This document shows positions 1-64,000 of a stretch of 64,000 nt of DNA, one piece after another. The translations under genes and the position numbers were made by a program. This DNA is from Lishizhenia tianjinensis (GTDB lineage: Bacteria > Bacteroidota > Bacteroidia > Flavobacteriales_D > Crocinitomicaceae). The stretch is taken from contig CALQIX020000018.1 in assembly GCA_943330745.2 (NCBI GenBank), positions 1 through 64,000 of the forward strand. Reading direction: 5' to 3'. The first letter of the stretch is position 1. Each line of letters opens with the position of its first letter. Under the pieces are notes generated by a model. The model saw only the letters and a program-made list of their open reading frames with translations. It did no database searches and was not told where the DNA came from.

Positions 1-2126
1 CCATTAACTAAACCGTTATTGGTAACTGTAGCAGTAGATGTATTAGAGCTAATCCATGGTGCAGTTGTTGCTGCTGTTACACTTCCTGTTAATTGGATAG
101 ATGCACCCACACAAACAGCATTAGGCCCAGTGATTGTCGGAACAGGGTTAACTGTTATCGTGGTTGTTACCGGACAGCCATTATTGTTTGTATAGGTGAT
201 ATTCGTTGTTCCTGCTGCGACTGCAGTAACCAATCCTGTATTAGAAATAGTAGCTGTTGAAGTATTGCTAGACAACCAGGGTGAGGTTGTTGCCGCAGTT
301 CCGCTTCCCGATAATTGAATGGTAGATCCAACACAAACAGTTGAACTTCCTGTTATTGTTGGATTGGCGTTAACCGTTACTGGTGTCACTACCAAACAAC
401 CTAAACTATTGGTATAAGTAATATTAGTTGTTCCTGCTGCTACTGCGGTTACCAAACCACTGGTGGAATTCACAGTTGCCGTGGCTGTGCTGCTTGATGC
501 CCATGTTCCTGCTGTTGGTAAACCAGTCAATTGACTTGTAGCGCCAATACAAAGCAAAGTTGTTCCTGATACAGTTGGATTCGCATTTACAGTAATCAGT
601 TGTGTGATGGAACATCCATTGCTGTTTGTATAAGTTATAGTCGCTGTTCCTGCTGCCACTCCAGTTACTACTCCTGCATTTGTTACCGTTGCAACAGCCG
701 TATTGGAAGAAACCCATGGATTTGAACTTGAAGCTGTAGCACTTCCTGTTAAGTTTATTGTAGAACCAACACAAACTGCATTATTGCCAGTTATTGTTGG
801 ATTTGAATTTACAGTTACTACTGCAGTAACTAGACATCCGTTATTAATTGTGTAAGTAATCGTTGTTGTTCCCGCTGACACTGCTGTTACCAAACCACTT
901 GTAGAGATCGTTGCTACTGAAGTGTTGCTTGACACCCAGGCATTTGATGCTGCTGTGGCCGAACCGCTTAGTTGAGAGGTGTTATTAACACACAGCGTTA
1001 AGTTTCCAGAAATAGTAGGATTCGCATTTACTGAAATATTTTGTGTTACAGAGCAACCAACATTATTTGTGTATGTAATCACAGTGGTTCCAGCAGCCAC
1101 ACCAGTAACTATCCCATTACCATTTACGGTTGCAATAGTTGTGCTTGACGAGACCCATGGTGTCGTGGTTGCTGCAGTAATACTCCCTGTTAGTTGCGTA
1201 GTTAATCCTACACAAATACTATTGTTTCCAATTATTGTTGGATTAGCATTTACGGTTATGGTTTGCGTATTTGAACACCCAAAATTATTCGTATAGGTTA
1301 TAGTTGTAGCTCCAGCACCAACGGCGGTTATTAATCCAGTATTTGAAATTGTTGCAACACTTGTGGTACTTGATATCCAGGGGTTTGTTATTGCTACGGT
1401 CCCTGAACCACTTAATTGAGTTGTTAATCCAACGCACAATGAACTAACTCCGGATATTGTTGGTTTGGGATTTACAGTTACGGAGTATGTTGCTGAACAG
1501 CCAACGCTATTCGTGTAAGTGATTGTAACAACTCCTGATGAAATACCAGTTACTGATCCAGCAGAAGTAACTGTTGCAAAAGAAGTATTACTTGAAGCCC
1601 AATTTGCCGCTGCCGGGGGGGTAGAACCAACCAAATTAATAGAAGTGCCAACACATACAGCGGTAGGACCAGTAATTGTTGGATTGGCATTGACAGTTAC
1701 GGTAATTGTATTTGAACAACCAGTGTTTGTAGTATATGTAATCACAGCAGTTCCAGCTAATAAACCCGAAACTAAACCTGTATTAGAGACTGTTGCCAAA
1801 GACGTGTTATTTGAACTCCAACTTGCAGTTGTTCCCGTTCCTGACAATTGAATGGATGAACCAATACAAACAGCGTTCGGTCCTGTTATCGTAGGAAAAG
1901 AATTTACCGTTACAGTGACAGTTTTAGAACAACCGTTTGAATTTGTGTATGTTATGAGGGTGGTCCCTAAAGATACAGCTGTGATTAATCCCGTGTTCGA
2001 AATTGTGGCAACACCAGTATTATTTGAAGTCCAAGGATTACTTGTTGCGGCTGTTGCTGATCCCGTAAGCTGCGTAGTTGCATTGACACAAACTGTAGTC
2101 TCTCCAGAAATTGTAGGTAAAGGATT
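1..2126 (-). repeat. Tandem array of ~215-bp BIG2-domain units
   Basis: Ten consecutive units of about 70-74 codons lie head to tail inside the giant surface-protein gene; the last is cut by the window edge. Each starts near N-x-x-P-T-I and contains a conserved Cys in a VCVG-type motif, a W-x-SSNTS block, GLVTAVAAGT and a second Cys in an NxGC motif. The two Cys per unit suggest an intradomain disulfide (inference). Units are similar but not identical in DNA, so the array has diverged since duplication. Confidence 0.8.
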
Positions 2127-3572
2127 AACCGTAACTTGAACGTTCTGGGCAGCAGTGCAATTGGTTGTTGGATTAGTAGCAGTTACTGTGTAATTGGATG
2201 TGATTGTTGGAGTGATGGTAATACTTGAATTTGAAATTCCATTTTGATTGGTTACCGGTAGTGTACTCCATTGAAAATTATATACATTCGTATTTGGAAT
2301 ACTAAGTGAAGTTAAAGTTGCTGAAGTACCAGTACAAATCGTAACATCAGCCGGATCAGAAATAATAGGACTAGGATTTACAGTTATAACATAAGTTCCT
2401 ATACACCCAGTCGAGGAGGTATAGGTAATCGTTGTTAATCCAGCTGATATGGCAGTTACTAATCCAGAATTACTTACTTGAGCTACTGAGGTATTGGATG
2501 AAACCCAAGCATTACTTGAAGCTGGAGGTTGATTATTGGAAACACTTAACTGAGAAGTGATTCCTGAGCAGATTGTTGGGTTACCCGCAATGATTGGACT
2601 TGGATTTGTAATCCCGATTGTTTGTTGACTAGAGTTGACACAACCATTATTGTCAGTAATGTTTATAGCATACGTTCCGGGAAATAATCCATTGATTGGA
2701 TAGTTTAGAAAACCCGGCGCAGGAATTTCAACTCCTGAAGGATTATTTAAGGATCCTCCAGTTAATTGCCATGCTACATTGAAACCTACATTTCCAGGAG
2801 TTCCGTCAGATGCTCCAAGACCACTAACTGTTATGGAACCAATACCATTAGCACAATCGGCATTTATTATCGAAAAACTTGGAGAAATTGGTGGAGCTTG
2901 ATTAACTATTTGATTAGATATGGCTTGACATCCATTGTAATCAGAAATTGTAATTTGGTAGGTTCCTGCAGCCAAGTTGGTCATTTGAAAATTGGAGGTT
3001 GTAATTTCAGGTGGGCAAGTAAGACTGAAATTAGAAGGTGGCATTGTAGGCCCTGTCCAAATTAAATTATAACCTCTGCATGCATTCCCGAATGGGCCTA
3101 TAAATCCGCCGGATGGTATTAAACTAATGGCCCCAGTGCTTTGTCCATTGCATAAAATACTTGTTGTTGTTGCTGAAACACTCAATTGAGGGTTGTCAAC
3201 TAAACTTGCCCCACCAGAGGCACAAATATCAAATTGACCAAAATTTAAATTTTGTGATACTTCAACCGAATATGATTGACCATTCGGAAGAGCAGGAAGG
3301 TTATTAAATGTGTATGTTAGTCCATTGACCAATGGCGAAATTTCCAAAACAACTCCAAAAGGGTTAATTATTCTAAAATAAACTGAGTTTGGGCATCCAC
3401 AAGAGGAGTTTACAGTTGCTTGTAAACTACCACTAGATTGACCATTACATAATGGTGATGTGGCTTGTATAGTTACTTGGCACTGCCCAAAAACATCAAG
3501 ATTGCTAAATATCAATAAGATAGCAAGAACAAATATTAATCGTAAAGAAGATTTATACCTAGTTGTGAGCAA
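1..3572 (-). CDS. Giant secreted BIG2-repeat surface protein (C-terminus beyond window)
   Basis: An open frame of 1190 codons runs off the left edge without a stop. It begins with a hydrophobic signal peptide ending in VFGQC at about residue 30. Next come SprB-like repeats ending in patterns such as GTYQITISDYNGC, up to about residue 320. One BIG2-type Ig-like unit (about 2610-2390) and one different Ig-like unit (about 2388-2136) follow, then about ten near-identical BIG2 domains with the signature WVSSNTSVATVS..GLVTAVAAGT.TITYT. Such proteins are usually exported adhesins of T9SS bacteria, and a sorting domain is expected in the missing part (inference). No ATG lies between the upstream in-frame stop and the signal peptide. 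The best start is TTG at 3572, so a rare start or an upstream frameshift is possible. No good -7 box was found; the closest is TTATTTTG at 3673-3680. Confidence 0.8.
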   Translation of the reverse strand, partial: MLTTRYKSSLRLIFVLAILLIFSNLDVFGQCQVTIQATSPLCNGQSSGSLQATVNSSCGCPNSVYFRIINPFGVVLEISPLVNGLTYTFNNLPALPNGQSYSVEVSQNLNFGQFDICASGGASLVDNPQLSVSATTTSILCNGQSTGAISLIPSGGFIGPFGNACRGYNLIWTGPTMPPSNFSLTCPPEITTSNFQMTNLAAGTYQITISDYNGCQAISNQIVNQAPPISPSFSIINADCANGIGSITVSGLGASDGTPGNVGFNVAWQLTGGSLNNPSGVEIPAPGFLNYPINGLFPGTYAINITDNNGCVNSSQQTIGITNPSPIIAGNPTICSGITSQLSVSNNQPPASSNAWVSSNTSVAQVSNSGLVTAISAGLTTITYTSSTGCIGTYVITVNPSPIISDPADVTICTGTSATLTSLSIPNTNVYNFQWSTLPVTNQNGISNSSITITPTITSNYTVTATNPTTNCTAAQNVQVTVNPLPTISGETTVCVNATTQLTGSATAATSNPWTSNNTGVATISNTGLITAVSLGTTLITYTNSNGCSKTVTVTVNSFPTITGPNAVCIGSSIQLSGTGTTASWSSNNTSLATVSNTGLVSGLLAGTAVITYTTNTGCSNTITVTVNANPTITGPTAVCVGTSINLVGSTPPAAANWASSNTSFATVTSAGSVTGISSGVVTITYTNSVGCSATYSVTVNPKPTISGVSSLCVGLTTQLSGSGTVAITNPWISSTTSVATISNTGLITAVGAGATTITYTNNFGCSNTQTITVNANPTIIGNNSICVGLTTQLTGSITAATTTPWVSSSTTIATVNGNGIVTGVAAGTTVITYTNNVGCSVTQNISVNANPTISGNLTLCVNNTSQLSGSATAASNAWVSSNTSVATISTSGLVTAVSAGTTTITYTINNGCLVTAVVTVNSNPTITGNNAVCVGSTINLTGSATASSSNPWVSSNTAVATVTNAGVVTGVAAGTATITYTNSNGCSITQLITVNANPTVSGTTLLCIGATSQLTGLPTAGTWASSSTATATVNSTSGLVTAVAAGTTNITYTNSLGCLVVTPVTVNANPTITGSSTVCVGSTIQLSGSGTAATTSPWLSSNTSTATISNTGLVTAVAAGTTNITYTNNNGCPVTTTITVNPVPTITGPNAVCVGASIQLTGSVTAATTAPWISSNTSTATVTNNGLVN

Positions 3573-3691
3573 AAAATTAGTTTTTGAATTGCTAATTTAC
3601 GCTAACGGTTTGGGATTGCCAAAAAAAGTGTAAGATATTGGTGGAGAAGATGTGAAATTTGTTTAATATCTTCAAAATAAAGTGATTTCTA

Positions 3692-5839
3692 CTAATCTAG
3701 TTTAATCTCCAATGTGGTTCTTCTGTTCAATTGATGCTCGGCTTGAGAACATTTTACTCCATCTGCACATCGGTTAACCAATTGTTTTTCACCGTAGCCT
3801 TTCGCTATAATTTTATTCGAAGGTATTCCCATTTTTTTAATGTAGTTTACACAACTTTGTGACCTGCGTTCAGCCAACCATTCGTTGTAATAATCCGATC
3901 CGCGTGAATCTGTATGTGAACCCAACTCAACCGTCAATTCTGGATGTTCTTTCATGTATTTCACCAATTTGTCCAATTCTATTTGACCTTCTGGACGTAG
4001 ATTCCATAAATCGAAATCGTAGTAAATCATGCCTAAATTGATGCGGTCTCGCCCTTTTATCGGTGATAAGACCATGCTCAGATTCTGTGCTGAATTACAT
4101 TCAGATGAGCTTGATAAAGTTAGTTTACCGTCGGTGTAGTTAATGAGATTTCCAACAATTGAATCTGTTTCAGTTAATTCCTCCGTGCTCAAAACTATAA
4201 TCGGATTGTTTCCGTCGGTGATTCGTTTTTTAGTAGCTTTTCCTTTTGAATAATACGTTAATTGAGCGCCTGATAGACTCACCTGATTTTCATCCACTAC
4301 TGTAATAGTAACTTGTTTGTTCACGTAATTTGAACTTAATTTTACGGTGTGTTTTCCTTCCTTGTCAAACGTTTTTTCCGTTGTGCAAGAAGCAATATTG
4401 CCTTCTCCTGCATACGAAAACTGATAACGTGCGTTCAAAGTTGGTTTAAGTGTTACTTTTCCTTTCTCGTCAGTGGTATATTTTTCTTCTGTTAGGGTAT
4501 TCAAATTTTTAGCTACAATGATTTGTTTGCCCAGAAATTTATTATCGCACGTGGATAAAGTAATTTCAGCTTCAATTTTATACACAGGTTTCGAAATCGA
4601 ATAAATTTCATCTTTGAAGTTATTTCTATTGGATGACATCAACCCTTTTCCTGTATTATCATCGATATAGATTCCAAAATCATCCGCATTGGTATTGATT
4701 GGATTTCCGATGTGCATAGCTTTAGCGTTCTTGTTTTCTTGATAAAATACATCTAACCCACCATTTCCAGGCCAGCCATTCGAAGAAAAATATAAAACTC
4801 CGGTGTTTGACACAAATGGAAACACTTCATCTCCTGCGGTATTAACTTTATCTCCTAAGTTAATTGGTTCGCTCCATGCACCTTCTTTCCAGCTGCTTTT
4901 GTACAAATCAACTCCCCCGAAACCACCCGGTTTATCGGATGCAAAAATTAAATTGCCTTCCAAATCCAAGACCCCATGTCCCACAGAATAGGTTTTATTG
5001 TTAAATGGAAATTCTATGGCTTCGTTCCATCCACCATCGGCTCCTTGAGTATAGATTTTAATGGCTAATCGAGCATATTTTATTTTGTTTACTTCGTCAA
5101 TTTCTTCTTGATTTACCGTTAAAATAGCTTTTTTGAAATCAGGAGAAAAGGCAATCGGCCCATCGTGTGGATTGGTTCTTTTTACTTCTTTCCAAAGTTG
5201 GTCTTTCTCAATTTCAGTTGCACCATTGATTGAAATTAAATCCGTAAAAAATTGTCCAGTCCAAGTATATTCTCTATTTACAAATCCCGTGTTTCGGCGA
5301 TTGGAAACCAATACAAATCCATCTTTGTAAGGAACGGCACAAAACTCCTCGCCTGTTTTTATTTCTCTGAACGGAGCAATGGTATAGTCAGAATTTATAG
5401 TCAATTGTTTTAAAATCAATGGCACTTGTTGTTTCCATGTTTGAATGAGTTTACTTTGAGGCAACCTTAATAGCGCCGAATCTACTGCTCCAGTTAATCT
5501 TGGGTGATTGCTGGTAATTTGCAACAACGAAAAATAGGTCAACCAATCTGATTCATTGATTTCAGGGCTTGTAGTTAATTTTTCCGCCCAAAATAAGGCC
5601 TTTGAATATTGCTCAGAATTATAGGCAGCTTCAACTGCTCGTCGTATATACACCCCATTTATAGCATTATTTTTTAAGCTCTTTTCAGCCAACTCAGCCC
5701 AAACGGGGTAAGCCTCAACAAATTGGAGCGTATTGGAAAGTTTGGTGGCGTATTCTTCTTTAAACGATTGTCCATAGGAAAAACCAGCGAGATTTATTAA
5801 GAGTGAAAACAGAATCAATTGTTTCATAAACAAGGGCAT
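3692..5839 (-). CDS. OmpA-family protein with TPR-like, PD40 and OmpA domains (PorE-like)
   Basis: This is a 715-residue exported protein. The signal peptide (ending SYGQ) is followed by a helical TPR-like region to about residue 120. A PD40/WD40-like propeller covers about 170-420 (strings such as FASDKPGGFGGVDLYKS and YFSSNGWPGNGGLDVFY). Carboxypeptidase-regulatory-like beta domains follow at about 435-590, and a C-terminal OmpA peptidoglycan-binding domain at about 600-715 (YDFDLWNLRPEG, SHTDSRGSDYYN, LNRRTTLEI). This order matches PorE, the T9SS component that tethers PorP/SprF-type proteins to the cell wall. It is the last gene of a three-gene unit, 9 bp after porP/sprF. A second ATG at 5827 gives an equally good signal peptide (MKQLILFSLL). 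Many Bacteroidota carry several paralogues, so it may serve only its neighbouring cargo rather than be the housekeeping PorE. Confidence 0.85.
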   Translation of the reverse strand: MPLFMKQLILFSLLINLAGFSYGQSFKEEYATKLSNTLQFVEAYPVWAELAEKSLKNNAINGVYIRRAVEAAYNSEQYSKALFWAEKLTTSPEINESDWLTYFSLLQITSNHPRLTGAVDSALLRLPQSKLIQTWKQQVPLILKQLTINSDYTIAPFREIKTGEEFCAVPYKDGFVLVSNRRNTGFVNREYTWTGQFFTDLISINGATEIEKDQLWKEVKRTNPHDGPIAFSPDFKKAILTVNQEEIDEVNKIKYARLAIKIYTQGADGGWNEAIEFPFNNKTYSVGHGVLDLEGNLIFASDKPGGFGGVDLYKSSWKEGAWSEPINLGDKVNTAGDEVFPFVSNTGVLYFSSNGWPGNGGLDVFYQENKNAKAMHIGNPINTNADDFGIYIDDNTGKGLMSSNRNNFKDEIYSISKPVYKIEAEITLSTCDNKFLGKQIIVAKNLNTLTEEKYTTDEKGKVTLKPTLNARYQFSYAGEGNIASCTTEKTFDKEGKHTVKLSSNYVNKQVTITVVDENQVSLSGAQLTYYSKGKATKKRITDGNNPIIVLSTEELTETDSIVGNLINYTDGKLTLSSSSECNSAQNLSMVLSPIKGRDRINLGMIYYDFDLWNLRPEGQIELDKLVKYMKEHPELTVELGSHTDSRGSDYYNEWLAERRSQSCVNYIKKMGIPSNKIIAKGYGEKQLVNRCADGVKCSQAEHQLNRRTTLEIKLD

Positions 5840-5848
5840 AATGGGAAA

Positions 5849-6754
5849 TTAAAAATAACGAGGACTAATGAATGCATTGTTTTTGGAGCGTATGTCTATT
5901 GAAATAACCACTTCATGACTACCCCAATTGCGGTAACTCAACTTGTTGAAGGGGAAATCAAAGGCATATCCCAACATCAATTTATCGTTTATTTGGTAGG
6001 ACGCATTGAAGCCCAACGATTCATTCATGCGATACAATGCACCAAACCAAAATTGTTTGTATAGGTGAGCGGAAACGTTAAAATCAATGGTAACCGGTGC
6101 TCTATTTGTGTATTTTACTAATACCGATGGCTTAAGATCAACTACGGAATTTATTGGAAAAACATAACCCGCTGCCATGTAATAATGTCTTTGTAAAAAA
6201 GAATTGCTGGTGTTATTGTCAATGGATTTTTGCAACAAACGAGGAACCGAAACACCTAAGTAACCTCTCTTTCCATACAAATATGCTCCAAGTCCAAAAT
6301 TTGGTGACAAGGATGAATTTGAATTTAAGAAAGTAGGATCCGTTTGGTCAGTAACTATTAAATTTTGAAAGTTGTATTGATTGGAATTCAAACCTGCAGA
6401 GGCACCTAAAGAAAGGCGTAAGTTTTTAGCGTTTAATTGCAGGTGATATGCAAAATTGGCCATGGCCGTGAAATTACTTCTCGATCCAATTTTATCATAA
6501 CTTAAATTACCCCCAATTCCAATGTGCTTGCGGGCAACTGGAGCATGCACGGATACAAACTGAGTGGTAGGTGCGCCATCCCATCCAACCCACTGCGAGC
6601 GATGTACGCCCGTGAAGTTTAACGAACCCCGACTTCCTGCATAGGCTGGGTTATAATTGAGTGGATTAAAGAAATACATGGATGATTGCGCATCCTGCTG
6701 AGCATTGGCACTAAGCGAAATAATACCAATAAGTAATAGAATTAATTTTTTCAT
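5849..6754 (-). CDS. T9SS membrane protein PorP/SprF family
   Basis: A 301-residue outer-membrane beta-barrel protein. It has a signal peptide (MKKLILLLIGIISLSANAQ), then the family hallmark of an N-terminal segment with YFFNPLNYNPAYAGSRG and HRSQWVGWDGAP. Alternating amphipathic strands follow, ending at the aromatic C-terminus SPRYF. PorP/SprF proteins work with T9SS and are often paired one-to-one with a secreted adhesin; SprF is needed for SprB export in Flavobacterium johnsoniae. Here it lies 11 bp after a type B sorting-domain cargo gene and 9 bp before an OmpA gene, the usual cargo-PorP-OmpA arrangement. It therefore probably handles that cargo (inference). Confidence 0.93.
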   Translation of the reverse strand: MKKLILLLIGIISLSANAQQDAQSSMYFFNPLNYNPAYAGSRGSLNFTGVHRSQWVGWDGAPTTQFVSVHAPVARKHIGIGGNLSYDKIGSRSNFTAMANFAYHLQLNAKNLRLSLGASAGLNSNQYNFQNLIVTDQTDPTFLNSNSSLSPNFGLGAYLYGKRGYLGVSVPRLLQKSIDNNTSNSFLQRHYYMAAGYVFPINSVVDLKPSVLVKYTNRAPVTIDFNVSAHLYKQFWFGALYRMNESLGFNASYQINDKLMLGYAFDFPFNKLSYRNWGSHEVVISIDIRSKNNAFISPRYF

Positions 6755-6765
6755 CGTGTAAAATC

Positions 6766-9700
6766 TTATGGTTGAATTTCTAAATAACCTTTGATCGGGT
6801 CTTGTGATTTTTTCATGGTGTCAATCAAATAGAAGTAGGTAGAGGCCGGCAATGGACCATCTACGTTTAATCCTTCCGTATAGTATCCATTCCAATCGTT
6901 TTGATACGGTTGAGATTGGTAAACAAGATTTCCCCATCGGTTATAAACCCATACTTTAATTTCTGGATATTGTGCTAAATTTTGAATGATCCATAGGTCA
7001 TTTTTTCCATCCCCATTCGGTGAAATTAACTGAGGTACCACAATTGGAATTAACTGGGTGCAACCTAAGTCAAAGGTTTGACTAATTGAACAACCCGCTG
7101 CATCGGTTACAGTTACTGTGTGATTTCCTGCATCAATTCCTGTGTTGGTTGGACTGTTATTTCCATTGTTCCAAGTATAGGAAAATCCACCTTGACCACC
7201 ACTGGCATTTACTGTCAAATACCCATTGTCTTCTCCACATTCAGACCCCACACTATCCGTCATGACAACCACAATTGGAGCTGGTTCGGTTAGTGTAAAA
7301 GAAGAATCTGCCGTACATAAATCCACATTGGAAACGGTAACTGCATAAGTTCCTGGAGAAAGATTATTCACTGATGCACCTGTTCCAACGTTAGGAGTCC
7401 AGTTGTAGGTAACTCCAGATGCATTGTTTGTTGAAACTGTAATTACCCCATTATTAGCGTTTGCACAAGTTATGTTTTGAATGGCCGCAGCAGTAAATGA
7501 AATTTGAGTTGGCGGATCCATTTGGATTGTTTCATTTGAAATACAACCAGTAGCCGGATCAGTCATCGTAATGGAATAAGCTCCTGGAGTATTCAATGTT
7601 ATTGCGTTTGTTCCTTGACCTGAAACGATTCCTGGGCCCGTCCAAACAATGGTTGAACCCACTGGAACAACAGTTCCTGAAATAACCGCGGTCGGTGAAA
7701 CACAAGATATCCCATTTACTGGATTTAACGCATAAGTATAATCTGGTGTTGGATTAATTGAAACCGTAAATTGATCTTGTACCCCCGGACATCCATTCAA
7801 TTCAGCCGTAACGGTTACGGTACCTGATATTGTATTTGATGTATTATTGGCAGGTGCGGTCCATGTAGCAATTTGTCCTGTCCCAGATGCAGCAATTCCG
7901 ATGGATGCATTATCATTTGTCCAAGTAAAAGTACCTCCGGCTGGGGTGGTAACAAAATCGTTGGGATTGATGGGTTGACCTGGACATACTAATATGTTTG
8001 CCACGTTGTTCATCGTAATTTGAGGTTGAACCGCAACTGCAATGGTAACGTTAGGATCCGGACATTGAACGTTTGAAATTGAAACGGTATAGAAAACAGT
8101 ATCAATAGAATTGGTTGAACCGTTGTTTACCAAAACATCTGAAATAGTTCCAGGATTGCCTCCACCATTGGCTGCTCCAGAAATACTAGCTGGGGAGGTT
8201 TGTGTCCAAGTGATTGTTGCAGACGTTACACTACTTTCTACGGTTATTTGAGGTGATTCTCCACTACAAACTAATGTATCTAATGTGGACACATCAATAT
8301 TTCCTGTAGGATCAACCGTGATTACGAAATCTGTTTCTGTTCCTGGACAACTTGGGTCTAACGTAGCTGTAACGGTTATTGTTCCTGAAATTGAACTGCC
8401 CGTTGTGTTGCTTGGAACGGTCCATGTTGGAATTTGACCAGTACCCGAGGCTGCTAAACCAATAGCTGTATTGCTATTTTGCCAGGAATAGGTAGCTCCA
8501 GCTGGAGAAGAAATATAATTTACAGGATTAATAACAGCACCCGAACAAACCAAGGTATCATTCACTTGATTAAGCACAATTCCAGGCTGAACAGCTACAG
8601 GAACAACCACTGAATCACCCGGACAAAGAACATTGCCTATGTAGATGGTGTAAAATACCGTATCAATTGTATTTCCTGAATTAAAAAGTGTTTGAGCAAT
8701 ATTAGATCCGGTTCCGTTGGATGCACCAGTAATCGTGGACGGATAAGCGGCTACCCACGAAAAAGTGGCAGAAGATAAATTACTTGTTATATTGATATCA
8801 GTTGTTTCGTTACTACAAAGATATTCTTGAAGTGGTGTCACTTGCAAATCTCCCTGTGGATAAACATAAATGGTGTCTATGGTTGGGGGAACAGAGGTAC
8901 AACCAACTGTAGCACTGATCACCACATACCCTATATTGTTAGTTGGGTTGGTTAATAATACCGGCAGAATTGTATCGGCGTTCGTTCCAGAACCGCTCAT
9001 TGTTGTAATTCCAACAACATTTACGGTATCTTCTATTGTCCATGTGATCAAATATCCTGGGATGGTTGAAACCATAACAATAGAATCCGACAATTCTCCA
9101 GAACAGATAACTGGATTGATCGGAGTCATGTTCACTATCGCTGTTGGGTTGATAACAAGGTCGTGCATAATGGAATCAATTCCGCATCCATTGGCTGTAT
9201 ATACCCACATGTGATAGGTTCCAGGAATGCTAAATGTGATTTCAACACTGTCTGTTGCTGGCGAACTCCATTGGGTATAATCGTATGTTGCACCAACAAA
9301 TCCGTTATTTGACCCAAGAGTTCCGTTCGTTACTGCCCATCCCGTTGCTTCTTGAATAGACCAATAATACGCGTAATTATTTGTACAACCATTTTGATCT
9401 ACGTTTTCACCTCCGGAAGATTGATTGGTAAATGTAACGGGTGTATTTTGACATATGGGTGATGCCGGTTGGTAAGTGAATTCAGCATTGGTTCCAGTAG
9501 AAATCGTAATAGGACCAACTGTGGCAAACGTTGTTCCACATGCATTTTGAGCAACGATGGTCGATTGAAAAGCATTATCTATAATTATGGGCCCAACCGG
9601 ATACGTTTGTCCACAGGAAGAAGTATTGAAAATGTGGGAAATGGTCGTGTCGTTAACCGTTGTAAATAATGATGCCGGGCTTCCGTCGGAGAAAGACACA

Positions 9701-10479
9701 TTATAATTGGTGCCGGGAATATTGTTCGAAAGAATATCAACCGAATAGGGGAAAGGTAAACAAGTCGTTTGTCCCGAACCAGAAACGGTGATTACCGGTG
9801 CTTCGCCATTAAAAATTGTATATTGCTTAATTATTTGACAACCATTTGGCAAAATCACGGTGTGAGTTAGCGTGAATTGACCTAAACCATACGTATGCGT
9901 AATTTGATTGGTGCCCGATAAATTTGCTTGGGTTGAGTTGGGTGAGCCATCTCCCCAGTTAAAAGTTTGTGTTGTTCCAACTTGATAACTGGTCACATTG
10001 AACAAAAATGCTGTGGAAGCACTAATACTGCAATTTCGAAACAGGGTTAATCCTCCAGAGGTTGTTGTGGCAAAACTAGAACCACTATTGGCCAAAGTGA
10101 TATTTGATGTTGGGGTCGGATTAACTTGAACGGATAAAGAGGTATTATTTGCTAAACTATTTGTGTTTACTACCGTTAAGGAAGCAGTTGTAGTGGTAAC
10201 AGAATTATAAATCACATTGTGCGGCCCAATACCAGTTGCAGTGGTTGGCGTCGCGCCTGTTCCAAAATTCCAGGTGTAGGTTGCTCCGGGAACTGTATTA
10301 GTGGATGTATTTATATACGTCACTTGCTGCCCTTGACAAATAGTTACCGTGCCAACTGAACTTGCAGGAAGCGTTGTAAAAGATGCAATGGGGCTTTGAG
10401 CCAAACTTTTCTGCCATAGAATCGGACAAATTAGTGCTGCGACAAGAAAAAATCGCATGTAAAATCTTGAAATACTCAT
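6766..10479 (-). CDS. PKD/SprB-repeat secreted protein with type B T9SS sorting domain
   Basis: A 1237-residue exported protein. The signal peptide ends QKSLAQ; a second Met at residue 8 is also a possible start. PKD-like domains fill the first half (TYTWNFGTG, FNWGDGSPN, ISFSDGSP-type motifs). A pair of related ~180-residue repeats lies at about 545-725 and 728-910; each contains L.C.GE/NET, DTVFYT, VAVQP, a GxxASGTGQI motif and SGT.TVTA. SprB-type repeats (GTYAVTVSNVDLC, GNHTVTVTDAAGC) lead to a gliding-motility-associated C-terminal domain at about 1145-1237 (LISPNGDGKNDLW, VWVYNRWGNLVYQ, ASTYFYLID). That domain is the type B signal for T9SS export and attachment. It is the first gene of the unit with porP/sprF and ompA, and has a TATATTTG -7 box 18 bp upstream. 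An adhesin or gliding role is likely but not shown. Confidence 0.9.
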   Translation of the reverse strand: MSISRFYMRFFLVAALICPILWQKSLAQSPIASFTTLPASSVGTVTICQGQQVTYINTSTNTVPGATYTWNFGTGATPTTATGIGPHNVIYNSVTTTTASLTVVNTNSLANNTSLSVQVNPTPTSNITLANSGSSFATTTSGGLTLFRNCSISASTAFLFNVTSYQVGTTQTFNWGDGSPNSTQANLSGTNQITHTYGLGQFTLTHTVILPNGCQIIKQYTIFNGEAPVITVSGSGQTTCLPFPYSVDILSNNIPGTNYNVSFSDGSPASLFTTVNDTTISHIFNTSSCGQTYPVGPIIIDNAFQSTIVAQNACGTTFATVGPITISTGTNAEFTYQPASPICQNTPVTFTNQSSGGENVDQNGCTNNYAYYWSIQEATGWAVTNGTLGSNNGFVGATYDYTQWSSPATDSVEITFSIPGTYHMWVYTANGCGIDSIMHDLVINPTAIVNMTPINPVICSGELSDSIVMVSTIPGYLITWTIEDTVNVVGITTMSGSGTNADTILPVLLTNPTNNIGYVVISATVGCTSVPPTIDTIYVYPQGDLQVTPLQEYLCSNETTDINITSNLSSATFSWVAAYPSTITGASNGTGSNIAQTLFNSGNTIDTVFYTIYIGNVLCPGDSVVVPVAVQPGIVLNQVNDTLVCSGAVINPVNYISSPAGATYSWQNSNTAIGLAASGTGQIPTWTVPSNTTGSSISGTITVTATLDPSCPGTETDFVITVDPTGNIDVSTLDTLVCSGESPQITVESSVTSATITWTQTSPASISGAANGGGNPGTISDVLVNNGSTNSIDTVFYTVSISNVQCPDPNVTIAVAVQPQITMNNVANILVCPGQPINPNDFVTTPAGGTFTWTNDNASIGIAASGTGQIATWTAPANNTSNTISGTVTVTAELNGCPGVQDQFTVSINPTPDYTYALNPVNGISCVSPTAVISGTVVPVGSTIVWTGPGIVSGQGTNAITLNTPGAYSITMTDPATGCISNETIQMDPPTQISFTAAAIQNITCANANNGVITVSTNNASGVTYNWTPNVGTGASVNNLSPGTYAVTVSNVDLCTADSSFTLTEPAPIVVVMTDSVGSECGEDNGYLTVNASGGQGGFSYTWNNGNNSPTNTGIDAGNHTVTVTDAAGCSISQTFDLGCTQLIPIVVPQLISPNGDGKNDLWIIQNLAQYPEIKVWVYNRWGNLVYQSQPYQNDWNGYYTEGLNVDGPLPASTYFYLIDTMKKSQDPIKGYLEIQP

Positions 10480-10497
10480 TTAATTAAATTATCGGTG

Positions 10498-10505
10498 CAA
10501 ATATA
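10498..10505 (-). promoter_or_regulatory. -7 box TATATTTG of the PKD-porP-ompA unit
   Basis: Exact match to the Bacteroidota TAnnTTTG element, 18 bp upstream of the ATG at 10479 and in the correct orientation. No clear -33 TTG is visible. Confidence 0.6.
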
Positions 10506-10537
10506 GGTAATTATTAACTGAAAAACTAATGAAAATA

Positions 10538-11902
10538 TTAAAATCGATTGATTACCAATCTTAATTCCGCGCCATTTCCCTGGGTGCTTTTAAAATCCCC
10601 TTTTATTTTGGCCATTTTAATGCGATGCTGTACGTTTTGAATCCCTAATCCTTTTCGGACATTATCCTCATCGAACCCAATACCGTTATCTGAAATTGAA
10701 ATAGTGATATCACTAAATGTTTTTTCAATCTTAAAATTCACTGTTTTCGCAAGTGAATGTTTAATGGAGTTATTAACGAATTCCTGCACAATTCGGTATA
10801 AATTGAATTTATCAATATTGAGTAAATCCTCTTCGGAAAATCCTTCTTGAATCTCTACTATAAAATCCATTGCACCGATAGAATTTACCCTATGAGCAAA
10901 GCGATCAATTGCGTTTAAAAATCCGTGATCTAATTCTGGTGGGAGCAAATTATAGGCAATTTCCTTTAACTCGCGAATACAGTTTTGAATCAAATGTCCG
11001 ATCTCATCAAATTGGTTTTGTTGGTCAGGAGGAGGTGTTACACTTTGATAAAGTAAATTTAATAAAACCATATTTTGACCCAACCCATCGTGTAATTCCC
11101 GTGCTATTTTCTTTTTTTCACTTTCTTCTGCATGCGAAATGATTTCATATTTTTTTCGTTCAAATTCCAGTTCTTCCGTTCGATCTATTATGTGAGCGAT
11201 AAACATGACTTCATCCAAAGAATCGAGTTTGTTTAATATCACCTCAACTGTTTTTTCCTCTCCAGTTAGTGTTTCTTGAATAAATTCTTTTCGAAATGAA
11301 GACTCGCTCGCTAAATTGAGAAATGGGGTATTGCCAAGCGAATTAAATTCGTAAAAACTCAATCCATCAAATCCACCATGAGGAACCTTGTATAGATCAT
11401 GTGATGCCTGATTAGCCATTTCAATCATTAAAGATTCACCCTTTAATTTGAACATGGGCTTTGGTGAATTATAAAAAACATCCCGGTATTTCTTCTCAGA
11501 CTCTTCCAGTTCATCTTTTAATTTTTTTCGTAACCCACCATAATTAATAGTTTTTTCTAATAATTCAGGTTTTATATCACTTTTTAATATATAATCTTGG
11601 GCGCCCTTTGATACAATTTGAAGCGCAATTGACTTATCATCCAATCCTGAAAGCACGATGACTGATGCATGTGGAAATATTTCAGTGATGGAATCATACG
11701 TAACTATCCCATTAGAATCCAATATATTTAGGTCAAGTAAAATGACTTCGGGAATAAACTCTTGAGATGCTTCTTTGGCTTCTTCAATGGACGCAATGGC
11801 TAAAATAAATTCCGATTCAAACCCAACAGTCGTGAGTTGAAACTGGACTAAATCTGCAAAGCTATAATCATCTTCAACAATTAAAATTTGCGTTTTATTC
11901 AT
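10538..11902 (-). CDS. Receiver-PAS-histidine kinase (HisKA_3 type)
   Basis: A 454-residue soluble signalling protein with no membrane segment. Domains in order are an N-terminal response-regulator receiver at 4-120 (acidic pocket E10-D11-D12, phosphoacceptor D57 in LLDLN, conserved Lys in YILKSD), a short coiled coil, and a PAS domain at about 138-250. A HisKA_3 dimerisation helix at about 255-330 (ARELHDGLGQN, phospho-His near 267) precedes a C-terminal HATPase_c with N box NNSIKH (~377), DNGIGFDE (~407) and GLGIQN. HisKA_3 kinases normally phosphorylate NarL/LuxR-type regulators, but none is encoded nearby. With the receiver at the N-terminus, it probably takes a phosphoryl signal from another kinase and relays it (inference). 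It is the last gene of the pfkB operon, 7 bp after the membrane-protein gene. Confidence 0.88.
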   Translation of the reverse strand: MNKTQILIVEDDYSFADLVQFQLTTVGFESEFILAIASIEEAKEASQEFIPEVILLDLNILDSNGIVTYDSITEIFPHASVIVLSGLDDKSIALQIVSKGAQDYILKSDIKPELLEKTINYGGLRKKLKDELEESEKKYRDVFYNSPKPMFKLKGESLMIEMANQASHDLYKVPHGGFDGLSFYEFNSLGNTPFLNLASESSFRKEFIQETLTGEEKTVEVILNKLDSLDEVMFIAHIIDRTEELEFERKKYEIISHAEESEKKKIARELHDGLGQNMVLLNLLYQSVTPPPDQQNQFDEIGHLIQNCIRELKEIAYNLLPPELDHGFLNAIDRFAHRVNSIGAMDFIVEIQEGFSEEDLLNIDKFNLYRIVQEFVNNSIKHSLAKTVNFKIEKTFSDITISISDNGIGFDEDNVRKGLGIQNVQHRIKMAKIKGDFKSTQGNGAELRLVINRF

Positions 11903-11909
11903 TGGGGGG

Positions 11910-12578
11910 TTATAAAGTTTGTTGAATATTACTAAAAAATACCCGATCCTTGTCTATAACGTTGTGTAATGCTTCAAAAAAATCGTGTTTATTGTGCTCT
12001 TCGATACAGTCCAACGGAAAGGTGAGTTGTAGGTTATTGATGTAATCGAAATAGACTGTTTGTTGTTGAATGGCAACTTTTCTTAGTCCTACAAAGTAAA
12101 TTAATATAATTTCTCGATCTGCCACTAGAATAGCTTTTGATGATAGTCCTACTCGGTATTTGTTTCTTCCAAGGAGTGTGAAAACCAATGAATCCAGTCC
12201 AAAAGCCAAAAACACAATTGCAGGCACGATTGATTCTTTCGTTATTGTATACAAGCCATAACTTAATACAACCATTACGGTAACCTCAATTAAATTATAG
12301 GTTGCAACGCGTTTTTTTCTTGATTCACTAACGGGTTGATTCCATTGAAATCGGTTCAATTTTGCAACCATGAATAATGCCATCCACCGACGCGAGGTTC
12401 GTCTTAATTGGATCAAAAATAATACAAAGCCAAGGCCAGCGAATACCTCAAAACGATAGGGGATTTCAGTGCCCGTAATTCCAAATGAGTCAAATGGAAT
12501 GTCGAATCCAATAAATATGGCCAAAGCCAAGATGGGAAAAGTAATAAAAAGCGTTAAAACATTGATAAAACTATTCAT
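11910..12578 (-). CDS. Small integral membrane protein, unknown
   Basis: A 222-residue protein that I do not recognise. It has about four predicted membrane helices: residues ~5-25, ~45-60, a pair at ~95-135, and a weaker hydrophobic stretch near 150-165. A basic cytoplasmic loop (RRTSRRWMALF, SRKKRVATYN) lies between the second and third. The last ~60 residues are polar, with TFPLDCIEEHNKHDFFEAL, and look like a PH-like or bPH2 cytosolic tail (weak). Its ATG overlaps the end of the DUF349 gene by 8 bp, so translation is probably coupled. It sits 7 bp before the histidine-kinase gene and could be a sensory partner, but that rests only on position. Confidence 0.7.
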   Translation of the reverse strand: MNSFINVLTLFITFPILALAIFIGFDIPFDSFGITGTEIPYRFEVFAGLGFVLFLIQLRRTSRRWMALFMVAKLNRFQWNQPVSESRKKRVATYNLIEVTVMVVLSYGLYTITKESIVPAIVFLAFGLDSLVFTLLGRNKYRVGLSSKAILVADREIILIYFVGLRKVAIQQQTVYFDYINNLQLTFPLDCIEEHNKHDFFEALHNVIDKDRVFFSNIQQTL

Positions 12579-14277
12579 TTGGAATGGCTTTCAATTTTTG
12601 TTTAAAAACGCTAATACGCTGATGAATTTGCTGAATTTTTCCATCCACTTCTTTTCTCAACGCATCGGCTCCTTTGGACTTAGCAAAAAAGCTCAGGTTG
12701 TTTTCCATTTGATTTATTTCAGCATTCAATTGGTCTATTTGCTTACGAATAAACGTTTTCTCACGCTGAATCGATTGAATTCTGTCAGACCCTGTGGGCA
12801 ATGATTCAAATCTTGCTTTATAAATAATTAATTCCTTTTCAGCGGGATCAATTTGTAATTTCTCGTAATGGGCATCTAGGATTTTTTTATACGATTGATA
12901 TAATTCATCTCGCCCTTCAGCCGGAACAGAGCCAATTGCTTTCCATGAATCAGCAAATTCTTTTAAAGCATTTAAATCAGTCAATTTTTCACCTGAAGCA
13001 ACAAAATTGGTAAGTAGTTCCAAAATTTGTTTTTTTGACTCCAAATTGGTGATAAGCTCCGCTTCTTGCTCTTTTAAATTAGTTTCACGAGCATTAAAAA
13101 AGACATCACAGGTTGCTCGGAATTCACTCCAGAGTTTATTCTCAAATCGTTGTCCGGCATTTCCACAATTCTTCCATTCCTTCTGCAATCGAATGAGTTT
13201 CTCGGAAGTTGAGCGCCAATCCGTAGAGTGCTGTATTTTCTTAGCCTCTTCAATTAATTTCCGTTTTTTATCCGCAATTTCTGTTTGATGCGCTTCTATA
13301 TCTTTATAAAATCCTTTTTTCGCCTCAAAAAACACATCGCAAGCACCACGGAAAGTTTTCCAAATTTCTTCGTTTTCCTTTTTGGGTGCCTGACCAATCA
13401 TTTTCCAATTCGCTTGAATTTTTAATAAGGTCTCAGTGGCAGTTTCCCAATGTTTCGCCGTTAGATTTTCTGTAAGTTTTTCGTTTAATAGATTGACTTG
13501 GGTGAGTAAATCTTTTTTCTTTTCCAAGTTGTCTAATTGAATGTTTCTTCGTTCGTTATAAAATTGATTAATTTTTTCATAAACTGCCCGAACAGCATCC
13601 CAATAGTTTACTTTTAATTTTTCCCATTCATCGTTTTGCACAGGTCCAATTTCTTCCCATTCGTTTTGAATCGTGCGCAATGCAGACTCCATATCTTTTA
13701 CATTGGCTGAGTTTTTAAGGGTTTCCAACTGATTAATTAGCGCCAATTTTAACTGAGTATTTCGGTGATAATCATGGTCTTTTAATTCCTGATAAATTTT
13801 CATATTGTGAAAGAAAATTTCCAGCATGCGCGAATAATCACGTTGAATTTCGTCCCGCTTATCTCGTGGAATATCGCCTATTTTTTTCCAAGTTTCATGA
13901 ATTTCTTTTTGGGCATTGTATGCTGCACCAATATTTTCTTCATTTTCAATGACCTCTTGCAATTTTTCAACCAACGATTTTTTATGTCTCAGATTTTCTT
14001 TTTCAAGCGCCTCCTTTAATGTTTTTTGTTCGTTCCTTTTCGTTTTAAACGCTGTATATTGAACATAAAAAGCATCTTTGAGTTCAGTAAAATCTTTTGA
14101 TTCATATTGCTCACCAGATTCAGACGCATTTAATTGATTGACTTGCTCTTTGCGCTCTTCTTCTAAAATAAAGTCATCAAATTTCACTTTAAGTTCTTGC
14201 GATTCTTTTCCAATATTTAGTAAATCTTCAGCTTGAAGTAAAAGAGTAATTTCTTGAATAAAAGGATTGGTTTCCAT
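12571..14277 (-). CDS. DUF349 domain-containing protein
   Basis: A 568-residue, highly charged, almost entirely helical protein with no signal peptide. It carries five DUF349 units, recognised by W-K-x-I-G followed by an acidic helix and an aromatic F/Y: ETWKKIGDIPRDKRDE, NEWEEIGPVQNDEWEK, ANWKMIGQAPKKENEE, KEWKNCGNAG and DSWKAIGSVPAEGRDE. The C-terminus (about 470-568) is a coiled coil. Similar large DUF349 proteins are widespread in Bacteroidota; I know no firm function. The gene is 10 bp downstream of the PfkB gene and overlaps the next gene by 8 bp, so it is in the same transcript. Confidence 0.88.
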   Translation of the reverse strand: METNPFIQEITLLLQAEDLLNIGKESQELKVKFDDFILEEERKEQVNQLNASESGEQYESKDFTELKDAFYVQYTAFKTKRNEQKTLKEALEKENLRHKKSLVEKLQEVIENEENIGAAYNAQKEIHETWKKIGDIPRDKRDEIQRDYSRMLEIFFHNMKIYQELKDHDYHRNTQLKLALINQLETLKNSANVKDMESALRTIQNEWEEIGPVQNDEWEKLKVNYWDAVRAVYEKINQFYNERRNIQLDNLEKKKDLLTQVNLLNEKLTENLTAKHWETATETLLKIQANWKMIGQAPKKENEEIWKTFRGACDVFFEAKKGFYKDIEAHQTEIADKKRKLIEEAKKIQHSTDWRSTSEKLIRLQKEWKNCGNAGQRFENKLWSEFRATCDVFFNARETNLKEQEAELITNLESKKQILELLTNFVASGEKLTDLNALKEFADSWKAIGSVPAEGRDELYQSYKKILDAHYEKLQIDPAEKELIIYKARFESLPTGSDRIQSIQREKTFIRKQIDQLNAEINQMENNLSFFAKSKGADALRKEVDGKIQQIHQRISVFKQKLKAIPNE

Positions 14278-14287
14278 AAGTAATAAG

Positions 14288-15214
14288 TTAGGCCAGTTGA
14301 TTCATTTCAAAATTGGTAAGCGTCACAAATTGTTGCATGCGCTCATTCATGTCTTCGCCAGATATTTCAGTTAAGCGCTCAGTACCAAATTTTTCAACAC
14401 TAAATGATGCCAAGGCTGATCCGGCAATAATAGCTCGTTTCATGTTTTCGAAGGATGTGTCATCCGTCGCTGCAATATACCCCATGAAACCACCTGCAAA
14501 AGTATCTCCCGCACCGGTTGGGTCAAAGACATCTTCTAACGGTAAAGCCGGAGCAAAGAATACGTGATCTTCATGAAACAACAATGCTCCGTGTTCCCCT
14601 TTCTTAATAATTAATATTTTAGGACCCATGGCTCGTATTACTTTGGAAGCTTTCATTAAAGAATATTCCTTTGATAATTGGCGGGCTTCTTCATCATTGA
14701 TTATTAACACATCTACCATCGAAATGGTTTGCATTAAATCAGTTAGAGCTATATCCATCCAAAAATTCATGGTGTCCATAGCAATTAATTTTGGTCGACT
14801 TGCCATGCGCTCAATTACTTGACGTTGAACCTGTGGCGATAGATTTCCGAGCATGAGATAATCGGCATTCTGAAATTGTTCGGGCACAATTGGATCAAAA
14901 TTTTCCAGGACATTCAACTCCGTAATTAACGTATCACGCGAATTCATATCATTGTGGTATTTTCCGGACCAAAAAAAGGTTTTTTCTCCTTCTTTTATTT
15001 GAATTCCCGCTGTGTTTATCCCTCGGGTTTTCATGAATTCTAACGTTTCCGTAGGAAAGTCATCACCCACAACTGAAATAATTCCTTGATTTTTCATGAA
15101 AAACGATGCAGACAAGGAAATGAAAGTCCCTGCTCCACCAACAATTTTGTTTGTTTTGCCAAATGGAGTTTCAATGGCATCAAAGGCAACACTACCAACC
15201 GTAACAAGACGCAT
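14288..15214 (-). CDS. PfkB-family carbohydrate/nucleoside kinase
   Basis: A 308-residue cytosolic ribokinase-fold enzyme. The N-terminal PfkB signature region includes VGSVAFDAIETPFG and the glycine-rich VGGAGTFISLSAS. The C-terminal signature DPTGAGDTFAGGF (about residues 228-240) supplies the catalytic Asp and the anion hole. The family phosphorylates a sugar or nucleoside hydroxyl with ATP, but substrate cannot be read from sequence. It is first in an operon with DUF349, a membrane protein and a histidine kinase. A TATCTTTG -7 box at 15234-15241 leaves a leader of about 15 nt. No sugar transporter or other sugar enzyme is adjacent. Confidence 0.88.
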   Translation of the reverse strand: MRLVTVGSVAFDAIETPFGKTNKIVGGAGTFISLSASFFMKNQGIISVVGDDFPTETLEFMKTRGINTAGIQIKEGEKTFFWSGKYHNDMNSRDTLITELNVLENFDPIVPEQFQNADYLMLGNLSPQVQRQVIERMASRPKLIAMDTMNFWMDIALTDLMQTISMVDVLIINDEEARQLSKEYSLMKASKVIRAMGPKILIIKKGEHGALLFHEDHVFFAPALPLEDVFDPTGAGDTFAGGFMGYIAATDDTSFENMKRAIIAGSALASFSVEKFGTERLTEISGEDMNERMQQFVTLTNFEMNQLA

Positions 15215-15233
15215 ATTTATTTATTTTGGAATG

Positions 15234-15241
15234 CAAAGATA
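15234..15241 (-). promoter_or_regulatory. -7 box TATCTTTG of the pfkB-DUF349-kinase operon
   Basis: Exact TAnnTTTG match, 19 bp upstream of the ATG at 15214. A TTG lies about 23 bp further upstream, slightly far for a -33 element. Confidence 0.6.
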
Positions 15242-15406
15242 CAGTATTCGCATTTATAATTCTCCAATGCTGAGAATTATTCCTTAGTAAAAAGAGCGGT
15301 ATTTTTCCGTTGGTTAAAAAGCGTACTTTATAAAAAGTGTTTTACACAAAAGATAATTCGATTGAAAGCTTGGTAAAGATCAAAATGAAGACCAACAAAC
15401 AAGTGT

Positions 15407-17617
15407 TTAGTTTGCCATTTCACTCATGAATTTAATGCGCATTAATCGCAATTCCTCCTCCGAGTACAAGCCGTCAAATTCGTGATATGCCGCAACTATA
15501 TCGTCCGATTCAGCTTCTGAAAAGTAATCGTAAATTTCTTCTTGATTTTCATTATCCATCAATGTTTCAATGTAATAGTTGATGTTTACACGTGTTCCTG
15601 ATGAAACGATTGCTTCAATTTCGTCAATGATTTCTGGAAGTGTTTTTCCTTGAGAATGACCAATGTCTTCTAATGGCAGTTTACGATCGATGTTTTGAAT
15701 CAATTGGACTTTCAATCCAGATTTATTTACCAATGATTTGATCACCATGTCTTGTGGTCGTTCAATATCATTTTCAGAAACATATTTTTCAATCAAGGCG
15801 ACAAATGGCTCTCCATAACGCGTAGCTTTTCCAGTTCCAACCCCTTGAATGTTTGTTAATTCGTCCAAGGAAATAGGATAATGAAAACACATATCTTTCA
15901 AGGAAGGATCTTGAAAAATTACAAAAGGTGGAATATTTCTTTGTTTAGATAGAGATTTCCGTAAATCCAATAACATTTCATATAAAACATCATCAAAGGC
16001 TCCTCCTTTATTCCCCGGGGAAATCAATGAGTCATCATCATCATCCGTGTTCGAGAAATCCCTTTCTTGAATCAACATGAAAGGTGTTGGATTCAGTAGA
16101 AATTCTTCTCCTTCCTTTGTTATTTTTATAATTCCGTAGGTTTCTATATCCTTAGAAATCAATCCCGCAACGGTCGTTTGTCGAATAACTGCATTCCAAA
16201 AATGTTCATCTTTTTCTTTTCCAACGCCAAACAGAGCCAAACTATCGTGTTGATAAGACTTAATATCCGAGGTAACATTTCCTGCCAGAAACGCACAGTA
16301 ATGTTTTGCTTTTTGCGATTCATTCAGTATTTGAACGGCTTGCAATAACATTGAGACATAAGCTGCACCTTCTTTTCGTTCTTTAGGGTTTTTACAGTTG
16401 TCACAATTTTCTGAACATCGTTTTTCGTCGAATTGCTCCCCAAAATAATGAAGAACAAATTTTCTTCTGCACAAGGAAGTTTCAGCGTATGAAACCATTT
16501 CCCCCAATAATTGTTTTCCTATTTCTTGTTCAGAAACGGGTTTTCCTTGAAGGAATTTTTCTAGTTTTTCAATATCCTTATAGCTATAAAACGCAATGCA
16601 TTCTCCTTCGCCACCATCTCGTCCGGCTCTTCCAGTTTCTTGGTAATAACTTTCAATGGATTTTGGAATATCATGATGAATTACGTAGCGCACATCGGGT
16701 TTATCGATGCCCATTCCAAAAGCAATAGTAGCAACGATTACATCCACTTCCTCCATCAAAAACATATCTTGATGTCTGGCACGTGATGTAGCATCTAATC
16801 CTGCATGATAGGGGAGTGCTTGAATCCCATTAACCTGCAGTAATTCAGCAATTTCCTCCACCTTCTTTCTGCTTAGGCAGTAAATTATTCCACTTTTGCC
16901 CGCTTGGTTTTTAATGTATTTTACAATTTGCTTTTCTACATCCCTTTTTGGCCTTATTTCATAAAACAAATTATCTCTATTGAATGACGATTTGAATACC
17001 TTAGCATCCAACATATTCAGGTTTTTCTGAATGTCATACTGCACTTTCGGGGTAGCTGTGGCCGTTAAAGCAATAATTGGAACATTCGAAATTCGTTCGA
17101 AAATTTCGCGCAGTCTTCTATATTCTGGCCTAAAATCATGCCCCCATTCTGAAATACAATGTGCTTCATCAATCGCAAAGAAGGAAACTTCAACCGAGAT
17201 TAAAAAATCGATATTTTCTTGCTTGGTAAGGGATTCAGGAGCAACGAACAACATTTTCGTTATGCCCGATTGTATGTCTTTTTTAACTTTAGTAATCTCT
17301 GTTTTTGAAAGCGAAGAATTTAGAAAATGGGCAACTGCTTCATTGTCGCTTACATTCCGCATAGAATCCACTTGGTTTTTCATTAATGCAATTAATGGAG
17401 AAACGATTATGGCAGTGCCGGTTGATATAAGTGCGGGAAGCTGATAACAGAGTGATTTGCCACCACCGGTTGGCATGATGACAAAAGTGTTTTTTCCAGA
17501 AAGCACATTTTCAATAACAGCTTCTTGCTTGCCTTTGAATTGATCAAATCCGAAGAATTTTTTCAATGCCGCTTTCAGGTCAACTTTTTCTTCTGTTAAA
17601 TAGGTAGGATCGGTCAT
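15407..17617 (-). CDS. recQ: ATP-dependent DNA helicase RecQ
   Basis: A 736-residue 3'-5' DNA helicase acting in recombinational repair. Visible motifs are motif 0 (FGFDQFKGKQ), Walker A MPTGGGKSLCYQ (49-60), DEAH box IDEAHCISEWGHDFRPEY near 150, SAT-like LTATATPK, and motif VI QETGRAGRDG. The zinc-binding cluster CRRKFVLHYFG...CSENCDNC spans about 380-410. A winged helix follows, then an HRDC domain at about 550-615 (NIPPFVIFQDPSLKDM). About 120 extra C-terminal residues with an acidic end make it somewhat longer than E. coli RecQ (about 610), as is usual in Bacteroidota. It reads toward pfkB, which has its own promoter 170 bp downstream, so recQ is likely a single-gene transcript. Confidence 0.95.
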   Translation of the reverse strand: MTDPTYLTEEKVDLKAALKKFFGFDQFKGKQEAVIENVLSGKNTFVIMPTGGGKSLCYQLPALISTGTAIIVSPLIALMKNQVDSMRNVSDNEAVAHFLNSSLSKTEITKVKKDIQSGITKMLFVAPESLTKQENIDFLISVEVSFFAIDEAHCISEWGHDFRPEYRRLREIFERISNVPIIALTATATPKVQYDIQKNLNMLDAKVFKSSFNRDNLFYEIRPKRDVEKQIVKYIKNQAGKSGIIYCLSRKKVEEIAELLQVNGIQALPYHAGLDATSRARHQDMFLMEEVDVIVATIAFGMGIDKPDVRYVIHHDIPKSIESYYQETGRAGRDGGEGECIAFYSYKDIEKLEKFLQGKPVSEQEIGKQLLGEMVSYAETSLCRRKFVLHYFGEQFDEKRCSENCDNCKNPKERKEGAAYVSMLLQAVQILNESQKAKHYCAFLAGNVTSDIKSYQHDSLALFGVGKEKDEHFWNAVIRQTTVAGLISKDIETYGIIKITKEGEEFLLNPTPFMLIQERDFSNTDDDDDSLISPGNKGGAFDDVLYEMLLDLRKSLSKQRNIPPFVIFQDPSLKDMCFHYPISLDELTNIQGVGTGKATRYGEPFVALIEKYVSENDIERPQDMVIKSLVNKSGLKVQLIQNIDRKLPLEDIGHSQGKTLPEIIDEIEAIVSSGTRVNINYYIETLMDNENQEEIYDYFSEAESDDIVAAYHEFDGLYSEEELRLMRIKFMSEMAN

Positions 17618-17793
17618 AAATGCTTTTGAGTATTTACAGAATGTTTTTTGTATGCTAAATTTAAGTTAATTTTTTTAATTAGCCCCTATTACTTTTATTT
17701 TTATCAAATTGTTTGGAAAACGAATAGTACTATTTACACACTCTTGTTGTTTCATTGATTTCTTATATGAAACCAGCGTTAAAAATAAATTAA

Positions 17794-17801
17794 TATCTTT
17801 G
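17794..17801 (+). promoter_or_regulatory. -7 box TATCTTTG of the TerB-SPFH-GYF operon
   Basis: Exact TAnnTTTG match in the divergent gap between recQ and the TerB-like gene, 28 bp upstream of the ATG at 17830. Confidence 0.6.
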
Positions 17802-17829
17802 AAAGTATTGAAATCCAATAAAAGTAAAA

Positions 17830-18588
17830 ATGTACGACGAACGAATTGAAGCATTCATGAAACTTGCCTTAGTGGATGGGGTTTTAACCGAAAAGGAAAG
17901 GGAAGTATTGATCCGTAAAGCAGTGGAAGCAGGAATAGATCAAGATGAATTTGAAATGGTTTTAGATGCACGGCTGTTTGAAAAAAATGCTGAAAAAACA
18001 GAAGAAGAGCCAATTGTTGAAAAATCGGCGACAGAAATACCTCCTGTAATTCCTCCTGAAGTCAAACAATCGAAATCAGATTTATCCAAATGTCCCGCTT
18101 GTGGAGGTGTCCTTCCGGCTTATGCAGCGCGTTGCACGGAGTGTAATTTTGAAATTTCAGAACGGGACTCGAATGCAACGATTCAAAAATTGTTTGAAAT
18201 GTTGAATGAAATTGAGTCCTCTCGTCAAGATGAAACCGATTTATCCAATCCCATGGCTGCCATTGGCAATTTTTATGCAAAATCATTCTCGAGTATTTTA
18301 GGTCCTGGAACCATTGAACGAAAAAAAATGGAGGTTATTTCTAGTTTTCCTATTCCAACGACAAAAGTTGACATGCTTGAGTTTTTAGCATTGGCACTGC
18401 CTAAGGCAAAACAAAAAGGAAACTTTTTAACGCGAAATTCCGCTGAAAATAAAGTTCACAATGAAATGGTTCCTGTTTGGAAAACAAAATGCGAACAAAT
18501 CATCATTAAAGCACGATTTTCGTTGAAAGACGATCCTAAAATTCTTTTAGAAATAAATAACTATGCAAAACAAATTGAAATAAATTAA
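17830..18588 (+). CDS. TerB-like / zinc-ribbon protein
   Basis: A 252-residue cytosolic protein. Residues 1-50 form an acidic helical bundle like a short TerB/tellurite-resistance domain (LALVDGVLTEKEREVLIRKA, GIDQDEFEMVL). A low-complexity linker rich in E, K and P follows. A zinc ribbon at about residues 93-114 has two CxxC pairs (CPACGG and CTEC). The C-terminal ~130 residues are helical and not recognised. It lies 3 bp before the SPFH gene, so the two are almost certainly co-expressed. TerB-like and zinc-ribbon parts often adapt proteins to membrane-stress complexes, so a role as partner or adaptor of the SPFH scaffold is likely (inference). Confidence 0.7.
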   Translation: MYDERIEAFMKLALVDGVLTEKEREVLIRKAVEAGIDQDEFEMVLDARLFEKNAEKTEEEPIVEKSATEIPPVIPPEVKQSKSDLSKCPACGGVLPAYAARCTECNFEISERDSNATIQKLFEMLNEIESSRQDETDLSNPMAAIGNFYAKSFSSILGPGTIERKKMEVISSFPIPTTKVDMLEFLALALPKAKQKGNFLTRNSAENKVHNEMVPVWKTKCEQIIIKARFSLKDDPKILLEINNYAKQIEIN

Positions 18589-18591
18589 ATT

Positions 18592-19929
18592 ATGGGTTTA
18601 TTTAAAAGTTCAGAAGGTGGTTTTATGGATGTCATCCGTTGTGATGAATCAGATTATTTGGTTTGGAAATGGAGGCCTGCGGGTGATTCTGAAAATTCCG
18701 TAAAAGAAAATTCGATTAGATACGGAAGTAGCTTGCGGGTGAAACAAGGAGAAGTTGCCGTATTTGTATATTCAAAAGATGGAGGCGAAATTCAAGATTT
18801 TATTGTAGGGCCGCATGACGAAACCATTAAAACAGCGAATTTCCCGATTCTCTCCAATATCGTTGGAACTGCATTTGGAGGCCAAAGCCCTTTTCAAGCG
18901 GAAGTTTATTTTATCAATGTTTCAGGTAATAATCAGTTAAAATTTGGAATACCTTATTTTGATGTCTTTGATCCGCGCTTTCTTGATTTTTCAGTTCCTG
19001 TTTCTGTTCGTGGAACATTAACATTTAATTTAACGGATTACCAATCTTTTATCCAGTTAAATAGATTGATTGATTTTAGTAAAGAAGATTTATTCAATCA
19101 AGTGAAAGATGCCATAACCAAAAGAATTAAACAAGTTGTAACCAATTTACCCGCTGAAACACAAAGGCCGGTCATACAAATTGAGCGAAACATCATAGAA
19201 GTAAATGAACGCATTACGCCAGAAATTCAACAGCGGCTCGTTTCAGATTTTGGACTCAATTTAAAAGCGTTGGATATTAGCGCCATTGAAATCAATAAGG
19301 AAACAGAAGATTATCAAAAATTGGCTGCCATTACAGCGGATCAAGTTACTAAGACTATTGATGCCCAAAACGCAGTGAATATCAAAAACTTGGTTGATAC
19401 GCAAGAAATTAATGCACAGAATTTAGAAGAAACCCTTCGGATACAAAGGGAAGAGGCTCAACGCTCTCAAAAACTACAAACCGAAACTAATTTCATTAAT
19501 ACCCATGCATTGAATCAGCAAGCAGATGTACTTAAAACTGCTGCCGATAGTTTAGGAACGATGGGTCAGGTTGGAGGTGGTGAAGGTTCAGGAATGAATG
19601 CGGCGGGAATGATGACCGGAATGGCTTTAGGAGGCGCTATGGGAAATCAAATGGCAGGAATGATGAATCAAATGGGACAAAACATCCATCAAAATCAACA
19701 GGCTCCACCTCCTTTACCAACTTCCATTAGTTATTTCATTGTTTTGAACGGACAACAAGCAGGACCATTTTCAATGACAGAACTAACACAATTAGTTGCG
19801 AATAATCAACTAACCAAAGAAACATATGTATGGAAAGCTGGAATGGGAAATTGGGAAAAGGCGGAGTTGGTACAAGAGTTAATCTCGCTTTTCGCACAAG
19901 TTCCACCCCCTCTTCCACCAACAATTTAA
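18592..19929 (+). CDS. SPFH-domain protein with C-terminal GYF_2 domain
   Basis: A 445-residue protein. The N-terminal ~300 residues are an SPFH/virion-core-like domain resembling Bacillus YdjI: VVIRCDESDYLVWKW-type start, VRVKQGEVAVFVY-like strand, VRGTLTFNLTDYQSF, LDISAIEIN. A helical QR-rich stalk follows (about 280-320). A Gly/Met-rich linker spans about 325-365 (MTGMALGGAMGNQMAGMMNQ). A GYF_2/DUF4339 domain ends the protein (about 380-435: GPFSMTELTQLV, VWKAGMGNWEKA). YdjI-type SPFH proteins form membrane-associated scaffolds that recruit phage-shock proteins in B. subtilis; GYF_2 domains bind proline-rich peptides. It shares an operon with a zinc-ribbon protein, a second GYF_2 protein and a membrane protein, suggesting a membrane-stress or microdomain complex (inference). 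Confidence 0.85.
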   Translation: MGLFKSSEGGFMDVIRCDESDYLVWKWRPAGDSENSVKENSIRYGSSLRVKQGEVAVFVYSKDGGEIQDFIVGPHDETIKTANFPILSNIVGTAFGGQSPFQAEVYFINVSGNNQLKFGIPYFDVFDPRFLDFSVPVSVRGTLTFNLTDYQSFIQLNRLIDFSKEDLFNQVKDAITKRIKQVVTNLPAETQRPVIQIERNIIEVNERITPEIQQRLVSDFGLNLKALDISAIEINKETEDYQKLAAITADQVTKTIDAQNAVNIKNLVDTQEINAQNLEETLRIQREEAQRSQKLQTETNFINTHALNQQADVLKTAADSLGTMGQVGGGEGSGMNAAGMMTGMALGGAMGNQMAGMMNQMGQNIHQNQQAPPPLPTSISYFIVLNGQQAGPFSMTELTQLVANNQLTKETYVWKAGMGNWEKAELVQELISLFAQVPPPLPPTI

Positions 19930-19941
19930 CTATATATTTCG

Positions 19942-20289
19942 ATGAATGATTCCGATTTTTTTTCAGTAGATAAACTCGTTGAATTTGGACTAGGATTGGC
20001 CATCTCTCAGCAAATGGTTGCTTCAATGAATTACACAATCAATAATTCCATTACTCCAGGTGCATCTCATGTGCCTACTCCCAATCTTTCTGCCGAATTG
20101 TTCTTTTTTGCACTTGAAAATCAAGCAATGGGACCATTTTCGGGGAAAGAAACCTTGGACTTAATACAAAATGGAAAGATAAACAAGGAAACGCTTGCTT
20201 GGAAACCGGGCAATGCCGCTTGGAAAAAAATTGAAGAAATGCCTGAAATATTGAAGTATATTGCACTTGTTCCACCCCAATTACCTTAA
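19942..20289 (+). CDS. Stand-alone GYF_2 domain protein
   Basis: A 115-residue protein. The first ~50 residues are variable. The rest is one GYF_2 domain (ELFFFALENQAMGPFSGKET, NKETLAWKPGNAAWKKI) with the same layout as the C-terminal domain of the preceding SPFH protein, followed by the same proline-rich tail (VPPQLP against VPPPLPP). It looks like a partial duplicate of the SPFH gene end, 12 bp downstream of it. GYF_2 domains mediate protein contacts through proline-rich ligands. The two tails are themselves proline-rich, so mutual binding is possible (inference). Confidence 0.75.
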   Translation: MNDSDFFSVDKLVEFGLGLAISQQMVASMNYTINNSITPGASHVPTPNLSAELFFFALENQAMGPFSGKETLDLIQNGKINKETLAWKPGNAAWKKIEEMPEILKYIALVPPQLP

Positions 20290-20298
20290 CATTTGACT

Positions 20299-20658
20299 AT
20301 GAAAATAAACTATGTTTTACTTTTTTTCGCTGTCTCCATTTCAGCATTGATGGCCTATGGCTTTTTGTTACTTCCGGCAATTTTAGAAAGTTCGACTAAT
20401 TTTAAACTTACCATTGGTTTAAATATGTTTCTCGTTTTTTCACTATGCTTGACATTGGGAATAGCAATTTCAGGTCCTTCCAAAAAAGCTACTTTACTTA
20501 TTCGAACAATTGGATTTACCAGCTTTATTTTGTCATTCGTCTTATTTTTTATCCTTAAAATGTTGGTGGTGTCAAATGGAATAATCATTGTATTATCGGG
20601 ACTTTTTTTCTTGTTCACACTGCTCATCACCTTTGCTCTTCAGAAAAGTAAGGTGTAA
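20299..20658 (+). CDS. Four-helix small membrane protein, unknown
   Basis: A 119-residue protein made almost entirely of four hydrophobic helices (about 5-25, 37-57, 67-87, 93-113) joined by short loops such as GPSKKATLL. ATG at 20299 is preferred over a TTG six bases upstream. It lies 9 bp after the GYF_2 gene, so it probably belongs to the SPFH operon and may be its membrane partner. I recognise no family. Confidence 0.65.
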   Translation: MKINYVLLFFAVSISALMAYGFLLLPAILESSTNFKLTIGLNMFLVFSLCLTLGIAISGPSKKATLLIRTIGFTSFILSFVLFFILKMLVVSNGIIIVLSGLFFLFTLLITFALQKSKV

Positions 20659-20669
20659 CAATTTATTTC

Positions 20670-21566
20670 ATGCGTAAAATTCGATTCGGATTTCTTATTT
20701 TCCCTTATTTCTTCCTTTTTTCAGGAAATGCTCAAATGATTGATAATAAAGTAGGAAATGCATTTTCTCAACTTCCATTTTTTAATCAATCATTTATCTA
20801 TAAAAACAAAATTAAACGCCTTAGAGGAAGTTTTTCAATTACCAGCCCAACGACTTCAATCATGCAAACAGGTTTATATTCCGTGTATGAATTTGATGAT
20901 AAAGGCAGATTAAAATATACCTTGGAAACCTATCAAGGAACGGAACGGAAAGATTCATTGGAAAATTTTTTCTATTACAATGACGCTAATTTACTTACCC
21001 AACATCGGAAAAAAGAATTCAATGGATATACCTCGATCCTCAATGAATACAATGAAGATGGACGTATTCAGAAACAAGTATATCGACGCGATATTTTGGA
21101 TGAAAACAATCAAATAAAGGAATCTTTCGTAATTAGTGAAGAAACCATGACATATGAGGTATCTGCTCTGACGGAGAAACAAATAATTTATAATAATTAC
21201 AATTTGCCCTACCTAGAAATAACTAGAAAGTACAATGCTGATAAATACTTAATTGAAGAAATTGAACAATCGAGAACGACAGCGGGGGTTTACAAGAAAA
21301 CATTCACCTACGATAATCATGGATGGGTAGAATCGATCAAAAAATTCAGTGGCGAATCTGAGGACCCAGTAGAAGAAAAAAGATTTAAGTATGACGCTTT
21401 TGGAAACGTAACTAATATTTATTCCTATTCCTTCGGCGATCTCAAAGAAGAAAAAGAAATTTATTACAATGAAAAATCATTCATTTTATCTAATATGCTC
21501 GTCATAGATCCCAAAACAAAGCGGGTGAAAATCTTACAATTCAAAGACAAGTTATTTTATAATTAA
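20670..21566 (+). CDS. Secreted protein with YD/RHS-like repeats
   Basis: A 298-residue exported protein. The signal peptide (MRKIRFGFLIFPYFFLFSGNAQ) is followed by about eight short beta-hairpin repeats of the type YEFDDKGRLKYTLETY, NEYNEDGRIQKQ, YDNHGWVESIKKF, KYDAFGNVTNIY and YYNEKSFILS. These resemble the YD repeats of RHS proteins and the DUF4595-like cell-surface proteins of Bacteroidota. There is no RHS core motif or toxin tail. It is 11 bp after the membrane-protein gene, at the end of the SPFH operon. Likely periplasmic or surface; function unknown. Confidence 0.7.
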   Translation: MRKIRFGFLIFPYFFLFSGNAQMIDNKVGNAFSQLPFFNQSFIYKNKIKRLRGSFSITSPTTSIMQTGLYSVYEFDDKGRLKYTLETYQGTERKDSLENFFYYNDANLLTQHRKKEFNGYTSILNEYNEDGRIQKQVYRRDILDENNQIKESFVISEETMTYEVSALTEKQIIYNNYNLPYLEITRKYNADKYLIEEIEQSRTTAGVYKKTFTYDNHGWVESIKKFSGESEDPVEEKRFKYDAFGNVTNIYSYSFGDLKEEKEIYYNEKSFILSNMLVIDPKTKRVKILQFKDKLFYN

Positions 21567-21604
21567 TTGTAACTTTTACTCTACTTTTCTGTCCTATTAG
21601 CTCA

Positions 21605-22090
21605 ATGACACGAGGCGATTACAATACTGCCGTTGATTTATACTCTGATGGATTATACAGGTTTGCCCTAAAGCAAGTCTTGGATCGCGATATTGCACAA
21701 GATTTGGTTCAAGATACATTCATGAAAGTCTGGGAAAAGCGAGAAAATATACAAGCCGAAAAGGTCAAATCTTATTTGTTTACTACACTATATCATTTAG
21801 TGGTTGATTGGTCCAAAAAACCCAAAACAATCCAGAGTAATTCATCGCAAGGTCACTTATTTGTTTCAAAAGAATCACACTCTTTCGATTTAGAATCAAC
21901 GATTGAAGAAGCACTTCAAAAATTGAATTACATACAAAAAACGGTATTGTTATTTCGCGATTATGAAGGATATACCTATTCAGAAATTGGTGAAATGACG
22001 GGATTATCCGAAACCCAAGTGAAAGTCTATATTTTTAGGGCACGTAAGCAAATGAAAGAATATTTTGTTCGTATAGAGAATGTTGTGTAA
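21605..22090 (+). CDS. ECF-type RNA polymerase sigma factor
   Basis: A 161-residue sigma-70 family factor with only regions 2 and 4. Region 2 has LYRFALKQVLDRDIAQDLVQD and FMKVWEKRENI. Region 4 is a helix-turn-helix (LFRDYEGYTYSEIGEMTGLS, VKVYIFRARKQMKEYF). ECF factors redirect transcription in response to envelope signals and are normally held by a membrane anti-sigma factor. Its stop overlaps the next ATG by one base, so the downstream single-pass membrane protein is very probably its regulator. The autoregulated promoter could not be identified. Confidence 0.92.
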   Translation: MTRGDYNTAVDLYSDGLYRFALKQVLDRDIAQDLVQDTFMKVWEKRENIQAEKVKSYLFTTLYHLVVDWSKKPKTIQSNSSQGHLFVSKESHSFDLESTIEEALQKLNYIQKTVLLFRDYEGYTYSEIGEMTGLSETQVKVYIFRARKQMKEYFVRIENVV

Positions 22091-23097
22091 TGAAACAGAT
22101 AATCAATTATACTAATTTTGAAGCATTTTACTTGGATTTTTTCGAAGGAAAGTTAAGTGAAACAGATCGTAATGAATTGTTGCGTTTTTTAGAGAATAAT
22201 CCGTCCTTAAAAACAACCTTAAACGATCTTGATTTTCATGTTAAAACTAATTATCAAGAGAAATGTCCTGAACAAATAAAGGAGAATTTATATCAGTTTT
22301 CTGAAGAAGATTCGCCAATTAATGCTGCCTCTTTATCCTTTTTTCAATCGGCATATATGGATGGGATTTTATCTGCAGAAAAACAAAAAGAGTTAGAATT
22401 GTTTGAAAAAAGCAATGAGGCATTTACTCAATCAGCCAAACTTTTTGCTCACACCAAATTAGCTCCAGATTTCACTATTGTTTATAAGGACAAATTAAAA
22501 CTCAAAAAACGGAAGAGTAATTTGTCTCTATTTAAAAGTTTTATATATACTTTGGCAGCTGCATGTGTTGTTTGTTTAGTGATTTTTAAATTTAAAAACA
22601 CAGAGCAGACAACAGGTTCAAGTATTAACCGGATTGTAAAATCAACTCCAAGGAAGATTCAAAAAACAAAGAATAATTCTGATACGTCAAATTTTTCAAA
22701 TTCGTTTCTTGCAAAAGGGTCACTAAAAGTCTTAAAGAAGAAGATAGTCGTTCCTTCAAATCAAATTCCCGAAAATCATAAAAATCAAAGATTAGCTCAA
22801 CAAACAGATATACAACCTGTAATCATTGATTCACTTCTTGAAAATTTAAGTATAAAAAGGAAGGAGATTAAGCAACAAGAAGAGTTTGCATTTCATTCAA
22901 AGGAAGAAGTTCCAGTAAAAGCTGAATCCGTTACAAAAAATGAAGGTGTAACCCATAAAAGGGTTCCCCTACTTACAAAATTGGCCAGTAAAATATTTCA
23001 TACAAACATTAGAATTGCGAAGAAAAGCCAATTAAAATCGGATGTATATTATTTAATAATTGGTTCCTTTCAAGTAACTCGAAACATAAGTAAGTAG
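22090..23097 (+). CDS. Single-pass membrane protein, probable anti-sigma factor
   Basis: A 335-residue protein whose ATG overlaps the sigma gene's stop. The N-terminal ~145 residues are cytosolic and helical, with two similar acidic modules (YLDFFEGKLSETDRNELLRF and FFQSAYMDGILSAEKQKELE). Each resembles the short YxxG.L...e...l module seen at the N-terminus of anti-sigma and zinc-finger-like regulators. One membrane helix follows (about 150-166, FIYTLAAACVVCLVIFKF). The C-terminal ~165 residues are a basic, Lys-rich periplasmic region without a recognisable domain; it is not FecR-like. The role is inferred from gene order and topology. Confidence 0.65.
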   Translation: MKQIINYTNFEAFYLDFFEGKLSETDRNELLRFLENNPSLKTTLNDLDFHVKTNYQEKCPEQIKENLYQFSEEDSPINAASLSFFQSAYMDGILSAEKQKELELFEKSNEAFTQSAKLFAHTKLAPDFTIVYKDKLKLKKRKSNLSLFKSFIYTLAAACVVCLVIFKFKNTEQTTGSSINRIVKSTPRKIQKTKNNSDTSNFSNSFLAKGSLKVLKKKIVVPSNQIPENHKNQRLAQQTDIQPVIIDSLLENLSIKRKEIKQQEEFAFHSKEEVPVKAESVTKNEGVTHKRVPLLTKLASKIFHTNIRIAKKSQLKSDVYYLIIGSFQVTRNISK

Positions 23098-23161
23098 TTT
23101 TCCCCTCTTTCGCAACTTTATCAAGTGCAAAATGGTTAAATTTGTTTTAAATTCTATTAAA

Positions 23162-23758
23162 ATGCAAGTTCCAGTTACGGTTTATACAGAGATGACTCCA
23201 AATCCAACCACTATGAAATTTGTGGCAAACAAATATTTATTGGTAAGTGGAGAATCTGTCGAATTTAAAAATAGTGCAGCATCTAAAGGGTATTCTCCTT
23301 TTGCGGAAGAGTTATTCAAATTTCCTTTTGTCAATGGTGTTTTTATTGCCGCAAATTTTGTTACGATAACTAAAACAGATAATGTTCCTTGGGATTTTAT
23401 TACCATGGAATTGCGTGAGTTTGTGAAAAACTGGATTGCAGATGGAAACGATGTTTTGGTTCAAATGCCACCAGAAAAACCAGTAGTTGTAGAAAATACT
23501 TCAACCATTGCAGTTTACGAACCCCATGAAATTGATGATGCCATCCGTTCGCTACTTGATGAGTATGTTAGGCCTGCGGTTGAAAGCGATGGTGGTGCTA
23601 TTGATTACAGAGGATTTTCAGACGGGAAGGTAACCGTTGTGCTAAAAGGTTCTTGTGCCGGATGTCCATCTTCCACTGCAACGCTTAAAGGCGGAATTGA
23701 AAATTTATTGAAACAACACCTGCCTGAAGTACAGGAAGTTGTGGCTGAAAATGGATAA
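23162..23758 (+). CDS. NifU/Nfu-type Fe-S cluster scaffold protein
   Basis: A 198-residue protein with an N-terminal Nfu_N domain (TEMTPNPTTMKFVANKYL, SPFAEELFKFPFVNGVF). The C-terminal NifU domain (about 125-195) has LLDEYVRPAVESDGGAIDY and the cluster-binding CxxC in KGSCAGCPSS. It carries or assembles [4Fe-4S] clusters and passes them to apo-enzymes in the cytosol. ATG at 23162 is preferred: a longer frame from 23132 would add ten residues that lie outside the family. The peptide-binding lipoprotein gene follows 6 bp later, an unrelated function that is probably just co-transcribed. Confidence 0.93.
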   Translation: MQVPVTVYTEMTPNPTTMKFVANKYLLVSGESVEFKNSAASKGYSPFAEELFKFPFVNGVFIAANFVTITKTDNVPWDFITMELREFVKNWIADGNDVLVQMPPEKPVVVENTSTIAVYEPHEIDDAIRSLLDEYVRPAVESDGGAIDYRGFSDGKVTVVLKGSCAGCPSSTATLKGGIENLLKQHLPEVQEVVAENG

Positions 23759-23764
23759 TAATCA

Positions 23765-25474
23765 ATGGGGTTAATGATAAAGTGGATTTCAATATTAATT
23801 ATACCTTGTTTTTTGGTTGCATGTTCCTCCAATGAAAACGAGTTGCCGAAAGTGGCTCAAGGAGGAAAAAGTTACGGGGGAGAGTTTCGCTTTATGTCAT
23901 TGGAAAAAGTAACAAATCTCTTTCCGATGCATTCATTGGATTTGTATTCTCAGCGAATCAACACACAGATTTTTGAGTCCCTTTTCAAAGAAGACCCATC
24001 CGGAAAAAAAGTAATTCCTCACCTAGTTGAGGAACATTTCGTATCTGCAGATGGACTGAAACACACCATAAAATTACGAAAAGGTATTTATTTTCACGAA
24101 AACGACTGTTTCGAAGAAAAAACGAGAGAGCTAAATGCTGCGGATATTCAATATGTTCTAGAGTTTGCTTGTTCAGGTCTGTCGTTAAATCACCTAGCGC
24201 ATTTATTGGTAAATAAAATTAAGGGGGCTAATGAATTTCACAAAGTTTCAAAAAAATCACTTTCTGCTACTCATATTTCGGGCATCAAGATTATCGATGA
24301 ATATTCACTTTCAATTTCGCTAACTAAACCATACGCTGAGTTTGAAAAGATTTTGTCTCATCCAGGCTTGGGGATTTTCCCGAAGGAGGCCTACCTCCAT
24401 TATGGCACGAAAATGTTGAAGAACCCAGTAGGAACTGGACCTTTTCAATTAGATAAAATGAATGAGGAAGGGATTCGACTTGAACGCAACAACCGTTATT
24501 GGAGAAAAGATTCTTTTGGTAATCAACTGCCTTTTTTGGCTTCTTTAAGCATGAGATACGTGAAAGATAAAAATAGCGAATTGCTTGCTTTTGAAAAAAA
24601 TCAAGTGGACATAGTTTTGGAGGTTCCTGTTGAAAATGTGCAAGATCTTTTTGGATCATTGGCTGAAGCTCAAAGAGGTAAAACGATTCGACACCGTATT
24701 TTTTCTCGAAAGAGTTCTTCAATCAATTACTTGGCTTTTTCATTGGATAAAGAACCCTTCAATAACATCCATGTCCGCAAAGCATTTCAGTTGGCCATTG
24801 ATCGAAATAAGATTGTAAATGATGTTTTATTGGGCGAAGGTTTTCCCGCAATAAATGGGTTTATTCCAGCAATGGAAGGATTTGTTTCGGACTCAACAAT
24901 CCAACTTCCATTTGATCCCTTAAAAGCAAAACAAGAATTAGCCAAGGCGGGCTATCCAGGTGGAGTAGGTTTCCCATCACTTAAATTATGGGTCAATTCC
25001 ATAGATGGTAGCTCAGTAAGCAAGTGGACAAGCGATATTATTGCTCAATTAAAAACAAATTTGGGTATAAATATTCAACTTCAATATTGTTCTTTTAATG
25101 AGAAAACGGAGGCAATTTCTAGAGGAGATGCTCTGATTTGGCGTTCAGGTTGGGTAGCAGATTACCCGGATCCCGAAAGTTTTTTAAGTATATTTTATGC
25201 TGAACACGCTGCTGTAAATCCTTATTGGGGAAATATTAGCACAACAAATTCTTTATTCAATGAAAACTATGAAAAATCGATCGTTGAACAAAATACGCAG
25301 AATCGCATCTTTTATCTAAACCAATGCAACAAGATTTTACTGGATGAAGCCTTAGTAATTCCTGTTTACTCAGATGATTTTTTTGTTGTATTGAATCTTA
25401 TGTTGCGAGACTTTCAAGTTAACTCCCTGGAAACAATGGATTTATCAATGGCTTATTTTAAGGCTATCCAATAG
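23765..25474 (+). CDS. ABC-type peptide/oligopeptide-binding lipoprotein (SBP_bac_5)
   Basis: A 569-residue lipoprotein with signal peptide and lipobox FLVAC (acylated Cys20). The mature part has the bacterial solute-binding family 5 layout: LVEEHFVSADGLKHTIKLRKGIYFH near 90-115, NPVGTGPFQL near 220, the signature region FNNIHVRKAFQLAIDRNKI near 325, and GWVADYPDPESFL near 465. Family 5 proteins capture oligopeptides, nickel or other ligands for an ABC permease. No permease or ATPase gene is adjacent, so the transporter, if any, is elsewhere. The 3' end overlaps the convergent engB by 11 bp. Confidence 0.9.
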   Translation: MGLMIKWISILIIPCFLVACSSNENELPKVAQGGKSYGGEFRFMSLEKVTNLFPMHSLDLYSQRINTQIFESLFKEDPSGKKVIPHLVEEHFVSADGLKHTIKLRKGIYFHENDCFEEKTRELNAADIQYVLEFACSGLSLNHLAHLLVNKIKGANEFHKVSKKSLSATHISGIKIIDEYSLSISLTKPYAEFEKILSHPGLGIFPKEAYLHYGTKMLKNPVGTGPFQLDKMNEEGIRLERNNRYWRKDSFGNQLPFLASLSMRYVKDKNSELLAFEKNQVDIVLEVPVENVQDLFGSLAEAQRGKTIRHRIFSRKSSSINYLAFSLDKEPFNNIHVRKAFQLAIDRNKIVNDVLLGEGFPAINGFIPAMEGFVSDSTIQLPFDPLKAKQELAKAGYPGGVGFPSLKLWVNSIDGSSVSKWTSDIIAQLKTNLGINIQLQYCSFNEKTEAISRGDALIWRSGWVADYPDPESFLSIFYAEHAAVNPYWGNISTTNSLFNENYEKSIVEQNTQNRIFYLNQCNKILLDEALVIPVYSDDFFVVLNLMLRDFQVNSLETMDLSMAYFKAIQ

Positions 25475-26066
25475 CTTTCAGAATTTCTCCAATGTAATTC
25501 AATACACTTTCTTTTCCGTGCTTCGATGTACTAGACGTGGAGAAAACAGGAGGAATTGTTCCCCAAGATTTCGCTAATTCTTTCTTGAATTTCATCAAAT
25601 TTCTTGAAAATTCAGAGGCAGATAATTTATCTAATTTCGTAAAAATAATTGAAAAGGGAATTTGTTTTTCACCACACCAATTTATGAATTCGATGTCAAT
25701 TTTCTGGGGATCCAAACGAGCATCAACCAACACAAAAAGATTAATTAAAGACTCACATTTTGTCAAATAATCCACAATGAATTTTTCCCACGTTGCCCGG
25801 TCTTTTTTTGACGCTCGAGCATATCCATAACCGGGTAAATCCACTAAGTACCAATTTTCATTGATAATGAAGTGGTTAATTAGTCTCGTTTTTCCTGGTG
25901 TCCCTGAAGTTTTTGCCAATTTTTTATTTCCGGTGAGCATATTGATCAATGAAGATTTCCCTACATTCGACCGTCCAATAAAGGCAAATTCCGGTTTACC
26001 ATCCTTCGGACCTTTTTTAAAATCGGTGGAAGAAATAACAAACTCAGCTTGTTTAATTACTAACAT
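25464..26066 (-). CDS. engB: Ribosome biogenesis GTPase EngB/YsxC
   Basis: A 200-residue essential-type GTPase that helps assemble the 50S subunit. All G motifs are clear: G1 GRSNVGKSS, G2 within TSGTPGKTRLIN, G3 DLPGYGYA, G4 TKLDKLS, and a G5-like STSSTSKHG. The frame extends upstream to 26174, but those 36 residues do not fit the family. A -7 box at 26073-26080 lies inside that extension, so ATG at 26066 (MLVIKQAEFVISSTD) is the start. The gene converges with the peptide-binding lipoprotein gene and overlaps its 3' end by 11 bp. Confidence 0.95.
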   Translation of the reverse strand: MLVIKQAEFVISSTDFKKGPKDGKPEFAFIGRSNVGKSSLINMLTGNKKLAKTSGTPGKTRLINHFIINENWYLVDLPGYGYARASKKDRATWEKFIVDYLTKCESLINLFVLVDARLDPQKIDIEFINWCGEKQIPFSIIFTKLDKLSASEFSRNLMKFKKELAKSWGTIPPVFSTSSTSKHGKESVLNYIGEILKAIG

Positions 26067-26072
26067 AAGGCA

Positions 26073-26080
26073 CAAAGTTA
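26073..26080 (-). promoter_or_regulatory. -7 box TAACTTTG of engB
   Basis: Exact TAnnTTTG match ending only 6 bp before the chosen ATG at 26066. Transcription would start at or very near the A of the ATG, giving a leaderless mRNA. The box decides the start, since the longer frame would begin upstream of its own promoter. Confidence 0.6.
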
Positions 26081-26213
26081 ATGAAATAAATTTGGGAACT
26101 TGTGGCAAGATGTGAATGTACTCCCTGTCTCTATCTCTAATCTTTATTTGTTCATACCAATAATTCGAACGCATTTTCCAATTTTTAGGAACTCTATCGC
26201 GTCTGAAAATCGT

Positions 26214-26221
26214 TATCTTTG
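26214..26221 (+). promoter_or_regulatory. -7 box TATCTTTG of lysS
   Basis: Exact TAnnTTTG match ending 18 bp before the ATG at 26240. It overlaps the TTG at 26219 that would be the longest-frame start, which argues against that start. Confidence 0.65.
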
Positions 26222-26239
26222 CAGAACAATATTGAAATT

Positions 26240-27943
26240 ATGAGTTATTTGGAACTCTCTGAGCAAGAGATACAACGACGAGAAACATTAAACAAACTAA
26301 GAGAGTTAGGTATAAATCCTTATCCAGCTGAATTGTATCCAGTTTCCGATTTTTCGAATGAAATTAAATCTAATTTCAACGAAGGAAAACAAGTTTGTTT
26401 GGCTGGTAGAATGATGAGTCAACGCATTATGGGGAAGGCTTCGTTTGCTGAGTTACAAGATTCAACAGGAAGAATTCAAGTGTATATCAATCGTGATGAA
26501 CTGTGTCCAGGTGAAGACAAAACACTTTATAATGAAGTTTTTAAACGCTATTTAGACTTAGGCGATTTTATCGGTGTCAAAGGATATTTGTTTAAAACTC
26601 AAGTAGGAGAAATCTCTGTTCATGTTCAAGAATTCACTTTATTAAGCAAATCCTTGAAACCCCTTCCTTTACCGAAAACGGATACGGAAGGTAGGATTCA
26701 TGACGCTTTTACTGATCCTGAATTGCGTTATCGCCAACGGTATGTGGATATGGTGGTTAACCCGGGAGTGAAAGAGATTTTCATTAAACGAACAAAATTG
26801 TTCAATGCTATGCGTCAGTTTTTTAATGATGCAGGCTATATGGAAGTTGAAACGCCCGTTTTACAGGCAATTCCTGGAGGTGCATCAGCAAGACCTTTTA
26901 TCACCCATCATAATGCTTTAGATATTCCTCTTTACATGCGAATTGCCAACGAATTATACTTGAAAAGGTTGATTGTTGGTGGATTTGATGGGGTATACGA
27001 GTTTTCAAAAAATTTCAGAAATGAAGGCATGGATCGTACGCATAATCCGGAGTTTACAGCCATGGAAATCTACGTTGCGTATAAAGATTATAATTGGATG
27101 ATGGAGTTTACTGAGCAACTCTTGGAACATTGTGCCATGGCCGTTAATGGAACTACATCGGCTACGTTTGGCGAACATTCTATTGATTTTAAAGCGCCAT
27201 ACAAACGGGTAACTATGCGTCAATCTATCATAGATTTCACGGGCTTTGATATACAGGGAAAGTCAGAAGATGAATTAAGAATTGCTGCATTGAGTATGGG
27301 AATTGCCGTTGATGAAACAATGGGCAAAGGAAAATTGATTGATGAAATTTTTGGTGCAAAATGTGAAGGAAACTACATTCAGCCAACATTTATTACTGAT
27401 TATCCAAAAGAAATGTCTCCCTTGTGTAAGGCCCATCGAGACAATCCAGAATTGACTGAGCGATTTGAATTAATGGTGTGTGGAAAAGAAGTTGCGAATG
27501 CTTATTCTGAATTGAACGATCCAATTGATCAACGAGAGCGTTTTGAAGAACAATTGCGCTTACAAGAAAAAGGGGATGATGAAGCCATGTTTATTGATCA
27601 AGATTTTCTTCGTTCATTGGAGTATGGAATGCCGCCAACGAGTGGGCTGGGAATTGGTATGGATCGTTTAATCATGTATTTAACCAATAATGCATCCATT
27701 CAAGAAGTGTTGTTTTTCCCGCAAATGCGCCCTGAAGTTGTGCAACCTAAAATAGAGCTTTCTGCCACAGAAACTGAAATTTTTGAATGCATGAAAATAG
27801 AAACTGAAATGTTACTGCCTGATTTGCGTGCAAAAGTGGATATGAGTAATAAACAATGGGACATAAGTCTAAAAACACTTACCAAGAACAACTTATTGAA
27901 GGTTTCGAAAGAAGACGATTTATTATACATACGATTGATTTAA
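26240..27943 (+). CDS. lysS: Lysine--tRNA ligase (class II)
   Basis: A 567-residue enzyme that charges tRNA-Lys with lysine using ATP. It has an N-terminal OB-fold anticodon-binding domain (GRMMSQRIMGKASFAELQD) and a class II core. Motif 1 lies near MEVETPVLQAIPGGASARPF, motif 2 is FRNEGMDRTHNPEFTAMEIY, and motif 3 is GLGIGMDRLIM. About 65 residues follow the core (ETEIFECMKIETEMLLP onward), a C-terminal extension found in Bacteroidota LysS and absent from the ~505-residue E. coli enzyme. ATG at 26240 (MSYLELSEQEIQRRE) is chosen because of the -7 box. The AMP nucleosidase gene follows after 13 bp. Confidence 0.96.
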   Translation: MSYLELSEQEIQRRETLNKLRELGINPYPAELYPVSDFSNEIKSNFNEGKQVCLAGRMMSQRIMGKASFAELQDSTGRIQVYINRDELCPGEDKTLYNEVFKRYLDLGDFIGVKGYLFKTQVGEISVHVQEFTLLSKSLKPLPLPKTDTEGRIHDAFTDPELRYRQRYVDMVVNPGVKEIFIKRTKLFNAMRQFFNDAGYMEVETPVLQAIPGGASARPFITHHNALDIPLYMRIANELYLKRLIVGGFDGVYEFSKNFRNEGMDRTHNPEFTAMEIYVAYKDYNWMMEFTEQLLEHCAMAVNGTTSATFGEHSIDFKAPYKRVTMRQSIIDFTGFDIQGKSEDELRIAALSMGIAVDETMGKGKLIDEIFGAKCEGNYIQPTFITDYPKEMSPLCKAHRDNPELTERFELMVCGKEVANAYSELNDPIDQRERFEEQLRLQEKGDDEAMFIDQDFLRSLEYGMPPTSGLGIGMDRLIMYLTNNASIQEVLFFPQMRPEVVQPKIELSATETEIFECMKIETEMLLPDLRAKVDMSNKQWDISLKTLTKNNLLKVSKEDDLLYIRLI

Positions 27944-27956
27944 TTTAGCTAATGCC

Positions 27957-28727
27957 ATGAAAACGAAGGAGGAAATTGTTCAAAATTGGTTGCCTCGTTA
28001 TACAGGTAAACAGTTAGGAGATTTTGGAAAGTATATTTTACTTACTAATTTTTCAGGATACGTTAATTTATTTGCAGCTTGGAACCAGGTTGAAGTGGAA
28101 GGGGTTGATAGACCAATGCAATCCGCAACAAAAGATGGTATTACAATAATTAATTTCAGCATGGGAAGCGCTATGGCCGCAACTATCGTTGATCTTTTAT
28201 CAGCTATTGAACCAAAGGCTGTTTTGTTTCTAGGAAAATGCGGTGGATTGAAAAAAAAGAGTCAGGTAGGCGATTTAATTCTTCCCATTGCAGCCATTCG
28301 TGGTGAAGGAACTTCTAATGATTATTTTCCGCCAGAAGTGCCCGCTTTGCCTTCCTTTAATTTACAAAAAGCAATATCCTATACCATTCGCTTAAGCGGA
28401 AGAGATTATTGGTCGGGTACTGTTTACACTACCAATCGTCGCGTTTGGGAACACGATGAAAAATTTAAAGAGTATCTAAAATCTATCAGAGCAATGGCCA
28501 TCGATATGGAAACGGCAACAATTTTTAGTGTTGGATTTTTCAATGAAATTCCAGTAGGAGCCCTACTATTAGTGAGTGACCAACCAATGACCCCCGAAGG
28601 AGTGAAAACCGAAACGAGTGATCAAAAAGTAACAACTGAATATGTCAATGATCATTTGCGCATTGGTATTGATTCGTTAAAGGAACTTCAGAATACAGGC
28701 ATCTCAGTCAAGCATTTAAAGTACTAA
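27957..28727 (+). CDS. amn: AMP nucleosidase (short form)
   Basis: A 256-residue member of the nucleoside phosphorylase superfamily, hydrolysing AMP to adenine and ribose 5-phosphate. Diagnostic features are FLGKCGGLKKKSQVGDLILP, the conserved RGEGTSNDYFPPEVPALPS, the YTTNRRVWEHDE segment, and the active-site DMETATIFSVGF. It lacks the ~200-residue N-terminal regulatory domain of E. coli Amn (484 residues); this short form is usual in Bacteroidota. It is probably co-transcribed with lysS and ends at the bidirectional hairpin at 28750-28772. Confidence 0.9.
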   Translation: MKTKEEIVQNWLPRYTGKQLGDFGKYILLTNFSGYVNLFAAWNQVEVEGVDRPMQSATKDGITIINFSMGSAMAATIVDLLSAIEPKAVLFLGKCGGLKKKSQVGDLILPIAAIRGEGTSNDYFPPEVPALPSFNLQKAISYTIRLSGRDYWSGTVYTTNRRVWEHDEKFKEYLKSIRAMAIDMETATIFSVGFFNEIPVGALLLVSDQPMTPEGVKTETSDQKVTTEYVNDHLRIGIDSLKELQNTGISVKHLKY

Positions 28728-28749
28728 ACAAAAATTTCTCAAAATTAAA

Positions 28750-28772
28750 AAGGCGCCACATTGTGACGCCTT
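28750..28772. terminator. Bidirectional intrinsic terminator between amn and the RND operon
   Basis: Inverted repeat with arms AAGGCG/CGCCTT, one C-A mismatch, then CAC/GTG around a 3-base loop. It is flanked by A-rich sequence on the left and a T-rich run on the right. It lies between convergent genes and can serve both strands. Confidence 0.8.
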
Positions 28773-28797
28773 TCTGTTGTAGTAGGCATAATTTATA

Positions 28798-31700
28798 TTA
28801 TGCACTGGTAGATTCTGAAAGTAATTCTTCTTCAGAACCTTTGTTTTTTCTAAAGGTTAATTTGTCTTTTATTCTGTCCACAATGTAATACATCATAGGC
28901 ACAACAATGATAGTAAGGAACATGGAGCTTGTTAAACCTCCGATTAATATCCACGCCAATCCATTTTTCCATTCAGCCCCAGAGCCTTTGGCCAAAGCTA
29001 TAGGAATCATACCAATTACCATGGCAATTGTAGTCATTAAAATTGGTCGCATTCGTTCTCTAACAGATTCAAGTAGTGCATCGTAAGTGCTTTTTCCATG
29101 TGTTTTCAAATGATTAGTGAAATCGACAATTAATATGGCATTTTTAGCTACCAATCCAAGTAACATCAACATACCCAGCATAGTGAATATTCCCATACTT
29201 GATGCCGTTAAATTTAAGGCTAAAAAAGCACCTATTAGGGATACAAGAATTGAGAAAAGTACGACGAAAGGATATATAAAATTATCATACAGGGCAACCA
29301 TGATGAGGTAAACAAGAATTAATCCTATACCCATTGCTGTGCCCAATGCACCCATGGATTCTTTTTGTCTTTTAACCTCACCACCCCACAACATTCGAAT
29401 GTTCTTATCCAATGGATTTTTTTCTAGGTATTTCTCAATTTCTGTGGCAACAGTTCCTGATGCGGTTCCAAGCACATAACTGCGAATCGTTGTATTCGAA
29501 ATTCTATTTTTACGCTCCAATGATCCATTACCATTATCAACGGTGATTTTTGCGAAATCAGCCAATCGGATTTGTTTTCCATCGTTCGTGTTAAATAACA
29601 TTTCTTCAATGTCTTTTGCACTTTTCCGATCAAATTTATCCAACATAATTCGAATATCGTATTCTTCCCCATTGTCATCAAATTGAGCATCATCATTTCC
29701 TGTTAAAGCATTTTGTAATTGCATCCCAACGGTAGCAATTGGCAAACCCAAAGCTCCCATTTTTTCCCTGTCGAGTTCAATGCGTACTTCAGGTGTTACG
29801 TCATCTGTTGAAATAGTAGGGTCTTTGGCACCTTTCATTCCTGCGATAGCATTTTTAAGCCTTCTAGCTTCTTTGATCAATAAATCATTGTCATCTGATG
29901 ATAAGAAAATTTCAATGGGCGCTTCCTCCGATTCAACCATTCCCATATTCAGCGCTTTTACCTCGATTCCTGGATATTTGGCTTCAATTTTTTTTCGAAT
30001 TTCACTCATGTAAATAGCAGTTGGAAATGTGTTTTGCATCCCTTCCTTCATTTTAACTGTAATTTCAGATTTGTTTTCTGAACCAAATGCTGCTGCGCCC
30101 ATACCCGAACTTGGACCACCCACATTGGAGAAAACCACATCTACCACGTCTTTTTGCGCCAAGATTAATTGTTCAATCTCTAACGTAGTCGCATTGTTCT
30201 CTTCAAATGTTGTACTCTTGTCGTACTTCAATTTGACCATGAATTTACCTTGATCCCCTTGCGCAACAAATTCTTGACCCACAATACCTAACCCCATACT
30301 TGCCATACTGGCTACGAATAAAGCAATAATGCCAACACCCATGATAATTTTATGGCGAAGGGACCATGCGACCAAGCTAACGTAAGAATCGGTAAATATC
30401 GTTACCCTTCTTTCAAACCAAAGCAGAATGGCGTGAAAGGGATTTCTTGGATTTAGCTTGATGTCCTTGGCAAAACGAGAGGCTAACCAAGGAGTTAAAG
30501 TAAAACAAACGAAGAGGGACATTAAGGTTGAAATAACTACTACAATTGAGAATTGACGTAGGATATCAGAAATAACACCTTCAATAAAAACAACGGGAGA
30601 AAAAACCACAACGTCAACCAAGGTAATTGCTAGGGCGGTAAATCCAATTTCATTTCGACCATCTAGTGCAGCTTGTCGTTTGTTTTTTCCCATTTGCAAA
30701 TGCCGGTAAATATTCTCCAAAACAACGATTGAGTCATCCACCAGAATTCCAATAACTAAAGACATTGCTAACAAAGTCATTAAATTCAAGGTATATCCCA
30801 GTAGATACATGGCAATAAACGTAGAAATCAAGGATGCAGGTATGGAAATCAATACAATAAATGCATTTCTCAAACTATGAAGAAATAACAACATGACGGC
30901 CGCTACTAATAATACGGCAAGTTCCAAATCGTGTATTACGGCATTTACTGAGCTAATAGTAGGTATCGAAGTATCGGTTGCAACTGTGAATTTCACCCCT
31001 TCTTTTTTGTATTTTTCCTCGATTTGTTTAAATCTTTCTTTAGTAGCATTGGACATGTCAACCGCATTGGCATCGCTTTGTTTCATGACCCGCAAACCAA
31101 CTCCATTTTCACCATTATAGCGACTAATAGCAATTTGATCCTCTTTGGAGTCCGCAATTGTAGCCACGTCTTTCAATCTAACAATTGAATTATTATTGGC
31201 AATTATTATATGATCTCCCAATTCTTTAACAGACTTGAATTTTCCAGACAAACGAACGGTCATTTGTTCGCTTTCGTTTTTCACCTTTCCTGTTGGGAAA
31301 TCAACATTTGCAGCAGCTATGGATTGGTTGATATTTCCCAATGTTAGTCCATATGCTTTAAGTTTTTCAGCATCTATATCCACTTTAAATTCCCTTCGCT
31401 CCCCACCGATAACTTGCACTTCTGCAACACCTTTGGTTTGTTTGATGGATGGCAAAAGTTGATTGTCCATTAATTGCATGAAATCTCTATCAGTCATGTT
31501 CGTCGCAATCGCACTCACTTGAAGAACCGGAGCAGCATTTGGTTCAATTTTAGCCAAAATTGGTTTTTTAGCCCCTTCTGGTAGTTTATTTTGAACATTA
31601 TTAATTTTTCGTTGTGCATCCTGAAGGGCTTCGTCCATGTCCGCGGAAGGCTTAAACTCTAGCAATACAACCGAGGCATTATCCAACGAAAAAGAGGTTA

Positions 31701-31938
31701 CCTCAGAAATATTCTCTAATCCACTCAAGGCATCTTCCAATTGCTTTGAAACTTGATTTTCAACAGTAGCCGGCGATGCACCAGGGTAGGTAGTCGTAAC
31801 CGTTAAAATGGGAGGCGAGAAATCTGGAAGCAACTCATAACTAAGCTGATTGTAACTAATCAACCCTCCACCAATGAGTATCGTAAAAATTACAATAATA
31901 AAAGAGGGGCGTTTTATCGATAATTCGGTAATTGTCAT
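28798..31938 (-). CDS. RND efflux transporter, inner-membrane pump (AcrB/MexB class)
   Basis: A 1046-residue proton-driven pump with the duplicated RND layout of 12 membrane helices and two large periplasmic loops. Clear marks are the N-terminal MTITELSIKRPSFIIVIFTIL, the porter motif PDFSPPILTVTTTYPGASP, and the proton-relay Asp pair in TM4 (VIGILVDDSIVVLENIYRH). The matching C-terminal half has AKNAILIVDFTN and RMRPILMTTIAMVIGMIPIA. Full-length and intact. It is the last gene of the tetR-tolC-adaptor-pump operon, 11 bp after the adaptor, and a terminator follows. Substrates cannot be predicted; the hydrophobic/amphiphilic-efflux type is likely. Confidence 0.95.
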   Translation of the reverse strand: MTITELSIKRPSFIIVIFTILIGGGLISYNQLSYELLPDFSPPILTVTTTYPGASPATVENQVSKQLEDALSGLENISEVTSFSLDNASVVLLEFKPSADMDEALQDAQRKINNVQNKLPEGAKKPILAKIEPNAAPVLQVSAIATNMTDRDFMQLMDNQLLPSIKQTKGVAEVQVIGGERREFKVDIDAEKLKAYGLTLGNINQSIAAANVDFPTGKVKNESEQMTVRLSGKFKSVKELGDHIIIANNNSIVRLKDVATIADSKEDQIAISRYNGENGVGLRVMKQSDANAVDMSNATKERFKQIEEKYKKEGVKFTVATDTSIPTISSVNAVIHDLELAVLLVAAVMLLFLHSLRNAFIVLISIPASLISTFIAMYLLGYTLNLMTLLAMSLVIGILVDDSIVVLENIYRHLQMGKNKRQAALDGRNEIGFTALAITLVDVVVFSPVVFIEGVISDILRQFSIVVVISTLMSLFVCFTLTPWLASRFAKDIKLNPRNPFHAILLWFERRVTIFTDSYVSLVAWSLRHKIIMGVGIIALFVASMASMGLGIVGQEFVAQGDQGKFMVKLKYDKSTTFEENNATTLEIEQLILAQKDVVDVVFSNVGGPSSGMGAAAFGSENKSEITVKMKEGMQNTFPTAIYMSEIRKKIEAKYPGIEVKALNMGMVESEEAPIEIFLSSDDNDLLIKEARRLKNAIAGMKGAKDPTISTDDVTPEVRIELDREKMGALGLPIATVGMQLQNALTGNDDAQFDDNGEEYDIRIMLDKFDRKSAKDIEEMLFNTNDGKQIRLADFAKITVDNGNGSLERKNRISNTTIRSYVLGTASGTVATEIEKYLEKNPLDKNIRMLWGGEVKRQKESMGALGTAMGIGLILVYLIMVALYDNFIYPFVVLFSILVSLIGAFLALNLTASSMGIFTMLGMLMLLGLVAKNAILIVDFTNHLKTHGKSTYDALLESVRERMRPILMTTIAMVIGMIPIALAKGSGAEWKNGLAWILIGGLTSSMFLTIIVVPMMYYIVDRIKDKLTFRKNKGSEEELLSESTSA

Positions 31939-31949
31939 TGTAGTAACTC

Positions 31950-33002
31950 TTATTTCAGTTTAACGTTCGAATTATTTTTCAAATTGACCTGTCCTTTGAT
32001 CACAATTTTGTCATCTTCAGTAATTCCAGAAACAATTTCAATAAAATCACCATCGGATGTTCCAGCGTTGAATCCGGTCAACAAGGCTTTTCCATTTTTT
32101 ACCACATATACTTGTGGGTTTTTGGTTGAACCAACTAAAGTTTTACGCGGTATTGAAAGTGCATTATGACTTGTTCCATTCGCTAGAATAGCTGTCCCAA
32201 ACATTCCAGAACGTAACTCATTTGATTTATTGACAACTTCAATTTGAACTTTGACATTGTGTGTTTTATCTGCCTGAACTGATATTGTTTTAATCGTTCC
32301 TTGAAGCGTTTGGTCAACAAGAACATCTGTACTTACTTCCACTTTTTGTCCTACTTTGAATTTATTAATATCCCTTTCAGGTACGTTAACCGCTAATTTT
32401 AACACAGAAATATCAGTCACTTCTAAAACGGGAGTACCAATACCAATAACGGATCCAAGATCAATCATTTTTTTAGTTACCACTCCATTAAACGGAGACA
32501 AAATAGTGCAGCCCTTAATTTGTTTTAAGACTTGTGCTTTTTGAATCTCTAAACCGCGAATTGCTAATTCTATTTTCTCTAATTGAATATCTGGTGCAGC
32601 ATTTTGCTCTGCAAGAATTCTGTATCGCGCCTCATCTTTTCGCTGACCATCAAGGTTTACCTCTATTGTTTGAAGCTGCAAACGCAACATTTCGTCATCA
32701 AGTTTTGCAATAACACTGCCCTTTTTGATCGCATCTCCCTCATCGAAATTGATACTAAGAACTTTTCCTTGTCCCTCTGAACTAATTGTTGCTTGTTTGT
32801 TCGGTTCAAACGTTCCTAAGTATGAAAATTGGCTATCAAAGGTATGGAACAAAGGTTTTGTGGTTTCAACTAACACTGCGGCATTCACATCATTAATGAA
32901 GATTTTTGCAGCAACCTCTTTTTTGTTGCTTAATAGTTTGAATATCGTCGCAATGATTAATCCGATCGCGAAAAGACTTACAATTATTACTCTTTTATTC
33001 AT
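31950..33002 (-). CDS. RND efflux periplasmic adaptor (membrane fusion protein)
   Basis: A 350-residue adaptor joining the inner-membrane pump to the outer-membrane channel. A single N-terminal membrane anchor (VIIVSLFAIGLIIATIFKLL) replaces a lipobox. A biotinyl-lipoyl half-motif follows (ISSEGQGKVLSINFDEGDAIKKG), with a short alpha-hairpin at about 105-140, the second lipoyl half (ILSPFNGVVTKKMIDLGSVI), a beta-barrel, and a membrane-proximal domain near the C-terminus (VYVVKNGKALLTGFNAG). The short hairpin is typical of Bacteroidota adaptors. Spaced 11-12 bp from both neighbours in the operon. Confidence 0.93.
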   Translation of the reverse strand: MNKRVIIVSLFAIGLIIATIFKLLSNKKEVAAKIFINDVNAAVLVETTKPLFHTFDSQFSYLGTFEPNKQATISSEGQGKVLSINFDEGDAIKKGSVIAKLDDEMLRLQLQTIEVNLDGQRKDEARYRILAEQNAAPDIQLEKIELAIRGLEIQKAQVLKQIKGCTILSPFNGVVTKKMIDLGSVIGIGTPVLEVTDISVLKLAVNVPERDINKFKVGQKVEVSTDVLVDQTLQGTIKTISVQADKTHNVKVQIEVVNKSNELRSGMFGTAILANGTSHNALSIPRKTLVGSTKNPQVYVVKNGKALLTGFNAGTSDGDFIEIVSGITEDDKIVIKGQVNLKNNSNVKLK

Positions 33003-33014
33003 TGTATTGTATTT

Positions 33015-34334
33015 TTATTTTATGTTTCCGATTGATTTTAAATACTGAATTTCAGCTTGTCGCAATTTTACATAACTGCTAACAACATTCGTTTGTGCCT
33101 GTTGCACGGCATTGTCTGCTTGAATTAGGTCATTGGTGCTGATAGTTCCCTGCTTGTATTGATTTTCAGTTTGAGCGTAAACTTTTTCCGCGAGTTCTAA
33201 TTGTTCCTTATTCAATTTTAACGAATTTGTTTGATTTACAATTTCCCTTTTGGCATTTAGTGTCGCGAGATCTAGTTGTTGAGTTATCATCATTTCCTGA
33301 TTGTCAAGTTTTTCTCGATTTAACACATTCATTTTGTGTTTGTATACTTTTTCAAGTCCGTCAAACAAGGTCCAATCCAAGCGCAATCCAATAAAAGCAG
33401 ACTCAATTCCTGTTCGGAAATTATCGGCTGGCTTTAGATTATATGTGTAATTATAGGCGGCATAAAAAGAAAGATTGGGCAAATAGGCCATTTTATTTCC
33501 TTTACGCTCTTCAATGTTCATTTCTTTCTGTGCATTCAATAAATCCAATTGTGGTCGATAAACAGAAGTTGTATCAATTAAAATGGTTTTCTCTATCAAT
33601 TGGTCAGATAATAATTCGAAAGTGTTGTTGGCAGGAATACCTGTTAAAATGCGCAAGGCGTCCTCAATTTGTAAAGTACTAGATGCTAAATTTTGAAGTG
33701 AATTTTCTAAGGTGAGGCGATTGATTTTCAATTTATCCAATTCGATTGGAGTGATTAATCCTTGCTTCAACATATTGGTCATATTAGTCACCAATTTCTC
33801 CAAATTCAGCAGGTTTTTCTCAATATAATCTTTCTGTTTGTTGATTGCTTGTAAATTGAAATAGGCATTTGCAACTTGGTATTTCACCTCATCTTGTGTC
33901 ATTTTCAATTGGATATCTACAATTTTTTTGTTTATATCCAATGCCGCTAACCCATAATTTAATTGCGAATTATAAATAATTTGAGTCAATTGAACTGTAT
34001 TGCCTAGGTTGTATGGAACCCCAAACTTTACGGTCGAATATGTTCCTGGTGTTCCTCCAAAAAATGCTGCTGGCACTACTTGCCCTGGAATGATTGCATT
34101 ATACTTGTAATCACCCGCGGCCGTAACTTTCGGCAATCGAGAAGCGAGATAGGCGTTTTTTTGTTTATCATTTATTTCAATATCTAACTTAGCGTTTCTT
34201 ATGGACGAATTTGCTGTATCCGCCATCTTTAATAATTGTTCTAAATTATACGTTTGGCCAACGACTGAATGACCCAATAGGAATAGGATTCCAAAAGTCA
34301 ATCCATGGATTAACTTGTTTTTTCTTTTATTCAT
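33015..34334 (-). CDS. TolC-family outer-membrane efflux channel
   Basis: A 439-residue outer-membrane protein with a signal peptide (GILFLLGHSVVGQ). Two homologous halves of long coiled-coil helices (outer-membrane efflux protein repeats) follow, for instance LDINKKIVDIQLKMTQDEVKYQVANAYF-like and NLKPADNFRTGIESAFIGLRLDWTLFDG segments. The end has the characteristic YKQGTISTNDLIQADNAVQQ. It forms the trimeric exit duct for the RND pump encoded in the same operon. Its ATG overlaps the end of the tetR gene by 8 bp. Confidence 0.93.
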   Translation of the reverse strand: MNKRKNKLIHGLTFGILFLLGHSVVGQTYNLEQLLKMADTANSSIRNAKLDIEINDKQKNAYLASRLPKVTAAGDYKYNAIIPGQVVPAAFFGGTPGTYSTVKFGVPYNLGNTVQLTQIIYNSQLNYGLAALDINKKIVDIQLKMTQDEVKYQVANAYFNLQAINKQKDYIEKNLLNLEKLVTNMTNMLKQGLITPIELDKLKINRLTLENSLQNLASSTLQIEDALRILTGIPANNTFELLSDQLIEKTILIDTTSVYRPQLDLLNAQKEMNIEERKGNKMAYLPNLSFYAAYNYTYNLKPADNFRTGIESAFIGLRLDWTLFDGLEKVYKHKMNVLNREKLDNQEMMITQQLDLATLNAKREIVNQTNSLKLNKEQLELAEKVYAQTENQYKQGTISTNDLIQADNAVQQAQTNVVSSYVKLRQAEIQYLKSIGNIK

Positions 34335-34950
34335 TTGATACTTTTATTGGAAATAAATAATTTAAAATCATTTCCTTAATGATTTCTTTGTGTTTGATGA
34401 TTTGCATGTTGTATTCTTCATCTGTCATTCCATGCAATTGTTGAGTTAATAAGCGCGCCATAAACGGATGTTGACAATTTGCCATAATTAGCATTGTTAG
34501 GCTTACCATATCCACTTGGCGCATTTCACCGCTCTTTTGAGCATTCGCCGCTTCATTAAAAACTCCTGTTTGAGCGAAATTATTTAAGGTTTCATGAATT
34601 TGTATCCCTGAATCTTTGTTTCGTGCCATTTCATTTAGTACAAAAGTTGGAATCTCAGGGTGCTTCGTAAGAAATTCATATTCTCGGTCTATAAGTAAAC
34701 TCACCTTTTCTTTGAGGCTTAATTCCGTTGAAAAAACTTCCATCATACTCAGCATGAAATCGTGCATCACAGTTTGATAGATGATTAAGAAAAGTTGATT
34801 TTTGGAGCGAAAATAGTAATTTACCAATGCGACATTCATTCCAGCCTCTTTCGCAATTTCACGCGAGGTACAAGCAGAAAATCCTTTGGTAATAAAGACG
34901 CGTTTGGCAGCAGCTTTAATTTTTTCCTCAGTAGATGATGTCTTGCACAT
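34327..34950 (-). CDS. TetR-family transcriptional regulator of the efflux operon
   Basis: A 207-residue repressor. The N-terminal DNA-binding domain reads EEKIKAAAKRVFITKGFSAC, then TSREIAKEAGMNVALVNYYF, the classical TetR helix-turn-helix. A helical ligand-binding/dimerisation domain follows to the C-terminus. It is the first gene of its own operon and overlaps the tolC start, so repressor and pump are made together. A perfect palindrome at 34982-35001, just upstream of its -7 box, is the likely operator, giving negative autoregulation relieved by a pump substrate (inference). Confidence 0.93.
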   Translation of the reverse strand: MCKTSSTEEKIKAAAKRVFITKGFSACTSREIAKEAGMNVALVNYYFRSKNQLFLIIYQTVMHDFMLSMMEVFSTELSLKEKVSLLIDREYEFLTKHPEIPTFVLNEMARNKDSGIQIHETLNNFAQTGVFNEAANAQKSGEMRQVDMVSLTMLIMANCQHPFMARLLTQQLHGMTDEEYNMQIIKHKEIIKEMILNYLFPIKVSNE

Positions 34951-34965
34951 AAATTAATTTCGATG

Positions 34966-34973
34966 CAAATGTA
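34966..34973 (-). promoter_or_regulatory. -7 box TACATTTG of the efflux operon
   Basis: Exact TAnnTTTG match, 15 bp upstream of the tetR ATG at 34950. The palindromic operator lies 8 bp further upstream, in the spacer and -33 region. Confidence 0.65.
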
Positions 34974-34981
34974 AACAATGA

Positions 34982-35001
34982 TTTTAAACACTTGTTTAAA
35001 A
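34982..35001. promoter_or_regulatory. Palindromic TetR operator
   Basis: Perfect inverted repeat: arm TTTTAAACA, 2-bp centre CT, arm TGTTTAAAA. It lies immediately upstream of the -7 box of the tetR-led operon, where a bound TetR dimer would block RNA polymerase. Size and symmetry fit TetR-family operators. Confidence 0.7.
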
Positions 35002-35072
35002 CAAATAGTTAAAATTTGAAAATTTTTTGGGTTACAATTATAGTTTACGTAAAAGTTGAAACTAAATCTCAC

Positions 35073-36176
35073 TTACTTTTTGAACCTAGATAGATGATTT
35101 TCAACTTGTTCAATCACCCTACTAAAGTCATATTTTTGAGTGCTTTGAACGAGTTCTTTGTTGGTCCAGATTTTTTCTTTTCTACAGAAATTAGTAATTG
35201 CTTCAGCCAGAGAATTGGCATTTCCTGGGTCATATAAATAGCCCAATTGTCCATTTTGTAATATTTCTATCGTTCCTCCTGCATTGCTTCCAATAACCGG
35301 GGTATTACTTGCCAATGCCTCCAGGGTTACCATACCAACGGTTTCTGATTTACTTGCCATGACAAAGGCATCAATTGCTTTATAAAATGTGGCAATATCC
35401 TTTCTAAATGGTCGGATGAAAACGCGCTCTTGAAGTCTGTATGTTTTTATGAATTGTTGAATTTCCAAATGATACGCTTCCCCTTCATTATGTGTTGGTT
35501 CACCCAGAAAAACGATCGATATTTCGTTATTTTTCAATGTACTTATTGCCTGCAATAAAAGTAATTGACCCTTTTGTGGATCAAATCTTCCTGCAAGTCC
35601 AATGATTAGTTGATTTTGGGGCAACAACAATGTATTCCGTGCTTCCTCTTTAGAAAGACTTTCAATAAATGGCAATCGATCTAATCCACTTGGAATAACA
35701 ACAATTCGATTTCTGGGCATGAAGGTTTTTTGTTCGACCTGTTCCTTCAACCAGTTTAGCGGGCAGGACCACGTGTCTAACAATCGAAATCGAATAGTAT
35801 GTAGGATATTCTTTTTGGAAACTCCTAGTTGCATTTCCATGAAATAATGTACTTTAAACGAGGATTTTCCCCAAAACTTGGCAGCAACTGATACACTCAT
35901 GTCTTTCACGTCACGTAAAATGAGGTGTTCAATTTTATTTTTTGCCAAGTGTTTTCTGAGTATTCTGGCTGCTTTAAAGTCGTAGTATTTACGGTGCTTT
36001 ACGATTTCTTGAAATGGAATGTTGTGTTCTGCACAAAACTTCTGAAAAGCACTATTTTTTTGTCCTAATGCTAAAACGAAGTGTCCTTTTTGAAGCATCC
36101 ACAGGGCATTTTTGGCTTGATTCATTTCTAAACCACCCCAACTTTCTGTTCCGCAGATGTAAGCTATACGCATCAT
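35073..36176 (-). CDS. Glycosyltransferase, GT4-like (GT-B fold)
   Basis: A 367-residue cytosolic enzyme. The N-terminal acceptor half has YICGTESWGGLEMNQAKNAL. The C-terminal donor half has VIPSGLDRLPF, the LAGRFDPQKGQLLLLQA motif, and the nucleotide-sugar-binding MASKSETVGMVTLEALASNTPVIGSNAGG-type region with the conserved E-x7-E pattern. It transfers a sugar from a nucleotide donor to a glycan or lipid. No other surface-polysaccharide genes are adjacent, so the acceptor is unknown. Two ATGs (36176, 36173) are possible; a near-consensus -7 box TATCTTTA at 36178-36185 sits right against them. Confidence 0.9.
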   Translation of the reverse strand: MMRIAYICGTESWGGLEMNQAKNALWMLQKGHFVLALGQKNSAFQKFCAEHNIPFQEIVKHRKYYDFKAARILRKHLAKNKIEHLILRDVKDMSVSVAAKFWGKSSFKVHYFMEMQLGVSKKNILHTIRFRLLDTWSCPLNWLKEQVEQKTFMPRNRIVVIPSGLDRLPFIESLSKEEARNTLLLPQNQLIIGLAGRFDPQKGQLLLLQAISTLKNNEISIVFLGEPTHNEGEAYHLEIQQFIKTYRLQERVFIRPFRKDIATFYKAIDAFVMASKSETVGMVTLEALASNTPVIGSNAGGTIEILQNGQLGYLYDPGNANSLAEAITNFCRKEKIWTNKELVQSTQKYDFSRVIEQVENHLSRFKK

Positions 36177-36231
36177 GTAAAGATACTCAATTCAAAATCG
36201 AATTGCTCTATAATAAACGCTTCGTTAACGC

Positions 36232-37056
36232 TTATTCGTATTTTAATTTTTTCTCGTTAAAAACTTTAACGTTGGTTTTGGTTAAGCGTTTTTTGGAATA
36301 TTTTTCTTCTTTCAACTCATAATATCCAGTTTCTGACTTTTTAAAAGAAATGCGGGTTTCTTTATCTTCCGTTCCACCAGCTCCTTCATCATTGATTGAT
36401 TTTTGTGCTGAGTATATCACCTTCAATGAATTGTCAACTACCCCAACAACCACTCGTTGCTCTTCCATATTTCCCTGAGCCATATAACCGCCAGATACTG
36501 TAGCGCAGATATTTTTGGGGCCAAACATTTCAAATTTTTCCAATTCTCCATACCCTCCAAAGCCAGATGGTATCTCCACGTTTTTCTTTAAGTCGATGCG
36601 GTTCCATCGATCTCCTTCGTATTGAAATAATCCAATATTCATAGTGCCTGCCGACATGTGAAAATCATTAGGGTTGGTAATTCCCATTGCGGCTAGTAAG
36701 TAATTTTCCTGTCCGATGGTGTAATATTGCTTACCAACAATTTTAAATTCAGGTTTTAATGAAGCATCATTCTCATTTACAAAATCAGAACCCAAACTGT
36801 TGCGTGAAATATTGAAAAGTTTGATTAAATCATTGTCGTTAACAGGATTTTCAGATGTGGTAGAAAGTCTCAAGGTATTTGCCTCCAAGGAATCTGCACT
36901 TTCTTTATCCGCTTTTGCTTTATCAAGGGCAGCCTGTGCTTCTTTTAATTTTTGCTTTTCTTTATCCAATTCAGCGTTATTCGTTTCTTTTCCACCACAA
37001 TTGGTAAACAACAAAAACAAAGCTAAACTAACAGACAATGACCCGATTTTTTTCAT
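36232..37056 (-). CDS. Putative lipoprotein with coiled coil, unknown function
   Basis: A 274-residue lipoprotein with signal peptide and lipobox FTNCGG (Cys20). A charged coiled coil follows (about 30-60, LDKEKQKLKEAQAALDKAKA). The remaining globular domain (about 75-274) has a Gly-rich centre (PSGFGGYGELEKFEMFG, ATVSGGYMAQGN) and a Lys-rich end. I recognise no family. A near-consensus -7 box (TATCTTTA) lies about 40 bp upstream. Likely outer- or inner-membrane anchored, facing the periplasm. Confidence 0.7.
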   Translation of the reverse strand: MKKIGSLSVSLALFLLFTNCGGKETNNAELDKEKQKLKEAQAALDKAKADKESADSLEANTLRLSTTSENPVNDNDLIKLFNISRNSLGSDFVNENDASLKPEFKIVGKQYYTIGQENYLLAAMGITNPNDFHMSAGTMNIGLFQYEGDRWNRIDLKKNVEIPSGFGGYGELEKFEMFGPKNICATVSGGYMAQGNMEEQRVVVGVVDNSLKVIYSAQKSINDEGAGGTEDKETRISFKKSETGYYELKEEKYSKKRLTKTNVKVFNEKKLKYE

Positions 37057-37136
37057 AGTAACTTAATTTATTTATTGATTCAAAATTTCGCGTTAAAGAT
37101 AATTTTTTTTCGTGCAAAAGATGAAACTTTAAGAAA

Positions 37137-37757
37137 TTAATAATAGTAGGGCAATAATCTAAAAGGATCCAGTGTGAGTGAAACCATCATGACATTGTTG
37201 CTGTAGATAGAGGTCTCTCCTTCAAATTTCCCAATACTCAACCGAATGGATGGTTTTGCAGAAAGCCAACCGGTTAATCTAAAGTTTACACCTAACTCCA
37301 ATGTTCCTGCTAGTGCAGCATCTAGCCCGGACAAAAGAAAGGCGCCTCCTAGCAAACCATACGGAGCTATTTTGGTCAGGCCGTGCGTGTAACCCGCAGA
37401 AAAACCAACCCATAAAGACTGATTGGAAGCTCCTCCAATGTACCCGTTGGAGGTGATCCCAAAATTAGTAATATGTGTTGCTGCTAGTTCAGCTCCTATT
37501 CCTAGGGATGGATAATTATCTATACAGCCTAGCCCAGTAAAATTGAGTGCAACTCCCCTGTTTAGGCCACCCGGCCAGTAGGAATTGAATTCCTTTCTCT
37601 TTTTTCCGGAGAAAATTGGATTACTCCCTTTTATTGATTCTAATCTGCAATTTTGAATGGGTGAGTCATGAGTCAATCCCATTTTCGATTCTTGACAGTT
37701 AATCAATGAAACTAGGAAGAATAACCCCAAAAATAAACAAATATATTTTTTCATCAT
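37137..37757 (-). CDS. Putative outer-membrane beta-barrel protein, unknown
   Basis: A 206-residue exported protein. The signal sequence (MMKKYICLFLGLFFLVSLINC) could be a lipobox. The body is Gly-rich with amphipathic strands (LGIGAELAATHITNFGI, SLWVGFSAGYTHGLTKIAPYG, LELGVNFRLTGWLSAKPSI) and ends in FRLLPYYY, an aromatic end typical of outer-membrane barrels. The frame extends to 37775, but a TATATTTG -7 box at 37773-37780 overlaps that end, so the start is ATG 37757 or 37754. No family recognised. Confidence 0.65.
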   Translation of the reverse strand: MMKKYICLFLGLFFLVSLINCQESKMGLTHDSPIQNCRLESIKGSNPIFSGKKRKEFNSYWPGGLNRGVALNFTGLGCIDNYPSLGIGAELAATHITNFGITSNGYIGGASNQSLWVGFSAGYTHGLTKIAPYGLLGGAFLLSGLDAALAGTLELGVNFRLTGWLSAKPSIRLSIGKFEGETSIYSNNVMMVSLTLDPFRLLPYYY

Positions 37758-37772
37758 GTAGCTGAGTTTTAT

Positions 37773-37780
37773 CAAATATA
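37773..37780 (-). promoter_or_regulatory. -7 box TATATTTG of the 37.1-kb barrel gene
   Basis: Exact TAnnTTTG match, 15 bp upstream of ATG 37757. It decides against the longer start at 37775. Confidence 0.55.
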
Positions 37781-37889
37781 TTAAATTTATGATTCTTGCA
37801 TCATTTTAATTTATAACCAACATAAACTGTGCTTTTCTCTGGTCAAGGTAAAAAAACATCTTTCTTTTCACTAAAAAATATAGAAACCT

Positions 37890-38132
37890 ATGGATTGGCA
37901 AGTACTAAACAATCGCTTAACAAAGCAGTTTTCATTTAAAAATCAGACCGAGTTAGCTTATTTTCTGCTTCAAGTTGCTAAGCACGCTGATAAAGTTCAG
38001 CACCATCCTGATGTTTTTATTTTTAATTGCTCAAAAATGAAAATAGAATTATTTACGCATGACAAAAATGAAATTACAGCATTGGATGATGCATTAGCGA
38101 GGTTCATCGATTCGATAGAAAAGGAAGCATAG
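37890..38132 (+). CDS. 4a-hydroxytetrahydrobiopterin dehydratase (PCD/DCoH family)
   Basis: An 80-residue protein matching the core of pterin-4-alpha-carbinolamine dehydratase. W3 and LTKQFSF start the fold. The active-site cluster is K35-x-x-H38-H39-P40-D41, then V-F-I-F, then T-H57-D58 and a C-terminal helix with LARFIDSI. The enzyme dehydrates 4a-hydroxytetrahydrobiopterin, recycling the cofactor of aromatic amino-acid hydroxylases. At 80 residues it lacks part of the usual N-terminal segment (family about 95-105 residues), but all histidines are present. No hydroxylase gene is nearby. Confidence 0.85.
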   Translation: MDWQVLNNRLTKQFSFKNQTELAYFLLQVAKHADKVQHHPDVFIFNCSKMKIELFTHDKNEITALDDALARFIDSIEKEA

Positions 38133-38321
38133 TAGAACCGACAGAAATAATCCACAATCCTCCTTTTGAGTTGAGGTATTCGTATTTCTCTTGAGTCAGT
38201 TATCACGAAGGGAATTAAGTTGCTAGCCCCAAAATTAGTTATCCTTAACCTATACCTTTTTGAAAGTTCCGAAAAACAGTAATTAATTCTAAAAAAGCGG
38301 GAGATTTCTTAATATATGCCT

Positions 38322-38329
38322 TACTTTTG
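38322..38329 (+). promoter_or_regulatory. -7 box TACTTTTG of the 38.3-kb secreted-protein gene
   Basis: Exact TAnnTTTG match 24 bp upstream of ATG 38354. It overlaps the start of the longest frame (38327), supporting the later ATG. Confidence 0.6.
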
Positions 38330-38353
38330 CACCTCATTTTAAAACTTACTAGT

Positions 38354-39691
38354 ATGAAATTTAGCTTTTCTTCGGCGTTGTTTCTTGGAGCGCTTGTATT
38401 AAACATGAATTGTTTTGCTCAATTACCAAAACTTTCAAAACCAAAAATTAATGTTTCAGTACCAGGCGTTAAAAGCGATGTGAAGGCTTCTGATGTTGGG
38501 TTAGGTGGAAAAGATCCAAGTGGCTTATTCCGTAATGTAACCAATGACAATAACGCTGAATTTCATCGAAAATCTGCCGTTACTAATCTTGCAGCAATAG
38601 AAGCTGAGTTTGCAAAAACATCGGTAGATTATGAAGTGTTGACAAAATTAATTTTTGAAAACGAACGGAGTTTGGGACACATAATGAAATTAGAACCTAA
38701 AATTGACCGCGCCAAATATGATGAAAAATATACGCCCTTAAAAGAAAAGGCAGATAAGCAAAATGCAGCGTATGCTGAAGCTCAAAAATTAGAATCAGCT
38801 TTTCAGAAAGATTTCAATGCACCGGTAGAATTTAAAAAACCGGATCCAATGACTTTCCGTACAGATGGGTATGGTTCACACACACAATGCTATTGTAGAA
38901 ATTATCGTTCTGATGTGAAAACGTTAGCAGAATATGAAACGGCAAAAAAACAATATGAAGCATTGACCGCTCAATTAGTTGGTTATTCAAATGCAGAAAC
39001 ACAAACGCTTTTTGCAAACATGGCAACATGTATGACAAACGGTAACAACTATGCATTATGGGCATCCAAAGAAAATTTAGAAAAAGCAATTACAGAATAC
39101 AGCAAAACAACTAAACCGGCTGAACCTAAAAAAGTAATTACACGATGTGATGATTATTTGGCAGCGCTTGGAAGAATTGAATCTGATAACAGTTTGAAAT
39201 TGGATGCAGCTACAATAGCAGCGTTAACCCAAGCAAAATCAACCGTTACAAAAACGAAAGCAGATGCTGAGTCATATATTAGCAGTGGTCAACACAAAAC
39301 ATATATGGACAAAATGCATGCAGCTGAAATTGCCAAAGTATTCTTACCAAAAGCAGCCACTAAAAACGCTACATTGGAAGCTGGAGCGATGAACTATGTG
39401 AAAGGAACTGACTATAACGATTATTTAAAAGGAAGGTCAGACAGTCAAGTTGCTTCAACAATGAGAGCAGTAACCACAACAGCTTCAACCTACATTAAGA
39501 AAAACGAGTATGGCTTACCTTTATATGAATACCACGAAATTTGGGTTGCATTCAAAGGTAAAGATGGAAACTGCTACATGTGTGCTGTTTATGCAAGCTA
39601 CACGTATAAAGGTGGTGGTGTATATTCAACCACGCCAACATGGGGAGCAGATGCACCAGAAGAGATGGCATGTGACAACGTAATGAAATAA
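38354..39691 (+). CDS. Secreted cysteine-containing protein, unknown function
   Basis: A 445-residue exported protein with a clear signal peptide (MKFSFSSALFLGALVLNMNCFAQ) and no recognised domain. The middle is helical and Lys/Ala-rich (residues about 60-160 and 240-330). Several Cys stand in short motifs: HTQCYCRNYRSD near 178, MATCMTNGNN, ITRCDDYL and GNCYMCAVYASY near 410, with another Cys near the end. This suggests two disulfide- or metal-linked modules. It has its own promoter and a strong terminator, so it is a single-gene unit. No T9SS sorting domain is visible, so a periplasmic location is most likely (inference). Confidence 0.75.
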   Translation: MKFSFSSALFLGALVLNMNCFAQLPKLSKPKINVSVPGVKSDVKASDVGLGGKDPSGLFRNVTNDNNAEFHRKSAVTNLAAIEAEFAKTSVDYEVLTKLIFENERSLGHIMKLEPKIDRAKYDEKYTPLKEKADKQNAAYAEAQKLESAFQKDFNAPVEFKKPDPMTFRTDGYGSHTQCYCRNYRSDVKTLAEYETAKKQYEALTAQLVGYSNAETQTLFANMATCMTNGNNYALWASKENLEKAITEYSKTTKPAEPKKVITRCDDYLAALGRIESDNSLKLDAATIAALTQAKSTVTKTKADAESYISSGQHKTYMDKMHAAEIAKVFLPKAATKNATLEAGAMNYVKGTDYNDYLKGRSDSQVASTMRAVTTTASTYIKKNEYGLPLYEYHEIWVAFKGKDGNCYMCAVYASYTYKGGGVYSTTPTWGADAPEEMACDNVMK

Positions 39692-39711
39692 TTACATACT
39701 TCGTATGGATG

Positions 39712-39738
39712 AAAGCTCGGTTTTACCGGGCTTTTTTT
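39712..39738 (+). terminator. Intrinsic terminator after the 38.3-kb gene
   Basis: Nine-base arms AAAGCTCGG and CCGGGCTTT (one T-G pair) around the loop TTTTA, followed by a run of T. It starts 20 bp after the stop codon at 39691. Confidence 0.85.
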
Positions 39739-40283
39739 ATTAAATAGGGTTATTATACAAAAAGCAGGCTATTTATTTTTAATGTTTTGTAGGTTCAATA
39801 TATCATTTCATTTTTTTTAATTAGCAAGGGAACTTACTCGATCAAATGAATCCTTTCTAGGCTAATCGTTCCTATTTTTTAATTTCCATTGATATGCTGC
39901 TGTTATATTATGTTCGGCGCCGAATGACAGCATAAAAGGCTCTTTCTTAAATTACTGATTTCAGCGGAAAATCGAATTTGCCCATTTTTCGTTTGAATAT
40001 TAAATTGGACATACCCCAAGAAATTGGAAAAACCCCAGCACTCATTCCATTATACCGCGAGGTAACCCCCAACCCCCGCTTTACCAACAGTAATTGATAG
40101 AAAAGCAAATCCAATTTGACTGTCAAGATGTACGTTTTATGAAACAAATAGTCGTTTACCAAATGACATGGAAGCTCCAGGATATATTTTATCAACCTCA
40201 GTTATTCGTGCAACGCCGTTATTTAGACCAACGTATGTCCCATATTTTCAATTGTGCCTATAAGCTAATGAAGTTATAACAAA
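39739..40283. other. Gene-free stretch
   Basis: About 545 bp between two terminators. I find no reading frame that looks like a protein: the short open frames at 39947-40195 and 40094-40279 overlap on opposite strands and have no family character. It holds a perfect 12-bp palindrome TTCGGCGCCGAA at 39913-39924, GC-rich in AT-rich surroundings, with outer TGCTGT/ACAGCA flanks that are only roughly symmetric. Confidence 0.5.
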
Positions 40284-40310
40284 AAATCCCCCTAGAAGCT
40301 AGGAGGATTT
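40284..40310 (-). terminator. Intrinsic terminator after the CotH gene
   Basis: Twelve-base arms with one mismatch (AAATCC-C-CCCTAG paired with CTAGG-A-GGATTT) around a 3-base loop. On the minus strand it is followed by TTTTTT. It lies 23 bp after the stop of the 40333-44301 gene. Confidence 0.85.
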
Positions 40311-40332
40311 ATAATTTCTAAGGTGAGTGAGA

Positions 40333-43300
40333 TTAATTTTTCACGATTCGGAAGGTTTTTCCTTTGAGTGAAACTAAATAAAATCCTGAAGAATATTCAC
40401 CCATATTTATTTCGACTTGCCCTGCAGAAACATTTTGCTCCACTAAAATGGCTCCTGCCAAAGAACGGATTTGAACAACCGTATTTTCATTCACTTCAAA
40501 ATGAAGGATGTCTGTAACTGGATTTGGATAGAATACTATATTGTCCATTTCGTTATTCGATAAACCAAGGTCGCATAATGGATTGTAAACTTCTCCCGGT
40601 GATCCATCAGGACAACCTGCAAACCAATTATACCCATCGCACATGTTACCTGTAGTTGAAAGCAATTCGAGTGTTTTTCCTAATCCATCGGCTTCTAAAG
40701 GCCAAGGTAATTGATTGGAGTAATTCACTGAAAAAATCATTCGATTTGAAGAATTATAAATGTGAATACTTTCTGTGGACCCCAATCCTATTCCCGTTGG
40801 ACCAACAACATTTAATACGTTTGGATGAACGCTAGCAAACAATAATAAATCTTTTGCAAAAACCAAGTATTCATTAGGATTTAATAGGGTTCCTGCCGCT
40901 ATAGAATAAACAATGTTCATACTAGCATCCGTAATATACCAATTGGATAAATCAACCGGTTGGGTGGCTAAAGAATGGATTTCAAACCAGTCTCCTGCAT
41001 CAGATGTTGTTGCTGACTTGTAATTAATTTCAGAAATTAACAGAGTAGAATCACAAGGAAAATAAGCCTCCCCCGGAGAACCTCCTACGCAACCAGCAAA
41101 CCAAGCATTTGGATCGTTTGGTGCTTGAGGAGCTCCTTCAAATTCTAATGTTCTTCCATCACCATCAGTTCCTATTGGCCATGGTTGAGCGGTTGTATAA
41201 GTAATATGTAAAACCTCGTTGTTGTTGTGGTCTTTCAGAAATATTGTTTCTGATGTATTGTTAAAAGAAAAACCTAACGGTCCAGTGTAATTTGTAATGG
41301 TTGGGTATTGCGCATGAAATAATGCTGTATCTCGGGCTACCACAAAATATCCGTTCGCCGGAATTTTTGTATTCAATGGAAAGGTGTAGTTATTAAAATA
41401 AGAACTATCGGAAATTGTCATTCCGCCAATATTTAATTCAACTCCTAATTTGTTGTGCAATTCAATCCAGTCATCACTATCGATTGAATTTTCGGCATTT
41501 ACCATTAGTTCGCTAATTTCTATAGCATCAGAAACGGCATTTCCTGTAAACCATGCTGTAAAAGCAGCATTAACGGATGGCGTAATTGCTAAATCTGCTA
41601 AATAATTATTCGTTGAGAACAGCGAATTTGGGCCCCAATGATTAAAGGAATATCCGGGATTAGGAATGGCAGTAATTTTAACCGGAACTCCTTTAAAGTA
41701 AACTCCTGACCAAGGGTACTGGATTTCACTTGGTTCGATTGTTGAAATGTGTATTCTTCCTGCTCCTGCAGGTTGAACATCAAGTGTATAAGTGACCTGA
41801 CCAGCTAATGTAAAATGACTTTGTACAACATTTCGTGCACCCGTTATTCTACTCTGGTTCCAAGTCAACATGTTGGTCATTGTATTTAGAAAGTTAGTCA
41901 TATTGCCACTCCAACGCGTAAAATGTCTTGGAATCCAAGGCGCCACTTCATTTATCATGGAATTGCCAAGGTTTTGCACATTTCCTTGTTGCCAAGTAGT
42001 ATTGATTAAATCCGCATAGCGATTAATGAAATAATTCAAATATTGAGGATTCGCAAGAAGTTTAGCACAAATCATATCCATATGAATAAAGGTATTATTT
42101 GTAGCATGGGAAATAAAATTGTCGTTTGGTGTTGGCCCATATAAACCATAACCAAAATCTAGGTCCATTAGCATCATTCGCCATTTTTGACCTGGTACAT
42201 TCCAGTATTTGATATTATTTGCTTGAGTATTACTCCAATCTCCATTTCCATAATAGGTTTCCGCAATTATATAATCTGTAAAGTTTTGTAGGTCAATTAA
42301 TGAATCTGCTAATGAATAAAAGGTTGGACTTGCTGGATCTGCTCCAGTAATTGAATTGTACATAGGCCAGAAATTATCCAAAGTACCGTCATTTGCTTCT
42401 AATCCTACTTGATAATTTTCTGTTAATACGGACACACTGTCTGACGGAAAACCATGATTGTTTTCAACATAGTCATTGTTCAATGTTTCTCTCAGCTCAT
42501 ATTCACCAAAATATTGCCCGTTCAGAAAAACAATTACTGGGGTATATCCCATATAATCATTATGTGTCCCTTTCGTCAATCGTTGCATAAAAGCATCTCT
42601 CATTCGAGTACCACCATAATCATTTCCTCCATTTCGAAGATTAAAATCCTTGAACTTTGTAATAAATGGTTTGTCTGGTATTAAAGGGAAATTAATTTTA
42701 TTCATGCCATAATCATCACGACACTTTACCCGAAAGCTTTTTTGAGGTTGAGCCCTTGACCATCCTCCGTGAATCTTCAATCCAATTGCACCTTCAAATT
42801 TTTGCAGACTATCTGTTGCCAGATATTCTATGTAAGAGTATCGTTCCCAATCTTCCCAGAAATTAGCTCCAAAATATGGATAATTTGGGTTGTAATCATT
42901 TGGTCCAAGTACATAAATACCTGTTTGTGTATCATACAAATTCAAAGAATCAGATGAAATAGAAATTACGGGTAACCCGATGTAGGCTTCATTAATTAAA
43001 AAAGTATTCTTTTCTACCAAACTAGGTAATACTAAATTAGCCGGATCGAAACAACGTGCAGAAATGATTGTTGTTGCAGCAATGCTTATTGAATCGGTAT
43101 ACAATGTGGAATTAGCTGTTGGAATGTCCCCATTGGTGGTAAATCGTATTTGCGCATTGGGATCTATACTGGAAAGAGCAATTTTGAATCCAGAGGCATA
43201 AATTCCAGCAGATTTTGAGATAATAGGTTTGCTTAAATATGCCGTAAAACAGGTTACATCATTTGTGTCAGCAGGTGTAGGATTTGGACTGATGCACCAA

Positions 43301-44301
43301 GAAGTTGAATTAAAATTATATGAATTATTTACTGGGAGTAATGGAATCGTTACTTGCGCTAATGCAATTCCTCCGGCAGAAGTAAGAGACAACTGATCTG
43401 TTGAATTTAGGGTGAAGTTGGTGTGCCATGCATCAGTAGCAATTAAATTCATCCAAGAAAGCGTTGGAGAAAAAGAAATAGTTGAACTGGCAAATCCAGC
43501 CGCTAAGTATGCATTACTTGTTAAATCCGTCGAATTCGCAGCCGCATTATGCACTTGAATAGCCAAAACATTTTCACCTACTACCAATAAATTGGATAAC
43601 TGGGATAAATTAATTTCAAAAGCATCAATGGCCAATCCTTGATATCCATTTGCTTCATGGCTGGTGGCAAAAGTATTGAATGGGGTAATTGTGCCTGAAG
43701 TACCTATGTTAGCCCTGGCTATTTCAACACCATTTATATAAGCTACAAATCCATCATCATAATCCATGTATAAGATTAATCGTTCGATATCACTTACATT
43801 TGTTAGAGTAAACGACTTTCTTAAATAAACACTAGTAGCACTCGTAATGGTTGTTCCGTCATCTCCATCTCCAAATCCAATACCACCGGCTCCAATTAGC
43901 CAGCCGCTTAAAATTGCACCGGGGGCTCTCCAACTAGGATCCGGTTCCGTTGTTGGTATGATGTAATTCCATGATTCATTGGCATTTATTATTGATTCAT
44001 AATGATCAATAGTTGGAATTCTATTCTTACCGCTTGCAAAAATTAATTTGTGTTCACCGCTGGCTAGTGTATAATTTGGGCAAAGCCATTTAAATGGCAT
44101 CAATGGATCGTCACTCAAACCATAACCGGTAATGTCTACAGCATTGGGACTTAAATTGCGTATTTCAAACCAATCTTCATACGAATTATCTTCATCGGCA
44201 ATAGTGCTGATATTGGTAACAGAAATCTCGCTTAATTCCACCTGAGCAAACAAAATAGGGGAGGATAAAGCGATTAAAAACAAGGTCAATACTTTTTTCA
44301 T
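40333..44301 (-). CDS. Secreted CotH-kinase / lamin-tail-domain protein with T9SS sorting domain
   Basis: A 1322-residue exported protein. Domain order is: signal peptide (ending LFAQ); lamin-tail domain (LTD) at ~20-130 (LSEISVTNISTIADE); a galactose-binding-like region ~170-265; a chitobiase C-terminal-like domain ~350-430 (IRFTTNGDIPTANSTLYT). The CotH kinase domain runs ~490-830, with KIHGGWSRAQPQKSFRVK near 505, VFLNGQYFGEYELRE near 597 and MDLDFGYG near 710, so the metal-binding Asp are present. A short beta domain and two further LTDs (~935-1090, ~1095-1240) follow. The end is a type A T9SS sorting domain (VFYPNPVTDILHFEV to IVKN). CotH is an atypical protein kinase first shown in Bacillus spores. 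Here it would act outside the cell (inference). Confidence 0.9.
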   Translation of the reverse strand: MKKVLTLFLIALSSPILFAQVELSEISVTNISTIADEDNSYEDWFEIRNLSPNAVDITGYGLSDDPLMPFKWLCPNYTLASGEHKLIFASGKNRIPTIDHYESIINANESWNYIIPTTEPDPSWRAPGAILSGWLIGAGGIGFGDGDDGTTITSATSVYLRKSFTLTNVSDIERLILYMDYDDGFVAYINGVEIARANIGTSGTITPFNTFATSHEANGYQGLAIDAFEINLSQLSNLLVVGENVLAIQVHNAAANSTDLTSNAYLAAGFASSTISFSPTLSWMNLIATDAWHTNFTLNSTDQLSLTSAGGIALAQVTIPLLPVNNSYNFNSTSWCISPNPTPADTNDVTCFTAYLSKPIISKSAGIYASGFKIALSSIDPNAQIRFTTNGDIPTANSTLYTDSISIAATTIISARCFDPANLVLPSLVEKNTFLINEAYIGLPVISISSDSLNLYDTQTGIYVLGPNDYNPNYPYFGANFWEDWERYSYIEYLATDSLQKFEGAIGLKIHGGWSRAQPQKSFRVKCRDDYGMNKINFPLIPDKPFITKFKDFNLRNGGNDYGGTRMRDAFMQRLTKGTHNDYMGYTPVIVFLNGQYFGEYELRETLNNDYVENNHGFPSDSVSVLTENYQVGLEANDGTLDNFWPMYNSITGADPASPTFYSLADSLIDLQNFTDYIIAETYYGNGDWSNTQANNIKYWNVPGQKWRMMLMDLDFGYGLYGPTPNDNFISHATNNTFIHMDMICAKLLANPQYLNYFINRYADLINTTWQQGNVQNLGNSMINEVAPWIPRHFTRWSGNMTNFLNTMTNMLTWNQSRITGARNVVQSHFTLAGQVTYTLDVQPAGAGRIHISTIEPSEIQYPWSGVYFKGVPVKITAIPNPGYSFNHWGPNSLFSTNNYLADLAITPSVNAAFTAWFTGNAVSDAIEISELMVNAENSIDSDDWIELHNKLGVELNIGGMTISDSSYFNNYTFPLNTKIPANGYFVVARDTALFHAQYPTITNYTGPLGFSFNNTSETIFLKDHNNNEVLHITYTTAQPWPIGTDGDGRTLEFEGAPQAPNDPNAWFAGCVGGSPGEAYFPCDSTLLISEINYKSATTSDAGDWFEIHSLATQPVDLSNWYITDASMNIVYSIAAGTLLNPNEYLVFAKDLLLFASVHPNVLNVVGPTGIGLGSTESIHIYNSSNRMIFSVNYSNQLPWPLEADGLGKTLELLSTTGNMCDGYNWFAGCPDGSPGEVYNPLCDLGLSNNEMDNIVFYPNPVTDILHFEVNENTVVQIRSLAGAILVEQNVSAGQVEINMGEYSSGFYLVSLKGKTFRIVKN

Positions 44302-44421
44302 TAAACTAAAATTTTTGCTAAGATAATTTTAAATTAACATATAATTAAATTAATCATTCTTAACCAAGTGATTAAATTGATTAAATTTCAAGAGTTTGAT
44401 ACAAAAGAAAATAACATTTTC

Positions 44422-45345
44422 TTATTCGAATAATTCAATCATTACCTTTCCTTTAGAAAAATTTGGTAAATGCATCATTTCTGAAATGGTGGCGTGAATA
44501 TCAATAAGGGATCTATTTTGTGAGACTTGTACGTTTTTTTTAAAATCTGGTCCAGCGGCAAAGAACATCAGGTGTCTACATCCATCACAATCGTCTCCAT
44601 GATGTTGAAAATTACTTGTATGTCTGCCGTGATCATTGGTAACAAAAAGTGTTGTCTTACCAGCCATTTCAGGATCTTGTTGTATTAAATTCCATAATTG
44701 ATAGATATAATAATCGCTTGTTTTGATGGCAGATAAATAGGCGTTCCAGTTGTTTTGATGTCCGAAATAATCTGGGTCTTTCAGGTTAATTAAAAGTAAA
44801 TTTGGTTTGTGCTTATTTATAGTTTTTATCGCGTGACACATTGTGATTGAGTCACTTCTATATCCTGTATTAATTCCATTTATTCCACAATCTGTTTTGG
44901 GTTGGTAAATATCCTTCCATTTATTTTGCTTGCAGTTACTCAATACTTCCAATTTATCCTTACTCGAAATTATCCATGCGCTGTTTAATAAAAGAGGATA
45001 TTTTTTCAACCAATCCTGAAAATATGAATGATATGTTGGTAGTTCTAGACCAGAATTATCTAAATTATTTTCGTAATACCCAGTTGTAACTGCAGCGTGT
45101 CCGTTTGTTGTATTTGTGGTCCCTGCATTATAAAAAGAGGTGTTTATTACTCCCGTATTTTTGAGATAATTTGCCATAAAAGGGATATGAACATGCAACG
45201 AATCTCCCCATGTCTCTGAATATCTCGCTCCGTCCATTACTACTACAATACAATATGCCGTTTTGTAGTTTTTTTCCTTTACTTTATCCTTATTACAAGA
45301 GATTAAAATGAGTGAGAATAATAGTACCGGTAATTTATGGAGCAT
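44422..45345 (-). CDS. Alkaline-phosphatase-superfamily lipoprotein
   Basis: A 307-residue lipoprotein (lipobox LISCNK). Metal-site motifs of the alkaline phosphatase/phosphodiesterase fold are present: VVVMDGARYSETWG (first metal Asp), TTNTTNGHAAVTTG (nucleophile Thr region), NLKDPDYFGHQNNW (Asp and His), and FVTNDHGRHT with a further His near HHGDDCDGC. Likely a periplasmic phosphodiesterase or phosphatase with two divalent metals; substrate unknown. ATG 45345 gives a proper lipoprotein signal; the longer frame from 45396 would bury it. It is 51 bp downstream of the 45.4-kb gene and probably in its transcript. Confidence 0.8.
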   Translation of the reverse strand: MLHKLPVLLFSLILISCNKDKVKEKNYKTAYCIVVVMDGARYSETWGDSLHVHIPFMANYLKNTGVINTSFYNAGTTNTTNGHAAVTTGYYENNLDNSGLELPTYHSYFQDWLKKYPLLLNSAWIISSKDKLEVLSNCKQNKWKDIYQPKTDCGINGINTGYRSDSITMCHAIKTINKHKPNLLLINLKDPDYFGHQNNWNAYLSAIKTSDYYIYQLWNLIQQDPEMAGKTTLFVTNDHGRHTSNFQHHGDDCDGCRHLMFFAAGPDFKKNVQVSQNRSLIDIHATISEMMHLPNFSKGKVMIELFE

Positions 45346-45396
45346 AGGTAAAGTTAAGAAAAATTGAAGGTTTAGAAAATTTAAATGACAATTCAA

Positions 45397-46452
45397 TTAT
45401 TTGTATTTTCCTAATCTCACCAAAGGGTATGTGTAAGATATCTTCAACTGGTGCCCTTTTATATCTCCGGTATTTTTAAATGGTAGGTTATAAGCATATG
45501 CTAAATTAAGCAGGCCATAATTTATGCCAATTTCAGGTTTCCAAAACCATGTATTAGTCCCTAAATTAGAATTATTATTTATGCCAAATTGAACAAGGTT
45601 TACTTGTAAAAGAGTTCTTAATTGAAAAGTATAAAATAAAAACTCGGAATTACCTCCTTTATATTCTTTTAAAAATGATACTCCGTAATAGGAAACTCTT
45701 AAACTTTGCATAAATGGATTAACTTTATTTGTATTATCCAATGAAATATCAACACCTTGATAAAATCCATTTCTAGTTCCAAAGGAAGTATAACCCAGGT
45801 TTAATCCGTCATAACTATCAAAAAGATGAAAAGGACCAGCTTTTTTATGGTCATCAACATAGATTTTAGCAATATTCAACCAATCTTTATCTTGAATTCC
45901 ATTGAGATTATCATCTAAATACCAACTGACAAATTCTTTGTCTAATGCATCTTCTGATTTATTTTCTTCAACCTTTTCCAAAGCACCCACATTTTGAAAT
46001 TCGGACATTCTTCTTTGATGAAAATACGTTTCAATTGCAGAATTTGGGTTTCGTGCTATTAAAGTGTCAATTATAGAACTAAACTCTATTAAATCCTTGG
46101 TAGTTAATTCTTCATAATCATTCATTTTTTTATCAGGGTACATAGCAATCAAATTATGCAGAATAACATCGTATTTTCTTTTATCATTCCTGTAAGTTGA
46201 TAACATAGCTTTTAAAAAAACATAGTTTTTGTCAAAATATTCAGGATTTTTCCATTTCTGAATTGGAAGGTTGTCAAACAACGAATCATTGAAATTTTCC
46301 AATAATTCATCACTATCAATTCCCTTGCAAATAGGGCATGCAGATAACCGAATATTCTTATCGAACAATGGGATTCCTAACCATGACTTTTGAGCTATGG
46401 ATAGATTTGTAGTAATAAATAGTATCGAAACAAAAAGAATAAAAATTTTCAT
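45397..46452 (-). CDS. Exported protein with C-terminal beta-barrel-like region, unknown
   Basis: A 351-residue exported protein (signal peptide ending LSIAQ). Near the mature N-terminus there is a CxxC (ACPICKGID, about residues 39-42). A helical, charged middle follows (about 60-190). The last ~150 residues look like outer-membrane strands: NGFYQGVDISLDN, LRVSYYGVSFLKEY, FLFYTFQLRTLLQV, WFWKPEIGINYGLLNLAYAY. No family recognised. It has a good promoter and probably shares a transcript with the phosphatase-like lipoprotein downstream. Confidence 0.65.
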   Translation of the reverse strand: MKIFILFVSILFITTNLSIAQKSWLGIPLFDKNIRLSACPICKGIDSDELLENFNDSLFDNLPIQKWKNPEYFDKNYVFLKAMLSTYRNDKRKYDVILHNLIAMYPDKKMNDYEELTTKDLIEFSSIIDTLIARNPNSAIETYFHQRRMSEFQNVGALEKVEENKSEDALDKEFVSWYLDDNLNGIQDKDWLNIAKIYVDDHKKAGPFHLFDSYDGLNLGYTSFGTRNGFYQGVDISLDNTNKVNPFMQSLRVSYYGVSFLKEYKGGNSEFLFYTFQLRTLLQVNLVQFGINNNSNLGTNTWFWKPEIGINYGLLNLAYAYNLPFKNTGDIKGHQLKISYTYPLVRLGKYK

Positions 46453-46469
46453 GAATTTAATTTAGTATC

Positions 46470-46477
46470 CAAAATTA
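46470..46477 (-). promoter_or_regulatory. Promoter (-7 TAATTTTG) of the 45.4-kb operon
   Basis: Exact TAnnTTTG match, 17 bp upstream of ATG 46452. A TTG about 21 bp further upstream fits the -33 element, making this one of the more complete promoters in the window. Confidence 0.65.
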
Positions 46478-46611
46478 GCTAATTTCTCATTTGCTATCCA
46501 ATAAAGTATGATCAAAGTTCTTTTTAGTGCAAAAATGAAGGTTTGTTTTAAAAAGATACGTTTATGATTGCACTGTGCTGAGAATAACAATTCTATATGT
46601 ATTGTATCTTA

Positions 46612-47577
46612 TCATTGATGCTGATAACATCTTCCGTTAACATTGGAAGTAGAGCGTCTGCACCGAGTCCCTTTTTTTGTTATGCCGCTGCATTGAACGC
46701 CCGTTGTATTTGATTTATAGGTTTTGCTAGTTGATTTCCATGACCAGCAGGAAATACAAACGGTTTTTTCTAGTTGAGCTTCTTGCTCATCTTCCAGCAA
46801 ATGAAAAAAATCGATACCGGTAATTTTTTCTACGCTATCAATAGATAGGGCAAATTGTTGTAAGGGCAAACTGGAGGATGCGTTGGGTAATACAAAGCCA
46901 ATTCCTTTGATGGAAGGTTCTCTGTAGTCTAAGATTACTTTGTAGTAGTAGTTCGGAACGGCCACTTGATTTAATCCAATTGTGGGGAGTCCTGGGGTCA
47001 AAACAGGCCCGGTTACCACATAGATCGATTCATTTTCATTGGCCCAGGAGCGTACTAAACTTTCTAAGTTCTTCCATATTCCACGATTGAATCCCGGTAG
47101 TTGGGGACTCATATTTGAAAAATAAAACGATTCAATCATTGTGGTAGATGACCAACCCATATCTGCTGCTGGGGCTAAATGTCCTCGATCAAATCCGGAT
47201 TTTTTATAGTCCGTATCCGTGGCAGAACCGGTTGAAACTGCTGGGTCTACCAAAAATTTATTGGTTCGTTCAAATGCTTTTTGAGTTTCTTGTGCTGTGA
47301 GTTCATAAGCCACCCAATTCGCTTGTTCGGCCGCTTCGTTGTAGGACAAGGTATATCCGGTATGTGTGATAACTTGTTCCCCTTGTCGAAAAAAGGGGAT
47401 CTCAAGGTGTTGGATCAGTGAATCGGTCGTTGATTCCTCCGCATGTTGTTCCACTGCTGCTTCGGGTAAATCCCGTTCGACTTTGGGAGTAGGTTTGTTG
47501 GTTTCCGTGCAGCTTTCTCCAAACAACAACAACAGAACAATTCCCGAACTAAAAAAAAGGGTCCTTAACATTTTCAT
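46612..47577 (-). CDS. DNA/RNA non-specific endonuclease lipoprotein (NUC1) with Cys-rich tail
   Basis: A 321-residue lipoprotein with signal MKMLRTLFFSSGIVLLLLFG and lipobox ESC. The nuclease domain (about 70-270) has the NUC1 active-site motif DRGHLAPAADM near 126, plus YFSNMSPQLPGFNRGIWKNLE with the Mg-binding Asn. It would degrade DNA and RNA at the cell surface or periplasm for nutrient gain or competition. Beyond the normal end is a ~30-residue tail with pattern C-SGITKKGTRC-RRST...GRC-YQHQ, a small zinc-knuckle-like Cys/His motif seen at the end of other Bacteroidota nucleases. The frame extends to 47664, but ATG 47577 (or 47571) gives the lipoprotein signal. Confidence 0.88.
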   Translation of the reverse strand: MKMLRTLFFSSGIVLLLLFGESCTETNKPTPKVERDLPEAAVEQHAEESTTDSLIQHLEIPFFRQGEQVITHTGYTLSYNEAAEQANWVAYELTAQETQKAFERTNKFLVDPAVSTGSATDTDYKKSGFDRGHLAPAADMGWSSTTMIESFYFSNMSPQLPGFNRGIWKNLESLVRSWANENESIYVVTGPVLTPGLPTIGLNQVAVPNYYYKVILDYREPSIKGIGFVLPNASSSLPLQQFALSIDSVEKITGIDFFHLLEDEQEAQLEKTVCISCWSWKSTSKTYKSNTTGVQCSGITKKGTRCRRSTSNVNGRCYQHQ

Positions 47578-47838
47578 CCATGTGGGGTATAGGTTCTGTT
47601 TACTACCTGCGAATTTAGAACAATTCACTTCCTGAACAAAATGGTGGATGATTTTACATTTCATTAAGTATCAGATCAATCAATAATCAACCTACTTTTC
47701 TATTTCCAAGATAGCATCTAAAATACGTTGAACCAGATTTCTATTGAGCGGGATTGCTTGCCAGAACAGATTTCATAGTATACCCAACGGACATTATAAC
47801 GTTCAATTTTAGGATTCGATGAAATTTGTTTGTATTTC

Positions 47839-48795
47839 CTAACTGAATTGGTATTCGGTTAATCGTTGCGCTCCGAATTTCATCAAAACACCTTGATCTA
47901 CCGCCCATTTTAAATCTCTACTGGCTGTCGGTGCTGAAATCGTTTTAAAATGTATTAAATAGTCTTTTCTGCTGAATTTGTTTTTGCCGATTCTATCTCC
48001 ATATAAGCGGATTCTGTCTTCTGTATGAAGAGTGACTGTTTGTGATTGTAAAAGTTCTTCTAATGCTTCTAAAAGTATCTCAAGCATGAATTCAATAAAT
48101 GGTGTTGAATGTCCCTTTTTATCAGACTCGGATAATTTACCGTAATATTCTGCTTGTCTTAATTTGATAAGGCGCTCTACAGGTAGAAATTCAAATACGG
48201 GATATTGTTGCATTAAAATGAGCGTTTGCCACAGCCTACCCATGCGACCGTTGCCGTCTAAAAAAGGATGAATAAACTCAAACTCGTAATGAAAGACACA
48301 ACTTTTTATTAAAATCAAATCTGCATCGTTTTTTAGGTATCGGAACAAGTCTTTCATAAGTCCATTAACTATTGAACCATCAGGAGCAATATGTTCTACT
48401 TTTGAACCTTTAACAATACCTACATTTTTAGTGCGAATTCGACCAGCTTGTTCAATTAGTCCATTCATAAGTATGGCATGGGCTTTTTCTAAATCTTTTA
48501 ATAGTAAGGGATTAAAGGAATTGAGTTGCTCATACACCGCAATTGCATTTTGCACTTCAATAATATCTTTTTTGGGTGCCAGAACTCGTTTATTATCTAG
48601 TAATGCTGTAATTTGAGCTTCAGTTAACGTGTTTCCTTCTATTTCCAACGAGAACTTAATTGTTTTAATCCGATTTTTTTTACGCAGTTCAGTGGGTGGT
48701 TTATACAAATGCGTACTGTTGATTTCTCCTATTCGTTCTGAAATAGAAGCGATTAACCGCAATATTTTATCAGTTAGTTGATAGGGAGGTTTCAT
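47839..48795 (-). CDS. Fic-family AMPylase with N-terminal inhibitory helix and C-terminal winged helix
   Basis: A 318-residue cytosolic protein. The Fic active-site motif HPFLDGNGRMGR is at about 175-186 with catalytic His and complete anion-binding loop. An N-terminal inhibition motif S49-LEI-E53-G54-N55 blocks ATP in class II Fic proteins. The C-terminal ~70 residues (KNKFSRKDYLIHFKTISAPT, LKWAVDQGVLMKFG) form a winged helix. Fic enzymes transfer AMP to target hydroxyls. The winged helix suggests DNA binding and autoregulation, and two tandem 11-bp near-palindromes lie in its own leader at 48809-48832. A RhuM remnant is encoded just upstream on the same strand. Confidence 0.92.
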   Translation of the reverse strand: MKPPYQLTDKILRLIASISERIGEINSTHLYKPPTELRKKNRIKTIKFSLEIEGNTLTEAQITALLDNKRVLAPKKDIIEVQNAIAVYEQLNSFNPLLLKDLEKAHAILMNGLIEQAGRIRTKNVGIVKGSKVEHIAPDGSIVNGLMKDLFRYLKNDADLILIKSCVFHYEFEFIHPFLDGNGRMGRLWQTLILMQQYPVFEFLPVERLIKLRQAEYYGKLSESDKKGHSTPFIEFMLEILLEALEELLQSQTVTLHTEDRIRLYGDRIGKNKFSRKDYLIHFKTISAPTASRDLKWAVDQGVLMKFGAQRLTEYQFS

Positions 48796-48808
48796 TCTCT
48801 GTATTTTA

Positions 48809-48832
48809 TGATACTATCATTTGATGCTATCA
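48809..48832. promoter_or_regulatory. Tandem operator-like palindromes in the fic leader
   Basis: TGATACTATCA, a perfect palindrome around a central C, and TGATGCTATCA (one change) lie 2 bp apart, a 13-bp repeat. They sit between the fic -7 box (48839-48846) and the fic ATG (48795), so a bound protein would block transcription. Confidence 0.6.
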
Positions 48833-48838
48833 GAAGAA

Positions 48839-48846
48839 CAAATGTA
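48839..48846 (-). promoter_or_regulatory. -7 box TACATTTG of fic
   Basis: Exact TAnnTTTG match, 43 bp upstream of the fic ATG at 48795, leaving a leader long enough for the tandem operator. Confidence 0.55.
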
Positions 48847-48861
48847 TGAAATTTGCTTAAC

Positions 48862-49008
48862 TTATACCTCCTTATCTTTTTGAAAAGTGGGGAGTAAAAA
48901 AAGCTTGAGAATACTTATAGTATTTAACCAAACTTGTTCATCTTCTATCCGCACTTCAATGTGCTCAACCAGTTCGTTGGGGCGGTAAATTAGGATTTCA
49001 TTTTTCAT
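48862..49008 (-). pseudogene. RhuM-family N-terminal remnant
   Basis: A 48-codon frame, MKNEILIYRPNELVEHIEVR then IEDEQVWLNTISILKLF, matches the conserved N-terminus of RhuM/virulence-type proteins (pattern E-I-x-I-Y, IEVxxEDExVWL, then a helix ending LF). The rest of the ~330-residue family protein is gone; the frame ends after KDKEV. Frequent neighbours of such genes are Fic/Doc proteins and mobile DNA. Family assignment rests on about 35 residues. Confidence 0.6.
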
Positions 49009-49180
49009 AACTCACCTGAATATGGCGAAAATCTGTGAGAATCGAAAGTGTGAATAGGAAACGATAAAATTTAAAAATTTATTATTGATTCATGTACAAA
49101 ATTGAATTATAGTAGTTATTTATTTCTCACAGTTAACATTTTTCTTGAATATTAGTTAGATTTACTTTTTCTTTAATTAA

Positions 49181-49810
49181 ATGAATCAAATGAGGATAAT
49201 TCTTTTCTTAAGTACTATTGTTTTAAGCCTAAACACGATGGGGCAAACATCAAGTATGAAACAGCCCAACTGTAGTGAAATAAAAGGTTTGCAAACTTGT
49301 GATAATAGACTAATCCCTGAAAATTATACCGGAATAATGTTTTGTTGTTTAAATGGAAAGGTCAAAGAATTACGTAACTACAAGAACGGCATAGTAGATG
49401 GTTTTTGTATAGAATGGTTTGAGAATGGCCAAATTAAATCAGAAATAAATTTTAAAGAGGGTAAATTTCATGGCCTATCAAGATGGTGGTATGCAAATGG
49501 TCAATTTAGTATTGAAGCAAATTACAAAGATGGTGAGCATGAAGGTTCAGTAAGAAGTTGGTTCGAGAATGGTCAAATATCTCAAGAGGAAAATTACAAA
49601 AACGGTTTAGAAAATGGCTTAATAAGATGGTGGTTCGAGAGTGGAAAACTCGAATTTGAAGGAAATTACATCGAGGGAAAGAATGATGGTTTGTCGAGAA
49701 GGTGGTACGAAAATGGTCAAAAAGATATTGAATGGATTTACAAAGATGGTGTGATAATTAGCGAAACTTGCTGGGACGAAAATGGGAATTTAATTAAATG
49801 TGTAAACTAA
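49181..49810 (+). CDS. Secreted MORN-repeat protein (YwqK-like)
   Basis: A 209-residue exported protein (signal peptide ending NTMGQ; Met4 is an alternative start). Seven to eight MORN_2 repeats of about 23 residues follow, for example CIEWFENGQIKSEINFKEGK, SRWWYANGQFSIEANYKDGE and RSWFENGQISQEENYKNGLE. The conserved W-(F/Y)-x-N/S-G-x core is present throughout. Databases often name this family YwqK antitoxin after B. subtilis, but most Bacteroidota members have no proven antitoxin role. The gene is 9 bp before a VRR-NUC nuclease gene, so the two are likely co-expressed. Confidence 0.82.
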   Translation: MNQMRIILFLSTIVLSLNTMGQTSSMKQPNCSEIKGLQTCDNRLIPENYTGIMFCCLNGKVKELRNYKNGIVDGFCIEWFENGQIKSEINFKEGKFHGLSRWWYANGQFSIEANYKDGEHEGSVRSWFENGQISQEENYKNGLENGLIRWWFESGKLEFEGNYIEGKNDGLSRRWYENGQKDIEWIYKDGVIISETCWDENGNLIKCVN

Positions 49811-49819
49811 TAAATACAA

Positions 49820-50518
49820 ATGAGTAAGCCAGAATTAGAATTTAATTTAGACATCCAAAAATTATATGAAAATACGATTTCTTTATTAACCGTTGAAGCG
49901 GAAGAATTAAAACAAAAATCTAAATCACTCTATGAATATAAAAATCAGTTTTATTCTGTAGAAGAATTTAGCTCCCTTTTTTTTAAAGAAAATGGATATC
50001 TTACTTACTACGGGGTTGATTTTTCTCAAGTATTCTCTTATATTTCTTTTAATTTTGATTATGACACCTCTGTTTACGAAAATTATATTTTAGGAAGTAA
50101 ATTAATTGATTCTAAAGCACTTCATCAAAAGTTTAAGCAACTAGAGAGATTAAGGAATATCACGCTGGAAAACAACGCATTAAGTGATGAATTAATTTTC
50201 TTGGCTCAAGAACTTATGGAGCTGTATTATTCTACTTACGAGCCTAAAAAGTTAAAATTAATTTCCATTTTTGATTTTGTTCGAAGCTTGCCACAAGACG
50301 AATTAATTCGATTGATAAGATTTTATTACAAAATAAGTGGTTTAAAACGAGGTACACCAGATTTATTAATTTTTAAAGAAAGAAAATATTGGTTCGTTGA
50401 AGTAAAATCCTCAAATGATTCATTAAGTAAATATCAAAATTTCTTTATTCATCATTTTCAAGAAATCGTAGGCGAAAATATTTTTGTTTTAAATGTGGTA
50501 GATAAGAATTGGAGTTGA
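49820..50518 (+). CDS. VRR-NUC-domain nuclease-like protein
   Basis: A 232-residue protein without signal peptide. The C-terminal ~60 residues are a VRR-NUC (PD-(D/E)xK) domain: GLKRGTPDLLIF (catalytic Asp near 179), KYWFVEVKSSNDSLSKYQ (E-x-K near 193-195), and the ending FVLNVVD. The N-terminal ~160 residues are helical and not recognised. VRR-NUC domains occur in phage and repair nucleases (Fan1, phage Holliday-junction enzymes). All catalytic residues look intact. The gene follows a MORN-repeat gene by 9 bp and converges on an unknown gene 10 bp away, within the accessory stretch. Confidence 0.8.
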   Translation: MSKPELEFNLDIQKLYENTISLLTVEAEELKQKSKSLYEYKNQFYSVEEFSSLFFKENGYLTYYGVDFSQVFSYISFNFDYDTSVYENYILGSKLIDSKALHQKFKQLERLRNITLENNALSDELIFLAQELMELYYSTYEPKKLKLISIFDFVRSLPQDELIRLIRFYYKISGLKRGTPDLLIFKERKYWFVEVKSSNDSLSKYQNFFIHHFQEIVGENIFVLNVVDKNWS

Positions 50519-50528
50519 GGATTTAAAA

Positions 50529-51383
50529 CTAATTTTTCGGGAAAATTTTTAAAAATTCTGAATCTAAAATTTCAAAATAGGCATATTTAAAATCATAAAT
50601 ACCTGAAACAAACATATTATAAGTAATTGTCAATCCATTATATTTTTCATAGTAATCATCAACCTTATGACTAAAGGAATAGCATTCAGCTTGTTTGTTT
50701 TTTTTCGGTTCAGATAAATCTAACCATTTACCATTAACAAATGTTATCTTCTTTCGGCAAGTCCTACAAATGTTTTTTGATTTACTGGTAGATGGGAGAT
50801 AAAATCTTTTAAAATTAATGCCACTACTTACGGTTGATTTAACTGGGAAAGTGTATACTAAATAAGGTTTTTTACCCAATTCTAATCTAATCAAATTAAT
50901 CAGTTCATTGTCAGAAATTTTTTCATTAAAAGCAACTATAGTAGTTGAAGAAAGCTCTATTAATGAATCACTTGATTTCAGTTTGTTAAACTCATTTTCA
51001 TCAAAAATATAAGCATAATTTTTCTGTTCTATATTCCAATCTTGTCGAATACTAGGGTAAGTGTAGTGTCCCTCATATTTTTTAACAAATAAAACGAAAT
51101 AATTTTTTTCATTTATGGATAACATTTTGGAGTGAAAGAAAATAAAGTTTTGATCAATATGAGACTCTAATATACCGGAGCTATAATTATTTTCCTCATT
51201 TGAGAGGAAATTATCATGACTAATCCACTTTTCTTTTATATTATCATAAACCCAACCTTTAGCCTTGTAGATAGTATCTGACGATTTATTGAATTTTAAC
51301 TCTTCGGCATTAATTCTTTCTTGACAAAAGATCATGTTAGAAGTAAAAAAAACTATAATTATTAAAGAAATAGTATATTTCAT
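50529..51383 (-). CDS. Exported protein, unknown function
   Basis: A 284-residue protein with a signal peptide (MKYTISLIIIVFFTSNMIFC; the final Cys could be a lipobox). The body has aromatic beta-type segments and one CxxC in KNICRTCRKKITF (about residue 205), possibly a small zinc or redox site. No family recognised. Very AT-rich, like its neighbours. It lies 40 bp from the decayed mnmE end copy and has no clear -7 box, so its native promoter may have been lost at that junction (inference). Confidence 0.6.
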   Translation of the reverse strand: MKYTISLIIIVFFTSNMIFCQERINAEELKFNKSSDTIYKAKGWVYDNIKEKWISHDNFLSNEENNYSSGILESHIDQNFIFFHSKMLSINEKNYFVLFVKKYEGHYTYPSIRQDWNIEQKNYAYIFDENEFNKLKSSDSLIELSSTTIVAFNEKISDNELINLIRLELGKKPYLVYTFPVKSTVSSGINFKRFYLPSTSKSKNICRTCRKKITFVNGKWLDLSEPKKNKQAECYSFSHKVDDYYEKYNGLTITYNMFVSGIYDFKYAYFEILDSEFLKIFPKN

Positions 51384-51422
51384 GTATTTTTTTGGATAAA
51401 AATAGTGTTTTTTTCCGGGAAA

Positions 51423-51503
51423 TTATTTCCAATACAACCTTTTAGAAAACCGCCCAAAAATATCGGTATCAATATCAATCTGACCAGTGATATTCCCGAG
51501 TTG
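51423..51503 (-). pseudogene. Decayed second copy of the mnmE 3' end (direct repeat)
   Basis: This 81-bp segment aligns with the last 84 bp of mnmE (53203-53286) in the same orientation. The first 47 nt differ at only three positions, all synonymous (Q-L-G-N-I-T-G-Q-I-D-I-D-T-D-I in both). The rest carries small deletions, so the frame ends in LYWK instead of the conserved FCIGK. The copy begins 3 bp after the hipA stop, so together with the intact mnmE end it brackets hipBA. This is the expected scar of an element that integrated at the mnmE 3' end. Confidence 0.85.
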
Positions 51504-51506
51504 TAT

Positions 51507-52802
51507 TTATACCAATCGAAAGGCACGCTTCATTTGTTCTATTTCGCTGTTGCTGATGCCATACTTCCTAGCAACAGTGCGCCAGTTGGCTATTTCATTT
51601 TGTATTTGCTTTAAAAGGATCGTTGCAGAATCTTTTTTCAATTGGTACAGATGAGCTGTATTGAGAGCTAAAGTAATATCTAACTCATTGCTATTTTCGG
51701 AGATATTTAAGGTTAGTCCATAGCCCATCTCATTCGGATTCATGTCAAAAGCAGGAGACAAACGCCATCCTTTTTCTGATAGTAAAAATCCATGATTACG
51801 CATGTGATCGTCTGTGTTTGAAACCAAAATGTTAAATACCAACCTACGCCAAAGCTGTTCCAAATCATCTTTTGCCGCAGGACTTTGTTGTATAATGAAT
51901 CCAACTAAATCAAGGTATCCAACACCTTCCTCGTGATCTACTCCATCCTGAAGTCCCAACAATGTCATGGCTGAAGCAAAGTGAATACGCCTTTGATCCG
52001 CTGTTCTATCAAATCGTTTGGATAAAAAAGTATGGTGCTTCCCTGAAAATTTTTGTAAACGTGTTTCTGCAACATGAATGCCGCAAGATTTTGCCAATTC
52101 GTTCAATACCATTTCCCAAGCACCCACATCTTTTTCATCTCGTGAACTTGGGAATTTTGCAATCCATAATTGTTCTTTATCATCAATCACACTGGCTTTT
52201 GGTCTTGCTCCTCCCAACGAAGATCCTGGATCAATTAGCATACTTAACCAACGTGCATATTCGGGATCATTGACAGCATCATCATGCTCTAATTGCAAAC
52301 TGGCGTACTCTAATTCGCGAAGAGAAGTCCATGGTGGAGTTGCCATTTGTTTTTGATCATTCATGAATAGTCCATTGTCATCCATAAATCGTATACCGCC
52401 CATTCGATGTCCGTCAAAAACTCCCAACAAAAAATCACTTTCAAAAAGCGTTCTTTCCTCTCTTCCGTCTTTTTTCGCTTGCCAAGCCTCTCTTCTCCGC
52501 ATCAATAGTCGTCCCCAACGATCGGGCGAGGAATCAAGGAAAATCCCAAAATTATTTTTCTCCAATGGTAGATATTGTTTACCCTTATAATAACCCAAGT
52601 GTGGATCCAAAAATAAAATCGGATTTTGTTTATTTATCCACGTCTCCGCATATTCAAATGAAAATATTTCCTTCCCACGTAAACGTTGAGCAGTTAAAAA
52701 CCCCATTAATTGAATTTTTTCCAAGAAATGCCAATCTGCATAAACCCTTATTTTTAGAGGCTCTTCATTCAATCGTTTGGCAACTTGGTCGCTTTGTTTC
52801 AT
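51507..52802 (-). CDS. hipA: HipA-family serine/threonine kinase toxin
   Basis: A 431-residue kinase. The N-terminal HipA_N region is followed by an ATP-binding loop near SSLGGARPKAS (~195-205), IAKFPSSRDEKD, the catalytic SNTDDHMRNHGFL (~327-339), and the metal-binding AFDMNPNEMG (~350). In E. coli, HipA phosphorylates glutamyl-tRNA synthetase and causes persistence; target here unknown. All catalytic residues are present. Its ATG overlaps the hipB stop by 4 bp, the usual coupling of antitoxin and toxin. The stop is only 3 bp from the mnmE-end copy, so the gene end coincides with the element boundary. Confidence 0.92.
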   Translation of the reverse strand: MKQSDQVAKRLNEEPLKIRVYADWHFLEKIQLMGFLTAQRLRGKEIFSFEYAETWINKQNPILFLDPHLGYYKGKQYLPLEKNNFGIFLDSSPDRWGRLLMRRREAWQAKKDGREERTLFESDFLLGVFDGHRMGGIRFMDDNGLFMNDQKQMATPPWTSLRELEYASLQLEHDDAVNDPEYARWLSMLIDPGSSLGGARPKASVIDDKEQLWIAKFPSSRDEKDVGAWEMVLNELAKSCGIHVAETRLQKFSGKHHTFLSKRFDRTADQRRIHFASAMTLLGLQDGVDHEEGVGYLDLVGFIIQQSPAAKDDLEQLWRRLVFNILVSNTDDHMRNHGFLLSEKGWRLSPAFDMNPNEMGYGLTLNISENSNELDITLALNTAHLYQLKKDSATILLKQIQNEIANWRTVARKYGISNSEIEQMKRAFRLV

Positions 52803-53119
52803 GATTTTTTCGATTGTTTGGGTACACGATTTTTGGTCATAATCCCAGCATCTTGTAGCCTTCTTCCCAAGGGATCAGCCGCTGCTACCGCGGACAAATC
52901 TTTCTCTAATCCCAAAACAAAAAGTACTTGTAGATAACTTCCAATAGCAACTGTTGGACTACCTTGTTCAATATTATGAATCGTTTTTCGACCAAGCCCT
53001 GTGCGTTCTGCAATTTGCTCCGCACTCAGTTTTCGTCGTAAGCGCGCTAATTGAAGGTGTTCACCCAATTCTTTCAAAATTTTCAAATTTTTTGGTAATA
53101 TCGCCACTGCTTTTTTCAT
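52799..53119 (-). CDS. hipB: HipB-like XRE-family antitoxin
   Basis: A 106-residue helix-turn-helix protein. The Xre/Cro fold is at about 17-75 (HLQLARLRRKLSAEQIAERT, GLGRKTIHNIEQGSPTVAIG), followed by a helix and a basic C-terminal tail (MTKNRVPKQSKKS). HipB-type proteins bind and neutralise HipA and repress their own promoter. A -7 box (53140-53147) and a short CTTATAAG palindrome (53129-53136) lie directly upstream. It reads in the same direction as mnmE, 83 bp after its stop, and overlaps hipA by 4 bp. Confidence 0.9.
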   Translation of the reverse strand: MKKAVAILPKNLKILKELGEHLQLARLRRKLSAEQIAERTGLGRKTIHNIEQGSPTVAIGSYLQVLFVLGLEKDLSAVAAADPLGRRLQDAGIMTKNRVPKQSKKS

Positions 53120-53139
53120 ATAAAACGACTTATAAGAAA

Positions 53140-53147
53140 CAAATATA
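53140..53147 (-). promoter_or_regulatory. -7 box TATATTTG of hipBA
   Basis: Exact TAnnTTTG match, 20 bp upstream of the hipB ATG. A CTTATAAG palindrome (53129-53136) follows it and a pair of TTATATG direct repeats (53162-53168, 53174-53180) precedes it; both are candidate HipB sites. Confidence 0.55.
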
Positions 53148-53202
53148 GTTGATTTTGTCCGTTATATGACACATTATATGTTTTTTATTTGATTTTGAGC
53201 GA

Positions 53203-54561
53203 TTATTTGCCAATACAAAACTTCGAAAAAATCGCACCTAAAATATCGGTATCGATATCAATCTGACCGGTAATATTCCCGAGTTGAAGCATGGCCTCGC
53301 GGATGTCCATCGCCACAAAATCTCCTGTGGTTCCGTTCTCTAGTCCGTTCAAAGCTTGTGTGAGTGCAACTGCTGTTTTTTGAAGTGCTTCGTGGTGGCG
53401 TGCATTGGCCACAATGATGTCGTTTTGTAAATCAAAATTACCGATTACCAATTCTACCAATCGCTGTTTCAAGGCTTCAATTCCATCGCCGTTTTTGGCG
53501 CTAATGGTAAATGCATCCGATACGGTTGGCTGGGCAGCATCCACTTTGTTGAGTATAAACTCTATTTTTTTCTCCGGATAATTGTTTTCCAACTCCGTTT
53601 TCCAGGTTCTTACTTTTTCCGCACTTGTTTCAACCGTGGCATCTGCCATGCACAACACAATGCTAGCCTGCTCAATCTTTTGCTGTGAGCGTTCAATTCC
53701 CAGCGCCTCAATGGTTTCCGTTGTTTCGCGGATTCCAGCTGTATCTATCAATCGGAAGAGAATTCCTTCTATATTCAATGTTTCTTCTATCACATCGCGC
53801 GTGGTGCCGGCAATGTTGCTCACAATGGCTCTATCTTCGCCCAACAATTGATTCAACAAGGTGCTTTTTCCTGTATTGGGCGCTCCCACAATGGCAACCG
53901 GAACTCCATTTTTCAAGGCATTACCCAATGAGAAAGAATTAGCAAGTCGTTCCACAATGGCCAACACTTCTTTTACCAATTTTTTCAATTGCGTACGGTC
54001 GGCAAATTCCACGTCTTCTTCACCAAAATCCAGTTCCAGTTCTATCAAGGCGGCAAATTGAATCAGCTTTTCACGTAATTCTTGTAATTGGTTAGAAAAT
54101 TGTCCGCGCAACTGTCGCAAGGCCACATCATGCGCTTGCTTGGATTGGGACGCAATGAGATCCGCCACGGCTTCTGCCTGCGACAAATCCATTTTTCCGT
54201 TCAAAAAAGCACGTTGGGTAAATTCACCCGGTTCTGCCAATCGAAACCCTGAAGCGCAAAGCGTTTGCAATATTTGTTGCTGAATATATACCGATCCATG
54301 GCATGAAATCTCCACACTTTCCTCGCCGGTAAAGCTTTTCCCTTCGTCAAACACGCTGATGAGTACTTCATCTATCGCCTTATTAACCAAGTCCGAAAAA
54401 ACGCCAAAATGCAATGTATGACTATGTTTTTCAGTCAATTCTTTCGAGAAATTTTTTGAAACCAAGGCTTTACTCCCTGCACCCGAAACCCGAATAACCG
54501 AGATAGCTCCCACACCGTTGGCAGTGGCTAATGCGCAAATAGGATCGGAATTGTAATTCAT
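53203..54561 (-). CDS. mnmE: tRNA modification GTPase MnmE (TrmE)
   Basis: A 452-residue enzyme that with MnmG installs the carboxymethylaminomethyl group on U34 of certain tRNAs. The N-terminal formyl-THF-binding domain (DPICALATANGVGAISVIRV) is followed by a helical domain with an inserted G domain: G1 GAPNTGKST near 227, then IAGTTRDVIEE, DTAGIRET and NKVD. It ends in the invariant FCIGK with the catalytic Cys at 450. The frame runs 48 codons further upstream, but a -7 box at 54566-54573 lies inside that part, so ATG 54561 is the start. The 3' end is duplicated downstream of hipA. Confidence 0.96.
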   Translation of the reverse strand: MNYNSDPICALATANGVGAISVIRVSGAGSKALVSKNFSKELTEKHSHTLHFGVFSDLVNKAIDEVLISVFDEGKSFTGEESVEISCHGSVYIQQQILQTLCASGFRLAEPGEFTQRAFLNGKMDLSQAEAVADLIASQSKQAHDVALRQLRGQFSNQLQELREKLIQFAALIELELDFGEEDVEFADRTQLKKLVKEVLAIVERLANSFSLGNALKNGVPVAIVGAPNTGKSTLLNQLLGEDRAIVSNIAGTTRDVIEETLNIEGILFRLIDTAGIRETTETIEALGIERSQQKIEQASIVLCMADATVETSAEKVRTWKTELENNYPEKKIEFILNKVDAAQPTVSDAFTISAKNGDGIEALKQRLVELVIGNFDLQNDIIVANARHHEALQKTAVALTQALNGLENGTTGDFVAMDIREAMLQLGNITGQIDIDTDILGAIFSKFCIGK

Positions 54562-54565
54562 ATCA

Positions 54566-54573
54566 CAAAGGTA
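54566..54573 (-). promoter_or_regulatory. -7 box TACCTTTG of mnmE
   Basis: Exact TAnnTTTG match ending 4 bp before ATG 54561. Transcription should start at about the ATG, so the mRNA is probably leaderless. The box also rules out the longer frame. Confidence 0.65.
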
Positions 54574-54734
54574 TGTAAACGGAAGAACATTATTTTTAAA
54601 ATTAGGATTGTCTTTTTGAATAAAAGTCATTTCAAGGATACGTACACAAAAAAGCGTAACCTTTCCAAGTTTTCTCATTAACGGTCTATGTTCATCTTCG
54701 AACATGTGGTTGTTTAACTCTAATAGTAAAGACT

Positions 54735-55259
54735 ATGAAACCGATTATTTTTTTTGTGGCAATTATATTTGCTACTGGATTAAAAGCTCAAATTGTTGAA
54801 GAAAAAATTTTAGAGGATGGAACGCATCACATCACCATAATTCCTAAAAGTTATTCAAAAGAAGAACTTGCGCAATTTAAACCAAGAAGAATTCCAACGA
54901 CGCAAGAAGTGAAGGATAACCCAACTCTTTTATTCTCAAATTCATGCGTTCATAAATTAGATTCTGAATTGAAGATAGATGTTGAAGTAGATAGTTCACT
55001 AGCGGATATAACCAAAGTTCTGTTTGAGGAGCATGTTGGCTTGTTAAGCGATGCGACAGGCAATGATCTGGTGAGTTTTCATCAAATTTGGACAATGGAT
55101 GATTCCATGGCGAATTATCGGCATGAGGGTTTCTCTAAAAGTTTCATAGAAATGTTGCGAGAAAACAACCTTCAAGGTCATTTTGAAAATTCAAAGTTCT
55201 ATTGCCAAGAGTTTGAGTATAATGACAATTATTACTTAGTGGCTGTTTTGGATAAATAG
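54735..55259 (+). CDS. Small exported protein, unknown function
   Basis: A 174-residue protein with a signal peptide (MKPIIFFVAIIFATGLKAQ). The mature part is acidic, begins with a beta stretch (VEEKILEDGTHHITIIP) and has two Cys (SNSCVHKLD and KFYCQEFEY) that could pair. It has no recognised domain and no sorting domain. It is divergent from mnmE; no -7 box was found. Confidence 0.65.
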   Translation: MKPIIFFVAIIFATGLKAQIVEEKILEDGTHHITIIPKSYSKEELAQFKPRRIPTTQEVKDNPTLLFSNSCVHKLDSELKIDVEVDSSLADITKVLFEEHVGLLSDATGNDLVSFHQIWTMDDSMANYRHEGFSKSFIEMLRENNLQGHFENSKFYCQEFEYNDNYYLVAVLDK

Positions 55260-55309
55260 CTACCGAAAACAACTAGTTGTGTCTTCCTCAAATTACGTTA
55301 AACACTGAA

Positions 55310-57310
55310 TTAGTAAGCCATCAAGGCTGAAACTGCTTCCGAAAAACGATCAATCGGTAAAAACTGACCTTCCAACGATGAGGTAAATGGAACCGGAGTA
55401 TCCAAGGAAGCAACGCGTTTTACAGGTGCATCCAAGTGCTCAAAACAATGTTCGGTAATCAATGCGGCGATTTCGCCACCAATTCCACCCGTCATGCAAT
55501 CTTCATGAAGCACAATCACTTTTCCGGTTTTACGAACGCTGGTATAAATCGTATCTAAATCAAGCGGTAGAAGGGTTTTCAAATCTATGATTTCCATGGA
55601 AATTTCAGGGTGCTCAGCAGCGTAATTTTTCGCCCAATGTACGCCCATTCCGTAGGTGATTACAGATAAATCATTTCCGCTTTTTTCAATTCCTGCCTTG
55701 CCAATTTCCACCGTGTAATAATCGTTTGGTATATCCGCTTTGATGCTTCGGTACAAGTATTTATGTTCAAAAAACAACACCGGATTGGGGTCTTCGATGC
55801 TGGCATTCAATAAACCTTTTGCGTCATAGGGATTGGATGGATAAACCACTTTCAATCCCGGAGTATGCACGAACCATGCTTCGTTACTTTGCGAATGAAA
55901 CGGACCGGCTGCTGTACCTGCACCCGTTGGCATGCGCACTACCACATCGGCTTGTTGTCCCCAGCGCCAATGCATTTTCGCTAAATTATTTACAATTTGA
56001 TTGAAGCCACATGTCGCAAAATCAGCAAATTGCATCTCCACAATGGCTTTCATTCCGGAAATGGATAATCCCAATCCGGCACCAACTATGGCAGACTCAC
56101 AAATGGGGGTATTTCGAACGCGGTCTTTTCCAAACAAATCAACAAATCCTTCCGTCACTTTAAATGCACCACCATATTCGGCAATGTCTTGTCCCATGAT
56201 CACTAAATCTGGGTATTTTTCCATCGACTGGCGCAAACTATCTTGAACGGCATCAATAAACCGCTTTTCTGACTTGTCGCCCGTTGCTACTTGAACAGAT
56301 GGTGTATGAGGTGCGTAAAGATCATCCATTTCACGTTGTAAATCAGGTGTGATTTTTGGCTCTGCCAACGCAGTTTCAAATGATTGTTGAATGTACTCTT
56401 TGTGTTCTTCGCGAATGCTATTTTCCAATTCATCCGTCAATACACCCAATTCTTTCAAATACAAAGTGTAATTATCAATTGGATCAAATTTCGCTTTTTC
56501 ATCTTGCAATCCTTCCGGATAATATTTTGTGCCAGATGCTTCTTCATGACCACGCATGCGGAAAGTCATCAACTCCAAGAAATACGGTTTCGGTTCTTTG
56601 CGAATTTCGTCGTTGATTTCACGCACTGCTTTGATTACAGCCAATATGTTGTTCCCGTCCACTTGAACGGCTTTCATTCCATAACCAATTCCTTTATCAA
56701 TAAATTGCTTGCATCTGAATTGTTCTGCAGAAGGAGTTGAAAGTCCCCACGCATTGTTTTCGATGGCAAAAATTACGGGTAAATCCCATACGGAAGCGAC
56801 ATTTACTGATTCATGAAAATCACCTTCCGATGCTCCTCCGTCACCAGTAAATACCAAGGTTGATTTTTCTTCTTTTTTGAGTTTTGCTGCTAAGGCAATT
56901 CCATCTGCAATCCCCAATTGAGGACCCAAATGCGAAATCATTCCCACTAATTTGTGCTCTTGTGTTCCAAAATGAAACGAACGGTCACGGCCTTTGGTGT
57001 AGCCCGACATTTTCCCTTGAAATTGAGCAAATAAGCGAGGAAGAGGCACATTACGGGTTGTGAAAACACCCAAATTACGATGCATTGGCAAAATGTATTC
57101 ATCTTCGTTCATGGCGTAGGCACAGCCCACAGAAATCCCTTCTTGTCCCCAACCCGAAAACCATTTAGAGATTTTTCCTTGACGCAAATAGATTAACATT
57201 TTTTCCTCAACTAAGCGAGGTAAAAGTAATTTGCGGTAAATTTCGATTAGTTCTTTATCATCAAAACCGGTGCGGTCAAATTCAATGTGTCTTTTAGCAA
57301 GTGTTTCCAT
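55310..57310 (-). CDS. 2-oxoacid dehydrogenase E1, fused alpha and beta subunits (branched-chain type)
   Basis: A 666-residue thiamine-diphosphate enzyme with the alpha subunit (about 1-330) and beta subunit (about 345-666) fused. The alpha part has YLRQGKISKWFSGWGQEGIS and the TPP/Mg motif GDGGASEGDFHESVNVAS...NNAWGLSTP. The beta part has VIMGQDIAEYGGAFKVTEG, FADFATCGFNQIVN, RMPTGAGTAAGPFHSQS and VVLHEDCMTGGIGGEIA. It decarboxylates a 2-oxoacid, most likely branched-chain 2-oxoisovalerate, passing the acyl group to the E2 lipoyl domain. Bacteroidota often encode this fusion singly, away from E2 and E3. Pyruvate cannot be excluded from sequence alone. Confidence 0.92.
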   Translation of the reverse strand: METLAKRHIEFDRTGFDDKELIEIYRKLLLPRLVEEKMLIYLRQGKISKWFSGWGQEGISVGCAYAMNEDEYILPMHRNLGVFTTRNVPLPRLFAQFQGKMSGYTKGRDRSFHFGTQEHKLVGMISHLGPQLGIADGIALAAKLKKEEKSTLVFTGDGGASEGDFHESVNVASVWDLPVIFAIENNAWGLSTPSAEQFRCKQFIDKGIGYGMKAVQVDGNNILAVIKAVREINDEIRKEPKPYFLELMTFRMRGHEEASGTKYYPEGLQDEKAKFDPIDNYTLYLKELGVLTDELENSIREEHKEYIQQSFETALAEPKITPDLQREMDDLYAPHTPSVQVATGDKSEKRFIDAVQDSLRQSMEKYPDLVIMGQDIAEYGGAFKVTEGFVDLFGKDRVRNTPICESAIVGAGLGLSISGMKAIVEMQFADFATCGFNQIVNNLAKMHWRWGQQADVVVRMPTGAGTAAGPFHSQSNEAWFVHTPGLKVVYPSNPYDAKGLLNASIEDPNPVLFFEHKYLYRSIKADIPNDYYTVEIGKAGIEKSGNDLSVITYGMGVHWAKNYAAEHPEISMEIIDLKTLLPLDLDTIYTSVRKTGKVIVLHEDCMTGGIGGEIAALITEHCFEHLDAPVKRVASLDTPVPFTSSLEGQFLPIDRFSEAVSALMAY

Positions 57311-57326
57311 AGGAATATATTGACTA

Positions 57327-57334
57327 CAAAGGTA
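57327..57334 (-). promoter_or_regulatory. -7 box TACCTTTG of the E1 dehydrogenase gene
   Basis: Exact TAnnTTTG match 16 bp upstream of ATG 57310. TTTG starts 19 bp further upstream, a plausible -33 element. Confidence 0.65.
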
Positions 57335-57478
57335 GTATTTAGTTTAAAACAAATTTTGAAAATAGCTGATAATCCTATCTACGGTTAAATGCGTTTAATT
57401 TCGAGCTCGAACAAACAATTTCCCAGGGTAATAGCACACTATAAATTAACTTGAAGTATGCTAATTAAGCGATATGAC

Positions 57479-57486
57479 TATATTTG
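57479..57486 (+). promoter_or_regulatory. -7 box TATATTTG of the thioredoxin-like gene
   Basis: Exact TAnnTTTG match 18 bp upstream of ATG 57505. It overlaps the TTG (57484) that would be the longest-frame start, arguing for the ATG. Confidence 0.55.
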
Positions 57487-57504
57487 CTCCAAAACACGAT
57501 AAAT

Positions 57505-58329
57505 ATGATTTCTTTATTGAAGGTCCGAACGAATATTATTTTGCTCGTAATGAGCATTTTATTTTTTAATTCTCTTGAAATTAATGCACAGATTTCAAAT
57601 TCTGAAAAAGTCAACAATACGTCCAATCCTTTGGCTGGGTTAAAACTTGCTGGTCCTGGAGATATAGATTCAGGAACCCTGTTGATGCTTGATCCCATGT
57701 CAATGCCCATGTATGATCAGCAATTGCAGAAGATAAATCCAGCAGACTTCATGAAAATAATGATGTCCAACGAGTACATTCCAGAACCGTATGTGGATGA
57801 AAAAAAAGCAGTTAAAGCATTTGTTTTGAGAAAAGCAACGGAAGAGGAAAAGGCTATGATGGCAAAAATGCAACAAGGCGGGATGGGAATGGAACAGGAA
57901 AAAAGTACACTTGTTGGTACTCAAGCTGTTGATTTTGATGTTACAGACATAAAAGGAAAAAAATATAAACTTTCTGAACTAAAAGGCAAAGTTGTAGCAT
58001 TAAATTTTTGGTTCGTTGAATGCAAACCTTGTATTATGGAAATGCCCGAATTGAATGAATTGGTAGAGGAATTTAAAGGAAAAGAAGTGGTTTTCTTGGC
58101 AATTGCAATAAACAACCAAAAGCAGCTCAAAAAATTCTTAAAAAAAACCGATTTTAAGTATAAAGTTATTTCAAGTGGTCAATCTGTGTCCGATTCCTAT
58201 GGCGTTAAAGGGTTTCCAACCAATGTAATTATCGACCAAAATGGCTTGATTCAGTATGCGTCAACCGGAATTGGCCCAAACAATAAAGTGAACTTACTAA
58301 AGGAAATAAATAAATTACTTAACAAGTAA
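57505..58329 (+). CDS. TlpA/AhpC-like periplasmic thioredoxin-fold protein
   Basis: A 274-residue exported protein (signal peptide ending LEINAQ). The N-terminal ~110 residues have no recognised domain. The C-terminal ~135 are a TlpA/ResA-like thioredoxin fold: VDFDVTDIKGKKYKLSELKG, then LNFWFVECKPCIMEMPEL with the redox pair C173-x-x-C176 and a conserved cis-Pro region in VKGFPTNVIIDQNG. It would reduce or oxidise disulfides in the periplasm, for instance for cytochrome maturation or stress; partner unknown. The Pro in CKPC favours a reducing role (inference). Confidence 0.85.
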   Translation: MISLLKVRTNIILLVMSILFFNSLEINAQISNSEKVNNTSNPLAGLKLAGPGDIDSGTLLMLDPMSMPMYDQQLQKINPADFMKIMMSNEYIPEPYVDEKKAVKAFVLRKATEEEKAMMAKMQQGGMGMEQEKSTLVGTQAVDFDVTDIKGKKYKLSELKGKVVALNFWFVECKPCIMEMPELNELVEEFKGKEVVFLAIAINNQKQLKKFLKKTDFKYKVISSGQSVSDSYGVKGFPTNVIIDQNGLIQYASTGIGPNNKVNLLKEINKLLNK

Positions 58330-58345
58330 GCGTTTAAAGCACAAA

Positions 58346-58945
58346 CTACCCATTGAAATAGATATTCTTTTTGAATTTGATTCCTTTTCGAATGAGGATT
58401 GCATGGTATGTACTCGGAATATCGTGTGTCCATTCACGTAAAATTAAAGTGATTAGTATTCGGTCAATATGGGAAAGGATACCGAAAAATATGGCTAATT
58501 CAAAAGGAATTCCGGCATAATTAAATCCAATTAAGGAGGTGAAGGCAACTAACAGGGTGATTCCCCAAAATTTCGATAGAAAATTATGATGTGCAGATTC
58601 TCTTTTGAACTTTAATAGGCTAATTACATAGCAGGCAACTTCCATGATCAAAATTGTCCAAATAACGGTTGAATTGTCTGAAATTAATTTCGGGTAAAGT
58701 ATCCATGTGGAAATCCCTAGTGAAAACCAGAAAATCATATCGGTTTGACTATCCATCCGCCTTAATTTTGCCGAAGAGGCGTTGTTTTTTCTCGCAATGA
58801 TACCATCTAAAATATCAGAAATCAACCCTAAATACATCAAAATGATAATAGCTAATTTGGCGTTTTCACCGATGAAATAGGCAAGTAACAAAATGATAGG
58901 AGCTAGCACTAATCTGAAAAGAATGAGTAAAATAGGTATATTCAT
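58346..58945 (-). CDS. CDP-alcohol phosphatidyltransferase family membrane protein
   Basis: A 199-residue protein with about six membrane helices. It has the CDP-alcohol phosphotransferase signature D44-x-x-D47-G48-x-x-A51-R52...D65-x-x-x-D69, which binds two metals and the CDP-alcohol. The Gly normally four residues before the third Asp is Leu61 here. The family joins a CDP-linked lipid or alcohol to an acceptor with loss of CMP, for example phosphatidylglycerophosphate or phosphatidylinositol-type synthesis. It converges with the thioredoxin-like gene, 16 bp apart. Substrate unknown. Confidence 0.82.
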   Translation of the reverse strand: MNIPILLILFRLVLAPIILLLAYFIGENAKLAIIILMYLGLISDILDGIIARKNNASSAKLRRMDSQTDMIFWFSLGISTWILYPKLISDNSTVIWTILIMEVACYVISLLKFKRESAHHNFLSKFWGITLLVAFTSLIGFNYAGIPFELAIFFGILSHIDRILITLILREWTHDIPSTYHAILIRKGIKFKKNIYFNG

Positions 58946-59151
58946 AATATTTAATTAAATGTTGAAAGTAAAGTTAATTTATTCTTGGTTTGCTTTTTAT
59001 AAGTCAACAAATCAGTTAATCAAAAACTTCTCAAATTTATTTCATTTACCTAAGGTAGGTGTTGCTTATTTCGCAAGTGCAAATTCATCACTTGCATTAT
59101 TTAATTTTGAATTAAATGTAAAATTCTACAATTTTAACTTCAATTTCTTCT

Positions 59152-59667
59152 ATGAAAACACGATTAATTGCCTTGTTTGTTTTTCTTTCTACGACATTAA
59201 TTGCTCAAAATAGCATGGATTCAGTAGAAAGTAATCCACGAAGTTTCCGCAAATTTGGAATTGGTATTCAAGGAATGGGTCCTACCGTGATAGGTTCCAT
59301 TTACCTCAATTATTTTGCCACACATAATATAAACATTGAGTTGGGAACAGGCCTATTTGGTACGTATGCTGGAGCAAAGTATTATATGGGTAAAAAAGAA
59401 AATAAACAATTGTTTTCTCCATACGCAGGAATTAATATGGGAACATTTAAACTTCCTGATCCCTTGATTTTTATTTTTGGTGGAGATTTAGCTTGGAAAA
59501 GAGTTTACTCTGTGAATATACCTTTAGGTGTTCAACTTATGACAAAAAATGGATTCAACTTTTCGGTGGAAGGTTCCTTTTTGTTTATTAAGGGAAGCAC
59601 AACAACCGGATTGCCAATTAAGATAGCATCACCTTGGGGAGCAATACGCCTTGCTAAGAATTTTTAG
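59152..59667 (+). CDS. Small outer-membrane beta-barrel-like protein, unknown
   Basis: A 171-residue exported protein (signal peptide ending TTLIAQ). The body is a set of amphipathic strands with Gly and aromatic girdles (FGIGIQGMGPTVIGSIYLNY, NIELGTGLFGTYAGAKYYMG, LFSPYAGINMGTFKLP) ending in F, as in 8-stranded outer-membrane barrels. No family assigned. It converges with the 59.7-kb phosphatase-like gene, 9 bp apart. The ~200 bp upstream hold only a short open frame (58959-59213) without coding character. Confidence 0.65.
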   Translation: MKTRLIALFVFLSTTLIAQNSMDSVESNPRSFRKFGIGIQGMGPTVIGSIYLNYFATHNINIELGTGLFGTYAGAKYYMGKKENKQLFSPYAGINMGTFKLPDPLIFIFGGDLAWKRVYSVNIPLGVQLMTKNGFNFSVEGSFLFIKGSTTTGLPIKIASPWGAIRLAKNF

Positions 59668-59676
59668 CTGAACCTA

Positions 59677-60585
59677 TCAAAACAATACTACACCGTCCAA
59701 ATTCCAAGCAGATTGTACCGGAATATTTAACCAATTGAGCATGGTAGGCAACAAATCAACACTATTCACTATTGGTAATTCGGTTGAAGTTGCCAAATCC
59801 GGTCGGCGCAAAATAGACCAAACATAGCGCGTTTGAGGAAGGTCATATTGATTTCCGTGTCCCGTTCCTTCGCCGCCATGATCCGTGCTAATGACCACAA
59901 GCCATTGCTCATTAAATGCTGATTCTCGTTGTTTTACAACTTCCATTATTTCTGCTAAATACGTGTCTGATAAGGTAATCGCATCCAAATACGGTTGATT
60001 GGTTGGCGAAAATCCGCTGTCGTGACCAAATGCATCGGGATTGTCAAAATGAAGCACCATGATATCAGGGGTACAAGAATTGATTACGCGAATGGCATCA
60101 TTTTTTAAACCCATGTCTGAATCAAATCGCTGTGCGTAGTTTTCATTTTCGGTTATTCTCAAGAAATCATCCCAATTACTCAAGTTTGCCACGCTCAGCG
60201 TTGGTTTAATTTGTTTGGCAAGGCTAAAAATATCCTTGTAAGTGCTGTATTGATTTGTTTTAAATGTGTTATCAAATAGTCCATGTTTAGCTGGCCAAAC
60301 GCCATGTAAAATGGTAGACCATCCCGGTACACTCACCGTATATTCTCCTCGGTCTGTATTCCAATTGTAGTAGGAATGAGGCAACAAGCTATCGATGCAT
60401 GGGGTATTTGCCGCAAGTAAAGCATCGGTTCGAACACCATCTATACCAACGAAAAGCACTTTTCTTACCGGTTCACTACCGAGTGTGCAATCGGTTTTAA
60501 TTTCTTTATTGGGTTGAAATTTATCACCACATCCAAGTAGGACAAGAAGACTGAATAAAAACACAAAAAATGGAAAGATTTTCAT
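59677..60585 (-). CDS. Alkaline-phosphatase/nucleotide-pyrophosphatase-family lipoprotein
   Basis: A 302-residue lipoprotein (lipobox VLLGCGD). Metal and nucleophile motifs of the type I phosphodiesterase/nucleotide pyrophosphatase family are present: VLFVGIDGVRTDALLAANTP, EYTVSVPGWSTILHGVWPAKHG (nucleophile region), FDNPDAFGHDSGFSP, and VVISTDHGGEGTGHG. It would cleave phosphodiesters or pyrophosphates in the periplasm. It is the second member of this superfamily in the window (the other is at 44.4 kb); they share the fold but little sequence. It has its own -7 box. Confidence 0.87.
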   Translation of the reverse strand: MKIFPFFVFLFSLLVLLGCGDKFQPNKEIKTDCTLGSEPVRKVLFVGIDGVRTDALLAANTPCIDSLLPHSYYNWNTDRGEYTVSVPGWSTILHGVWPAKHGLFDNTFKTNQYSTYKDIFSLAKQIKPTLSVANLSNWDDFLRITENENYAQRFDSDMGLKNDAIRVINSCTPDIMVLHFDNPDAFGHDSGFSPTNQPYLDAITLSDTYLAEIMEVVKQRESAFNEQWLVVISTDHGGEGTGHGNQYDLPQTRYVWSILRRPDLATSTELPIVNSVDLLPTMLNWLNIPVQSAWNLDGVVLF

Positions 60586-60604
60586 AACACTGATTTTATA
60601 AAAT

Positions 60605-60612
60605 CAAATATA
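60605..60612 (-). promoter_or_regulatory. Promoter (-7 TATATTTG) of the 59.7-kb phosphatase-like gene
   Basis: Exact TAnnTTTG match 19 bp upstream of ATG 60585, with TTTG about 16 bp further upstream as a possible -33. Confidence 0.65.
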
Positions 60613-60634
60613 CAAAATTGGATATTGCCAAATG

Positions 60635-61234
60635 TTATTTGTGTACATCGCTCAAAATCAGCACTAAAAACCCTGAGACAAGCACCCAATGAGGTATTTT
60701 TGTTTGCCACTTCACAGTAAGTTCTTGCTGGTTTCTATTGATGGATAAGGCAATTACGCCAAATCCGAGCACAAAAAGGATATCCACAAAGTCAAATGTC
60801 CCATTCGTAATATGGAAAAATTGGAAAAATTCAAGAATGATTCCATACGTTATCGGTAGGTAATCTAGGTGTAATCTTGCTTTTTGGACCCAAATATTAT
60901 GCTGATTTAAGAGTGTGGTAAGTACAAAAACCCAAATTCCACCGGGTAAGGAATAAATTGCCCAATTGGGTAAGGGAAGATGTGGTGCTAAATCCTTTTT
61001 ATTGAGTAGATTATCGACATGGAATGTTGATAAAATTTGATTAAAAATAATTGTATTGTCCCGGTACAAAAAATAGATGCTCGCAGCGATGAATGAAAGG
61101 TTGAAAAGGGTTAATAACCTGAAAGATAAACCATTAAATATATTTCTCGATTCCAAAACAACACGATTTATCCACAAAGGTACAGCAAATATCGTCCTAA
61201 CGAGCTGAAAAAAGAATGATTTTACTGCGTTCAA
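60635..61234 (-). CDS. VanZ-like membrane protein
   Basis: A 199-residue protein with four or five membrane helices: ~35-55, ~95-115, ~125-145, ~150-165 and ~180-195. The segment PITYGIILEFFQFFHITNGT, then FDFVDILFVLGFGVIAL, matches the core of VanZ-like proteins (E..Q......R/GxFDxxD......G...G). Such proteins are small membrane proteins of poorly known role. The frame has no internal Met at all, so the only usable start is TTG at 61234, 17 bp from the divergent ATG of the BatA-type gene. Its promoter must overlap that gene's 5' end. Confidence 0.65.
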   Translation of the reverse strand: MNAVKSFFFQLVRTIFAVPLWINRVVLESRNIFNGLSFRLLTLFNLSFIAASIYFLYRDNTIIFNQILSTFHVDNLLNKKDLAPHLPLPNWAIYSLPGGIWVFVLTTLLNQHNIWVQKARLHLDYLPITYGIILEFFQFFHITNGTFDFVDILFVLGFGVIALSINRNQQELTVKWQTKIPHWVLVSGFLVLILSDVHK

Positions 61235-61239
61235 TTTTG

Positions 61240-61247
61240 TACTTTTG
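61240..61247 (+). promoter_or_regulatory. -7 box TACTTTTG of the BatA-type gene
   Basis: Exact TAnnTTTG match ending 4 bp before ATG 61252. This implies a leaderless mRNA, as for mnmE and engB. Confidence 0.6.
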
Positions 61248-61251
61248 AAGT

Positions 61252-63300
61252 ATGAAATTTGTATATCCGGAATTTTTGTGGGGTTTAACTGCGCTTGCCG
61301 TTCCGATTATCATTCATTTATTTCATTTTAGAAAGTATAAAACACTTTATTTTTCTTCTTTAAAATTCATTCAATACCTCGATCAGCAAAAGAAATCGGT
61401 TCGTAAGCTGAAGCATTGGTTAATTTTAGCGCTTAGAATTCTCGCGCTGGTTTTTTTAGTTCTTGCCTTCGCTCAGCCATACTTGCCAGTAGAAAATTCA
61501 GTGAATGCCGGTGCAAAACCTTTTCTCTCTATTTACATTGACAATTCTTTTTCCATGACGGCGAAAGGAACAGAAGGTGAGTTGATTTCTGAAGCACGCG
61601 AGAAGGCAAGAAAAATGTTGCAAGAAGTAGCCCCGGAAACGCGCGTTTTATTGCATACCAACTTAATGAATGGAGTAGAAAGTAGGCTGATTACCAAGAT
61701 GGAAGCCCTGGAAATGCTCGATAAAATAAAGCCAACACCTATTCGTAAATCGTTGGATGAAGTGCTGGAGTGGGAAAAGAACATTGTGAAAAATGAAGAG
61801 GCCAATCAACAAAAACTGGGTTCAAAGCAATATGTTATCTTTTCAGATTTTCAGAAAAACCAAGTCAAATTTGATCAACTTACCAAAGATGAAATTGGGT
61901 ATTATTATCCTATTCAACTAAAACCGCAGCAAGCATCCAATTTAACAATTGATTCTGTTTGGTTCACTTCGCCTGTACAAAAGTTAGGGGAGAATTCGGA
62001 ATTAAATATTCGTCTGGTAAATAATGGCAATGTTATACTAAACAATATTGATGTTTCTTGCACAATCAATAACATCAAGCGCGATTTTGTGATTGATTTA
62101 CCAGCCAACAAAAAAACTACAACTACGATTAATTTTACGGATAATTCTCCCGGTTATAAAACAGGTAAAGTCTCTGTTAACGATAAACAATTATTATGGG
62201 ATGATGATTTTCATTTTTCCTATTTTTTGGATGATCACACCTCAGTTTTGGTGCTCAATGGTCCAGATGCCACTGATGCCATGCAACGTGTGTATTCGCT
62301 AGAGAAGTATTACAAATTAAATGTGGTGCAACAAGGCTCCTTTTCAAAAGATCAATTGAATCAAACGGATTTGGTGGTCTTAAATGGGGTAAATGAAATT
62401 TCCTCTGGTCATGCGGCAATGTTGCTGGAATTTGTTCAAGGTGGCGGATCTTTAGGCCTTTTTCCTGGGTCTAAATTAGAGAAGGGTTCTTGGAATTCTT
62501 TTTTGAGTCAAGTTCAATTACCACAATTGGGCGGACTTGTTTCAACGGGAACAAAAATTAAACAAATTGCATTTGAAGATCCATTTTTCCAAGGAATGTT
62601 CGAGAAGAAAAGCACCAATATTACTTTACCAGCTGTTTCCCAACTCTATCAAACGCAACGAACCGGTAGCTCACGAGCATTTGATTTAATCAATCTTCAA
62701 AACGGACTGCCTTTGTTCATGCGGTCAAGCCTAGGCACTTCGGTTTTTCTTTTTACTAGTTCGCTCGAAAATTCGTTCAGTACCTTTACCTCTGATGCAT
62801 TATTTCCTTCCATTTTGCTAAGAATGGGGGAGATGAGCCAACGAAAAACTCCTATTTACCTTACAATTGGAAAAGAATCGAGTTTTCCTTTATATAAGAA
62901 AGTGAAAGACGACACCCCAGTACATTTGAAAAACAAGGAAGTAGATTTTATTCCAAAAACAGAACAACAAGGAATGGCTACCTATTTCATATTGCGAGGT
63001 AAGGAAGCCGTGGAAATGTTAAAAGCGGGAACCTATGAAGTTCAAGATGACGGGCAAATTGGTATTGTTTCATTGAATTATTCACGCGATGAATCAGAGG
63101 TGAATTATGCTACCGAAGCAGAAATTTTAGATGGATTAAAAGACAAAGGAATTAAACGAGTAACGTATAAAAAAATCAATGAGGGACAAAGTTTAGCAAA
63201 AATTGAGCTAGACAAGCCCGTTGAATATTGGCGCTGGATGTTGATAATTGGCTTGCTTTTTCTACTATCTGAGTGGGCTGTTTTAAAATTTTGGAAGTAA
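61252..63300 (+). CDS. BatA-domain protein with von Willebrand A-like region
   Basis: A 682-residue inner-membrane protein. The N-terminal BatA domain (aerotolerance-regulator N-terminal family) reads FVYPEFLWGLTALAVPIIIH, LFHFRKYKTLYFSSLKFI, with a second helix at about 57-77. A VWA-like domain follows (LSIYIDNSFSMTAKGTEG, YVIFSDFQKNQVKF), with a DxSxS-type metal site in DNSFSM. A beta-rich middle and a glutamine-amidotransferase-like domain near 345-450 come next, then a C-terminal membrane helix (660-680). Related Bacteroidota proteins sit in bat/moxR stress loci; here the gene stands apart from them. Function is not established. The dihydroorotase-like gene follows after 24 bp. Confidence 0.85.
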   Translation: MKFVYPEFLWGLTALAVPIIIHLFHFRKYKTLYFSSLKFIQYLDQQKKSVRKLKHWLILALRILALVFLVLAFAQPYLPVENSVNAGAKPFLSIYIDNSFSMTAKGTEGELISEAREKARKMLQEVAPETRVLLHTNLMNGVESRLITKMEALEMLDKIKPTPIRKSLDEVLEWEKNIVKNEEANQQKLGSKQYVIFSDFQKNQVKFDQLTKDEIGYYYPIQLKPQQASNLTIDSVWFTSPVQKLGENSELNIRLVNNGNVILNNIDVSCTINNIKRDFVIDLPANKKTTTTINFTDNSPGYKTGKVSVNDKQLLWDDDFHFSYFLDDHTSVLVLNGPDATDAMQRVYSLEKYYKLNVVQQGSFSKDQLNQTDLVVLNGVNEISSGHAAMLLEFVQGGGSLGLFPGSKLEKGSWNSFLSQVQLPQLGGLVSTGTKIKQIAFEDPFFQGMFEKKSTNITLPAVSQLYQTQRTGSSRAFDLINLQNGLPLFMRSSLGTSVFLFTSSLENSFSTFTSDALFPSILLRMGEMSQRKTPIYLTIGKESSFPLYKKVKDDTPVHLKNKEVDFIPKTEQQGMATYFILRGKEAVEMLKAGTYEVQDDGQIGIVSLNYSRDESEVNYATEAEILDGLKDKGIKRVTYKKINEGQSLAKIELDKPVEYWRWMLIIGLLFLLSEWAVLKFWK

Positions 63301-63324
63301 TATTGTAAAAATTCAGAAAGTCAC

Positions 63325-64000
63325 ATGAAAATTCTACTGAAATCAGTCCTCATATCAGATGCTTCTTCTTCTTTTTTCGGAACAAAAAAGGACATTTTGA
63401 TCGAAAATGGAATTTATCGCAACATTGAAGATTCAATTGAAGATCCTGAAGCACAAGTAATTGATATAGAAGAACTGCAGATTTCACAAGGATGGGTAGA
63501 TGTTAAAGCAACTTTTGGAGACCCAGGTTTTGAGCAAAAAGAAACCATAGATTCTGGATTGAATGCAGCGGCAGCAGGTGGTTTTACACATGTTTTTATT
63601 ACCCCTAGCACGATTCCGGTTATGGACAATAAGTCAGTGTTAGAATATGTGTTGCGCAAAGCAGAATACCATACGACCCAATTGCACCCAATGGGTTGTG
63701 TTTCGGAAAAAATGGAAGGGCAAAATTTAGCCGAAATGTTTGATATGTTTCAGAGTGGAGCAAAGCTGTTTACGGATGATCAACAGGGGCTAAATGCAGG
63801 AATTTTTTACCGGGCCTTATTGTATTGTAAGAATTTTGGAGGTAAAGTTGTTTCTATTGCTCGGGATGAATCCATTGCCGCTCATGGAATTGTGAATGAA
63901 GGAATTGCTAGCACAAAAACAGGTTTAAAAGCCGATCCTGCGATATCCGAAATCATCCAATTAGAAAGAAATATCCGTTTGTTGGAATACACCGAAGGTC
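63325..64000 (+). CDS. Dihydroorotase-like amidohydrolase lacking metal ligands (partial)
   Basis: The first 225 codons of a gene that runs off the window. The amidohydrolase fold is recognisable: ISQGWVDVKATFGDPGFEQK, AAAAGGFTHVFITPSTIPVMDN, GAKLFTDDQQG, GIVNEGIASTKTGLKADPAI. In active dihydroorotases the first motif is D-x-H-x-H-x-R-x-P-G. Here it is D59-V-K61-A-T63-F-G65-D-P-G, so both metal His and the substrate Arg are gone. The later His of the HxED motif is also missing (A179). The protein therefore is probably a non-catalytic homologue, like the pseudo-dihydroorotases that scaffold aspartate transcarbamoylase in some bacteria (inference). It lies 24 bp after the BatA-type gene. Confidence 0.85.
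   Translation, partial: MKILLKSVLISDASSSFFGTKKDILIENGIYRNIEDSIEDPEAQVIDIEELQISQGWVDVKATFGDPGFEQKETIDSGLNAAAAGGFTHVFITPSTIPVMDNKSVLEYVLRKAEYHTTQLHPMGCVSEKMEGQNLAEMFDMFQSGAKLFTDDQQGLNAGIFYRALLYCKNFGGKVVSIARDESIAAHGIVNEGIASTKTGLKADPAISEIIQLERNIRLLEYTEG

Follow-up and report, generated by a model that had tools for sequence, protein, structure and literature searches.

The hipBA pair in the window, the 64,000-nucleotide stretch of Lishizhenia tianjinensis DNA analysed here, is most likely the cargo of a site-specific element at the 3' end of mnmE. We put at roughly 0.8 the probability of the whole explanation, namely that the pair arrived on an element using the last 15 bp of mnmE as its attachment core. 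The evidence we count as shown consists of an insertion hot spot with its core, the presence or absence of hipBA at that core, the spread of small units, and island-like right ends on two hipBA units. Against it we count that the window's contig has no integrase, that its unit has no right arm, that the mnmE-end copy is 81 nt rather than about 15, and that the core in this copy is degraded.

The hipBA locus and the repeated end of mnmE

The mnmE gene (trmE/thdF; 53203..54561, reverse strand, ATG at 54561) encodes 452 aa with Pfam domains TrmE_N, MMR_HSR1 and MnmE_helical. The start codon of hipB (52799..53119, reverse strand; 106 aa, HTH_31, 2.3e-9) lies 83 bp past the mnmE stop, and on the same strand stands hipA (51507..52802; 431 aa, HipA_C, 4.8e-51), a predicted HipA-like kinase toxin whose match to the HipT/HipA chains of the PDB is weak (best E 9e-7). 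A gene for an HTH antitoxin that overlaps or adjoins one for a HipA_C kinase is the make-up of a type II toxin-antitoxin (TA) module, for which toxicity and neutralisation are predicted here.

As the first-pass annotation had noticed, the last 84 nt of mnmE (53203..53286, reverse strand) recur in the same orientation as an 81-nt copy (51423..51503, reverse strand), with only hipB and hipA between the two and the copy starting 3 bp past the hipA stop. The repeat is real. Repeat finding returned it as a direct repeat with 46/50 identity (51454-51503 against 53237-53286) and blastn at 93.6% over 47 nt (E 8e-15). The mnmE-proximal 47-mer has 44 matches in the copy; its next best place in the window reaches 28/47 on the same strand and at most 26 on the other, and its best match in 100 mononucleotide shuffles of the window averaged 26.2 with a maximum of 29. 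Aligned at full length, the copy and the mnmE end show 14 mismatches and 3 gap columns, mostly in the distal part of the copy. The alignment is thus well above chance, and a chance match or an effect of codon bias, which the annotation had named as a way in which its reading could fail, is exceedingly improbable; the corresponding copy in the sister genome G334 also encodes 27 of 27 mnmE residues. All 7 differences between this copy and the mnmE end of G334 itself are synonymous (P about 3e-5 under neutrality). The core inside the window's copy (51423-51437) is degraded, while it is exact in the copies of G334 and a further sister, G014. Another long mnmE-end copy, with 62 nt matched by profile, was found in G057.

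The order mnmE-hipBA-copy, with the copy as distal boundary of the hipBA unit, is common to the window's genome (G000), G014 and G334. It looks like vertical inheritance, and since these three sisters share it, movement within the window lineage is not seen. From the distal end of the copy onward G000 and G014 carry different DNA, and where the window has 2.4 kb (49040..51422) G334 has 57 bp. This segment holds a 284-aa ORF (50529-51383, reverse strand), a VRR-NUC gene (49820-50518, forward strand) and a MORN gene (49181-49810, forward strand); no core was found at the far end of either stretch beyond the copy (2.4 and 1.6 kb). A 71-bp stretch at 48922..48992 (reverse strand) is common to G014 and, inside a longer aligned block, to G334. 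It resembles the start of a gene that we take to be rhuM-like from its translation and from the G014 gene, which PADLOC calls PDC-S05. The window contains no tRNA, and a tRNA target was rejected.

The nearest hipBA-free relative found, G189 (mnmE 86.8% identical in nucleotides), has one intact mnmE end and neither hipBA nor the copy. Its unrelated flank keeps it from counting as a strict empty site, and none was found for the window lineage among the relatives examined. The annotation would have given up insertion had the order been inherited vertically with no empty sites. Only half of this applies, namely the order common to the three sisters; vertical conservation alone is insufficient given that hipBA is present or absent at the core in relatives elsewhere.

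The attachment core and the units inserted at it

Our comparisons show that the 3' end of mnmE is a site-specific insertion hot spot in this genus, and they support it as an attachment site. Setting occupied against unoccupied sites in relatives gives the final 15 bp of the gene, TGTATYGGNAARTRR, as the core; in the window it is TGTATTGGCAAATAA (53203..53217, reverse strand), the final codons C-I-G-K-stop. In G010 a hipBA insert of about 1.84 kb has flanks that both align to G029 (74-84% identity) and G013 (76-77%), neither of which has hipBA there, and at the core the two flank alignments share 16 nt; groups were counted over flanks of at least 300 nt from within the genus. In G315 the mnmE core is followed by a HipBST-like unit, and in G007 hipBA, an arm and a core precede this unit, which is 97.1% identical to that of G315 across the 1736 bp that start with the core's first base; the mnmE genes of the two are 92.8% identical in nucleotides over the 960 nt available. 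The insertion boundary falls within the last ~15 bp of mnmE in G010, G007/G315, G036/G078 and G011. For the hipBA of G007 and the units of G036 and G078, which lie on other contigs than mnmE, the placement rests on core and flank. Both cores are present around the units in G010, L113 and G040; a right core was looked for at the HipBST-like unit and none was seen. The start of hipB lies about 60-140 bp past the core in G000, G010, G020 and L113.

Eight of the 80 HipA loci kept have mnmE in their flanks; a ninth tblastn match (L169, 29% over 95 aa) was discarded as a different GTPase. Among the 16 closest hipA loci (identity of 71% or more), nine were not placed at mnmE, several of the contigs being short. 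Exact pattern matches also occur at G004 C11, G004 C18, G013 C25, G012 C25 and G014 C155, and a foreign-looking mnmE end on G014 C144, possibly contamination, was set aside. The hipA end of G020 (ATCGGGAAGTAA before ACGCC) might itself be a core.

Tyrosine integrases of a single family occur in 13 of 86 genomes of the genus, and 12 of their 16 places lie 169-623 bp after mnmE, thus within 0.65 kb downstream, where the annotation had suggested looking for recombinases. Six of six scanned have PF00589 and Phage_int_SAM_5, and five of the six also have Arm-DNA-bind_5. Islands with both cores measure 19.2 kb (G011), 39.8 kb (G129) and 35.6 kb (G073). The adjoining integrases, together with the presence or absence of hipBA at the core, bear out the annotation's proposal that the mnmE end is an attachment site at which hipBA inserts. 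It had also stated that the window has no integrase, and a PF00589 profile search bears this out for its contig, C18, where nothing matched; G000 has six PF00589 places, all on other contigs (C35, C9, C29, C7, C13 and C19), and at E 1e-50 none of them falls in the family found at mnmE. At the same threshold the family was not found in twelve genomes, some incomplete, with compact units or hipBA/HipBST at mnmE (G000, G014, G334, G010, G007, G020, G315, G310, G036, G078, G034 and G035); G040, L113 and L114 lay outside this search.

The integrase-less compact units at the mnmE spot comprise hipBA (~1.8 kb), HipBST-like, AbiE and secreted-protein/thioredoxin units. Judged by sequence identity, such small units are shown to spread horizontally: hipA of L113 is 73% identical to that of the window and mnmE 52%; the HipBST-like unit is 90% identical between G310 and G315, with mnmE at 59.8%; and the unit of G036 and G078 is 97% identical over 1873 bp and 93% over 784 bp, with mnmE at 58.9%. 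Over the last 100 columns the right end of the G007 hipBA unit matches the islands of G129 (83/94) and G073 (83/93), and that of G010 matches G129 (79/100), G011 (72/100) and a contig end of G008 (96/100), whose integrase is on another contig. L113 has a right end with a weak match to the island ends (54-62 of about 90), and the window's unit is without the arm of ~190 bp. A viral carrier was rejected, as the HipA relatives found in viral contigs (8 loci) are at most 50% identical; one right-arm pattern had no exact match in viral contigs.

How the window's unit may have arisen

We propose that hipBA arrives on an element attaching at the mnmE core, and that insertion would leave the coding of mnmE intact because the core consists of its last codons and stop. 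The hot spot hosts islands of 19-40 kb with a tyrosine integrase beside mnmE as well as integrase-less compact units, several with only a TA pair. The window element, now without an integrase and flanked by the mnmE core at one end and the 81-nt copy at the other, would have been served in trans by an integrase or have lost its own after insertion; the copy would be a former attachment-site boundary, with some further step making it 81-84 bp instead of 15 bp, and the pair may persist through addiction. A doubtful extension makes the core a cassette platform on which TA-only 'satellites' of 1.8-2.2 kb that have two attachment ends but no recombinase borrow the integrase of an mnmE island in trans and stack in series. 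The 84-bp copy of the window lineage would then be kept usable as an mnmE end, since whenever hipBA is lost between the repeats the copy becomes the gene's true 3' end.

Somewhat short of even odds is the reading that a full integrase island with hipBA at mnmE was reduced to its addiction module and boundary, hipBA not being self-mobile and the unit a CIME-like remnant. G102 (L111/L196) has mnmE, an integrase and then hipBA about 4.7 kb further; L114 has mnmE, a 140-aa ORF containing part of Phage_int_SAM_5 (taken for a broken integrase), hipBA, HipS/HipT-like genes and a core that deviates at one position; and G034 retains a hipA 3' remnant between mnmE and its HipBST-like set. However, the spacing of core and hipB is neater than random erosion would be expected to leave, and compact units of other kinds closely resemble each other in species with 59-60% mnmE identity. 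Improbable, in our view, is a local duplication or illegitimate recombination that joined a piece of mnmE to hipA with no mobile element. The lack of an integrase on the contig and of an arm, and the junction common to three sisters, would suit it, but hipBA stands at the same site with core boundaries in other species.

The first-pass annotation had a hipBA element bring its own 84-bp mnmE end, with exchange about 84 bp before the stop, and took the copy for the displaced old end. Insertion of hipBA at mnmE stands; the 84-bp replacement and displacement do not follow from the resolved boundaries, and we regard this model as unlikely, though displacement is a possible reading of the unusual length of the copy. 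The synonymous differences in G334 suggest that both ends evolved as real mnmE ends, and the G057 copy is also long. Yet boundaries elsewhere lie inside the last ~15 bp, so that clean displacement should leave about 15 bp, not 84; the synonymous-only pattern equally fits a copy brought by the element or refreshed by recombination; and distances to G189 do not show which of the two, the current end or the copy, is the native one. The reverse, a native end kept and a copy brought by the element, fits as well.

Comparison with known systems

The insertions at mnmE seen here extend to Bacteroidota a trmE/mnmE hot spot described, in the part of the account available (PMC9035990), in Gammaproteobacteria, where SGI1-related elements target this 3' end with 18-bp attachment sites, form tandem arrays of unrelated islands and carry TA cargo. 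This agrees with the annotation, which had named the site as that of these elements. The window's unit likewise sits at the mnmE 3' end with TA cargo; its core is exact on the mnmE side and in the G014 and G334 copies but degraded in its own 81-nt copy. In contrast to the SGI1-related elements as described there, the integrases here have Phage_int_SAM_5 and mostly also Arm-DNA-bind_5, compact few-gene units occur without an integrase, and the window's unit has none of its own beside mnmE. Among the matches listed in our literature searches, whose scope mostly excluded subscription journals, no paper described islands at mnmE, or units with only a TA pair there, in Bacteroidota.

The pair shares an HTH antitoxin and a HipA_C kinase, its toxin role predicted from sequence, with the hipBA and hipBST modules, the latter with split HipS/HipT, as outlined in the text available (PMC8262856). 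In Shewanella putrefaciens, according to the portion of that report available (PMC8978831), hipAB is also island cargo, and HipAB stabilises a 48 kb composite genomic island, a maintenance role; there, by contrast, the pair is carried inside the composite island by GI21, whose homologues insert in yicC.

Cis-mobilizable elements (CIMEs), as characterised in the available part of PMC5704250, have no integration or transfer genes, keep both attachment boundaries and undergo tandem accretion. The window's unit resembles them in having only hipB and hipA between its boundaries; both cores are kept in G010, L113 and G040, whereas the window's far core is degraded, and the right ends of G010 and G007 resemble integrase islands, whereas the window's unit has no such arm. 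Compact units with little but a TA pair stand at mnmE in several species, which makes it testable whether addiction modules are non-autonomous mobile elements or the last survivors of eroded islands. Unlike the CIMEs described there, the units here can measure as little as 1.8-2.2 kb and hold just one TA pair, and distantly related species carry compact units that closely resemble each other.

The duplicated mnmE end in the window and its sister genomes

The first-pass annotation had proposed that the 3' end of mnmE is duplicated around hipBA, the genes for an HTH antitoxin (hipB) and a HipA-like kinase toxin (hipA), and the alignments bear this out. In the window, mnmE lies on the minus strand at 53203-54561, hipB at 52799-53119, hipA at 51507-52802 and, at 51423-51503, a copy of the last 84 nt of mnmE in the same orientation as the mnmE 3' end. 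The mnmE-proximal stretch of this copy matches at 44 of 47 positions, where the best of 100 shuffles reached at most 29; the best part is 46/50 identical, and the full-length alignment has 14 mismatches and 3 gap columns. The window was also said to hold no integrase, and indeed all six PF00589 places of this genome (G000) are on contigs other than the window's; a right arm (distal end) of the integrase-island type is absent from the window's hipBA unit.

The order mnmE-hipBA-copy is common to two sister genomes, G014 (CAMBBW010000103.1) and G334 (CAMAQX010000053.1), both with a hipA/copy junction identical to that of the window; mnmE identity across these genomes is 92-94%. The exact attachment core, deduced from relatives as the last 15 bp of mnmE (the C-I-G-K-stop codons), terminates the copy in G014 and G334 alike. 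The copy is decayed in G000 and G014; that of G334 encodes 27/27 mnmE residues, and the 7 substitutions that separate it from the mnmE end of the same genome are without exception synonymous (simulated P ~3e-5). Since the sisters diverge by 0.20-0.22 at fourfold sites, amino-acid changes would be expected in a freely drifting copy. Because only synonymous changes are seen despite this divergence, the G334 copy may have been a working mnmE end until recently, may have been refreshed by recombination, or may be used when hipBA is absent.

Beyond the copy, 2.4 kb in G000 stands against 57 bp in G334, and 1.6 kb in G014 against approximately 100 bp in G334, the 2.4-kb and 1.6-kb stretches both beginning at the copy's distal end. 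These two have no DNA match to each other at E 1e-4 except a 71-bp stretch on the far side, but are not wholly unrelated, since both encode a MORN-repeat protein and these proteins cluster with each other. In a further genome, G189, mnmE is 86.8% identical in nucleotides and the flank is unrelated; no close HipA was found there at E 1e-100, and no copy within the 7.7 kb examined. Variation extends to the upstream side of mnmE: approximately 750 bp there, containing a 174-aa ORF (window 54735-55259), is absent from G014. Downstream of the hot spot, the window encodes a Fic/DOC protein (47839-48795) and a DNA/RNA non-specific endonuclease (46612-47664).

Integrase islands at the mnmE 3' end

The mnmE 3' end is an insertion hot spot in this genus, and the DNA directly 3' of the stop forms 23 groups among 37 flanks. 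One integrase family occurs in 13 of 86 genus genomes (E 1e-50), and 12 of its 16 places sit 169-623 bp downstream of mnmE; Phage_integrase and Phage_int_SAM_5 domains were present in all six members scanned, and Arm-DNA-bind_5 in five. Islands with the core at both ends span 19.2 kb in G011, 39.8 kb in G129 and 35.6 kb in G073. Outside the genus, in G054, an integrase adjoins mnmE and a second exact core lies 20.5 kb off.

Contigs break at or within approximately 80 bp of the mnmE core at loci L059/L093 (G036), L086/L087 (G057) and L181 (G078), a pattern that a mixed or repeated site in the sampled population would produce. The G003 assembly has two differing mnmE 3' ends, L033 (C25, contig end) and L032 (C59), one of which spans only ~174 bp at a contig end. 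At L085 (G057 C10), a long, decayed mnmE end copy (2625-2730), which also exceeds 15 bp, lies ~2.6 kb from a short core.

hipBA and other compact units at the core

Among the 80 HipA loci kept (from 547), eight have mnmE in their flanks, and G020 is one more mnmE-placed hipBA by synteny; of the HipA loci at least 71% identical, 7/16 are placed at mnmE and 9/16 are not. G010 carries a ~1.84 kb hipBA insert between mnmE and the flank that directly adjoins mnmE in G029 and G013, and the alignments of its two flanks to these genomes, at 74-84% identity, have 16 nt in common at the core. Relative to the window, identity at locus L113 is 73% for hipA and 52% for mnmE; hipBA is bounded there by the mnmE core, with one mismatch, and by an exact core 1.8 kb away. 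The order at L114 is mnmE, a 140-aa integrase piece, hipBA, HipS/HipT-like genes and a core with one mismatch. In G102, hipBA is within an integrase island; two different Hip kinase genes adjoin an integrase island there (L111/L196). Another HipA-like gene of G000 adjoins a Phage_integrase match (C29:1177-1605 and 1769-2293).

G020 has an island-type right arm and core, then hipBA, downstream of which is the gene neighbouring mnmE in G010, G013 and G029, presumably an S46 peptidase. The 3' end of its hipA (L104, at 7287) reads ATCGGGAAGTAA then ACGCC, a match to the mnmE core plus the start of several islands; judged from these bases, the hipA stop codon may be common with a core.

Compact units at the core are not all toxin-antitoxin pairs. 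In G040, AbiEi/AbiEii occupy the stretch from mnmE to a core 2.17 kb off. A HipBST-like (split HipS/HipT) unit is 90% identical between G310 and G315, whose mnmE genes are 59.8% identical. Counted from the core's first base, the unit is 97.1% identical over 1736 bp between G315, where it directly follows mnmE, and G007, where it follows hipBA and a right arm; G007 mnmE is on a separate contig, broken by the contig end, and its hipBA is placed by a flank common with G036. G036 and G078 (mnmE 58.9% identical) have a common unit encoding a secreted-type, an unassigned and a thioredoxin-like protein, 97% identical over 1873 bp and 93% over 784 bp, the G036 version being without ~1.1 kb of internal DNA; both contigs break at the core, and contact with mnmE is taken from core and flank.

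Origin of the hipBA units

The best reading is that hipBA was brought by an element that would exchange DNA within the mnmE C-I-G-K-stop codons, an exchange that would keep mnmE intact. The 84-bp mnmE end may then be the old end, displaced, or may have been imported. The hipBA units may be mobile independently, in trans, or hipBA may be the leftover of an eroded larger island. Over the last 100 alignment columns, right ends were compared with those of G129, G073 and G011, each on one contig with its own integrase: the G007 hipBA right end matches at 83/94, 83/93 and 66/94 positions, and that of G010 at 79/100, 79/99 and 72/100, respectively. The G010 right end also matches a contig end of G008 at 96/100, the G008 integrase being on another contig, and the L113 unit matches the islands weakly (54-62 of ~90). 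At E 1e-50, the mnmE-associated integrase family was not found in any of twelve genus genomes, some of them incomplete, that have compact units, hipBA or HipBST at this site (G000, G014, G334, G010, G007, G020, G315, G310, G036, G078, G034 and G035), which speaks against mobility at present.

Among the papers listed by our literature search, none gives an account of mnmE islands in Bacteroidota, nor of units there holding only a toxin-antitoxin pair. CIMEs are defined elsewhere (PMC5704250), HipAB is reported to stabilise an island (PMC8978831), and a trmE hot spot is known in Gammaproteobacteria, with 18-bp sites and tandem arrays (PMC9035990).
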